The position numbers were made by a program, and so were the translations under genes. Positions 1 through 37,759 of a stretch of 37,759 bases of DNA are shown in pieces (the first letter of the stretch is position 1; each line of letters begins with the position of its first letter). The DNA comes from a virus. The stretch lies in IMG/VR virus record IMGVR_UViG_3300036407_000010, positions 1-37,759 of that record. The stretch is one strand, 5' to 3'. The notes below the pieces were generated by a model. It saw nothing but the letters and a program-made list of their open reading frames with translations, searched no databases and was not told the origin of the DNA.

Positions 1-126
1 GCTTCAAAACAAACCAAAAATTGCTTTAAAAGCAAGTTAAATTTTATTTCTAAACATTTGACAAAAGGTAATGAATTGATTTCCAATCAATTTAAAATTT
101 AAACTTTGCGGCCGTGGATATACATA
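1..126. repeat. Terminal direct repeat, copy of 36648-36773
   Basis: These 126 bases are identical to 36648-36773. They contain the leader of the right-end regulator genes, including the palindromes TTGCTTTaAAAGCAA and AATTGATTtccAATCAATT and the GTG start region. After base 126 the sequence departs from the right-hand copy. A repeat of this size at a contig end is what a de Bruijn assembly with k near 127 leaves at a branch point. I therefore read it as an assembly overlap on a circular molecule rather than a biological terminal repeat, though the latter is not excluded. Confidence 0.85.
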
Positions 127-386
127 GAAGTAGTACCCCTCGTATTTCTTTCTTTTTCAAGTTCATCAATATACTTCGAATCAACATTCTCCATTAGCAA
201 AGTAATCAAGAGGCTTTCCATATTCATTAGCCTCATTTCGTGTTCAAACTGCTCTTTTGGCGTAAGGTATTTTTTCTTCGTATCATAAATGTCTCTCTCC
301 TGCCTTAACGTTTCGCGTAAATGATTTATGAGGTCATCCGGATTATATCCCTTCTTAATCAACGTCTCGGATATGCTATTGCTCAT
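99..386 (-). CDS. Hypothetical protein, C-terminus altered at contig junction
   Basis: This 95-residue frame has no recognised family; it is charged and probably helical. The first ~71 residues, ending LLMENVDSK, are likely the native protein. In the right-end copy of the same DNA (37633-37759) the frame stops directly after ENVDSK. Here it continues through 17 residues, KYIDELEKERNTRGTTS, which are also the C-terminal coiled-coil part of the regulator at 37274-37666, and then stops inside the duplicated leader. The last ~24 codons are therefore a product of the odd junction at 127-176. On the closed circle this gene converges on, and overlaps by about 35 bp, the 37274-37666 gene. Its start is 36 bp from the large hairpin at 422-465. 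Confidence 0.55.
   Translation of the reverse strand: MSNSISETLIKKGYNPDDLINHLRETLRQERDIYDTKKKYLTPKEQFEHEMRLMNMESLLITLLMENVDSKYIDELEKERNTRGTTSMYIHGRKV
127..176. repeat. Inverted copy of 37589-37638
   Basis: These 50 bases are the exact reverse complement of 37589-37638. They sit between the leader repeat (1-126) and the 172-298 repeat. The join on the right uses the 5-base microhomology TACTT (172-176). In the right-end copy, AAGTA (37589-37593) and TACTT (37633-37637) form an inverted pair around the same segment. No homology is visible at the left join (126/127). Confidence 0.8.
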
Positions 387-421
387 CGATCGGTCAATAT
401 CAATTAATGCTAACGTTACTG

Positions 422-465
422 CAATAGGTAATTTTCACTAAAAAAGTAGTGAAAATTACCTATTG
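422..465. promoter_or_regulatory. Large perfect hairpin/operator, 19-bp arms
   Basis: CAATAGGTAATTTTCACTA (422-440) is the exact reverse complement of 447-465, with a 6-base loop. It lies between the minus-strand gene starting at 386 and the plus-strand operon starting at 519. There is no T-run after either arm, so a terminator is less likely than an operator or a structured leader. No TAnnTTTG box is obvious beside it. Confidence 0.7.
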
Positions 466-518
466 AAAGTATGCTGACATTTGTCTTGATTGCTTTGAAA
501 ACTAAAAGCAAAACTCTA

Positions 519-827
519 ATGGCTGAATTCAACAAGCACGTTGGCAAATTTATTGATAAGGAAAAAGCAGAGAAGCAAATCAAGAATTACAAAAAGCTAA
601 AGCTAAAAACAGACAGCAGCTTCTTTGGTTCTGATATCATTCAGGACTTAATTAACGCGCCAGGTGCAATAGGTATACGCATTCATTATGCAATGGATGA
701 TGAAGGTTACATGCAGCCTGTTCTTACTGCAGAGTACAATGACTCTGCTCCTGCCAAAGCATCTACTGATCAGTCCACCACTTACGCTGATGCATCTTTA
801 GGATGCCCTCCTTACTGTCCTAAATAG
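519..827 (+). CDS. Hypothetical protein, first gene of three-gene membrane operon
   Basis: The product is a soluble 102-residue protein of unknown function, beginning MAEFNKHVGKF. It has a lysine-rich helical N-terminal half, a central stretch around GAIGIRIHYAMDDEG, and a C-terminal tail ending in CPPYCPK, whose two cysteines could form a disulfide or bind metal. An in-frame ATG at 471 would add 16 residues, but the 519 start gives a more typical N-terminus. The stop lies 3 bases before the next gene, so the two are surely cotranscribed. The position in the accessory region beside attP suggests lysogenic conversion rather than virion production. Confidence 0.65.
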   Translation: MAEFNKHVGKFIDKEKAEKQIKNYKKLKLKTDSSFFGSDIIQDLINAPGAIGIRIHYAMDDEGYMQPVLTAEYNDSAPAKASTDQSTTYADASLGCPPYCPK

Positions 828-830
828 CTT

Positions 831-1475
831 ATGCCACTTCTCATTGTTGTACTCGCGAGTAGCATTTTGGTTCCATTGGTAATTGGAGCACTTCGGTACA
901 GAAGCGCTTCAGACTCACACAGAACTTTTTTTGTTCTTATCTGCGCGGCCACTGCCAGCGAGATCTTATTGCTCTACATGGCCATCTCTGGCCATCACAA
1001 TCTTGCTGTAATGCATATTTATTCGATCATAGAAACGATTTTAGTGGTGACCTACTTTACTAACGAGGTTAAAAATGCTTCGTTCAAGAAAGGAATAATC
1101 ATGTCGCTAAATATCGTGACCTCTATCGCTGTAATATATGCTATTGTTGGTAATAACTTTGAACAATACCCTTCAATTCCCAGGGCTCTGGATGCATTGC
1201 TTATAATTGCTTGCTGCATCTATTACTACTACGAATTAGTTACCATTGGAGAAACGAAAGACCCAACTACAAATGGAAGTTTCTTTGTTACTGGTGGTAT
1301 CATGATCTATTTTAGCGCAACTTTTATCACCTGGCTGATGATGAAGTATGTAATTGATGACTCAATGTATGTAAGCGCGCTCTATGGCTCACATGCGTGG
1401 ATCAATGCCTTTTGCAATCTATTTTATGCTTACGGATTATGGATAAGTTCACCATCATTGTCATATCGTTCATAG
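831..1475 (+). CDS. Polytopic membrane protein (about 6-7 TM helices)
   Basis: This 214-residue inner-membrane protein consists almost entirely of hydrophobic helices: near residues 2-20, 31-53, 61-76, 88-105, 119-136, 147-170 and 182-203. Short polar loops lie between them. The composition resembles small Bacteroidota membrane proteins of unknown function; I recognise no catalytic motif. It is translated directly after the CPPYC protein, and its 3' end overlaps the next gene by 37 bases. The tight arrangement of a soluble partner, a polytopic protein and a single-TM coiled-coil protein suggests one membrane complex. It could be a sensor, a transporter or an exclusion factor; nothing visible decides among these. 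Confidence 0.7.
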   Translation: MPLLIVVLASSILVPLVIGALRYRSASDSHRTFFVLICAATASEILLLYMAISGHHNLAVMHIYSIIETILVVTYFTNEVKNASFKKGIIMSLNIVTSIAVIYAIVGNNFEQYPSIPRALDALLIIACCIYYYYELVTIGETKDPTTNGSFFVTGGIMIYFSATFITWLMMKYVIDDSMYVSALYGSHAWINAFCNLFYAYGLWISSPSLSYRS

Positions 1476-1657
1476 CCTTCAACGTAGGCCTGGTTACGGC
1501 CATTATGTGGTACGTGCGAAAGGTTAAGCTTGACCAGATCAAGCGCCAAGGCAGGGTCGTAAACCTTGCAAAACGTAATGAAGACTTAACCGAGCTCCTA
1601 AGAACAAAAGATTCTCTCCTGGACAAATACAGGCATTTGGTTAATAAGATGTTTTAA
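1439..1657 (+). CDS. Small single-TM coiled-coil protein
   Basis: This 72-residue protein starts MDKFTIIVISFIAFNVG. It has one N-terminal transmembrane helix (about residues 3-24) and a basic, helical cytoplasmic tail ending KYRHLVNKMF. The ATG at 1439 is preferred over an in-frame start at 1397, because the membrane helix then begins at once and the overlap with the upstream gene is shorter. It ends the three-gene operon and is probably the membrane-anchored partner of the polytopic protein. No family is recognised. Confidence 0.55.
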   Translation: MDKFTIIVISFIAFNVGLVTAIMWYVRKVKLDQIKRQGRVVNLAKRNEDLTELLRTKDSLLDKYRHLVNKMF

Positions 1658-1718
1658 GCTAAAAAAGAAAAATTACAATCCCACTCCATAGAAATTTTTA
1701 AATGAAATGGCTGGCCTA

Positions 1719-1729
1719 TTTTGGCGATT
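1719..1729. repeat. TTTTGGCGATT half-site
   Basis: This is one copy of an 11-base word also found at 17840-17850 and 18325-18335, and closely matched in reverse at 22025-22038. It sits inside a 27-codon plus-strand frame (1702-1785, beginning MKWLAYFGDS) that I do not consider a proven gene. Confidence 0.35.
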
Positions 1730-1765
1730 CTCGAAAGGAAGTCAAGAAGGATCAAAGTTCGATGA

Positions 1766-2005
1766 CTACTGAACAAATTTTTTAATGTACTTCTTTTCGA
1801 CCGTAGAAAACATGAACACTTTTAGATCGTGTCTTTGACGTTCAAGGTAAAATGTATTCCCATCAATTGCTTTGATATTCCATCCAAACCTTGGTACATC
1901 GACAAAAGATATGTCATGATCCTCATAGTATTGATCGGAGATAAAAACTTGCTGTCCTACTTTAAATTCGTCAATATTTTTCGAAGATTCTTTTCTCTTT
2001 GCCAT
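1766..2005 (-). CDS. Small hypothetical protein, SH3-like size
   Basis: This 79-residue protein has a KVGQQVFI segment, alternating beta-like stretches and a lysine-rich C-terminus (KKYIKKFV). The pattern suggests a small beta-barrel of SH3 or KOW type, but this is only inference from composition. It is a lone minus-strand gene downstream of, and separate from, higA. I do not recognise it. It may be an accessory gene carried with the toxin-antitoxin region. Confidence 0.6.
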   Translation of the reverse strand: MAKRKESSKNIDEFKVGQQVFISDQYYEDHDISFVDVPRFGWNIKAIDGNTFYLERQRHDLKVFMFSTVEKKYIKKFVQ

Positions 2006-2084
2006 ATGTTCACATAAAGCTTAAAAAATCATTTCCGTTTTTCTTTCGGTAACAAATTGCAGGAGTATTCATCCTCCTGCAACT

Positions 2085-2378
2085 CTACACCAATGCTTTT
2101 ACTTTATCAACTTCTTTCGACCCCTTTTTGGCTTGCCACAGATCATAACTGGTCTGCATGTTCATCCACAAGTAAGGCGTATTCCTGAAAGCCCTGCTAA
2201 GCTTTAATGCCATGGCAGGAGAAATGCCTGCCTTGCCGTTAATGATGTCCGACAAACGAGGCCTGCTAATAAGTAATTTTTCTGCAGCTTGGGTAATGCT
2301 CAGCCCAAGCGGCTCCAAGTAAAATTCGAGCAGAATCTCACCAGGGTGTGGGGGATTGTGCTGAATAAAGTCTTCCAT
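2085..2378 (-). CDS. higA: HigA-type antitoxin
   Basis: This 97-residue protein has the HigA/VapI hallmark N-terminus: PHPGEIL followed by an acidic-hydrophobic helix. An XRE-type helix-turn-helix follows at about residues 28-65 (TQAAEKLLISRPRLSDIINGK), then the conserved FRNTPYLWMNMQ segment. Proteins of this family bind and neutralise HigB and repress their own promoter. The gene lies 13 bases downstream of the toxin gene, in the toxin-first order typical of higBA. The pair probably stabilises the prophage or takes part in phage defence. Confidence 0.93.
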   Translation of the reverse strand: MEDFIQHNPPHPGEILLEFYLEPLGLSITQAAEKLLISRPRLSDIINGKAGISPAMALKLSRAFRNTPYLWMNMQTSYDLWQAKKGSKEVDKVKALV

Positions 2379-2391
2379 TTATAATTTTCTC

Positions 2392-2673
2392 TTAATGCGT
2401 ATCTAAGTAATCTATATCGTAAGCATTACCGTTCGTGAACTGAAATACTATTCGAAAATTTCCCGACACATCAACGGAGTACCAGCCAGCATAGGGGGGT
2501 GCTTTTAATTTATGCAGCCTGAATGCTGGTGTATTGATATCCTCGAGTTGGTGTGCGTTGTGGATTAGATATAGCAATTTCTTAATCTTGCTTAATCTTT
2601 CCTGAGGTAGCTTCTTGCTTTTCTCCGTGACAAAGAACTCCTGGAGCCCCTTGTGTTTGAAACTTTTGATCAT
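2392..2673 (-). CDS. higB: HigB/RelE-family mRNA interferase toxin
   Basis: This 93-residue protein has the RelE/HigB fold signature: FKHKGLQEFF at the N-terminus, the central LHKLKAPPYAGWYSVDVSGNFR block, and IVFQFTNGNAYDIDYLDTH at the C-terminus. HigB toxins cleave mRNA on translating ribosomes. The arginines and histidines of the GNFR and YLDTH blocks are where family members carry functional residues. It is the first gene of the higBA operon and is divergent from hicAB, with a shared 203-bp regulatory gap. Confidence 0.93.
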   Translation of the reverse strand: MIKSFKHKGLQEFFVTEKSKKLPQERLSKIKKLLYLIHNAHQLEDINTPAFRLHKLKAPPYAGWYSVDVSGNFRIVFQFTNGNAYDIDYLDTH

Positions 2674-2729
2674 TCTAATGCTGTTTCGAAAAATTCAGAA
2701 ATTTGTTTCATCGGTATTGAGTTTGTGTT

Positions 2730-2761
2730 CAAAATTAGTTAATGGTTACGTGTTCCGTAAC
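2730..2761 (-). promoter_or_regulatory. higBA promoter box and operator palindrome
   Basis: Reading minus, TAATTTTG (2737-2730) matches the Bacteroidota -7 consensus TAnnTTTG exactly. Just upstream is the palindrome GTTACG-N5-CGTAAC (2745-2761), placed where a repressor such as HigA would block RNA polymerase. A good -33 TTTG is not visible. Confidence 0.55.
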
Positions 2762-2828
2762 ACAGCACGAATGTAACTAAAAGAATGGAAATTATTCGAA
2801 TTTTCTTGCCGATATTTATCAAACTTTT

Positions 2829-2860
2829 TTTGCAACTAGATTTCAGTTGCTGTACCTTTA
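2829..2860 (+). promoter_or_regulatory. hicAB promoter with embedded operator palindrome
   Basis: TTTG (2829-2832) and TACCTTTA (2853-2860) are separated by 20 bases, fitting the Bacteroidota -33/-7 layout with one mismatch in the -7 box. Between them lies the inverted repeat GCAACT-N7-AGTTGC (2832-2850). The predicted transcript starts a few bases before the ATG at 2877. Autorepression by HicB or the HicAB complex is the simplest reading. Confidence 0.55.
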
Positions 2861-2876
2861 CTACTGGCAAACAAGT

Positions 2877-3128
2877 ATGAGTAAGTTTCAAAAAGCACTG
2901 AATCGCCTGTTATCTAGACCCTCCGATTTAACATACGATGAGTTAAAGATGATCCTGACGAGTTTCGGTTATGAAGAAATAATGGGAAAGGGCTCTGGGA
3001 GGAAGTTTATCCACTCAGAAACACAACACCTGATTGTTAATTTACATAAGCCACATCCAAGGCCTATTATTAAGATGTACATAATTAAGCGCGTAATTGA
3101 AAAACTATTTGAACAAAATTTAATATGA
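2877..3128 (+). CDS. hicA: HicA-family toxin
   Basis: This 83-residue protein fits the HicA double-stranded-RNA-binding-like fold. It has the LTYDELKMILTSFGYEE helix, the GKGSGRKFIH strand, and the LHKPHPRPIIKMYIIKRVIEKL C-terminal segment. HicA toxins are ribosome-independent mRNA interferases. The His of the classical GSHH motif is replaced here (GSGRKF), as in a common HicA subgroup; the downstream His of FIH may serve instead, which is unproven. The start at 2877 is chosen because an in-frame start at 2847 would fall within the promoter. The gene overlaps hicB by 4 bases, indicating translational coupling. Confidence 0.9.
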   Translation: MSKFQKALNRLLSRPSDLTYDELKMILTSFGYEEIMGKGSGRKFIHSETQHLIVNLHKPHPRPIIKMYIIKRVIEKLFEQNLI

Positions 3129-3685
3129 AGAATACTTTAGAATATAAAGGTTATCAAGCCAAAGTTGAATTTAGTGTAGAGGATGATGTGCTCTTTGGAG
3201 AGCTATCGGGTATAAATGATCTAGTTACTTTTGAAGGGGACAACGTCCAAGAACTTAAGCAGGCGTTTCACGATGCTGTTGATGAATATTTAGAACTTTG
3301 CAAGCAACAAGGTAAGACTCCAGAAAAAGCTTATAAAGGAAGTTTTAATGTAAGAATTAAGCCCGAGACCCATCGTCTAGCAGCTCGAAAGGCTGAAGCA
3401 CTGGGAATTTCGTTGAACGAATTTGTTGAGAAAGCTATAACGAGCCAAGTAAATGATGAAGCTCCTTCGAAAAACGAAGTTGTAAGTGGGGTTAGATCCT
3501 ACCCTGAAGTAATTTATGGCGGGTCGTACGTAAAGAGAACAGAAGTACTACAAGTAAAACCAAGGAAACAAAAAGTTGTTTCTATCAAAACCAAATCCGG
3601 CAGAGGAAAAGGTTCTGACCCGGAAGATAGAAGAGCGAAAGATTCTGACAGAGAAGATAGAAGATACGCAAGCAAAAAAGGTTAA
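3125..3685 (+). CDS. hicB: HicB-family antitoxin with long basic tail
   Basis: This 186-residue protein has an N-terminal HicB partial RNase-H-like domain (YKGYQAKVEF, VLFGELSGINDLVTFEGDNVQELKQAF) that binds HicA. A ribbon-helix-helix DNA-binding domain follows at about residues 73-108 (FNVRIKPETHRLAARKAEALGISLNEFVEKAI). Residues ~115-186 form an extra tail rich in Lys, Arg, Asp and Ser with a loose EDRR repeat. The tail makes it longer than typical HicB proteins. It is the second gene of hicAB, directly left of the attP arm region, so it would lie at one prophage end after integration. Confidence 0.9.
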   Translation: MKNTLEYKGYQAKVEFSVEDDVLFGELSGINDLVTFEGDNVQELKQAFHDAVDEYLELCKQQGKTPEKAYKGSFNVRIKPETHRLAARKAEALGISLNEFVEKAITSQVNDEAPSKNEVVSGVRSYPEVIYGGSYVKRTEVLQVKPRKQKVVSIKTKSGRGKGSDPEDRRAKDSDREDRRYASKKG

Positions 3686-3687
3686 TA

Positions 3688-3898
3688 TGTAAACTATATG
3701 TAACCAATCTGCTTCAAGTTATTGATTATCAGAAGAAATAGCACAACTCATAATCAGGGGGTCGGGGGATCGTGCCCCTCTGGGCCCACAGTAAATGCCC
3801 ATTTTTATTCAAATATGGGCATTTTTTATTTCTGGCCTGTCCGTTATGGCCGACAAAATAGGCATTTTTGGTAGTATACTTGTAACCGTAATGTAACC
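3688..3898. other. attP: attP: tRNA(CAU) 3' half core with paired arm-type repeats
   Basis: The core (about 3746-3790) reads as the 3' half of a tRNA. It has anticodon loop CTCATAA (anticodon CAT, 3749-3751), 3' anticodon stem TCAGG, variable GGGTC, T-arm GGGGG/ATCGTGC/CCCTC, acceptor strand TGGGCCC, discriminator A and then CA. The 5' anticodon stem is not complementary, so the tRNA identity begins near the anticodon loop. This is expected when integration restores a host tRNA-Met or tRNA-Ile2 gene. TGTAAAC/TGTAACC copies at 3688 and 3699, and TGTAACC at 3881 and 3892, form one 11-bp-spaced pair on each side. They look like integrase arm sites. The integrase gene starts 15 bp to the right. 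Confidence 0.85.
3793..3829 (+). terminator. tRNA/attP-associated rho-independent terminator
   Basis: The stem AAATGCCCAT (3793-3802) pairs with ATGGGCATTT (3815-3824) over a 12-base AT-rich loop and ends in a T-run. It directly follows the tRNA 3' half, so on integration it would serve as the terminator of the restored host tRNA gene. Confidence 0.85.
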
Positions 3899-3912
3899 TT
3901 CCGAACGGTTTT

Positions 3913-5070
3913 ATGATCAGTATACGCTTGTACCAGGCAAAAGGGAAAATGCGTGCAGATGGCAAGGCCCCTATCTTCTATGTTCTAGCCAAAGGGTCCG
4001 AACGTATCTACATTCTCACAAAAAAATATTTAAAGACAGACTGTTTTGACAACAGTAAAGGACTTGTTCTAAAGGGCGCCGACAATAGCATTAAACTGAA
4101 CGCGTTCTTTAAAAGGCAGATGACAAGGCTGGATGACATTGTCATTGATTTGTCAAATGAAGGCAAGGAGGTTACGTTGAAGAAAGTAAAGGCGATCTTT
4201 ACAAATGACCTATCGAAAGACTTTCTCTCCTTTGCATATACCGAGCTCAAGAACCAAAAACATCTCATTAGTCCCAAAACGTATTTAGGTTATTGGGAAC
4301 GTCTTAACGTCCTCAAGAAATACTGCAATGGCGAATTGCCATTCAAGTCAATAACTTATGAATGGCTTGCTCTGTATCAGCATGATTGTGTCCTTAAGGG
4401 GCGAAAACCAAATGGCTATTACCAAGATTTCGCTACCATAAAGAAATTTTGGAAAATAGCTTTTTTAAAAGGTGAAGTTAGACACAACCCTTTTAACAAT
4501 TTCAAACTAAAAACGGAAGAAACTCAGCGTAATTGGCTTACGAAGGAGGAACTAATTTTACTCAATAACCTTTTACTAACTGATAAAATTACAGAAGCAG
4601 TAAAGAACACTCTTAGGCATTTTTTATTCAGCTGCTTTACAGGACTACGGTTTGGCGACAAAAAGGCTTTTAGCAACGCAAACATCGTCAATGATCGTAT
4701 TTCGTTAAGAACCAAGAAACGGGAGAAGTATATCAACATTGCATTTAATGATCAAGCAAGAGAACTCTTACCTTTTGTCCTGGAGCGTAAATTGAAAGAG
4801 AAGAGTAACAGAGTAACTAAGGATCTAAAGTTATGTATGGAGTCCGTTAACATTACCAAACACATAACATACCACTGCAGCCGTCATACATTTGCAGTAA
4901 ACTCGTTACTATTGGGAATTGATATTGTTACTGTGAGAGATTGGTTAGGCCATAAAAGCGTTACTACAACGGAGATCTATGCGAAAATTGCAGATCAATT
5001 CCGAGATGAAAATATGAAGAAGTGGAGCAACTTTTATGGAACGGAAGAAAAAGTACTTGAAGAAATTTAA
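3913..5070 (+). CDS. int: Tyrosine recombinase (phage integrase)
   Basis: This 385-residue integrase catalyses site-specific recombination between the adjacent attP and a host tRNA gene. An N-terminal arm-binding-like domain (residues 1-~100) is followed by a SAM-like core-binding domain (~105-205) and the catalytic domain (~207-370). Catalytic residues are visible: Arg246 in TGLRFGD, a candidate Lys near 268-272 in RTKKREK, His321 and Arg324 in HCSRHTF, His347 in WLGHKS, and the nucleophile Tyr356 in TTTEIYAKI. The layout resembles Bacteroidota integrases. It is followed by a terminator shared with the convergent tail operon. Confidence 0.96.
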   Translation: MISIRLYQAKGKMRADGKAPIFYVLAKGSERIYILTKKYLKTDCFDNSKGLVLKGADNSIKLNAFFKRQMTRLDDIVIDLSNEGKEVTLKKVKAIFTNDLSKDFLSFAYTELKNQKHLISPKTYLGYWERLNVLKKYCNGELPFKSITYEWLALYQHDCVLKGRKPNGYYQDFATIKKFWKIAFLKGEVRHNPFNNFKLKTEETQRNWLTKEELILLNNLLLTDKITEAVKNTLRHFLFSCFTGLRFGDKKAFSNANIVNDRISLRTKKREKYINIAFNDQARELLPFVLERKLKEKSNRVTKDLKLCMESVNITKHITYHCSRHTFAVNSLLLGIDIVTVRDWLGHKSVTTTEIYAKIADQFRDENMKKWSNFYGTEEKVLEEI

Positions 5071-5100
5071 GGATTGGTTTGTAGGTTTTCTTTTGATTTT

Positions 5101-5128
5101 AGAGGGACTTTTCGTCCCTCTTTTTTTT
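5101..5128 (+). terminator. Terminator downstream of int
   Basis: AGAGGGAC (5101-5108) pairs exactly with GTCCCTCT (5114-5121) over a 5-base loop and is followed by seven T residues. It ends integrase transcription and touches the stop codon of the convergent tape-measure gene. Confidence 0.93.
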
Positions 5129-7577
5129 ACACATCAGCTTCCGACTGTATTCTGTTAAGGGTATCGAGCCCTTTTTGAGTATCCTGTAAATTATTGCTAA
5201 CCTTTATCCGGTCGATACGTGTATCATTTGATCTTTTGTATCCAGCAAGGTCTTCTCTTGTTGAGCGGGTTTCCTGGATGAGTTCTCTTAAAAGATCATC
5301 CGTATTGCCGTTCATGGCACTTGGCATAGGTGATGCCATAGAACCGCGACTCTGATCTCGCCATGGACTGACTGGCCCGCCAGCCTCGAACCTACGCCCC
5401 CAATTACTAAATGAATTGATAGCTGAAAGCTGGCGTCTAAAACGTGAAGCACTTCGTTTATTAATAATTACTTCTCCACCTTCAGCTTCGAAACCAGGTT
5501 GGCGATTTACAGTGAAAGGCACACCGCCCTGAGCATGAGAAGGTCCGTGGATTACACCACCTTTCGCATACTGTGTAGAATCAATTTTCTTTAAAGCCGC
5601 GTTTGAGCGAATCAATGCTGCTGCAGTCAGCGCTGCCCCTAATATGGGTCCTACGATGGGGCCAAGCGTTGCAGCTCCTTGCCATATGGATGAGATTTCA
5701 GTAATTAAATTAAGAGCAACCTGCGTTCGCTCTGCTCGTTTCTGTTTGTTTCCATTCTCACGCTTTATTTTAACGAGCTCGTTTTGCGCAAGTTTATATT
5801 GTAAGCTCTCTTCTCCATGCAGTTCCTTTGCGCGATCAACACGAGCTTGTTGAGCATCAATATCAGCCTGATAACTTTCTGCGAGTGCCCCAGCAAGCTG
5901 GCTTGCACCACTGACCGTGGCCATGAAGCGCTGCTTATCATTTTCTTCTATCTTTCTATTATGCTCAATATTTAGATTGAGAAGGTTTCCATAGATTTCT
6001 TGATACTTCTCAGTTTTCTCCTGTCCTGCCTGTTCTAATAATTCGAGCTGTTGTTCGAGGTTGCGGGCCTGTATATTGAAGAGCTCATCATTGAATTGCT
6101 CTTCATTAATCTGTCGTGTTGCAAGGGCTTCGAGGACTATTAGTTCTTCATCACGGGCACCATCTTCAATAGTCTTCAGCTGGGCATCAATTCTAGCCTG
6201 TTCCTTTTCCTTGTCAATTTTATTCCATTTCTCATTGACTGCAGCTCGCTGCTGGCGACCAAGCTCCTGGGCGGCCACCATACGTTCTGCATAGAAAGGA
6301 GCGTTCTCATCAAGCGCTTCAATTTGCCTTTGAAGATTTAATTTAAGCTGGGCGAGATCTTTCTCTCTGCTATCACTCATCGCCTGCACCTGCATATCTT
6401 CCAGGTTGCGCAGGTTTGCATAGTAGGTATCCCAATATTTTTTTTGCTCCTCAAGTTTCTTTTGAAGCTCGGCAGCCTCTTTCGCACGTTGCTTATCGCG
6501 TGCTTCTGCAGCTTTTGCTTCTTTTGCTTCTTGCTCCTCACGCAGCTTATCGCGCTGGTTATTAATTTTTTCTAGGAGCACGTTATTCTTCCCTTCCAAA
6601 TTGATGACTGCTACACGATTGTCAGCTATCTTTTCGAGCAAGTCATCATCCAATGTGCCACGCTTTTCATATTCAATCTCTTGCGCTAATGTACCCTCAG
6701 CCAGTTGCAATATTTCATCTTCACTAAGCTTTGATTTTTGCTTAGCCTGCATGATTGTCAGGTTCAAGTTATCGATCGCTAATTTTTTTTCTTTTTCAAA
6801 ATTTTGGATCGCAACTTTCTCAGCTCCTTCTAAAACAGTGAGTCGCTCTTTTTCTGCCAGTGTTCTGTTTTTTGATTGAACAATAAGACGGTCAATACTT
6901 GCTTCTGCTTCAGCATTGCTGATTGCAATTCCACGATTACGATCATCCAGATCCTGCTGAAGCTCGGCGAGCTTAACCCCTTCCTCATATGACTTTTTAA
7001 TACTATCACCCAGCCCCTTAAATGCATCTGATAATTGCTCTACGCCACCAGGAGCACCTGTAATGATCTTCCATAATCCTGCTCCAAAGTCCTGAAACCT
7101 ATTTGTGAGCTCAGCAACTACGCCTGAAATTCCTCCCAGAATCTGTTCAACCTTATCAACTATTGGAGTAAATGTTTTAAAAAGAGAAATGAGTGCTGCA
7201 AGTGCGATTAAGATCAAACCAATTCCTGTCGCAGCGATTGCAGTTTTAAGAATGCCAAACTGCGATGACAATCCACCTACACCTTTTTTTGCCATGCCAA
7301 GAGAGTCGCTGACTTGGTTAAACATTGAAGCCCCCGGGAGGTTGCTCCATGCATTCTTTAGCATTTCGCTTGCATCGGTAGTACCTTTGATCTCTTCCTT
7401 TAAGTCTTTAATACTACCATCGACTTCATTAAGCTTTTTTGCAGCATCAACAAATTCCTTCGTGCCCTTAGGAAGGCCAGCAACTTCCTTGCGAAGCTTC
7501 GCGGCCTCTTTGGTTAATTCTTTTAATGATTCCCCTGCTTTTGCTCCATCTGCCAGCTCTACTTCTATCTTTGCCAT
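5127..7577 (-). CDS. Tail tape measure protein
   Basis: This 816-residue protein sets tail length and is threaded through the tail tube. It has an N-terminal helical region, a hydrophobic transmembrane-like stretch around residues 109-140 (GIGLILIALAALISLF), and a long charged coiled coil (~190-560). A second Gly/Ala-rich hydrophobic segment follows at about 640-675. The C-terminus carries KGGVIHGPSHAQGG and AEGGEVIINKRSA, a glycine-rich block often seen at the end of tape measures. The ATG at 7577 is preferred; an upstream extension to 7643 would run into the preceding gene. At ~1.5 A per residue, a tail near 120 nm is inferred. It is unusually the last gene of the tail operon. Confidence 0.9.
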   Translation of the reverse strand: MAKIEVELADGAKAGESLKELTKEAAKLRKEVAGLPKGTKEFVDAAKKLNEVDGSIKDLKEEIKGTTDASEMLKNAWSNLPGASMFNQVSDSLGMAKKGVGGLSSQFGILKTAIAATGIGLILIALAALISLFKTFTPIVDKVEQILGGISGVVAELTNRFQDFGAGLWKIITGAPGGVEQLSDAFKGLGDSIKKSYEEGVKLAELQQDLDDRNRGIAISNAEAEASIDRLIVQSKNRTLAEKERLTVLEGAEKVAIQNFEKEKKLAIDNLNLTIMQAKQKSKLSEDEILQLAEGTLAQEIEYEKRGTLDDDLLEKIADNRVAVINLEGKNNVLLEKINNQRDKLREEQEAKEAKAAEARDKQRAKEAAELQKKLEEQKKYWDTYYANLRNLEDMQVQAMSDSREKDLAQLKLNLQRQIEALDENAPFYAERMVAAQELGRQQRAAVNEKWNKIDKEKEQARIDAQLKTIEDGARDEELIVLEALATRQINEEQFNDELFNIQARNLEQQLELLEQAGQEKTEKYQEIYGNLLNLNIEHNRKIEENDKQRFMATVSGASQLAGALAESYQADIDAQQARVDRAKELHGEESLQYKLAQNELVKIKRENGNKQKRAERTQVALNLITEISSIWQGAATLGPIVGPILGAALTAAALIRSNAALKKIDSTQYAKGGVIHGPSHAQGGVPFTVNRQPGFEAEGGEVIINKRSASRFRRQLSAINSFSNWGRRFEAGGPVSPWRDQSRGSMASPMPSAMNGNTDDLLRELIQETRSTREDLAGYKRSNDTRIDRIKVSNNLQDTQKGLDTLNRIQSEADV

Positions 7578-7597
7578 CTCCCCGCTCTTAAATCCCG

Positions 7598-8119
7598 TTA
7601 AATTTGTTTTCCTTCTATTGCTGCAGTAAGTATCTTTTGACAATCCGCCTTATAGGCTGCGAATGTTTCAGTATTAAGTTGTTTTAGTAGGTCGCCGAGT
7701 TTCGCTTGTCGTTTCCACGGCTTTGGTTTATGCGTATCCCACTTCTTTTTGCTGAATGCAATCGCAAACACTATCCTTTGTTTTATCTGCCATGGAGTAA
7801 GATTTGGAGCTCCATTTTTGTAACCTGGTACGGCACCTTTGAATTCCACATTCTCGGACCATTTACTTAGGTCTCCTATGTTTGGAAGTTTTGTCCATTG
7901 CGGATTCTTTTGACCAATAAAGAAACCTTGATCTGCATATTGTACAATAATCCTCGGAGCTTCTGTATCGCTGGCCTTCGTGATAAGGAGAGTGGCTGAC
8001 TCCTCCATCTCACCGGTGCGGCTATACTTTGAAAAGACTTTCTTTACATCAGCTAGCAGACGACTACCATATTCGTTTGCAAGCACATCAAGTTGTTCTT
8101 GTGTTAGTTTATGAATCAT
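7598..8119 (-). CDS. Hypothetical tail-associated protein
   Basis: This 173-residue soluble protein has no recognised family. It has a helical N-terminus (LTQEQLDVLANEYGSRLLADVKKVF), a middle beta-like part containing WTKLPNIGDLSKWSENV, and a basic C-terminus. It starts within the 3' end of the upstream hub-like gene (ATGA overlap) and ends 20 bases before the tape measure start. It is therefore part of the tail operon. A chaperone or minor structural role would fit the position but is not shown by the sequence. Confidence 0.6.
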   Translation of the reverse strand: MIHKLTQEQLDVLANEYGSRLLADVKKVFSKYSRTGEMEESATLLITKASDTEAPRIIVQYADQGFFIGQKNPQWTKLPNIGDLSKWSENVEFKGAVPGYKNGAPNLTPWQIKQRIVFAIAFSKKKWDTHKPKPWKRQAKLGDLLKQLNTETFAAYKADCQKILTAAIEGKQI

Positions 8120-10035
8120 CGCTGTGTGATTAGTTCTGTTTCACTCACTTGCAACCCGCGATTTGTAAGTCTTAGTTTTATGCTTTTTACAAGAAAGTCG
8201 CTGCGATCAAACCTTCGTTTTAGAGTCCAATCAAATTTCAAAAGTTCGCGCAGCGTCCAGTTGACCATTAATGAGAGTGAACGTTTATTCTTGTAGTAGA
8301 GGAGCCAGTACTTGTAATAAGTATTATGGATGTACGTGATGTTTTCGTTCACTCCGGATCCCTTATTGATCGTTGCATAAGGATAATTATCTACATGTAA
8401 TCCCCTATACCAAAAAATTCTCGGTATAGAAAGTTTTGCTCCTGCTAGGCGTCCAACCAAAATACCACTGCGAGTTCCTACAGAGGTTTGTGTTGTAGCT
8501 TCATTGGTGATTCGACCTAAGGGAATTTCAATTTCGTGTTCTGGAATACCAATCTCAAAAGCTTCCTCTTCAGATAGCGATCCATCAGCATCTTCTTTTT
8601 TAATTAAAAGCCTATAGCCCGTTAGCTGATTATTTGTAGCCTTCCCTTTCCGTCCAGCAATCAAATCTATACTTTGATAATTTCTAGATTTGGCAAGCGG
8701 TTCCCGGAACTGCATCACTAATTTGCCCGTATGCTCATTTTGATAAACCGCAAGGTTATATCGAACTGCAAACGCCTTTAAAAAATCAATTACTGTAATA
8801 TCGGGTACAAGTTCAGACAGGTTAAAACTGCCTCGATAAAAAATGAGCTTGTTGTAAGTCTTAGCTTGAGTACGGTATACATAAGGGACGAAGTCTTGCA
8901 AAACGTCAAGGGTAAAGCTGTTATCTAATAACATGCCTTCACAAAATGAATAAAAATCTCCTTCAATATCTGCTTCTAAAAACTCTAATATTTTATCCAA
9001 AATATATTGAGTTTTTAAGAAGGGTCGCAGCGAGTGCATCCTCGTGTTGTCTCTCAGCGTTAAGGGTACACCGGGATACAGTGTTGAATTTATTTTTTTT
9101 GTCTCTGAAACAAACTGCACGCTTGTTCCGGAGAATAGATTAACATTAGTGGAGTAGTGAACATCTTCAAGTCCATGCATCCCGAAATTTATATGATAGG
9201 GAAAAACAAAACGTTTGTCCTCAGCCGTTTCGTTGAAGTGTGGAAGTAAGCCTGCATTCAAATCCGCATAATAATCATCCAAATTATATCCGATATAAAA
9301 CCAGTAGTTTGGTGTACCTTCTTCTCTTGGGCCTTCGCTGACACTTACTGCGAGCTCTATCAAAGGATCAGTTGACGGGGTATAGCTACTACCGCCCTTT
9401 ATCCCCCTAGTTATGATCATGCCGTAATACCCGTCAACAGTTTCGGGTGTGCTAGGATCCAATACGGACATAACCACGTCACCACCTTGCGCACTGGCAT
9501 TTACAATTTGCTGGTGGATAGTTAGAGGTTGGTCGTTTTCATCAACCGTTGTCTGATAACTATTTCCATTGACTGTCACCGAAACTTGCTCATCGTTCTT
9601 ATTTACAATTACCAGAACGCTCTTCGTGAAAGGCGCATCATTAATAACTATTGTTTCGTCAACAAGCTCGCGGATTCTTTTCGTTTTGATATCATCTTTT
9701 AGTGTGCCCAAACCAAATAGAAAATAAGTTTCGATTCGTCCAGCTTCGATACTATCAATTTTGATATTACCCTTCTTAAAAGGAACATCATCGAATTTCA
9801 AAATGGCCTGCTTTGGCAAAAGCTGTTGCACATTTTCCATAACATCAGGATGGCTTAACTGCCTTGAATTTTTAGGACTAGATTCTCCACCTGGCAGGCC
9901 GAATGGTAATGAGTATGAACCTGGTGTTAGCCTATTTGTATCACCGAGAATTGGATTCTCAAGCGTTATTTCAATAGATGTATCGTTCAACACATCTAAA
10001 GGTTCTGATTCATTTTCGAGCCCAATCCCAATCAT
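8116..10035 (-). CDS. Putative tail tip / hub protein
   Basis: This 639-residue protein starts MIGIGLENESEPLDV and contains a segment on prohibitive-looking beta structure (SIEITLENPILGDTNR, PGSYSLPFGLPGG). Later parts include VIDFLKAFAVRYNLAVYQNEHTGKLVM, a motif style found in hub or gp27/gp44-like proteins that ask for the position of a rigid ring ("xDFLKAF..."). I infer a tail-hub or tip role from this style and from its place between a large virion protein and the tape measure. No enzymatic motif is visible. It overlaps both neighbours by 4 bases, so translation is coupled. An alternative role as a spike-like adaptor cannot be excluded. Confidence 0.55.
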   Translation of the reverse strand: MIGIGLENESEPLDVLNDTSIEITLENPILGDTNRLTPGSYSLPFGLPGGESSPKNSRQLSHPDVMENVQQLLPKQAILKFDDVPFKKGNIKIDSIEAGRIETYFLFGLGTLKDDIKTKRIRELVDETIVINDAPFTKSVLVIVNKNDEQVSVTVNGNSYQTTVDENDQPLTIHQQIVNASAQGGDVVMSVLDPSTPETVDGYYGMIITRGIKGGSSYTPSTDPLIELAVSVSEGPREEGTPNYWFYIGYNLDDYYADLNAGLLPHFNETAEDKRFVFPYHINFGMHGLEDVHYSTNVNLFSGTSVQFVSETKKINSTLYPGVPLTLRDNTRMHSLRPFLKTQYILDKILEFLEADIEGDFYSFCEGMLLDNSFTLDVLQDFVPYVYRTQAKTYNKLIFYRGSFNLSELVPDITVIDFLKAFAVRYNLAVYQNEHTGKLVMQFREPLAKSRNYQSIDLIAGRKGKATNNQLTGYRLLIKKEDADGSLSEEEAFEIGIPEHEIEIPLGRITNEATTQTSVGTRSGILVGRLAGAKLSIPRIFWYRGLHVDNYPYATINKGSGVNENITYIHNTYYKYWLLYYKNKRSLSLMVNWTLRELLKFDWTLKRRFDRSDFLVKSIKLRLTNRGLQVSETELITQR

Positions 10036-11870
10036 ATTGCAGGCGTGTAGTTTTCGTCATCATAAGATTCTACTATAGTAAAGCGCACAAAGAGCTCGTA
10101 GTTTTGATCTTCATATAAATCAAAACTACCTGGATTGATGACCACTGGTTTTCGCTTCCCGTCAGTAACATCAAATACACGTTCGCTCCGAAGCAAATCT
10201 TTCATGTAATCGAGCCATGCCTTAGAGGGGAGATACCCTGAAGAAATGTTCGTCACATGTCGCAAGACAGATGCATTGACTTCCATTTCACCATCGAGCG
10301 CGCTGTAGGTGTGCGGAAGAAATTTTACTATTGTATCTTTCTCAATTTCCACTCCTTGCTGGCCGCGACCGGTAACACGAATAACTTCATACCCTCCTAG
10401 CGAATTCAGAAACAGGAGTATCCGCTTATTGGGTGAGCTGATAGTGTCTATGAAATATGTACGCACTTCACTAATCATTTTATTATTTTGATTTGTGAGA
10501 TACAGTCTATACTTCACAATGTTTTTTCCAGCATTCACAGTAAGCACGCCACTGTTTGCTGGTCCTGCTGGAATAAGATAAAGCTGTCCTCCTTCCGCAG
10601 GAATTGTTGAAACCAGTTTTCGCTCTGCTGTACCGTCGTCGAAAAAAGCCTGAAAATTCAACCGGATCTCGGTTGTCAGCGTGTTGAAGTTGAAGTAAGT
10701 AAGATAGTCTTCCTGATTTCGATCAACTTGTTTTTCGACTGGAGCCCAAGTCATAAACTTCCGTGTTGATGGAAGATATTGGTAGAAAAAATTAGTCGCC
10801 TTGAACGCAAACTTACTAAGGCCACCCATCATCACTCTATGAGTTTCTGTTTCTTCATACTCGCCGAAAGGTTCAACTTCATCATCAAAAAGAGTAGCAA
10901 TGAAATGTTTGAAATTTCTAATGCGATCAGTCAACGGTACCATATCAAGTGCATTGAGCGCTGGAGGTAAAGCATGCAGCATATTGCGGAAAGCTTCACG
11001 CACTTGAAATGTCACTGCCCCGTCTGAGGCCGGAGGCAATTCTATTTGCATAGAAGAAGCATAGTTGCCACTACCTTCCGTTTCTTCAATCCGGATGTCA
11101 TCTCGGACGCGGACATTTGAAACAAACGGGGAGTTCCAAGCCGGAGCTGCAGATGTGTTAAAGGTGACAGGATTACGGCTGAACCAGATATTATTGAACA
11201 ATATCACATTTGTCTCAGGTTCCGGATCTCCATCTGGCTGTGGCTCCGGGTCAGGCTCTGGTTCCTGGCCAGGATCAGGCTCTAGATCTATATTAAAATC
11301 TGTTACTAAAATTAAATATTTCTGCAAATCCTCTCTGAATACAACATCAAATGAATTTGCAAGGGCGGAGAAGTTGTATAGTGCCTCTGCCCATCCATAC
11401 CCAGGGGATGCAGGACTGTCTCTTTTGTAACTATTGCCGCCTGTCGATATCCAGTAATCTGGCCCATTAGCGGTGCTTTTCAAAACATTAGAGATTTGAA
11501 TCGCAAGGACTCCGGATTCCTTTGTATACAATGCGATATGACAACCAGAAGCATGCTGCGAGTACAGCACAACACGGACCAGTGTAACTATAAGGCCGTC
11601 AATATTTAATTTAAGTATATATGTCCCATTGGAGTTTACTTCATATGGAAACGTAACAGTATACTTTCGACCATCAGGGCTAGTTGGAAACGGCACAAAT
11701 GGTTGTGCAGGTAGTAGCGGAGTGTCTATACCAATATCTCTTTCTTTGTAGATTGTGATTAATGGACTTGTGCCGATGTCATCTCTGATGGTGACACTTA
11801 TACTACCTGGCTGATTGACGCCATTAATATCGACATATCTGCTATTAAACTGAATATCGAAATTTTCCAT
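10032..11870 (-). CDS. Large virion (tail/baseplate) protein with acidic Pro-rich linker
   Basis: This protein of about 612 residues starts MENFDIQFNSRYVDING. It has a beta-rich N-terminal part, then a linker of alternating acidic residues and prolines (EPDPGQEPEPDPEPQPDGD) near residue 200, then a second, larger beta-rich part. The start ATG at 11870 overlaps the upstream stop as TAATG; a longer version would need a TTG start. It lies in the tail operon immediately before the hub-like gene, so a distal tail or upper-fibre structural role is likely. The linker suggests two separately folded halves. No sequence family is recognised. Confidence 0.55.
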   Translation of the reverse strand: MENFDIQFNSRYVDINGVNQPGSISVTIRDDIGTSPLITIYKERDIGIDTPLLPAQPFVPFPTSPDGRKYTVTFPYEVNSNGTYILKLNIDGLIVTLVRVVLYSQHASGCHIALYTKESGVLAIQISNVLKSTANGPDYWISTGGNSYKRDSPASPGYGWAEALYNFSALANSFDVVFREDLQKYLILVTDFNIDLEPDPGQEPEPDPEPQPDGDPEPETNVILFNNIWFSRNPVTFNTSAAPAWNSPFVSNVRVRDDIRIEETEGSGNYASSMQIELPPASDGAVTFQVREAFRNMLHALPPALNALDMVPLTDRIRNFKHFIATLFDDEVEPFGEYEETETHRVMMGGLSKFAFKATNFFYQYLPSTRKFMTWAPVEKQVDRNQEDYLTYFNFNTLTTEIRLNFQAFFDDGTAERKLVSTIPAEGGQLYLIPAGPANSGVLTVNAGKNIVKYRLYLTNQNNKMISEVRTYFIDTISSPNKRILLFLNSLGGYEVIRVTGRGQQGVEIEKDTIVKFLPHTYSALDGEMEVNASVLRHVTNISSGYLPSKAWLDYMKDLLRSERVFDVTDGKRKPVVINPGSFDLYEDQNYELFVRFTIVESYDDENYTPAI

Positions 11871-12349
11871 TAGTCCCAATCACTTTGATTAAATTGAAAT
11901 CCTTCTGCATCATTTATCGTAAATATGAATTCGCAGCCTATAAATTTTGTAGATGACAGATTCATATCAGCACGTTGAAACATGCTTCCGTTTACTGTGA
12001 TGCTTATTTTAGACTCCCTAGTATCTTGAATTAGCCGGCTCACCACCTTCTTCATAGCAGACTCGCACAGATGGTAGTAGTGATCTTCATCTGAATGCGC
12101 TTCACTGCTACACGGTCCACCAATCCATAAGATACCTTCCCGACCAAGGATATGATTATCAGTACCAAGATCTTGTAGTTTGGATTTTACAGGTGGTAGG
12201 ACCCATAGTTTTAATCCTGTCCAGGATTGAGCTTCCTCTTGACCACCTTCAGTATCACCAAAAAGAAAGCCATCAATGAAATTGGCCTGCTGGGCAATAG
12301 TATTAAAGTAGCTCTTAAAAGATTCAAAGTTGTTCAGTTCAAATTCCAT
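11870..12349 (-). CDS. Hypothetical tail-operon protein (terminator/completion-like)
   Basis: This 159-residue acidic protein of mixed alpha/beta character contains FFLFGDTEGG-like and VVSRLIQDTRESKISITVNGSMFQRAD segments. Its final part, SSTKFIGCEFIFTINDAEGF, resembles the C-terminal strands of tail-terminator or completion proteins, but this is only a resemblance of pattern. It overlaps the 3' end of the HU-like gene by 16 bases and is followed directly by the 612-residue virion protein. Its size and place fit a head-tail joining or tail-completion factor. Confidence 0.5.
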   Translation of the reverse strand: MEFELNNFESFKSYFNTIAQQANFIDGFLFGDTEGGQEEAQSWTGLKLWVLPPVKSKLQDLGTDNHILGREGILWIGGPCSSEAHSDEDHYYHLCESAMKKVVSRLIQDTRESKISITVNGSMFQRADMNLSSTKFIGCEFIFTINDAEGFQFNQSDWD

Positions 12350-12615
12350 GTTCTTGTTGGTTTGAAATGAGGAACCCTACAGGCAGGCAGGTAAATAGCT
12401 TCTGGATGTTTATAATTTCCGCCTTTCAGATTTCGCCCTATTCGTGCAGCTCTCGTTTTCATCGAGAATATTCCGAAATGTTGCAGCCTTACTGAATTAC
12501 CGGAGCTGACCTGGTTCTGGATCGTTTCCAGCAAGACGTTCAATACCAGCTCAACATCAGTTTGTATGATGCCAGTGTTGCGTGAAACTTGATGGATCAG
12601 ATCTCTTCTATTCAT
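12334..12615 (-). CDS. HU/IHF-family DNA-binding protein
   Basis: This 93-residue protein has the HU fold: an N-terminal helical dimerisation part (MNRRDLIHQVSRNTGIIQTDVELVLNVLLETI), the SVRLQHFGIFSMKTRAARIGRNLKGG core, and the DNA-contacting arm ending PHFKPTRTWNL. The canonical GFGxF becomes HFGIF and the usual GRNP becomes GRNL. HU-like proteins bend DNA non-specifically. Here the gene lies in the middle of the tail operon, overlapping genes on both sides. It could help condense or package phage DNA or regulate late expression; the sequence does not say which. Confidence 0.88.
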   Translation of the reverse strand: MNRRDLIHQVSRNTGIIQTDVELVLNVLLETIQNQVSSGNSVRLQHFGIFSMKTRAARIGRNLKGGNYKHPEAIYLPACRVPHFKPTRTWNLN

Positions 12616-13459
12616 GTTGCTTGTTGCGTTCCTTTGCCTCTATTGCTTTTTGTTCCAGGTAGTCAAGAGCATCATAAATTTTTGCGTTGCGAGCCGTCTC
12701 CAGACCTTTAAACACATCCGTTTCTGCCAAGTGATATCGCAGGTTCATCCAGAGCGTGCCTGTAGGCACCGGAGGCACTGGTTCTTCAGTTTCCTGTTCA
12801 TCATCTTCTGGCCTCGGAAATAGAGTCGGACATCTGCTCATTAGAAAGTCGCGGATGTTTGCGTAAGTATGAAGTATAAGAGCTCTTTGCTGGGCGCTCA
12901 ATTTGTGCGGTATAAGGCTAGCATTACGTTCAATGTGTTCTGGGCTGAAGTAATCAGGATCAGTATAAAGAACAGCCACAAGGGCATTTAATGCGTCTTC
13001 AATTTGACTCTCGAGCTCCTTCGACTGGAGTTGAGTGTACTGATGGCTTAGAACACAAAACCGGCTGAAGATAGAATCAGCATAAACTAGCTGATCAAAA
13101 ATCAGATTATACATGGGAAGACCATCACTTAACTTCGGAGGTGCAAAATTGACTCTCGACATAGTGAAAGTTCCCACTGGGAAAAAATACCACGGCATTC
13201 GGAAACCTCCTTTTTTTGTTCGCTGGAAAAAGGTTATCGCATTGAAACAATCAACAACCTGCTCAATGTTCAACTTTGAAACTGCAGCTACATTTTTTCT
13301 AAGGGTGCTAAGCACATCGATAATGATAACACCAAACTCCTTAGAACCACAGGCAACACGCATATGCATTTCGCCTAATTCAATCATGTGTAAGAACTGC
13401 TTTTGCGAGAGCTCATTCCATGAGGTTTTAAAAAGTTGTGCTATTGTATACTTTTTCAT
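12608..13459 (-). CDS. Hypothetical tail-operon protein, 283 aa
   Basis: This protein of unknown function has a mostly helical N-terminal part (IAQLFKTSWNELSQKQFLHMIELGEMHM). A conserved-looking FRMPWYFFPVGTFTMSRVNFAPPK segment follows at about residues 86-109, then a helical domain and an acidic Pro-rich linker near 215-232 (EDDEQETEEPVPPVP). The C-terminal helix is charged. It overlaps the spanin-like gene by 4 bases and the HU-like gene by 8. The position between the lysis group and the tail genes would suit a tail assembly chaperone, but no slippery frameshift signal was seen. Confidence 0.55.
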   Translation of the reverse strand: MKKYTIAQLFKTSWNELSQKQFLHMIELGEMHMRVACGSKEFGVIIIDVLSTLRKNVAAVSKLNIEQVVDCFNAITFFQRTKKGGFRMPWYFFPVGTFTMSRVNFAPPKLSDGLPMYNLIFDQLVYADSIFSRFCVLSHQYTQLQSKELESQIEDALNALVAVLYTDPDYFSPEHIERNASLIPHKLSAQQRALILHTYANIRDFLMSRCPTLFPRPEDDEQETEEPVPPVPTGTLWMNLRYHLAETDVFKGLETARNAKIYDALDYLEQKAIEAKERNKQHE

Positions 13460-14088
13460 TTTGCTCCCTTTCGAATTTGGATATTCTGATGCCTTTTGAT
13501 ACGCACATATGGATTTGTACTCGTGATCTCGCTATACCATTTTTTACGGCCAATGCGAAACCCCAGAATTCTCTTCCGCTGCCAATAGACTATTCCCTGA
13601 AGGGGAACAGTAATGGATATCCGCGGCTTAATCTCATTGCCTTGAATCACACCTGATATAGTATTAAGGCTGTCACTATAAGCAAATACTTTTGCAGGAA
13701 GCATGGAGCTGTCAATACTTAAAAGAAAAGTATCACGCAGTGGTAACTGCCATTCTCTGATAAGCTGAGCGGTAGTTTGATTAACACTTTCAAGATTATT
13801 AAGTCTTTTATTTACGCCATTAAACTGTTTGATGAATTCCAGGCGTTCTGTATTGATTAACTCTCTTGCATTGCGCAAAGTGAGATCAAGCACATTGCTT
13901 TTAGCGGTTTCGCGATCGGCTTTATTCTTATAATGAGTTACTTGTCCAGCATCGTTTTTAATAAACTGTATTACTTGTTCGTTTTCGCGCTGCAGCTTAT
14001 CAATATGCTTTTGCTGCATGGATAGAATGAATAGAAGAATTGCTACAGCAGTTATTAAGAATATAATGAATTTGGCTTGGCTGATCAT
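13456..14088 (-). CDS. Inner-spanin-like membrane coiled-coil protein
   Basis: This 210-residue protein has an N-terminal signal-anchor helix (residues ~5-23, AKFIIFLITAVAILLFIL). A long periplasmic coiled coil follows (~25-105, DKLQRENEQVIQFIKNDAG...), then a beta-like, basic C-terminal part. This is the layout of Rz-type i-spanins and of similar Bacteroidota phage proteins. It would bridge the inner membrane towards the outer membrane in the last step of lysis. It starts inside the endolysin's last codon. No separate lipoprotein o-spanin was found nearby; the basic C-terminal domain might stand in for it. Confidence 0.7.
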   Translation of the reverse strand: MISQAKFIIFLITAVAILLFILSMQQKHIDKLQRENEQVIQFIKNDAGQVTHYKNKADRETAKSNVLDLTLRNARELINTERLEFIKQFNGVNKRLNNLESVNQTTAQLIREWQLPLRDTFLLSIDSSMLPAKVFAYSDSLNTISGVIQGNEIKPRISITVPLQGIVYWQRKRILGFRIGRKKWYSEITSTNPYVRIKRHQNIQIRKGAK

Positions 14089-14579
14089 ATGTAAACTTTT
14101 ATCATGTCCATAAGCTTGTGAAGTTTTTTAGTATAGTCCGGATCTGTTGCATACCCGGCTTTGTGAATCTCAGCAGCAAACAAATATGGATTGTCCTTCG
14201 CCATCATTGCGCTTTTATATCGAGACGAAGTAGATATCAGTTTCGCATGATCCGTAAAGCTCTCCTCGGGAGTGTTATACTTGCGGAACCAGTCTTTAAC
14301 ACGGTACTTCCACAATTTTTTTCCGACCTGAATAACTGAGATTACAACAGGAAATTTTTTGTCCGGGTTGTCTAGGTATTCAGTTGTAAGCAGTAACTGT
14401 TCATTGTTATTAACTCCATCGGAATCCTTTTTTCCAAAAAACATATTACCCGGTGCAACCGAGCCCCAGGCACTTTCTAGCGCTGCCTGAGCCATTACAA
14501 CAATAGCAGGAACACCTGTCTTTGATTCACTGGTTAGGGCCTGTGGGTAATACTTCTTAACAAATTCGCGGGGTGTCAT
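14085..14579 (-). CDS. Glucosaminidase-type endolysin (GH73-like)
   Basis: This 164-residue muralytic enzyme cleaves the glycan strands of peptidoglycan at lysis. The N-terminal PQALTSESKTGVPAIVVMAQAALESAWGS block is the GH73/lysozyme-like signature, and Glu35 in ALESAWG is the probable catalytic acid. WFRKYNTPEESFTDHAKLI and the HKAGYATDPDYTKKL end are also family-typical. It has no N-terminal signal sequence, so it needs a holin or comparable membrane lesion. It lies between two small membrane-protein genes and the spanin-like gene, forming a lysis group. Confidence 0.93.
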   Translation of the reverse strand: MTPREFVKKYYPQALTSESKTGVPAIVVMAQAALESAWGSVAPGNMFFGKKDSDGVNNNEQLLLTTEYLDNPDKKFPVVISVIQVGKKLWKYRVKDWFRKYNTPEESFTDHAKLISTSSRYKSAMMAKDNPYLFAAEIHKAGYATDPDYTKKLHKLMDMIKVYI

Positions 14580-14592
14580 CGGATCCTTTTAA

Positions 14593-15051
14593 TTATTGAA
14601 GTCTTTCAAATTTTTTTACAGAGTTTTTAAGATAGTTGAACATCGCTTCAGCTTCAGCTTTCGACTTTAAGAAGTACTCTTCTAAAATATGAAACTCCTT
14701 CCTGGCCAGTGAAGCATAGCGATGATGATGTGGGCGTTCAAGCAGAGTTAAAAGCTCATCAAGTTTCTTAAGTGACGGGAAGCTGATCTGGGCGAGTCCG
14801 TTGATTCTTCCTGAAATTGGCAAAGGACCTTCATGATAAACTTTATGAATGATCTGCTGAAGTGCCTTTGTCTTCTCATCAAGCTCGTTATGCTGCTGTT
14901 GCAGTGCTTCGTTCTTTTTTTCCAATCTTGACTCGTAGTTCTGAAACCTTGAGCTCACGCTTCTCAGGTAAGTCCGGAACATACTGATTGAGATTGCATA
15001 CGTGACCAAGCCACCAGATAGAAAAATTAGTAATTCCTTTAACCACAACAT
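14593..15051 (-). CDS. Membrane-anchored coiled-coil protein of lysis region
   Basis: This 152-residue protein has one N-terminal membrane helix (residues ~4-24, LKELLIFLSGGLVTYAISISM). A coiled coil of about 40 residues (NYESRLEKKNEALQQQHNELDEK) and a helical charged C-terminus follow. It lies 13 bases before the endolysin and downstream of the three-TM protein. It could be a pinholin-like, antiholin or scaffold partner in lysis. I do not recognise the family, and the single-TM plus coiled-coil design is common to unrelated proteins. Confidence 0.55.
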   Translation of the reverse strand: MLWLKELLIFLSGGLVTYAISISMFRTYLRSVSSRFQNYESRLEKKNEALQQQHNELDEKTKALQQIIHKVYHEGPLPISGRINGLAQISFPSLKKLDELLTLLERPHHHRYASLARKEFHILEEYFLKSKAEAEAMFNYLKNSVKKFERLQ

Positions 15052-15097
15052 CCATAACCTCTCCTTCTTACGTTTAATTAATTTTTAATAACTTTTG

Positions 15098-15448
15098 TTA
15101 ATTCTTTTTCCATGCGATTCCCCATAGGGTGAACGTTACACCGACAAACAATCCGAGGAATCCCATCGGACCTATCTCAAACATTTTTGCAAAAGCGAAA
15201 ATCCCTCCGAGGTTCATTGTAAACCAAGCGCACAGATATCCTGCTAAAAAAAATCCAAAGCTCTTTGCATCGGCCCAGTGATAAACTTTGTCTCCATTCT
15301 GTATCGCTTCAACTAATCCATCTCTAAAACCTTTATATCGAATAAGTGCGAAGCAGAAAAGCCAAACTATGCCGGCGCAAACCATGTTTAGAAACCCGAG
15401 GCAGGCGATAATTAAAATTTGATAGTCAGTAAAATGAGTGACGCTCAT
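15098..15448 (-). CDS. Holin-like small membrane protein
   Basis: This 116-residue protein has about three hydrophobic helices (residues ~10-33, 62-80, 92-112) and short charged loops (RYKGFRDG, NGDKVYHWADAKS). It ends IAWKKN. Its size, topology and place two genes upstream of the endolysin fit a holin. I cannot match it to a named holin family, so the function rests on context. The start overlaps the preceding structural gene's stop by 4 bases, tying lysis gene translation to the late operon. Confidence 0.6.
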   Translation of the reverse strand: MSVTHFTDYQILIIACLGFLNMVCAGIVWLFCFALIRYKGFRDGLVEAIQNGDKVYHWADAKSFGFFLAGYLCAWFTMNLGGIFAFAKMFEIGPMGFLGLFVGVTFTLWGIAWKKN

Positions 15449-16464
15449 ACACTAAAATGTTTATCGCTGCAATGGTTGTCTGGTCCCCAAGTGATATTTC
15501 CATCTGATGGTTTACTTGCCCAACAAGGGCTAGCAGAAATGAGAGGGAAACTTTGAATATTTTCTGTTAAGAAGGCATCAAGCTCTGCTTCGTCAGCTTC
15601 ATATCCAAAATCGCCTTCTTTCAGGCTCACCATTAATTGCTTTTTTTCTTCATTACCTGCAGTCTGTTTTTGAATGACAGAGTCATTACTGCTGTACATC
15701 ATAATGCCTTGAGCTTCTATGCTGATAGCAAGGGATGGAAGAGTCAAGTAAAGTGCTCTCTTAGAGATGATAGGTTCAAGAAGAGCTACCAGTTTCGCGT
15801 TTGTATTAGTAAGCGATCCTGTTTTGAGCTGCGTAACAATCTCTTCGTATTGATCTTTACAAATCAACCTTTTAACGTAGCTCCCTTCTATATCGGTAAT
15901 GCGTTTCTTTAGCCGTAGAAAGACTCGCCTGTTACCTCTGATATCAATGTACTTGCTTGCGACAGATGTCTTATAAACTATACAACCAGTCATTGCAGTA
16001 TTTGCAATGATATCACCGTACCAGGTACCGTATTTGGTAGGTGATGCATTTTCTTCAAGATATTCAAGAAGCTTGTCTGCAGCAGCATCAGCGGATGTGA
16101 TATACTTCATCACAAGCTTTGCTATTTTCCAGGCAGGAGCTGGCTGAGAGTTAGCGTTGGACTGCTGTTGTATGCCCAGATCTCCTACTTGCACTCCTAT
16201 TTCATCAACCATGAGGTACGCAGTATAATACGCGTGCGCTCGTTGGATATAAGGCAGAAGAGCTTTTATGTCAACTGAAAGTTCGTCGACAGTTGTTGCC
16301 GTGGTATATGCAGTAGTAAGTTCGTCGTGAAACTGATTACCCAATAGCGGTTTAATAAAGTGTTCTGCAGCATCTAGAATAGAAGGTTTGAGTTTATCAA
16401 ACTTCATATTCACATCAATGTTGATGTATCTCTTTACGTCTGCTGTGATTTTGAAGAAACTCAT
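15445..16464 (-). CDS. DUF6712-like head-tail connector candidate
   Basis: This 339-residue protein resembles a family found beside the portal in Bacteroidota phages (DUF6712-like). It has an N-terminal segment FFKITADVKRYINIDVNMKFDKLKPSILDAAEHFIKPLLG, a helical core, and AAADKLLEYLEEN. A central region around KRLICKDQYEEIV and a C-terminal acidic and Trp-containing tail (GNITWGPDNH) follow. The portal stop and this start overlap by 4 bases. By position it probably is a head-tail connector or adaptor. The family name is from memory and not verified. Confidence 0.65.
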   Translation of the reverse strand: MSFFKITADVKRYINIDVNMKFDKLKPSILDAAEHFIKPLLGNQFHDELTTAYTTATTVDELSVDIKALLPYIQRAHAYYTAYLMVDEIGVQVGDLGIQQQSNANSQPAPAWKIAKLVMKYITSADAAADKLLEYLEENASPTKYGTWYGDIIANTAMTGCIVYKTSVASKYIDIRGNRRVFLRLKKRITDIEGSYVKRLICKDQYEEIVTQLKTGSLTNTNAKLVALLEPIISKRALYLTLPSLAISIEAQGIMMYSSNDSVIQKQTAGNEEKKQLMVSLKEGDFGYEADEAELDAFLTENIQSFPLISASPCWASKPSDGNITWGPDNHCSDKHFSV

Positions 16465-17819
16465 GCTGCTTTTGCGGGGCTAGTTGGTGACTGTTCGCCT
16501 TCTACCTGAACTCCAGTCTTCGCATTGCTTAGTGTATCTATGAATACATCACGGTAACCGATACGGATATCATCTTGCCAGCGATTAGCACGCGATACAA
16601 TGTCAAACCATTCAGTTGTAGTCTGTCTTCCGATCGTTGTATGCAACTGTAAATAGAAGTTGAACTTCTCGCGCATGTCTGATCCAGAGCCAACCTGGAG
16701 AGAGTTCCCTGTACGAAGTCCTGAAAGAGTAGGATCTACCGCGTGAGCGCTTGTAATCCTAGACGCGGCCGTTGCATCAGCATTTAGCCATGCAGTATCG
16801 TATAATTTATTCTCAAGGACATTGATTTTCCAACCAGGTTGAATGTTTCCGTTAGAATCGACAGCAAACTTTGTATAGAAGGTTTTGGAAACGTTCTCTG
16901 CACCAGCTAAGCAATCATCAATATCGTGTTTTAATTTTTTCTCTGCATCCGCCCTAGCTTTTAAACAGGCAGCTTTGCCTTCAGGATAATTCTTTTCGGG
17001 AAACAGGTCAATAAAATACTGCTCAGGGATCTCAATGTGATACTTGATGTTCACTGCGTTATCAATGTTGGCATTTATCCAAATCGAGATCTTCCTGGAG
17101 GTCGCCAGCCAGCGATTGTTTGAATGCCATTTTGCTGTTGGGTAATAATCCTTATCTATACTAACAAGTTGATGCTTGTAAATGCCATTAGGTACTCGTT
17201 CATCCAATGGATTGCGAGGGTTAAAAGCAGGAACTTCCTTATAATCACCTGAATTGGGTTTCGGCCATAGTGCACTTAGATAAAAAGCAGGGATTTCTCC
17301 AGTGAGAACGTTACGTTTACCAATGCGAACGTCTTTTACTCTCTGCCATTTTACGCCGAGTATCTTGGTATAGTTTGCATTCAGGAGATATTGCACGTAA
17401 TAGAAATTCCACCACTCATAATCCTGTATACAACCTTGGGTAAAATTGATCAGGTCGTTCCGGTAATAGAATTCTCGAATTTCTTGAGGAAGGTCTTTCA
17501 CCAACATTGGAGTTTTAACTTCTTCTCCCTTGTCGTTTATAGATTCGCGGTAGAAGTAGATGCCTTTTCCGTAGTGTGCCTTTATTTTAAAATCTAGTGC
17601 GCTTGCAGAAGTAGTGTCCTGCATGTTTGCGTCGATTGTATCCTGCGGGTAATTGTTGTTCTTTCCCCATATGGCGTACGGAATGGATGATGTACGCTTA
17701 GCGCTGATAGCATCTGGCTCAGTATCTCGCTTTGTAATTTCGATGATGGCACCTGAGGCCATTCCGAAAGAAATCCTATGGTCAATATCAACTACTCCGG
17801 TCTTTCTCTCGATTGCCAT
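16461..17819 (-). CDS. Portal protein
   Basis: This 452-residue protein is the putative dodecameric portal, the DNA entry and exit channel of the capsid. Supporting features are its size, its location after the terminase genes, and typical portal-like segments: GKNNNYPQDTIDANMQ, LDFKIKAHYGKGIYFYRE and WNFYYVQYLLN. The region near residues 385-415 (DPTLSGL, SGSDMREKFNFYLQLHTTI) also fits. The ATG at 17819 is the only good start. The first codons again contain the GGCAATCG word discussed under the GGCGATTGCC repeats. Confidence 0.8.
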   Translation of the reverse strand: MAIERKTGVVDIDHRISFGMASGAIIEITKRDTEPDAISAKRTSSIPYAIWGKNNNYPQDTIDANMQDTTSASALDFKIKAHYGKGIYFYRESINDKGEEVKTPMLVKDLPQEIREFYYRNDLINFTQGCIQDYEWWNFYYVQYLLNANYTKILGVKWQRVKDVRIGKRNVLTGEIPAFYLSALWPKPNSGDYKEVPAFNPRNPLDERVPNGIYKHQLVSIDKDYYPTAKWHSNNRWLATSRKISIWINANIDNAVNIKYHIEIPEQYFIDLFPEKNYPEGKAACLKARADAEKKLKHDIDDCLAGAENVSKTFYTKFAVDSNGNIQPGWKINVLENKLYDTAWLNADATAASRITSAHAVDPTLSGLRTGNSLQVGSGSDMREKFNFYLQLHTTIGRQTTTEWFDIVSRANRWQDDIRIGYRDVFIDTLSNAKTGVQVEGEQSPTSPAKAA

Positions 17820-18142
17820 TAATGAAATACGTTAAGCCATTTTGGCGATTGATAATCCTGGAAGCCATAGATCATGGCCGCTTTTATGCTCTTTGGATGA
17901 CCTGCTATCAAGTCGTCCAGTAGAAGAACTCCATTTGCTTGAAGATGGTAGTATTGTTTGCCTTTTGGATCGAGTCCTTGTATTTCAGTTTTGGCGTCTT
18001 TAGTCTTTTTCCTGCAGAGAATCTCTCTCTTTTCGCCTTCGGCTGTAATAAAGCGAATACCATACGCTTTAACTGTAAGCGTAGCATTGTCTACAGTATC
18101 ATTCAACTTCACTAAAACATTCTCGATGCTTATCTGCTCCAT
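17819..18142 (-). CDS. Small hypothetical protein upstream of portal
   Basis: This 107-residue protein starts MEQISIENVLVKLNDTVDNATLTVK and ends SPKWLNVFH; the fold looks mixed beta/alpha. The frame stays open up to 18346, but the upstream 68 codons have a poor protein-like composition and include a direct repeat. I therefore use the ATG at 18142. It directly precedes the portal with a 1-base gap or overlap. Copies of CC(A/G)TTTTGGCGATTG at 17837-17851 and 18322-18336 flank it. The function is unknown; a small internal or accessory head protein is possible. Confidence 0.55.
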   Translation of the reverse strand: MEQISIENVLVKLNDTVDNATLTVKAYGIRFITAEGEKREILCRKKTKDAKTEIQGLDPKGKQYYHLQANGVLLLDDLIAGHPKSIKAAMIYGFQDYQSPKWLNVFH

Positions 18143-18321
18143 GATTTTGCTGGAGCAAAGTTGTATCAACAGCTTTTTTTTTCTTAGGACGTGTAACGCA
18201 TCGTGTGCAAATAGGATCGTTTGCAGTTTTGAAACCTGAAACCCCTTACACTGCAAAGGGTAGTCGCCAAAAAAGTTAAGAAAATGAGGCATTGAGCCAC
18301 GCTTAAGCCCCGAGTGCTTTA

Positions 18322-18340
18322 CCGTTTTGGCGATTGCCAT
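18322..18340. promoter_or_regulatory. TTGGCGATTGCCA palindrome between divergent genes
   Basis: TTGGC-GATT-GCCAT (18327-18340) is a near-perfect palindrome between the minus-strand small gene/portal operon and the plus-strand gene at 18422. The same palindrome, in the other orientation, lies at 22025-22038 before the terminase operon. Confidence 0.5.
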
Positions 18341-18421
18341 TTTCAAAAACCATAGAAATGTGAAAAGTTGTATATAAAGCGAAAGAAGGGGATATTTAAG
18401 CTCCCTTAACTAATTAGCAAT

Positions 18422-19144
18422 ATGATCCTTCAAGTGCCTTCCGTTCCTCAAGCAGTGTATGATGTGATTTACTTAAACAAGTTTGATCTGATATTAGTAG
18501 GAATTGTGCTGCTGGTAATAATGGGTTTTACTAATTGGTTGATAACCTACCTAACTAAGAGTGCCGAATACAAGGCAATCAACGAGAACATTGAAGCGGT
18601 AACAGAAAAAGTGGAATCAGTAAAGGGAGAAGTGGATCTATTAATTGACCGTAAAAAAAACATAGCTTCTGAGGAACGGCTTGCAATTTTTGCTTACCAT
18701 GAAAAGCTTGTTTCATATGCGAATTTTGTAACAGGTTCAGCCACTTACGGGACAACAGTAGAGGAACTAGAGGCAGGCATTACTTCTATACGCGCTAGTC
18801 ATCTTGAATACCTTCACTCACAAAGTAGGCTTGAATTGCTTATTGACGAGGCAAACTTGCATCAAAAGATTGGGGAAATGAATGCTATACTCTTGCGAGG
18901 ATCGGCAATTACAGGCAAGGTATTGATTGACTTGCAAGTAACCGCAAAAAAAGTCTTGCTCCTAGATAAAAAGAAGGTAGACTCCTCCGATCTTTATTTA
19001 GAAGCTCTTAAACAAACCTCCAAAGAACAATCACAACTTCGTAGCAATTATATTTTGGACATCCTGCCGATCTATAAAGAATATATATCGAAGAAAGTAG
19101 AACTAGAAGGAATAATACGGCCACTGCTAAAGGGATCATTATGA
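18422..19144 (+). CDS. Membrane-anchored coiled-coil protein, moron-like
   Basis: This 240-residue protein has one transmembrane helix at about residues 23-44 (DLILVGIVLLVIMGFTNWLITYL) and a long cytoplasmic or periplasmic helical part with coiled-coil heptads (AEYKAINENIEAVTEKVESVKGEVDLLID and further). It ends IIRPLLKGSL. It is on the plus strand, convergent with the terminase gene (ends 5 bp apart) and against 17 kb of minus-strand late genes. It has its own upstream gap, so it is probably expressed from its own promoter in the lysogen. Superinfection exclusion is an attractive guess, unproven. Confidence 0.7.
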   Translation: MILQVPSVPQAVYDVIYLNKFDLILVGIVLLVIMGFTNWLITYLTKSAEYKAINENIEAVTEKVESVKGEVDLLIDRKKNIASEERLAIFAYHEKLVSYANFVTGSATYGTTVEELEAGITSIRASHLEYLHSQSRLELLIDEANLHQKIGEMNAILLRGSAITGKVLIDLQVTAKKVLLLDKKKVDSSDLYLEALKQTSKEQSQLRSNYILDILPIYKEYISKKVELEGIIRPLLKGSL

Positions 19145-19148
19145 CCTT

Positions 19149-20666
19149 CTATCTTCCGCCGAACGATACAGGACTGCTATAAGCTCTCTCCTGGACGCGA
19201 CCTTTAAAGCCCCACCACAATCGGTAATCATGAGCATCGGTTCCATGAGTGGCGTGAGCCTGGTTCAACAATCTGTTTCGTTCGCTTGATTTGTCTTTCT
19301 TGCTGTCAATCATTGGAGCGCTCTCAAGGGCTATCCGAAGATCCTTACAGTTATTGGCATTGTATCGAAGTATCGGCAAGCGCTCGTCTTTCTCCTTATG
19401 CATTATGCTAATTAGGTTGTGTCTACCTAGGTGACTTGCGTCACCTAGCGCTTCCCTTATCACCTGCCAGCCGCGCTTCTCAAGGATATCAGAAAACTCA
19501 TCGAAGTACGTCAGCTTGCTATTGGCTTCTCTTTTGTCTCCGGACTTGTCACCATACTGATGGACCACTTTACGCTGATGATGCTCATAGTAATCACAAA
19601 ATTTGCCGGCCAGGTCCTGTAGAATATTTGGGTGACTAACATGCATAAAATTTATAAAGCGCACGGTGTTTTGATTATTAAACCAAGGATCCTGCTCCCA
19701 CTCCTGGTCAATAGTTAAACAGTTGAAAGCTCCAAAGTCGTGGGAGATATTTAACGGCTTTTTAGGATCACAATCTTTATCCCATCTGCTATCTCGTTTT
19801 ACATTGGGAAGTTCGAAGCCGTATTGATCAGTAAAGTTGTAATCGATGCTATCCGTATACCAATGTTTATCACCTAGCGATGGATAGAATAAGCTACCGA
19901 GTTGCTTGATGTAATGACTCATCACTTCAACCAGGTACGTCAGTGGCTCATCTCGTTTCTTCCATCCGTTAAGTACTTTGTCAGTGATGATCTTTCTATT
20001 GTGCCAGCTTGTACCCGTTGCGAAGTAGATATTGTTAGCAGGATCTTGAGCGAGTATCTTACGTTCCATCAGCCACTTTCCAGAGGTACCATATGGCATT
20101 GATGTAGTAAAGACTTGTGTAAGATGTCCAGGTTTGTCTTGAAGCATCATGTGAGATCCGCGAACAGTTTTATCTGCTATACGCAGATACTTTATGCGAT
20201 CAATTAAAAGAGCTTCATCTGTAATAGACCAATCATTATTACCACCGCGCATAAGTTCCGGACGGTCCATGGATCCAAGGATGATGGTAGTACCATTCCA
20301 CCAACTGATGACGTTCTCGTATCGATCAGGTTTTTGATAAGGTGAAGCAAAATGAGCAGGTGGTTTTTTTCCTACAACGTAATCACCATCCTTTCCATCC
20401 CATTCCTTGTAACCGAACCACTCCCAGGCAGATTTCATCGGTGCCAGCGAATTGATCAAAATTTGTGTGTATGTAGGACCTAACAACAGCCCACGAGATC
20501 TAGGCATGCTCGCCACATAAATCATCACTAGTACTCCGTTCACAAACGACTTACCGAACGCGCGGCCAGCGACCAGGATCTTCTCCAGCTGAGTCGCCAT
20601 CAAAAAAAGCATTGCTACGGGATTGAGGTAGAAATTCTTTTTAACAGGCCTCAGTCCTTTTATCAT
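19149..20666 (-). CDS. terL: Terminase large subunit
   Basis: This 505-residue packaging motor has an ATPase domain with Walker A VAGRAFGKS (Lys39), Walker B WSITDE (Asp150, Glu151) and a coupling motif TTSMPYGTSG near 187-196. The C-terminal RNase-H-like nuclease carries candidate metal ligands Asp310 (NISHDFG), Asp373 (QYGDKSGDK) and Asp477/Asp480 (HGTDAHDY). It cuts concatemeric DNA and drives it into the prohead through the portal. The start codon overlaps the small-subunit stop as TAATG, which suggests coupled translation. Confidence 0.96.
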   Translation of the reverse strand: MIKGLRPVKKNFYLNPVAMLFLMATQLEKILVAGRAFGKSFVNGVLVMIYVASMPRSRGLLLGPTYTQILINSLAPMKSAWEWFGYKEWDGKDGDYVVGKKPPAHFASPYQKPDRYENVISWWNGTTIILGSMDRPELMRGGNNDWSITDEALLIDRIKYLRIADKTVRGSHMMLQDKPGHLTQVFTTSMPYGTSGKWLMERKILAQDPANNIYFATGTSWHNRKIITDKVLNGWKKRDEPLTYLVEVMSHYIKQLGSLFYPSLGDKHWYTDSIDYNFTDQYGFELPNVKRDSRWDKDCDPKKPLNISHDFGAFNCLTIDQEWEQDPWFNNQNTVRFINFMHVSHPNILQDLAGKFCDYYEHHQRKVVHQYGDKSGDKREANSKLTYFDEFSDILEKRGWQVIREALGDASHLGRHNLISIMHKEKDERLPILRYNANNCKDLRIALESAPMIDSKKDKSSERNRLLNQAHATHGTDAHDYRLWWGFKGRVQERAYSSPVSFGGR

Positions 20667-21379
20667 TACGAAGGTTCTTCAGTATATTCTACATCTATGG
20701 TGACACCTTTCATCAGCTCATCAGCCTGAGCTTTCAGAGTTGCTTCATCCGAATTGAAGTTGATTGTGATCGCGGGCCTTGGCAATTGTGTCTTAATATC
20801 GTCTTCGAGGCCATTCACTGCATTGAATCTTCTTGTAAGCTGATTGATTGCCTTTGCAGCTTCAATCTTGTCTATCGTGGATCCTGTATCAGAAATGGAT
20901 TTCATCATTTCAATTTGCTCGAGCAAGACTGCGCTGATTCGCGCCTTCTCGAATACTGCAGTGCTCAGACGTGGATCGCCATATAAAGCCTTTGCACGTC
21001 TGATATCATCGTAAGCTGTGCGTTCTGAAATCTGCATGAAATTATCCTTGCACCATTGCATATGGGCCTTCACAGCTTTGCGATCATTTAACACTTTTCC
21101 GGTAAGAAGATCCCACGTGTTTGATAAGCGTCTCAGCATATCTTCCTCGTGATCTGTTAGCTCTACCGGTTTCTTAGGATCATAGAGAAATTTCCAAATA
21201 TGATCAAATGCTGAATCCTTTATCAGTTTTGCTTCGCGCAGCGTAAGCGCTTGTGTAACGGGTTGCGATTTTTCAAAGCCTCCTTGGTAAACTGGGAGTG
21301 CCGAGCTGATTGGCTCAGGATTAACCGAAGCTATCTTTACACTGGAAAGCAACAGCTGTTCCTTCTTTTTCCTGCTCAT
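20666..21379 (-). CDS. terS: Terminase small subunit, putative
   Basis: This 237-residue protein has a central helix-turn-helix-like region including KDNFMQISERTAYDDIRRAKALYGDPR (residues ~112-138). A helical oligomerisation-like segment and an acidic C-terminus follow. Small terminase subunits recognise the packaging start and regulate the large subunit. The assignment rests on the HTH-like motif plus a position directly upstream of, and overlapping, terL. The N-terminal KKKEQLLL segment is basic. Confidence 0.75.
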   Translation of the reverse strand: MSRKKKEQLLLSSVKIASVNPEPISSALPVYQGGFEKSQPVTQALTLREAKLIKDSAFDHIWKFLYDPKKPVELTDHEEDMLRRLSNTWDLLTGKVLNDRKAVKAHMQWCKDNFMQISERTAYDDIRRAKALYGDPRLSTAVFEKARISAVLLEQIEMMKSISDTGSTIDKIEAAKAINQLTRRFNAVNGLEDDIKTQLPRPAITINFNSDEATLKAQADELMKGVTIDVEYTEEPS

Positions 21380-22008
21380 GCTTTGCCTATTAGTTTTGCA
21401 ATCTGTTCACTGATTACGTGATATTCAGCTTCAGCCCGTTCCATCTCTTCTTGCCACTTCGTTGGCCTGTTAGGATTCTTTGCCTGACCTGCTTGAATTT
21501 TCTTTTTAAGCTTGCTGCGAAGGTCAACGTTGTTCCTGCGTTTTTCCTTGAGGTTGAGAAGATCAGCGTTGTTATTCGCTGCATCGGGTCCAGGAAGCTG
21601 GCCATGCTGGTCGGCATAACGCGCACGCTCGAATAGCTCACGCTCTGCCTGCTGCAGTGTGGTGATCTTCTTATAGTGTTCTGTCAACTCTGCCTTTGTT
21701 GCTCCATCTTCAGCCATTCGCCATATCTGGGAACTAAGCTTTTTCCTCTCCAGCTTTTGAGTATGGTATTCGGACCAGCACTTGTTAACCAAGTCAGACT
21801 TTACACCGTCTTTAACAGCTTGTATCACTGTCGCCACGGCTATCTCCTTTTCAAGTACAATATCAGGTTTGCTTTGTACGGTAATTTGTTGTCGTGTAGC
21901 ACAAATTTGTTCCGTTTTATTACCTGGGAGAATGATCTTAATCTTCGGCTTCTCTTGCTTTTGCTCACGTGCCTTCTGGAGCGTTTCCTTAACATTGATA
22001 CTGATCAT
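21376..22008 (-). CDS. Hypothetical coiled-coil protein upstream of terS
   Basis: This 210-residue protein is highly charged and mostly helical, with a long coiled coil in the second half (LNLKEKRRNNVDLRSKLKKKIQ and EEMERAEAEYHVISEQIAKLIG). It is the first gene of the packaging operon and overlaps terS by 4 bases. It may assist packaging or be an accessory DNA-binding protein; I do not recognise its family. Just before its start, TAGGTTTG and the palindrome at 22025-22038 may act as promoter and operator. If TAGGTTTG is a -7 box, the mRNA would be almost leaderless. Confidence 0.6.
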   Translation of the reverse strand: MISINVKETLQKAREQKQEKPKIKIILPGNKTEQICATRQQITVQSKPDIVLEKEIAVATVIQAVKDGVKSDLVNKCWSEYHTQKLERKKLSSQIWRMAEDGATKAELTEHYKKITTLQQAERELFERARYADQHGQLPGPDAANNNADLLNLKEKRRNNVDLRSKLKKKIQAGQAKNPNRPTKWQEEMERAEAEYHVISEQIAKLIGKA

Positions 22009-22024
22009 GATGCAAACCTACTTT

Positions 22025-22038
22025 TTGGCAATCGCCAA
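22025..22038 (-). promoter_or_regulatory. TTGGCAATCGCCAA palindrome before packaging operon
   Basis: This perfect palindrome (5-bp arms around AATC) lies 17 bases upstream of the start of the packaging operon on the minus strand. TAGGTTTG, matching TAnnTTTG, is between it and the ATG. The match to 18327-18340 suggests a shared regulator or sequence-specific binding. Confidence 0.5.
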
Positions 22039-22114
22039 TTTTAGGACGTACATTTTGTCTCCCTGGTGACCTCATTGGTTTTTATACTCTACGGTTGAAA
22101 ATAAATTAAAACAA

Positions 22115-22150
22115 AAAAAGCCCCGAACTCCCTCGGGGCTTTTTACCTTC
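22115..22150 (-). terminator. Strong terminator after the head operon
   Basis: AAAAAGCCCCGA (22115-22126) pairs with TCGGGGCTTTTT (22133-22144). Read on the minus strand, the hairpin ends in a run of T, closing the operon that ends at 22188. It separates the head cluster from the packaging operon, which needs its own promoter. It may work in both directions. Confidence 0.92.
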
Positions 22151-22187
22151 TAGTCAAACGTGGCTTAATCCGTTTTTTCTTTAAAAT

Positions 22188-22736
22188 TTAGTCAGTCAAA
22201 AGCGGCACCGAACCAGTATAAAATAAAGGTGCGTGTGGCGCATTAGCCGTAAATTGAAATGTCTTTCCCTTTAAATCTGCTTTGGCTGCACCGCTTGTTC
22301 CGTTGCTTCCAGTCATGTATGCTGGTAGCTCTGCCGATAAGACAGTAGTAGCGGGATTGAGTCTGCAAAGCCCAATGACTCTCATTCTTCCGCGTGTATC
22401 AGGTATTAATAAAACGCATGGTGTGTTCATCGCCTGAGCTTCAAATTCAGCTACCGCTTCCTCGTCACCAGGGTAGAAACATTCATACACGTTTTCCTTG
22501 CTCTTGCCGTCTGTTTCACCAATCGTGTTATCGTCGATCTTGTTCTTGTTAGGAGTACTGTAGATTTCAATGAAACCTTTTCCTTCCAATGCTATGATGT
22601 TCGCTATAACATTTAATTTTCCAATAGCAGAAAGAGCGGGCAAAACTCCGAGATCTGCAACTGGCATCCAGTATGCTCTCATTAAAAGCCCACCCATGTT
22701 CTGCTTACCGTCCCACTTTAAATCTGTGTAAGCCAT
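22188..22736 (-). CDS. Putative tail tube / virion protein
   Basis: This 182-residue protein starts MAYTDLKWDGKQNMGG and contains GKGFIEIYSTPNKNK, and FYPGDEEAVAEFEAQAMNTPCVLLIPDTRGRM. Its C-terminal domain includes GTSGAAKADLKGKTFQFTANAPHAPLFYTGSVPLL. The final pattern of a beta sandwich with a hydrophobic extended C-terminus suits tail tube proteins, and this gene follows the capsid and a small gene. I infer a tail-tube or major structural role; a decoration or head-completion role is possible. It is the last gene before a strong terminator. Confidence 0.5.
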   Translation of the reverse strand: MAYTDLKWDGKQNMGGLLMRAYWMPVADLGVLPALSAIGKLNVIANIIALEGKGFIEIYSTPNKNKIDDNTIGETDGKSKENVYECFYPGDEEAVAEFEAQAMNTPCVLLIPDTRGRMRVIGLCRLNPATTVLSAELPAYMTGSNGTSGAAKADLKGKTFQFTANAPHAPLFYTGSVPLLTD

Positions 22737-22978
22737 TATTTGCCTCCTTCCTCTTTCACTTCCACTTCCTCGATCACTGTTGCGCCAATCTCTACAAGCT
22801 CCGCTAGTAGGACAGCATCTTTTAAAGCATCCGCTGCTTTCACCACTTCGCCATTATAGATGAATTGAGGTAACGTAAACCTGTAGTGTTTGCCATCAGC
22901 CTGAAATGGTTCGCTCGGCGTTTCGAGTTTTTCTCTTTTAGCATCTACTGCTATCGAAGACTTATTTTTAATTGACAT
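22736..22978 (-). CDS. Small protein downstream of capsid
   Basis: This 80-residue protein starts MSIKNKSSIAVDAKREKLETP and has a YRFTLPQFIYNGEVVKAADALKDAVLLAELVEIGATVIEEVEVKEEGG segment, acidic at the C-terminus. It sits between the capsid and tail-tube-like genes, with the downstream start overlapping its stop. It may be a head completion or decoration factor; the sequence gives no certain role. Confidence 0.6.
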   Translation of the reverse strand: MSIKNKSSIAVDAKREKLETPSEPFQADGKHYRFTLPQFIYNGEVVKAADALKDAVLLAELVEIGATVIEEVEVKEEGGK

Positions 22979-23012
22979 TTTTTAATCTCCTTTTCGATTA
23001 TGCTCTTTCAAT

Positions 23013-24128
23013 TTATACTTGATCGTTAACGGCTAAGCCGCGAGCGTGAATTTCTTTGAACTCAACTCCAGACTTGAAATCAATAAGAACTTTCAGTTTG
23101 CGATCAGCCTTCTGAATGTCAACTGAGTAACCACTTGTTGAATCAGTACCATATACAAAGTTATCAGCCTTTGTTGTTACCAAGCGCTGTGAAGAACCGA
23201 AACCAGGTTCTGCAACGAGCTCGCAATTAGTACCATCTATCTGGACGCGTTTCTTAATCGGCTGTCCATTGTAATCTGTGTTGCTGCCAAAATCCAACCG
23301 ATACTTTCTGCAGTACCAAGTGAAGATCGTTGAGTTGCATTTCATGATGGTAGGTACACCTTTGTAAACTTCACCTAGTGCATCGTGAGTAGCTTCTACT
23401 TTATCAATTACGTTAGAAGAAGTGATTACACCTGTTACTACTGGAGTGATCTTCGCACCAGTAATTTCATCAGCAAGGATTTTTAAAAATCCGTTCATTG
23501 TATCAGCAGGGCCAGTACCCGCAGCATTGTATACGCCCTTGTAAATTGCCTTCAGGCGCATGTTCTCTCTGATCTTGCTGTTGATGTAATCAAAGATGAA
23601 TTTTTCGAAAGGCATGTCTAGCGGATCAGAAGCCTTCTTCATCTTACCTAACCATGTCTTCTCAAGTAACCACGGCTCAAGTAAGAGATCAACTTTGCAA
23701 TCACGCACCTTTAAAATACGTGCGCCGAATTTCAATGCATCTTCAGTAGGGTTAAAATCTTTGTCAGCACCAGGTTGAACGATATCCGTAATACCAATAT
23801 TAGGTAAAGGAATCTCATCTGTAACATCATCAAGAACTTCCATCCCTTCAGTAAAATCTTCATCAAGTAGGACTTCAGCTGCAAGCTCGTCTCTATGCTC
23901 CCTATGATAATTACCAAGCGCTGTTGCAAGTGCTGTAATGTCAATCGAATCTAAAGCATAGCCTTTAGCTTGTACCTCTTGAATTATAAAGTTTCTATAA
24001 GCACTTAATGCCGCAAAACCTGATCCTGCTGCAAATGCAACATTAACGTCACCGGTTAGTCCACCTAGGAAAAAACCTACTGCGAAAGTGAGAATCAACC
24101 CCACCACCTTTAACAACACATTCTTCAT
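23013..24128 (-). CDS. Major capsid protein, HK97-like, with N-terminal hydrophobic segment
   Basis: This 371-residue protein is predicted as the major capsid protein from its size, its place directly after the protease-scaffold gene, and typical features of the fold: an extended loop-like region with DLLLEPWLLEKTWLGKMKK, SKIRENMRLKAIYKGVYNAAG, and FKEIHARGLAVNDQ at the end. The first ~35 residues are odd: a hydrophobic stretch of transmembrane strength (VLLKVVGLILTFAVGFFLGGL, residues 4-24). This could be a delta-domain-like, cleavable N-terminal scaffold. The protease gene ends 4 bases upstream. Confidence 0.8.
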   Translation of the reverse strand: MKNVLLKVVGLILTFAVGFFLGGLTGDVNVAFAAGSGFAALSAYRNFIIQEVQAKGYALDSIDITALATALGNYHREHRDELAAEVLLDEDFTEGMEVLDDVTDEIPLPNIGITDIVQPGADKDFNPTEDALKFGARILKVRDCKVDLLLEPWLLEKTWLGKMKKASDPLDMPFEKFIFDYINSKIRENMRLKAIYKGVYNAAGTGPADTMNGFLKILADEITGAKITPVVTGVITSSNVIDKVEATHDALGEVYKGVPTIMKCNSTIFTWYCRKYRLDFGSNTDYNGQPIKKRVQIDGTNCELVAEPGFGSSQRLVTTKADNFVYGTDSTSGYSVDIQKADRKLKVLIDFKSGVEFKEIHARGLAVNDQV

Positions 24129-24131
24129 TTT

Positions 24132-25649
24132 CTATTCTTCTGTTTTAAGTCCTATTCTTTTCGCAGCTTTTTTCTCCCAGCTGTGCGTTGGCTGTTTCCC
24201 TGCATACTCATGACCTTTGTCATTCTTTCCTGCCACTATAGTGGCTTCAGCTGCAGGCTTGTTCTCAAGTTTCGCTTTAGCATCAGTCAACTGGCGTTTC
24301 AAAGAAGATATAACCGTGTCCTTCTTCTTAGCTTCAGCCTCAAGCTTTGCCACGCGTGTACTCAGCGAAGTGACTTGAGCATGAGCCTTTGCGCTTTCGC
24401 TTTCCTCAGTCTCTGTTTCTTCTTCCTCCGATGCTTCTGCTGCCAATACCCAATTATCATTTTCAGTGATAGCGGGATCGGTTGGAGGCTCATTGCCCTC
24501 GTTGTTATCAGTCTTTGTATCGAAGTTCCTGATGTTACCTTCGCTGTCAGGGTGATTGCAACTTGCTCCATCTCCTGAGCCATCAGTATTGAATACAAGT
24601 TCTTCAGACCATGCTACGCCTTGCGACTCTGCTGCAGTTGGCTCTTCTTGTGCGGGAGCTGCTTGTTCAGCATTCACCTTCGTAGTCTTCTTTCCTAAAA
24701 AGTTAGCTGCGATCTTATTAAATTTCATTTGCCTATTACTTGATTTTGATTTCGTGGTTGGTGAGCTAACCAGTTCTGCTGCTTTATTGATTGCATCGTG
24801 GATGGAGCCGATGCTATCAATCATGCCATGAGCAAGTGCATCGGAGTTTTTAAACATTTTGCCAGTGAAGATCTCTGCTTCAGGATTGAGGCGATCGCCT
24901 CGCCCTTTCTTTACTGTTGAGATAAAATCCTTTGTGATGGCAGTCAGATCAGCGACGATCTCCGCTTCCTGGTCCTCGGTTAGTTGCTCGATAGAGTTTA
25001 CACGAGCTTTGTCTTTACTTTGACTCGCGCGTATGATTTTAACCTGGCCTATGTTCTCTTCTATGTAGGTGCTCCAGTTCTCGTGTATGTAAAGAGTACC
25101 AATAGATCCGAACTCTGTTGGATTGTTCTTGTTGCCTACAATCCACCGGGCTTGGCTGGCCACCCAATAAGCAGCGCTAGCAACCGTACCATCGCCAAAA
25201 GCGACAATCGGTTTCTTGCTGTTCTTGATGGCCAGGCCAAATTCATTCGTCCCATCTACCGTTCCCCCCGGGCTTTCAATATCCAGGACAATGGCAGCGA
25301 TGTCTTCATTCTCGTTTAGCGCTGCGAGCTCATTCGAATAATCACGCATCCCGTAACTACACAATTCGCCTCTTTTCGTAAGTGCTCCGAGCACCGAGAT
25401 AATTGCTACCTGCTGTCCTGACTTTGATTTAACTGCTCTTGTACTAACATAACTTCCAATTTGTCTTGCTTCAATTCCGTTGTACCGTACTGCTTCCTTC
25501 TTTTCCCTTTCACGGGAATCAATTCGATAAGCTGGCAGTGTCATCTTGCCGCTGATCATCGCATCATAGATAATAGGTGCGCGTTCAGCCAAAGATTTTT
25601 CCAGCAACCAAGTGCGGTACGAAAGCAAATTTGTGAGCTCTTGTATCAT
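24132..25649 (-). CDS. Prohead protease (S49/ClpP-like) fused to scaffold
   Basis: This 505-residue protein has an S49-type serine protease domain (residues ~80-290): ESPGGTVDG, the nucleophile Ser158 in TVASAAYW, the EFGSIGT segment, and a likely Lys base near 212-214 in SQSKDKAR. From residue ~308 (MKFNKIAANFLGKK) a scaffold-like part follows. It has a 55-residue module at 346-400 (VFNTDGSGDGASC, PPTDPAITEN), an acidic stretch, a coiled coil (~425-465) and a basic C-terminus. The ATG at 24726-24728 could start a separate scaffold product, as Nu3 does within lambda C. The module recurs at 29569-30387. Confidence 0.88.
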   Translation of the reverse strand: MIQELTNLLSYRTWLLEKSLAERAPIIYDAMISGKMTLPAYRIDSREREKKEAVRYNGIEARQIGSYVSTRAVKSKSGQQVAIISVLGALTKRGELCSYGMRDYSNELAALNENEDIAAIVLDIESPGGTVDGTNEFGLAIKNSKKPIVAFGDGTVASAAYWVASQARWIVGNKNNPTEFGSIGTLYIHENWSTYIEENIGQVKIIRASQSKDKARVNSIEQLTEDQEAEIVADLTAITKDFISTVKKGRGDRLNPEAEIFTGKMFKNSDALAHGMIDSIGSIHDAINKAAELVSSPTTKSKSSNRQMKFNKIAANFLGKKTTKVNAEQAAPAQEEPTAAESQGVAWSEELVFNTDGSGDGASCNHPDSEGNIRNFDTKTDNNEGNEPPTDPAITENDNWVLAAEASEEEETETEESESAKAHAQVTSLSTRVAKLEAEAKKKDTVISSLKRQLTDAKAKLENKPAAEATIVAGKNDKGHEYAGKQPTHSWEKKAAKRIGLKTEE

Positions 25650-25879
25650 TTCAGGATACCAAATTAGAACGGCTCCTGCAGGTACTTTAGGACGTGAGCT
25701 AAGACGCTTAGAACGCCTGAATTTCGCACTATTCTGTTCCTTCGGGCTTATCGCTAAACAAACTTTAATCGAAGCCTTTGTTACATCAAAAAATAAATAT
25801 CATAATACATTTGTATTATGTAATACAAATGTATTATCTTTACAGCATAATAATTCACAAACAAAAACTTATCAAAGTC
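25650..25879. promoter_or_regulatory. Control gap with 36-bp inverted repeat and two -7-like boxes
   Basis: The gap holds a 36-bp element (25802-25837) with perfect 17-base arms around TG. Each arm is itself the palindrome TAATAC-N4-GTATTA (ATTT in one arm, AAAT in the other). Both strands carry TACATTTG, matching TAnnTTTG, so the element could be a divergent promoter for the head operon and the plus-strand gene at 25880. TTTG boxes lie 24-25 bases upstream on both strands, farther than the usual 19-21. Confidence 0.6.
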
Positions 25880-26452
25880 ATGGAAACAACAACAAACAAA
25901 GAAACAATCACATTTGGTCAGCACACTATTGTAAAGGATTACGATAAGTATACTGTCATCATCACTAAGCCCTCACCACGCTCACGCATGGGCATCAAGG
26001 TAGTAGCTCACTACTCATTCAGATATAACGACATATCGAAGAGCATAATGACAATGAACTTGTTCGTTGATAAATTCATTCAGACAGAGACAAACACTGC
26101 ATTAGCTAAAGAACAGGCTAAAACAGCATTAGCAGTGGCAAGGAAGAACTTTAACAATCCGTACGTGATTGGACAGATCCTTTATAACTCATGGGGATAC
26201 GATCAAACAAACGTTGATTTCTACCAGGTTACGAAAACCGAAGGAAAGACAGTATTCGTATGTAAAGTGGCGCAACATGCTACTGAGAGCGAAAACATGT
26301 CGGGAAAAACGATGCCAGTTAAAGATTCTTTTATTGGAGAGGAGATTAAGAAAGTTATCCAGGTGCGCATGTATAACAATAAAACGAGCTCATATATCAA
26401 AGGCCTTTCCGAATGGGACGGCCAGCCAAAGTACTACTCTTCATATCATTAA
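25880..26452 (+). CDS. Hypothetical regulator-region protein
   Basis: This 190-residue protein starts METTTNKETITFGQHTIVKDYDKYTVIITKPSPRSR. The sequence is evenly polar with a central RKNFNNPYVIGQILYNSWGYDQTNVDFYQVTKTEGKTVF part. I do not recognise a family. The ATG at 25880 follows the inverted repeat by 42 bases; an in-frame start farther upstream would be inside the promoter. It is the first plus-strand gene of the control region and ends at a terminator. Its own promoter and operator suggest expression that is regulated separately from the late genes. Confidence 0.65.
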   Translation: METTTNKETITFGQHTIVKDYDKYTVIITKPSPRSRMGIKVVAHYSFRYNDISKSIMTMNLFVDKFIQTETNTALAKEQAKTALAVARKNFNNPYVIGQILYNSWGYDQTNVDFYQVTKTEGKTVFVCKVAQHATESENMSGKTMPVKDSFIGEEIKKVIQVRMYNNKTSSYIKGLSEWDGQPKYYSSYH

Positions 26453-26459
26453 AATTTAA

Positions 26460-26493
26460 AAGTGCCACTAAAAGTGAGTGGCACTTATTTTTT
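26460..26493 (+). terminator. Terminator after the 25880-26452 gene
   Basis: AAGTGCCACT (26460-26469) pairs with AGTGGCACTT (26477-26486) over a 7-base loop. A following ATTTTTTT run completes the rho-independent form on the plus strand. Confidence 0.92.
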
Positions 26494-26519
26494 ATCTATC
26501 ACATTTAAACGACAATATC

Positions 26520-26633
26520 ATGGAAGTTCAATATTTAGCCGTAGGTCAAATTGGTCCAGTATTCGTGTTTGGTAACTTTTTAGGTTACGGTTGTGACATA
26601 CAATTGCACATCTTTCATATCCACTATAACTGA
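26520..26633 (+). CDS. Small ORF of 37 codons in control region
   Basis: The frame encodes a 37-residue peptide beginning MEVQYLAVGQIGPVFVFGNF and rich in hydrophobic and histidine residues near the end. It lies between a terminator and the operator-like palindrome at 26643-26664. There is no strong ribosome site. It could be a small membrane peptide or a chance frame; the composition slightly favours a real peptide. Confidence 0.35.
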   Translation: MEVQYLAVGQIGPVFVFGNFLGYGCDIQLHIFHIHYN

Positions 26634-26642
26634 TTCGACTGT

Positions 26643-26664
26643 TAATACGATTGTATTATATTTG
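26643..26664 (+). promoter_or_regulatory. Third operator copy overlapping TATATTTG box
   Basis: TAATAC-GATT-GTATTA (26643-26658) is the same operator-like palindrome as in 25802-25837. It overlaps TATATTTG (26657-26664), which matches the -7 consensus TAnnTTTG. A transcript would begin near 26671 and run into the hairpin at 26706-26732, then the HTH gene at 26746. Confidence 0.6.
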
Positions 26665-26705
26665 TTGCTCAGGGTGTTTCCTTGATAAGTTCATTCTGAT
26701 AGGAT

Positions 26706-26732
26706 GGCCGGACCGATAACCGGCCTTTTTTT
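26706..26732 (+). terminator. Terminator/attenuator before small HTH gene
   Basis: GGCCGG (26706-26711) pairs with CCGGCC (26720-26725), followed by seven T residues. It lies between the TATATTTG box and the next start codon at 26746. It could end a small RNA of about 60 nt or attenuate the HTH gene. Confidence 0.85.
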
Positions 26733-26745
26733 ATAACCGAATGCC

Positions 26746-26946
26746 ATGGATGATTTAAAGAGAATAACCCAGCTTATTGAAAAATGGAGTTTGAATAAGG
26801 CCTTTCTCGCAAAGAAGCTCGGAATGCTTCGCGGGACATTCAACAATAAGATCAAACCCGATCACTACACTAAGTTCAGCGAACAAGAGGTAGAGAAGCT
26901 TAAAGGTATTTTGATTAAAATGAGAGAGGATTTAAAAGATTTATGA
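26746..26946 (+). CDS. Small HTH protein, Cro-like candidate
   Basis: This 66-residue protein has an XRE/Cro-style helix-turn-helix: LIEKWSLNKAFLAKKLGMLRGTFNNKIKP (residues ~10-38), then an acidic-basic helical tail. Such small proteins often serve as Cro-like or anti-repressor regulators. It follows a copy of the operator-like palindrome, making autoregulation or control of the 25802-25837 copies plausible. Its stop overlaps the convergent gene at 26941-27357 by 6 bases. Confidence 0.65.
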   Translation: MDDLKRITQLIEKWSLNKAFLAKKLGMLRGTFNNKIKPDHYTKFSEQEVEKLKGILIKMREDLKDL

Positions 26947-27357
26947 ATTCTCACTCGGTATTTCTTTAATCGTTCCATCTGAATTAAAAGGTCTAAAGCC
27001 CTGCCCCTTTTTCGTTCCACCTAGCTCTTCACATCGGGCAAAGGCGCCATTCAAGGCGTGCATGTATTCAGTGAAGCCAAGGCCATGATCTTCAACTGTT
27101 GGGATATTGTAAAACATTAAATATTCTGCGGGCTTGTTTATCATGTAATCCACACGTGCTGAAGTAAGAAGCCGCTCTGAAGAATCTTTAACTATCTTCA
27201 CCACACTTACATAAATTTCACGAGCCTTCTTGTTATTGGCCGCACCAATTACTTCCAACTCAATAAAATTACCGTTATGAAGAAATGAACAGGAAGTTTT
27301 TTCCTCTGTGTGCATTATTGTGATGTCTTTACCATCATAGTGAATTATTGTCTGCAT
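26941..27357 (-). CDS. Hypothetical protein at end of fibre operon
   Basis: This 138-residue protein has a mixed alpha/beta composition (FIELEVIGAANNKKAREIYVSVVKIVKDSSERLL; EYMHALNGAFARCEELGGTKKGQGF). It follows the LamG-like fibre gene by 13 bases in the same operon. It might be a fibre chaperone or a small virion protein. I do not recognise it. Confidence 0.6.
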   Translation of the reverse strand: MQTIIHYDGKDITIMHTEEKTSCSFLHNGNFIELEVIGAANNKKAREIYVSVVKIVKDSSERLLTSARVDYMINKPAEYLMFYNIPTVEDHGLGFTEYMHALNGAFARCEELGGTKKGQGFRPFNSDGTIKEIPSENS

Positions 27358-27370
27358 GTCGGATTAGAGT

Positions 27371-29569
27371 TTAGCGAAGTGTATCGAGATTCAAAAGTTT
27401 ATAATCGGCATGAGCCGGATTAATGTCGTTTGCTGAGTAGTTATTTAAAATAACTGTTCTATTCTGAGGGGACCAATCCTTTATTTTGTAGGTCCCTGAG
27501 TCGTTAATAATCTCCTCGAAGTTTAGGTACAACTGGCAATCAGTCATTAATTCAGGTGTGGCGTTTCCTGCTAAACCGTTGTTAATAATGTCGAGTACCT
27601 GCGGTTGTGTTAAAGCACCTTTGTATATGGATAGGTGAAATAAGAAGCCGTCTAAATTGTTGGTGTTACCTGCAAAAGAGTTTTGTGCGTCAGTGCCTAT
27701 ATACAAATCTGAGTTACCGACTTCGTCCCATCCATAAGGGTCTAACATCTGCACTGTCTGACTAAACAAACCATTTATATAAGGTACGTTTACCCCGCTA
27801 CTTTTTGCGACTATTACGACAAAGTTAGGTTTACTTGTATCGTAGTTTGCGAAGTCTACCAAGCCTGAAGAATTATTTAAGCTTAACGAAATGTCATAAG
27901 CAAGGGCAACTAAAATAGGTGTACTGTACAGTAACTTTGCTTTAGTGTTACCATTGTCACGTTTAGTTAAAAAACGTTCAGTACCTATTTGGGTTACCTG
28001 CGAAAATCCTAAAATATACGTGTAGCCTTTTTCTTTAGTTGGGTTAAAGTTCGCTACCGATAAAAAATTGCTGTTAGCTCTAACCAGACGCAAAGCCTTT
28101 CGTCTTTCCGGCAATCCCGTTGATTGTTCTATTCTAAGCGGTTGGTCTGTTGCTGGGGTAAAATTGTATAACTGTGCGTGTCTATTATTGCCTGAATTAT
28201 CTCGGACGAAGTAGTTTGTATTAAAGAAAACATCACCAAAATTTAAGTCAAGTTGAATGTTACTAATTGATTTATAGTCATCTGATCCTGCGCCGTTTTC
28301 AATTAGTTTTATTTCACGTCCACTTACTGGCTTATCTAAAAACACTGCTCGTGCTATACCCTGATTAGAGTACAACCCATTCGCTGCATTCTGCCACAAG
28401 AAGCGGAAAAATGGAAATCCTAAATTTACATTCGGTATGTCAGTTTCTATGATACCGTTTTGAATTGCCTTTGTATTTGTCCCATCATAAATAAGCCATA
28501 TTTTTATAATGCCCGGCGTGGTGCCTGTGTTTATAATTTGCGAACCATTGTAATAAAACTGTATGTTAGCAGAACCTACAAAAAAACAGGCAAACCCCGC
28601 ATTAGTTTCTGAAGCTGAGAACACAGTTCTAAATGCTGGGTTTTCTAGGTTCATGTTACTAGCTTCTAAATACAAGGACCATTGTGTAGGTGCTGCACTA
28701 TACACGGGTACTTGTGAGTAAAGGTTGATGCCATTACCCTTAAGAAAGTTAAAGCCTTTTTTGCTCTCACTATATAAGTTCTGATAAGCCGATTGTAGTA
28801 GTACGTTGTTACTGCCTACTTCACTTGCACTGTAGTTTACTAATTCTGCATGCTTGGCTCCCAACTTTGTTACCTTAGCGTAGTTGTACTGTTCTACAAC
28901 GTCAAACGCCACGGCGCCAGAGTTTTGATTTAGCGGGTAATGCCCTGTTACATTTGAGTGTAGGCTTGGTGGTATAATGTTCGTGTGGTGTAAAGTTTCC
29001 AGTTCTTTTTCACCAGGCTTAATATCTAAAAATATTACATTTCCTATGTAACCGTCAAAAGATAACCTGTTTAAACCCGCGTATAGATAACTAGAACCAA
29101 TGTATAAATTTTGTGTGTAGGTAATTAGAAGCGGGTTACTAGTAAAGGTAGTGCGTACAGTGGCACCATTGTTTATTTTACACGAAACGTAAGTATTAGC
29201 ACCGTCAAAAGGTTCGTAAATAATTGTTACCCTGTACCACTTATGTACATCTAGTAAGGGTAGTAATACTTCAGTTAACACAAGTGTAGAACTATTAACA
29301 CCAAATTGTAACCTAGCTTTACCGCTATTTGCTGTTGTCCGTAGGTAGAAGCCGCTACCGTCACCACCTGGCGAACCCCTACGCGTTATAATTTCACCTA
29401 TTGTTTGTGGTGTATTTACATACAGTAGTAAACTAATACAAAACGGTGTAGCCCCGTTAAAATCAACAGGGTCAGCTATTGAAAGTACGTGCTGTGATGC
29501 TGCGTCAAATCTTAAAACGTTCTTAGTAGCTATTAAACTTTTATCTTCGTACGGTCTTAACCTAGACAT
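27371..29569 (-). CDS. LamG/concanavalin-like tail fibre (receptor-binding) protein
   Basis: This 732-residue protein has three beta-sandwich-like parts, at about residues 15-210, 240-430 and 470-730. Each has LamG/concanavalin-like strands such as PFCISLLLYVN, WYRVTIIYEPFDGANTYVSCKINN and FDGYIGNVIFLDIKPGEKELETLHH. The middle and last parts repeat similar endings (KPVSGREIKLIENGAG; GALTQPQVLDIINNGLAG). Such domains bind sugars in phage fibres and cell-surface proteins. It ends the fibre group. I infer host-receptor binding; the three copies look like internal duplication. Confidence 0.8.
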   Translation of the reverse strand: MSRLRPYEDKSLIATKNVLRFDAASQHVLSIADPVDFNGATPFCISLLLYVNTPQTIGEIITRRGSPGGDGSGFYLRTTANSGKARLQFGVNSSTLVLTEVLLPLLDVHKWYRVTIIYEPFDGANTYVSCKINNGATVRTTFTSNPLLITYTQNLYIGSSYLYAGLNRLSFDGYIGNVIFLDIKPGEKELETLHHTNIIPPSLHSNVTGHYPLNQNSGAVAFDVVEQYNYAKVTKLGAKHAELVNYSASEVGSNNVLLQSAYQNLYSESKKGFNFLKGNGINLYSQVPVYSAAPTQWSLYLEASNMNLENPAFRTVFSASETNAGFACFFVGSANIQFYYNGSQIINTGTTPGIIKIWLIYDGTNTKAIQNGIIETDIPNVNLGFPFFRFLWQNAANGLYSNQGIARAVFLDKPVSGREIKLIENGAGSDDYKSISNIQLDLNFGDVFFNTNYFVRDNSGNNRHAQLYNFTPATDQPLRIEQSTGLPERRKALRLVRANSNFLSVANFNPTKEKGYTYILGFSQVTQIGTERFLTKRDNGNTKAKLLYSTPILVALAYDISLSLNNSSGLVDFANYDTSKPNFVVIVAKSSGVNVPYINGLFSQTVQMLDPYGWDEVGNSDLYIGTDAQNSFAGNTNNLDGFLFHLSIYKGALTQPQVLDIINNGLAGNATPELMTDCQLYLNFEEIINDSGTYKIKDWSPQNRTVILNNYSANDINPAHADYKLLNLDTLR

Positions 29570-30387
29570 TATGCAGTAGGGGTATAAATTAAAATATTCT
29601 CTTCACTTCCTGTACTTGTTATTGTAGCTAGGGACTTAATCCAGTATTTGACCCCGGCACTTTCACTGCCAGTAATGTTAGAGTTTATCCAAGTTTGTAA
29701 CGCCGATAAGTTTGGATGTGCTACCCAGGTACTCGAAGAATCTAAACGACTTTCGTAAGTCACCGCGCTAATACCAGCTGTTGAACTTGCAGACATAGAA
29801 GTAATAACACCCCTAAAACTTAAAGCGTGTTCGGTAAATAAATTACTGTTGAACCTGAAGACAGCTAGACGACTGCTTACCCCACCGCCCCCGCCACCGC
29901 TACCAAATTTCTGCCATTTACCCTGTCCAAATTCTGTGAGTAGGTTAGTAGAATTAAACGGACGCGCCACATTATCCTTCAGCACATACAAGCCAGGCTC
30001 GCCATTGTTGTAGTACGTAATAAATAGACCTTCACCAATCAATCCTGGAGCATACGCTTTAATCGCTGATCCGGAGGAAGGTGATACTTCTTTCCAATAA
30101 GTGTTTTCGGTCTCACTAGGGTTTTTCGGAGGAGCGTGGTTTGCGTTATTGTTCGTCTTACTATTCCAAAATCTGAGTGCACCAGTTATGTCAGGGTAAG
30201 TGCAAAAGGCGCCATCACCAGTGCCATCCACGTTAAACACAGCATTGTAAGCCCACGCCGGAATTCCGGACGTAACGCTTTGTGTAATGAAGTCAACCAG
30301 GGTATCAAGTACGTCGTGCTCTTGTGCTATCGTTCTCCGTGATACAAGCTTCTGACGGAAATATAGTTTTAATTGTGCGCCGGTCAT
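29569..30387 (-). CDS. Fibre-region protein with GDG module shared with scaffold
   Basis: This 272-residue protein begins MTGAQLKLYFRQKLV. Residues ~43-99 form a module with VFNVDGTGDGAFC, KTNNNANHAPPKNP and ETENTYW, matching residues ~346-400 of the protease-scaffold protein. A second carbohydrate-binding-like region (~121-161, ITYYNNGEPGLYVLKDN...GKWQKF) follows. A glycine-rich linker (near 163-169) leads to a C-terminal beta domain. It is probably a fibre or collar adaptor to the LamG-like protein, whose start overlaps its stop. Carbohydrate binding is an inference from the aromatic pattern. Confidence 0.7.
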   Translation of the reverse strand: MTGAQLKLYFRQKLVSRRTIAQEHDVLDTLVDFITQSVTSGIPAWAYNAVFNVDGTGDGAFCTYPDITGALRFWNSKTNNNANHAPPKNPSETENTYWKEVSPSSGSAIKAYAPGLIGEGLFITYYNNGEPGLYVLKDNVARPFNSTNLLTEFGQGKWQKFGSGGGGGGVSSRLAVFRFNSNLFTEHALSFRGVITSMSASSTAGISAVTYESRLDSSSTWVAHPNLSALQTWINSNITGSESAGVKYWIKSLATITSTGSEENILIYTPTA

Positions 30388-31001
30388 TGTGTTTTAAAGT
30401 ATTCTGTAAATGAATAGTCACTTGTGATTTTCAATTTTTCACCTGGTTGTAAAATCGCAATTACCACATCGTTAAACTCTACAACAGATGGTGCTGGGCC
30501 TGTTGGAGCTGCAGGCATATCGGCTCGATAAAAAAAACTGTTATCTGGCCCGCTGTAAAAGAATCGGCATGTGTAGCCATGCCTTGCAGCAGTGCTTGTA
30601 CCACTATCGTGATCAAATGCAAACTGTACAGGAGCCTGGATAGTACCGAATATTTTTTGAACTGTGTTCGGATATTGAAACAATACAATGAACTCATCTA
30701 ATGAAGCTGTCTCAAACATGCTCCGCAGATCTTCACTGTCTCCAGTTACGAAAAATACAAGCTCACTTTCCTTTGATATACCTTCCCGTTTTTGGCTCGA
30801 TACACTTGTAATTCCAGCGCTTTGATAGGACACTGCCCAATTATATGTGGATGCTCCTTCATTTAATTGTAATGCTCCGTATATTATTCCACTAACTGGT
30901 TGGGGAATGATCTTCACGTCTGCCTTTCGGACTACCTGGAGTTTAAGCACGCCTCCCATGCGGGTACCAGGCACGTGAGAAATGTTTTTTAAATAGGCCA
31001 T
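30384..31001 (-). CDS. Putative tail protein at start of fibre operon
   Basis: This 205-residue beta-rich protein starts MAYLKNISHVPGTRMGGVLKLQVVRK. It contains ISKESELVFFVTGDSEDLRSMFETAS and a C-terminal ILQPGEKLKITSDYSFTEYF. It begins the fibre operon and overlaps the next gene by 4 bases. It may be a tail or baseplate connecting protein, perhaps tail-tube-like; I do not recognise the family. An upstream ATG at 31007 would add two residues. The repeat element at 31082-31191 is 80 bases upstream. Confidence 0.55.
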   Translation of the reverse strand: MAYLKNISHVPGTRMGGVLKLQVVRKADVKIIPQPVSGIIYGALQLNEGASTYNWAVSYQSAGITSVSSQKREGISKESELVFFVTGDSEDLRSMFETASLDEFIVLFQYPNTVQKIFGTIQAPVQFAFDHDSGTSTAARHGYTCRFFYSGPDNSFFYRADMPAAPTGPAPSVVEFNDVVIAILQPGEKLKITSDYSFTEYFKTQ

Positions 31002-31081
31002 TTGCATTTTATGTTGGCAAACTTCCTGTAATTACAAATGATATTTTAAGACGTGGACTTTTACAATCGCGTGGACGCGGG

Positions 31082-31191
31082 TGACTTAATATTTGTACGC
31101 GGCTGACTTAATATTTTCCTTTAAGCAGAGATAGCACATGAAGCAATACCTACTGACACTGCTGACTTAATTTTTGTACGTGGCTGACTTA
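31082..31191. repeat. Two pairs of 22-bp-spaced TGACTTA repeats
   Basis: TGACTTA occurs at 31082 and 31104 and again at 31163 and 31185. Each pair is 22 bases apart, the two pairs are 81 bases apart, and neighbouring bases agree (TTTGTACG(C/T)GGC between repeats). The spacing equals about two helical turns, typical of cooperative protein binding. The right pair overlaps the 3' end of the 31121-31639 gene. Confidence 0.6.
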
Positions 31192-31639
31192 CTTTTTTAT
31201 CGTAGTCTCTATTCTTCCAGCGATTCCAAAGTTTATAGGCTGCGTCACGGCTATATTCCGTTTCTTCTATGTCGTAATAAGCCAAGAAATCTTTTGATGC
31301 ATTAAAAGGCCTGATACCGTAATGCTGAGCGGACAGGATCCACCCGATGAGATCTTCCTTAAATACTTTGTCCAAGAAATAATTGATGGTAACGAGTTTT
31401 GTAATTTTTGGCGATCGCAGAATCATGTCCTGGCTGAGTATCACACTTATTGTCTCTGAGTACTCGATATGCTTATCAATGAAATCTTTTTTTCTTCCGT
31501 CGATAATGATACTCATGAACTGCTTACCGAGTAGCGTGTCCTCTTCAACTTTGTATGGACCTTTGTTTCCTTGATAGAATTTTTTCGCCAGATACTTTTT
31601 TAAATAAGCAGATACCGGCACTTTAAATTGATTCTGCAC
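31121..31639 (-). CDS. Hypothetical early-region protein
   Basis: This 172-residue basic protein begins with a GTG start, MQNQFKVPVSAYLKKYLAKKF. The start is chosen because AGGGAAAGG is about 7 bases upstream; a TTG at 31684 would give 187 residues. It includes MSIIIDGRKKDFIDKHIEYSETISVILSQDMI and a C-terminal helical domain (AYKLWNRWKNRDYDKK). The basic character suggests nucleic-acid contact, but no fold is recognised. The final codons overlap the TGACTTA repeats. Confidence 0.55.
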   Translation of the reverse strand: MQNQFKVPVSAYLKKYLAKKFYQGNKGPYKVEEDTLLGKQFMSIIIDGRKKDFIDKHIEYSETISVILSQDMILRSPKITKLVTINYFLDKVFKEDLIGWILSAQHYGIRPFNASKDFLAYYDIEETEYSRDAAYKLWNRWKNRDYDKKVSQPRTKIKSAVSVGIASCAISA

Positions 31640-31758
31640 AAAACAGCCTTTCCCTCCGTGGCGCTTAAAAGTTAGTGGACACAAGTTTATCCATTCCCTT
31701 TATAGAATACCTTGCATTCCAACGGGTTTGTTTACGGCTGTAAGGATTTTATAAAAAT

Positions 31759-31772
31759 TGAACTTAAGTTCA
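31759..31772. promoter_or_regulatory. 14-bp palindrome TGAACTTAAGTTCA
   Basis: This perfect palindrome lies in the 170-base gap upstream of the minus-strand gene at 31121-31639. It looks like an operator for a dimeric regulator. No clear -7 box was seen beside it. Confidence 0.45.
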
Positions 31773-31809
31773 TTACTCCGGCCGCTTGTATTTATTCATG
31801 CTAAGAATT

Positions 31810-32055
31810 CTACAAGTATTGTTTGATGAGCACGTTCATCACACCTACACTTACATCATCAATTCTACACGATATTATTTGGCTCTCAATGTAAGTAAGT
31901 GTAATGCGAGGTTCACCAAGATCAAAAATTCGCCTCATTGTCTTCATGTGCCTGGCGTTGCGGTGGTCAAGACCTAGGGGAGTTGCATGGGCAGCAAGAC
32001 AGCAAATGATTTGAAAAGGACTAAGATCTTTCCATTCTTTTGTGATCTCTGTCAT
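31810..32055 (-). CDS. Hypothetical early protein
   Basis: This 81-residue protein starts MTEITKEWKDLSPFQIICCLAAHATP. It has a helical region with CC and a HMKTMRRIFDLGEPRITLTYIESQII segment. It is the last gene of the early cluster read from 35.7 kb. No family is recognised. Confidence 0.55.
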   Translation of the reverse strand: MTEITKEWKDLSPFQIICCLAAHATPLGLDHRNARHMKTMRRIFDLGEPRITLTYIESQIISCRIDDVSVGVMNVLIKQYL

Positions 32056-32073
32056 AACAGTTGAGCTTATTTT

Positions 32074-32364
32074 TTATTTTGGTTCTACAAAGTATTGCTG
32101 GACGAGCGCTTTTTTACCGTTCCTATCCGAGCTCATGCAGGCGATGATCAGTTTATCTTTCGGGCAAGTCTTGACAAGTTGAACTACCAGGTGAATTCGC
32201 TCATCACACAAATCCTTGTAAAGAGACCATAAAAATTTTCCTTTTAATTCATATTCACGCAACCTACTGAGCGTCTCGTAATGATTGTCTCTTACAAGCT
32301 CTACCAAGAAAGTTGCGGCGCCAATATTGCCATCCGCCAAATGTATTACATCTTGAATATTCAT
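32074..32364 (-). CDS. Hypothetical early protein, 96 aa
   Basis: This protein is mostly helical: MNIQDVIHLADGNIGAATFLVELVRDNHYETLSRLREYELKGKFLWSLYKDLCDERIHLVVQLVKTC, then a short beta-like tail ending YFVEPK. It overlaps the preceding 32361-32630 gene by 4 bases. It could contact another protein through its helices; nothing more can be said. Confidence 0.6.
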   Translation of the reverse strand: MNIQDVIHLADGNIGAATFLVELVRDNHYETLSRLREYELKGKFLWSLYKDLCDERIHLVVQLVKTCPKDKLIIACMSSDRNGKKALVQQYFVEPK

Positions 32365-32630
32365 AATTTGGCAAGTTCTTCAAGCACCCTATCTTTCATT
32401 TGGTGACGGACAATCTGGTTATATGTAACTGTAATGGAGTCCGCAAAAACAAGATCCGCATCACCGCAACCGTAGTCGATATCCGGATATCCAACTTTGT
32501 TAAGCTTGGCTTCTACAACATCTATCGGCATTAGTCCTTGGAGCTTCTCTTTTATCTTGTCCATTCTTTTGCTCCAGTTATCATCTGCTTCAAATGATAC
32601 AATTATTTTAAGGTTCTGAAACATATGCAT
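32361..32630 (-). CDS. Small early protein, paralogue of 34403-34615
   Basis: This 89-residue protein shares the block PIDVVEAKLNKVGYPDIDYG with the protein at 34403-34615 (PLDIVDAKLHRNGYPDIPYG). It also shares the following (D)L...A(D/Y)..T(V/L).Y. The N-terminus reads MFQNLKIIVSFEADDN and the C-terminus has an extra helix RHQMKDRVLEELAKL. The start overlaps the upstream stop as TAATG. Unknown function; the pair is a recent or preserved duplication. Confidence 0.6.
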   Translation of the reverse strand: MHMFQNLKIIVSFEADDNWSKRMDKIKEKLQGLMPIDVVEAKLNKVGYPDIDYGCGDADLVFADSITVTYNQIVRHQMKDRVLEELAKL

Positions 32631-32857
32631 TAGTCCCAGTGTAAGGAAATGATTACGTACCTAATACCGATGTAGGTCACATTCCAAGCATTCGTTCCAA
32701 ACAGATCGGGCTTCTTTGCAGCAAGTTTTGTATAGAACTCGTCTGGTGCAACATCTGAATACTCATTCAGTATAGCCGCGAAGTGCGATAATCTTTCGCC
32801 ATCGTACAGCGAAATCTTCTTCGCTTTTGCCAATGTTATTTCATAATAATCACTCAT
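32630..32857 (-). CDS. Hypothetical early protein, 75 aa
   Basis: This protein starts MSDYYEITLAKAKKISLYDGERLSHFAAILNEY and ends NVTYIGIRYVIISLHWD. The N-terminal half is helical and the C-terminal strand hydrophobic. It overlaps both neighbours by 1-4 bases, so it is translated as part of a tight operon. No family is recognised. Confidence 0.6.
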   Translation of the reverse strand: MSDYYEITLAKAKKISLYDGERLSHFAAILNEYSDVAPDEFYTKLAAKKPDLFGTNAWNVTYIGIRYVIISLHWD

Positions 32858-33594
32858 GATATGGTTGATGTTTTGCCATTGAGATGTACTTGTGCTTTAT
32901 TGATTGGGTTCTCGGCGCAGTGGCCCTTGTGGGCATTCAAAGCGCGCGGATTTGGTTGAACCACTTTACAATGAGGGCAGGTCAGCTCGCGCTGAAACTC
33001 GTCTACCTTTGATCGAAGTTGATTCACTTCTCGTTCACGCTCCCTCAGCGCTGATTGAAATTCATTCAGTCTTGATTCACGTTGATCCAGTGTTGACCGA
33101 AGTTGATCCACTTCTGATTGAACCTGGGCGAAAGCTGATTCAGTTTGGACCAACTTTGATGGAATGTCGATCTGCGCTTTCCTTTCAGCCCATTTTGCGT
33201 AAAACAATTCGGCATAAATCCAGTTGATCGTGGCCACCAGAATCCCTACAAACCAGCGCATGGCTATTACCAGTCCGGTTTGGTCAGTGTCAAAAGCCTG
33301 GATAAAGAAAAGCACTATGATGCCGCTGGCAAGTGCCATTACTACAGGTATACCTTTCCAGATATATTCCTTGTTACAGGTTGTAATAAGCACTGTGAGC
33401 TCCCAGGCCAGGGCTATTACCCAAGTAGCAATCTGCTTCTCCCAGGCGGACATTGAGGAAGGAAAGACTTCTATAAACAACGTATGGCTGAAGAAAATCA
33501 TACCGGCAATAACCATAAGCAAGACGAAGATCACAGCGCCAAGGCTTGTTATTGCCTTTGCAACCTGGTCAAAAAAGTGGGTGGTTAGGTTCAT
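32854..33594 (-). CDS. Four-TM protein with coiled coil and zinc-finger tail
   Basis: This 246-residue protein starts MNLTTHFFDQVAKAI. It has four hydrophobic helices (about residues 17-37, 55-73, 82-101, 108-129), then a long coiled coil (~146-203). The end reads CPHC-x12-HKGHC (Cys206, Cys209, His222, His225/Cys226), a likely zinc-binding finger of C2H2 or C2HC type. It thus joins membrane, coiled coil and a possible nucleic-acid-binding unit. A start at 33621 would add 9 residues and overlap the previous gene by 16 bases. Function unknown; tethering of phage DNA or a regulator to the membrane would fit the layout. Confidence 0.7.
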   Translation of the reverse strand: MNLTTHFFDQVAKAITSLGAVIFVLLMVIAGMIFFSHTLFIEVFPSSMSAWEKQIATWVIALAWELTVLITTCNKEYIWKGIPVVMALASGIIVLFFIQAFDTDQTGLVIAMRWFVGILVATINWIYAELFYAKWAERKAQIDIPSKLVQTESAFAQVQSEVDQLRSTLDQRESRLNEFQSALREREREVNQLRSKVDEFQRELTCPHCKVVQPNPRALNAHKGHCAENPINKAQVHLNGKTSTIS

Positions 33595-33605
33595 CGTTCT
33601 AAGGT

Positions 33606-33902
33606 TTAAAGTTTCGTACATAAAAATCCTTGGGCACGGTAGAACGACATTGCTTCATGGTCATACTTTCCCAACCATTGCTCCGGCTCTATGGCAATGC
33701 TGTCAATCGTCCGGGAGTACTTGTTCACGCACATTGTAAAAAAGATAACGCGTAATCCGTCATCTGATTCCTTGTCGAAGTAATATACTTCAACGCTTGT
33801 CCAGTCGATTGTCTGGCTTGCTTTATTTAGCTCAGCAACCTGCTCTGGCTTCGCTTTAGGAAGTAGTTTCTTCCTTGTCTTGTTCTTCGTTTTAGATTTC
33901 AT
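33606..33902 (-). CDS. Small basic early protein
   Basis: This 98-residue protein starts MKSKTKNKTRKKLLPKAKPEQVAELNKA; the N-terminus is very basic. The rest includes WTSVEVYYFDKESDDGLRVIFFTM and EPEQWLGKYDHEAMSFYRAQGF, beta-rich in pattern. The ATG at 33902 is preferred, since a start at 33944 would overlap the neighbouring gene by over 30 bases. It could bind nucleic acid through its tail. Not recognised. Confidence 0.55.
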   Translation of the reverse strand: MKSKTKNKTRKKLLPKAKPEQVAELNKASQTIDWTSVEVYYFDKESDDGLRVIFFTMCVNKYSRTIDSIAIEPEQWLGKYDHEAMSFYRAQGFLCTKL

Positions 33903-33912
33903 GAGCCCCGTC

Positions 33913-34254
33913 TTAGTTAAGTAATGATTTTGAATAAGGATCAAGCACGAAAATGATATTCTGCCGGGTGTGACTGCGCTGAACTTTCTGCAGTAGTCTC
34001 ACAAGCATGTAGCAATGGTACCGGTTAAAGCTAAGGCGTGTTGTTCTCCGGCCATTGCGAAGCATAGTATTAAGTCTCCTTTGAAGGAAGTCATGGTATT
34101 GCAACAATGAATAGTGATGATCAATATGCTGATTATTCAATATTCTGTAGTTACGGTCATCCAGCTTGCAACTCATCAAGTATTGTTCGATGGCGTTTTG
34201 TAGGTCAACCAAAGCTTGCGCTTCCAATTCCAGCCGAGTAACAATTTCTCTCAT
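33913..34254 (-). CDS. Hypothetical helical early protein
   Basis: This 113-residue protein is mostly helical and basic: MREIVTRLELEAQALVDLQNAIEQYLMSCK, then a HYSLLQYHDFLQRRLNTMLRNGRRTTRLSFNRYHCYMLVRLLQKVQRSHTRQN segment. The RNGRRTTRLSFNR stretch could bind nucleic acid. It is in the early operon. No family is recognised. Confidence 0.55.
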   Translation of the reverse strand: MREIVTRLELEAQALVDLQNAIEQYLMSCKLDDRNYRILNNQHIDHHYSLLQYHDFLQRRLNTMLRNGRRTTRLSFNRYHCYMLVRLLQKVQRSHTRQNIIFVLDPYSKSLLN

Positions 34255-34268
34255 GACACTACCATTTT

Positions 34269-34388
34269 TTAATTCTCGCTAATTGTGAAAATATGAATCT
34301 CAACTTCAGCGATATGCCTAAACACTGTACCCCATACGTACACCGGCATAACCTTGACCGATGAAAGAAATGTAAATGTTGATGTCAT
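34269..34388 (-). CDS. Short early ORF, 39 aa
   Basis: This 39-residue frame fills the gap between two early genes on the same strand. It starts MTSTFTFLSSVKVMPVYVWG and ends EIHIFTISEN. It has no strong ribosome site, but the spacing to both neighbours (14 bases on each side) is what a real small gene in a tight operon would have. Unknown function. Confidence 0.45.
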   Translation of the reverse strand: MTSTFTFLSSVKVMPVYVWGTVFRHIAEVEIHIFTISEN

Positions 34389-34402
34389 AACAAAGGTTTG
34401 TT

Positions 34403-34615
34403 TTAGTTAATGATCTGGTATACCAATGTTAAAGCATATGCGCCTTGTAGATCATGAGGACCGTTGCCATATGGTATATCTGGATATCCATTCCTGTGAA
34501 GCTTGGCATCAACTATATCAAGAGGCAACATAGAAGAAATAGTAATCTTGATTTTTTCGCGTCTTACTTCAACAGGCTCATCTTCATTAAAGCTTATAAT
34601 AGTGATGGTAGTCAT
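34403..34615 (-). CDS. Small early protein, paralogue of 32361-32630
   Basis: This 70-residue protein starts MTTITIISFNEDEPVEVRREKIK and contains MLPLDIVDAKLHRNGYPDIPYG, which matches the block in 32361-32630. It lacks the C-terminal helix of its paralogue. It follows the 34619-35101 gene by 3 bases. Function unknown. Confidence 0.6.
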   Translation of the reverse strand: MTTITIISFNEDEPVEVRREKIKITISSMLPLDIVDAKLHRNGYPDIPYGNGPHDLQGAYALTLVYQIIN

Positions 34616-34618
34616 GGG

Positions 34619-35101
34619 TTAAAGGGGTTTTAATTGCGATTCTTTTCTTAACGAGGGCAAAAATTGCCGCACAGGATTTTGTTGAATTCGAATTTCAATT
34701 TCACCATTCTCGACTTCACACAATCCTATTGCATACTTTTCCGCGTCTGTTATAAACCAGGTATCTTTCCTTGGAATAATTTGTTCAAGTGCCTTTTGCA
34801 GAACTTCAATTTTTCTATCCAGAGGCCGCAGAAGCGTTTTGAACTTAATGTCAACTTCAATCTTTTTTATGCTGGCAGCTTCATACTCTAAATGATATTT
34901 TCGCCACTCCGACATTGTATAAACTTCCTGTTCGGGAGGAAAATCGAGTTGCGGATAGTCAGCCATTATCGCGTTACGATCTTCCAATACCGTGAAAAGC
35001 TGATGCACAATCTCTTCAAAACTTGATTTGTTTTCTTCCGCTTTTTCTTCGAAAGTTGCCATATAGCTCAAAACATTAGACACCTGGTTGAAGCGTTGCA
35101 T
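34619..35101 (-). CDS. Hypothetical coiled-coil early protein
   Basis: This 160-residue protein is charged and helical. It starts MQRFNQVSNVLSYMATFEEKAEE and contains IKKIEVDIKFKTLLRPLDRKIEVLQKALEQIIPRK. It ends in a beta-like GEIEIRIQQNPVRQFLPSL tail. An internal ATG at 35062 (MATFEEKAEEN) is an alternative start. It follows the 35108-35740 gene by 6 bases. Not recognised. Confidence 0.6.
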   Translation of the reverse strand: MQRFNQVSNVLSYMATFEEKAEENKSSFEEIVHQLFTVLEDRNAIMADYPQLDFPPEQEVYTMSEWRKYHLEYEAASIKKIEVDIKFKTLLRPLDRKIEVLQKALEQIIPRKDTWFITDAEKYAIGLCEVENGEIEIRIQQNPVRQFLPSLRKESQLKPL

Positions 35102-35107
35102 ACGCTA

Positions 35108-35740
35108 TTAATTAGGTCTGATCTGGATGGTCCTGCTACCATTGGGAAAATACTTGTTGATGTATTCTCGCATAAAGTGGTCGATTTGCTCAATGGTATA
35201 CTTCCCTTCTGCCCTGAGTTTAACGGCGAAGAACTGCACATCTTCCCTTGACAAGAACCTTGGCTTGCTGTAATCCAGCGGATCCAGCTTTTCAGCCCTT
35301 GTGGTAATGTATAAGGCGCTACGTATTGCTGTAGGCGTTGAGTTGCTTCTCATCATGCTGTAGAACCTTACCATGAACGAGGTCAGCCGTTTGTCTGCCA
35401 TGAACTTTGATGATGACCATTGCGGAGCGTAATAGTCCAGGGTAAAAACGTGCTCATATTCCTTCGCACTATAGTTTACAATTCGGTAGTACTCCAGGTA
35501 GTTTGTCGGTGTGATTCGGGGATCCGTTGTGTTCTTGTCCAGGTATCCCGCTTCAAAGTCCCGTATGATCCAGTTGATCAATAATTCGATTTTATCCCGT
35601 CTCTCTTCCATCCCGATTTTTTTTGAGTAGCCTGTAAGCTCAATGCCGTTTTGAAGTCTTATAACTCGGAAGTAGGTGCTATTATGCTTGTCCCATTTTT
35701 TCTCGGCTCTTGACGGCTTTGTGATTGTATTGTCCTGCAT
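35108..35740 (-). CDS. Hypothetical early protein, 210 aa
   Basis: This basic protein starts MQDNTITKPSRAEKKWDKHNS and contains RLTSFMVRFYSMMRSNSTPTAIRSALYITTRAEKLDPL. The last part is SREDVQFFAVKLRAEGKYTIEQIDHFMREYINKYF. It is the first clear gene of the early operon, downstream of the 35741-36098 gap. It might be a replication or DNA-binding factor because of its place and charge, but no motif supports this directly. Confidence 0.6.
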   Translation of the reverse strand: MQDNTITKPSRAEKKWDKHNSTYFRVIRLQNGIELTGYSKKIGMEERRDKIELLINWIIRDFEAGYLDKNTTDPRITPTNYLEYYRIVNYSAKEYEHVFTLDYYAPQWSSSKFMADKRLTSFMVRFYSMMRSNSTPTAIRSALYITTRAEKLDPLDYSKPRFLSREDVQFFAVKLRAEGKYTIEQIDHFMREYINKYFPNGSRTIQIRPN

Positions 35741-36098
35741 AAGATTTAGGTTTTAGTGTTTTGTTCGATTGGTCTTTCTCGGTGCGGCGCATTTTCTCCT
35801 AACTGTTTATAGTTAACATTTAAGGTTAACCTAGAAAGACGCTATAGAAAACATGCTACAGTGAACATTTGTAAACAGCTTTTTTTAAGCAGTTTTTTCC
35901 CAAACAGTAAACTGCTAATGTTGTTAAAGCTTTGCGTTCACTTTTGGCAATACCGTCCCGTGAAGCTCTTTTTTTGAAGTGCCTCAAAATGAAAAAACGA
36001 TTCTCAGGGCTGTCGCGAACAGTCAAAAAAATCGAATAGCCATATCGTTGTTTGGAATTACGGAGCTCTTGTTGTCATAGGTTTCTTGATTTTTGATT
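35741..36098. promoter_or_regulatory. Early control gap with repeated motifs
   Basis: No long frame fills this 358-base gap. It contains direct GTTAAC repeats (35816 region, GTTAACATTTAAGGTTAAC) and CTGTTTA words in both orientations (around 35804 and 35876). The 3' end carries a 36-codon minus-strand frame (35792-35682, preceded by AGGAG), which overlaps the next gene in another frame and is uncertain. The early-operon promoter is most likely here. Confidence 0.5.
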
Positions 36099-36407
36099 TT
36101 AGGAATTGAACTTGTTTGCCTGAGCTTCTTTCTTCAGGCGCTCAAGCTCTTTGTTAGGTATGCGCCATCGGCCTCGATCCTTTGAGGGCTGATTGGCTTG
36201 TATCTTGCCCAGCTCACACAGTCTCCGAATGGTTCTGTCTGAGAGGTTTAATTCTTGCGCTACGTACTTTACAGACACATATCTTTTGCCTTCAGGCTTT
36301 AGCCCATCAACTTGGGTGCGCACAATCTGTAGCTCATAACGCGCTGCCTGTACGTCCAGCCTTAGCTGTTTTATTTCCTGAAGCAATATGTGTGTGATAT
36401 CACTCAT
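36099..36407 (-). CDS. HTH_17-like (excisionase/MerR-type) DNA-binding protein
   Basis: This 102-residue protein has a helical N-terminus (THILLQEIKQLRLDVQAARYELQIVRTQV). A winged-helix region of the excisionase/MerR-like HTH_17 type follows at about residues 43-93: VSVKYVAQELNLSDRTIRRLCELGKIQANQPSKDRGRWRIPNKELERL. Such proteins act as excisionases or regulators. It is between the early control gap and the right-end regulators, and divergent from them. It could control early genes or excision together with the integrase. Confidence 0.8.
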   Translation of the reverse strand: MSDITHILLQEIKQLRLDVQAARYELQIVRTQVDGLKPEGKRYVSVKYVAQELNLSDRTIRRLCELGKIQANQPSKDRGRWRIPNKELERLKKEAQANKFNS

Positions 36408-36462
36408 GCACTGCTATTGCAAAGGGTTGGGAACTTGGAGATTGGAATAGTGTGTAAAAGAA

Positions 36463-36490
36463 AAAACCCATGAACAAAGTCACGGGTTTT
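36463..36490 (-). terminator. Hairpin, possible terminator
   Basis: AAAACCCATGA (36463-36473) pairs, with one A-C mismatch, with TCACGGGTTTT (36480-36490). On the minus strand it ends in a T-run (TTTTTTCTTTT). No well-supported minus-strand gene precedes it, so it may end a small RNA or a weak 64-codon frame (36400-36594). Confidence 0.5.
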
Positions 36491-36647
36491 ATTGGTAGCC
36501 TTCCGAGCCGTCCAACTCTAGCTAAGCCAAATGTGAAACATTCAAACTTAACGATGCGAGTATCTTCTGTATGTAAGGTTCTTCTTGTCATCAATTAACA
36601 TTTAAATGCCTCATTGGTTGTTAGCTAGCAGTACGGGTTCGGAAGAT

Positions 36648-36773
36648 GCTTCAAAACAAACCAAAAATTGCTTTAAAAGCAAGTTAAATTTTATTTCTAA
36701 ACATTTGACAAAAGGTAATGAATTGATTTCCAATCAATTTAAAATTTAAACTTTGCGGCCGTGGATATACATA
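36648..36773 (+). promoter_or_regulatory. Regulator leader with two palindromes
   Basis: This copy is the leader of the tandem XRE genes. It contains TTGCTTT-A-AAAGCAA (36667-36681) and AATTGATT-TCC-AATCAATT (36721-36739), both perfect, plus ACATTTGACAAAAGG before them. Both palindromes are good operator candidates for the two regulators. The GTG start of the first regulator is at 36761. Confidence 0.65.
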
Positions 36774-37225
36774 TCGGCAAAGAGATTCACAAAATCTATA
36801 AGCAAAGAAGGTTTGGACAGGCGGAATTAGCCCAACTGATTAATACAAGCCCCCAAAATGTGCATGCGCTTTTCAAAAGAAAGTCTATTGACACTTCACA
36901 GTTACTGATCATAAGTAAAGCGCTGAATTTTGACTTCTTTTCTTTGTACTCTAAGGAGTTAACGCTGGAGAAAATTAATAGTGCTCAGGGTAGTCTTCTG
37001 GATGAATGCAAGAAAGAAAAACAGATATTAGAAGATAAATTTAAGCTGCAAACCGAGAATGCTACAAATCAACGTAAGTACATCGAGATGCTTGAAGATA
37101 AATTTAATTCGAATGATCAGTATAATAGGGGCATTATCGAAAAGAAAGATGAACTAATGAAGAAGTTGCAGGACTATACTGCAGCACTAGAAAAAAAATT
37201 AGAGAAGTACGAGAAGAAATCTTAA
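36761..37225 (+). CDS. XRE-type regulator with C-terminal coiled coil, first of tandem pair
   Basis: This 154-residue protein begins with GTG (MDIHIGKEIHKIYKQRRFGQ). Residues ~5-60 form an XRE/lambda-repressor-like helix-turn-helix (AELAQLINTSPQNVHALFKRKSIDTSQLLIISKALN). A charged coiled coil (~75-154) follows and probably mediates dimerisation. It is paralogous to the downstream gene; the HTH parts align without gaps. The GTG is supported by matching the ATG of the paralogue (MEIHIG). A phage repressor or lysis-lysogeny regulator is the simplest role. Confidence 0.8.
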   Translation: MDIHIGKEIHKIYKQRRFGQAELAQLINTSPQNVHALFKRKSIDTSQLLIISKALNFDFFSLYSKELTLEKINSAQGSLLDECKKEKQILEDKFKLQTENATNQRKYIEMLEDKFNSNDQYNRGIIEKKDELMKKLQDYTAALEKKLEKYEKKS

Positions 37226-37273
37226 GGTTTTTCTAAATTTCCATTCAGGAATAATTTTTTAACTTCCCCGATA

Positions 37274-37666
37274 ATGGAAATACATATTGGGAGAGAAATC
37301 AAGCGCGTTTTAAGGAACAAAGAGATTAAAGCTGCTCACATCGCAAAGGTTATTAGCACCACTCCCCAAAACGTTAACGCACTTTTTAAAAGGCCATCTA
37401 TTGATTCACATCAGTTGTTTATTATTAGCAAGGCTGTAGCCGTAGACCTTTTTATATTGTACTCGAGTAGGCTGCAAGCAGACAAAAACGAAGAAGTACA
37501 ACGTGACTTGCTACAAGAATGCAAGCAAGAGAAACATTCACTTGAAGATAAATTTCAAATGTTAAATGACATTATTTTTTATCAACGAAAGTATATTGAT
37601 GAACTTGAAAAAGAAAGAAATACGAGGGGTACTACTTCGAATCAACATTCTCCATTAGCAAAGTAA
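37274..37666 (+). CDS. XRE-type regulator with coiled coil, second of tandem pair
   Basis: This 130-residue protein starts MEIHIGREIKRVLRNKEIKAAHIAKVISTTPQNVNALFKRPSIDS and continues with SHQLFIISKAVAVDLFILYSS, the same fold as its neighbour. The coiled coil contains ECKQEKHSLEDKFQML and the KYIDELEKERNTRGTTS block, which appears inverted at 127-176. The end, NQHSPLAK, lies in the repeated DNA 37633-37759 and overlaps the convergent gene that is split at the left end of the window. Duplicate repressor-like genes can bind different operators. Confidence 0.8.
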   Translation: MEIHIGREIKRVLRNKEIKAAHIAKVISTTPQNVNALFKRPSIDSHQLFIISKAVAVDLFILYSSRLQADKNEEVQRDLLQECKQEKHSLEDKFQMLNDIIFYQRKYIDELEKERNTRGTTSNQHSPLAK

Positions 37667-37759
37667 TCAAGAGGCTTTCCATATTCATTAGCCTCATTTC
37701 GTGTTCAAACTGCTCTTTTGGCGTAAGGTATTTTTTCTTCGTATCATAAATGTCTCTCT
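37633..37759. repeat. Terminal direct repeat, copy of 172-298
   Basis: These 127 bases are identical to 172-298. The length equals a typical large assembly k-mer. Joining the two copies closes the genome into a circle and places the 3' end of the second regulator opposite the convergent small gene whose N-terminal part is at 386-172. Confidence 0.85.

Follow-up and report, generated by a model that had tools for sequence, protein, structure and literature searches.

The start of an IMG/VR phage contig is most likely a rare rearranged side branch joined ahead of an ordinary circular genome

Introduction

Phage mutants that have lost repressor function can be viable on sensitive hosts. Rearranged sequences are also produced by copying errors. 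Among 475 chimeras formed by MDA, 85% are inverted with an intervening deletion, mostly joining points less than 10 kb apart, and 93.5% of the inverted chimeras spanning less than 10 kb show at least 2 nt of microhomology (PMC1855051). As for assembly, the JGI metagenomes that are the source of IMG/VR have been assembled using metaSPAdes at k = 33, 55, 77, 99 and 127 (PMC10604447), and this assembler disconnects, rather than deletes, low-coverage edges lying beside high-coverage alternatives (reviewed in PMC8021871).

Here we describe a viral stretch of 37,759 nucleotides, positions 1 to 37,759 of IMG/VR record IMGVR_UViG_3300036407_000010 (hereafter the window). Its start is most likely a rare rearranged side branch joined ahead of an ordinary 37.5 kb circular genome. 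The phage is temperate in type and encodes a tyrosine integrase (3913-5070).

Results

The two ends of the window share two perfect direct repeats and one perfect inverted repeat, around a pair of XRE genes. The features are listed below.

1 to 126, plus strand: second copy of L, the leader and first XRE1 codons; identical to 36648-36773 (126 nt, 100% identity); the k-1 = 126 nt common to arm B and the main path, reproduced by the graph
127 to 176, plus strand: X', the segment found only in form B, 50 nt inverted from the 3' part of XRE2; exact reverse complement of 37589-37638 (50/50 nt)
172 to 298, plus strand: Y, a 127-nt graph vertex where arms A and B converge; identical to 37633-37759 (127/127 nt)
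99 to 386, minus strand: ORF Y, 95 aa as read in form B, without a homologue in the collections named below
36648 to 36773, plus strand: L in the native form A, with the leader, the XRE1 start codon and a palindrome at 36721-36739
36761 to 37225, plus strand: XRE1, 154 aa, HTH and coiled-coil, matching the phrog_2439 transcriptional regulator (4.9e-6); absent from form B beyond its first codons
37274 to 37666, plus strand: XRE2, 130 aa, paralogue of XRE1; absent from form B except for the inverted X
37589 to 37638, plus strand: X in native orientation, inside XRE2, flanked by AAGTA / TACTT
37633 to 37759, plus strand: the last 127 nt of the contig, repeating 172-298; end of the loop edge

The second-longest inverted repeat within the window has 28 nt at 75% identity. 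Chance is ruled out for a perfect inverted repeat of 50 nt together with perfect direct repeats of more than 100 nt.

The leader L is linked to region Y by two routes, one at each end of the contig. These alternative paths had been proposed in the first-pass annotation and are borne out by the exact repeats and the inverted repeat. Route A, at the contig end, takes in XRE1, XRE2 and X, and its circle measures 37,461 bp. At the contig start, route B passes through the 50 inverted bases, and the resulting circle would measure 36,647 bp, in agreement with the earlier figure of about 36647 bp. The annotation also had route B skipping both XRE genes (36774-37588), which is correct for the 815 nt that form B lacks and not for their edges, since form B retains codons 1-4 of XRE1 and about 17 codons of XRE2, the latter inverted. 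Form B carries one additional C, so the net difference between the two forms is 814.

In terms of junctions, the arm B join is inverted, with an intervening deletion, and its joined points lie 865 bp apart. Junction 1 (L to X') is blunt, with 0 nt in common, as are 55% of random joins. Junction 2 (X' to Y) has 5 nt in common, TACTT (172-176), with the exact point lying anywhere within 171-176; at least 5 nt are shared in 0.6% of random inverted joins in this window. The end repeats are unequal, 126 nt and 127 nt, and this pair turns out to be diagnostic of the origin of the layout.

XRE1 and XRE2 are paralogues, with 50% identity over 117 aa, and match transcriptional regulator families weakly. 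Their homology continues through the left edge of X (NQRKYIEMLEDKFNS vs YQRKYIDELEKERNT) and through the L/XRE1 breakpoint (GTGGATATACATATCGGC vs ATGGAAATACATATTGGG). Because this paralogy spans both breakpoints, each is continuous native sequence in form A, and the alignment identifies form A as the native form and B as a derived inversion plus deletion. ORF Y stops after 71 aa in form A (...MENVDSK) and gains 24 codons in form B, from the inverted X' and L; the frame is expected to be retained by one join in three, and the in-frame extension is probably chance. No useful match was found for ORF Y in IMG/VR or named phages, nor for XRE2 in IMG/VR, GTDB genomes, named phages or plasmids, and relatives are therefore no guide to the conservation of either arrangement. 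Likewise, close homologues of the XRE1/XRE2 pair were not found in the collections searched.

The leader contains a palindrome with perfect 8-bp arms, AATTGATT-TCC-AATCAATT (36721-36739 and 74-92), of which the window has no further copies beyond those in the two copies of L. It is a candidate operator. Among related phages, the gene directly before the integrase in G002 (IMGVR_UViG_3300020020_000102) is a CI-type repressor with a Peptidase_S24 domain. The related record G001 has a CI-like HTH protein with a coiled coil a few genes before its integrase, followed by homologues of window ORFs 471-827 and 831-1475. XRE1 and the G001 repressor gave no alignment, and their equivalence is positional only. 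Given this shared repressor position and the leader palindrome, XRE1 and XRE2 are probable immunity regulators. As a pair (36761-37666), they form tandem paralogous HTH/coiled-coil regulators without the S24 domain seen in G002.

As for the wider genome, the terminase is closest, among named phages, to those of Polaribacter, Microcystis, Cellulophaga and Flavobacterium phages, and no prophages related by terminase were found in GTDB genomes. Two adjacent toxin-antitoxin modules, HigB/HigA on the minus strand and HicA/HicB on the plus strand, lie just before the integrase (2085-3685). G002 encodes a reverse transcriptase (RVT_1, 3.9e-19; L012:13088-14810). Three related 82-nt repeats lie next to it, and two of these fall within adjacent genes that share a C-terminal WFEMNGSSGFRF region. 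The locus resembles a diversity-generating retroelement that has two target genes, and the window showed no counterpart.

A relative of the window phage, IMGVR_UViG_3300049018_000037 (terminase 62% identical), ends in a clean terminal repeat of exactly 127 nt. A set of 80 IMG/VR microvirus contigs (L017-L096), unrelated to the window phage, served as control. End repeats of 127, 126, 99 and 98 nt recur among them, and at least 9 of the 80 have a layout like that of the window, starting on one arm of a bubble and ending on the other. The arms are collinear, equal-length, near-identical variants in all nine, and inverted in none (0/9). No inverted repeat of at least 20 nt was found in the 52 listed microvirus contigs that have no plain terminal repeat. 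The layout is therefore ordinary, and it does not by itself explain the content of arm B. The contigs that start and end on different arms of a strain bubble (at least nine) have hidden duplicated ends of about 20-127 nt, missed by a plain end-repeat test.

De Bruijn graphs were built from circle A plus arm B at seven values of k (119, 125, 126, 127, 128, 129 and 141). Only with k=127, and only once the single 128-mer linking the main path to arm B is removed, do the unitigs resolve into a tip of 298 nt and a loop of 37,588 nt, and their concatenation is the 37,759-base window, letter for letter. The six other values (119, 125, 126, 128, 129, 141) do not reproduce it. The overlap is exactly k (127) at the contig end and exactly k-1 (126) at the start. 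An edge missing where B departs from the main path, combined with the edge disconnection practised by metaSPAdes, would make B the minority path, and arm B is probably of low coverage, judging by the cut edge alone. Its second end was left uncut, though a uniformly weak arm might have been cut there as well.

We read the record as a linear walk through an assembly graph built at k=127, the underlying phage genome (form A) being a circle of 37,461 bp. The first 298 bases would belong to arm B, a weak side branch. The assembler would have severed one of its ends from the main path before placing it as a left extension of the closed loop.

Furthermore, arm B contains 171 specific 128-mers, and their tiling takes at least eight differently placed 150-nt reads if these are unmerged, a minimum that drops if smaller-k contigs or merged reads contributed. 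A single chimeric read is thus an unlikely source, and the arm B molecule would have been amplified or genuinely present in several copies. The 19-mer common to both junction forms was not found elsewhere in IMG/VR, and a foldback-prone hairpin at X was not supported (z = +0.75).

Discussion

Arm B derives from form A, probably via two template switches, most likely during amplification or library making. The copied strand would leave the XRE2/Y boundary and continue on the opposite strand of X (50 nt), at the 5-nt match AAGTA/TACTT. It would then jump again, without any match, from X to the XRE1 leader 865 bp away, and the product would be an inversion with an intervening deletion. Such a short-range product is the standard outcome of 3'-end switching in strand-displacement amplification (PMC1855051). 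One blunt junction and one with 5 nt of microhomology are what template switching produces. The blunt junction 1 is less typical of MDA chimeras and counts against that origin. A chimera had been the fallback reading in the first-pass annotation; it stands, and an in-vitro chimera is now the favoured origin of arm B, which we regard as reasonably probable.

The main competitor is a real accidental mutant, in which one phage lineage lost 36774-37588 by template switching during replication in vivo, removing both genes of the repressor locus, and which could be of the clear-plaque type. The several molecules that must represent B would suit such a mutant, as would the identity of L and Y between B and A, expected of a fresh one. 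The locus matches the position of the CI/S24 repressor in the two related phages, and junctions of 0-5 nt are also compatible with illegitimate recombination in vivo. On the other hand, the assembly fingerprint suggests that B is weak, a double switch with a 50-nt flip exceeds what deletion of a repressor requires, and the shared 19-mer has no second occurrence in IMG/VR. Weighing these points, we consider a real mutant possible, though unlikely. Should B exist in vivo, it would amount to an ordinary deletion of the repressor locus in an uncultured temperate phage. It is quite doubtful that a repressor-less replicating subpopulation of a temperate Bacteroidota-type phage coexists here with its parent and arises repeatedly by template switching on X.

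Two further readings appear highly improbable. One is a programmed phase switch, also raised in the first-pass annotation, in which inversion or removal of the XRE cassette by a recombinase would alternate a lysogeny-capable form with a lytic one. A 5-nt inverted repeat does bound X', the phage has its own tyrosine integrase, and the Y reading frame is left open in the B path. Nevertheless, the loss of the XRE genes (36774-37588) is irreversible on the same molecule, and junction 1 has no common base, whereas conservative site-specific recombination requires a shared core. The three breakpoints lack repeats of recombination-site length, with only the 5-nt repeat at the ends of X, and the X region has no notable hairpin, as given by its z of +0.75. 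Nothing similar was seen in relatives, nor a second copy of either junction form in IMG/VR, and the proposed switch is not upheld. The other reading makes B the ancestral arrangement, or that of another strain, and A the result of an insertion of the XRE pair. In its favour, ORF Y reads on in frame for 24 codons in B. However, homology to XRE1 on either side of the breakpoint (QRKYIEMLEDKFNS / QRKYIDELEKERNT) places X within XRE2, the two genes also match at their starts, across breakpoint 1, and the flanks of A and B are 100% identical. B as the ancestral form is rejected on this paralogue homology across the breakpoints.

Most likely, then, the contig start reflects an artefact of copying or a mutant that arose once, and not a genetic switch. 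Contigs with two paths in public virus collections can mimic such a switch, and the pair of k and k-1 overlaps (127/126) allows the sequence alone to reveal a disconnected side branch and the contig end on which it lies. The genome to use from this record is form A, 172-37632.

Compared with known systems, arm B resembles invertase/recombinase phase-variation cassettes in having an inverted segment adjoining regulatory DNA, but here there are no paired sites and no reversible inversion, and genes are deleted. Like clear-plaque repressor-deletion mutants of temperate phages, form B lacks both genes of the repressor locus, with the remaining genome unchanged; those mutants are replicating lineages, whereas B is known from assembled sequence. 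The likeness to MDA or strand-displacement chimeras (Lasken and Stockwell 2007, PMC1855051) extends to the inverted segment, the intervening deletion, the distance of less than 1 kb and the 5-nt priming match at one junction. The differences are that two switches lie 50 nt apart here and one junction is matchless. Finally, the exact overlaps of k at the end and k-1 at the start are those of metaSPAdes at k=127 with a disconnected weak edge, and the layout with one arm at the head and the other at the tail is also found in 9 of 80 unrelated IMG/VR contigs. Those nine are collinear substitution variants, while the weak arm here is an inversion plus a deletion.
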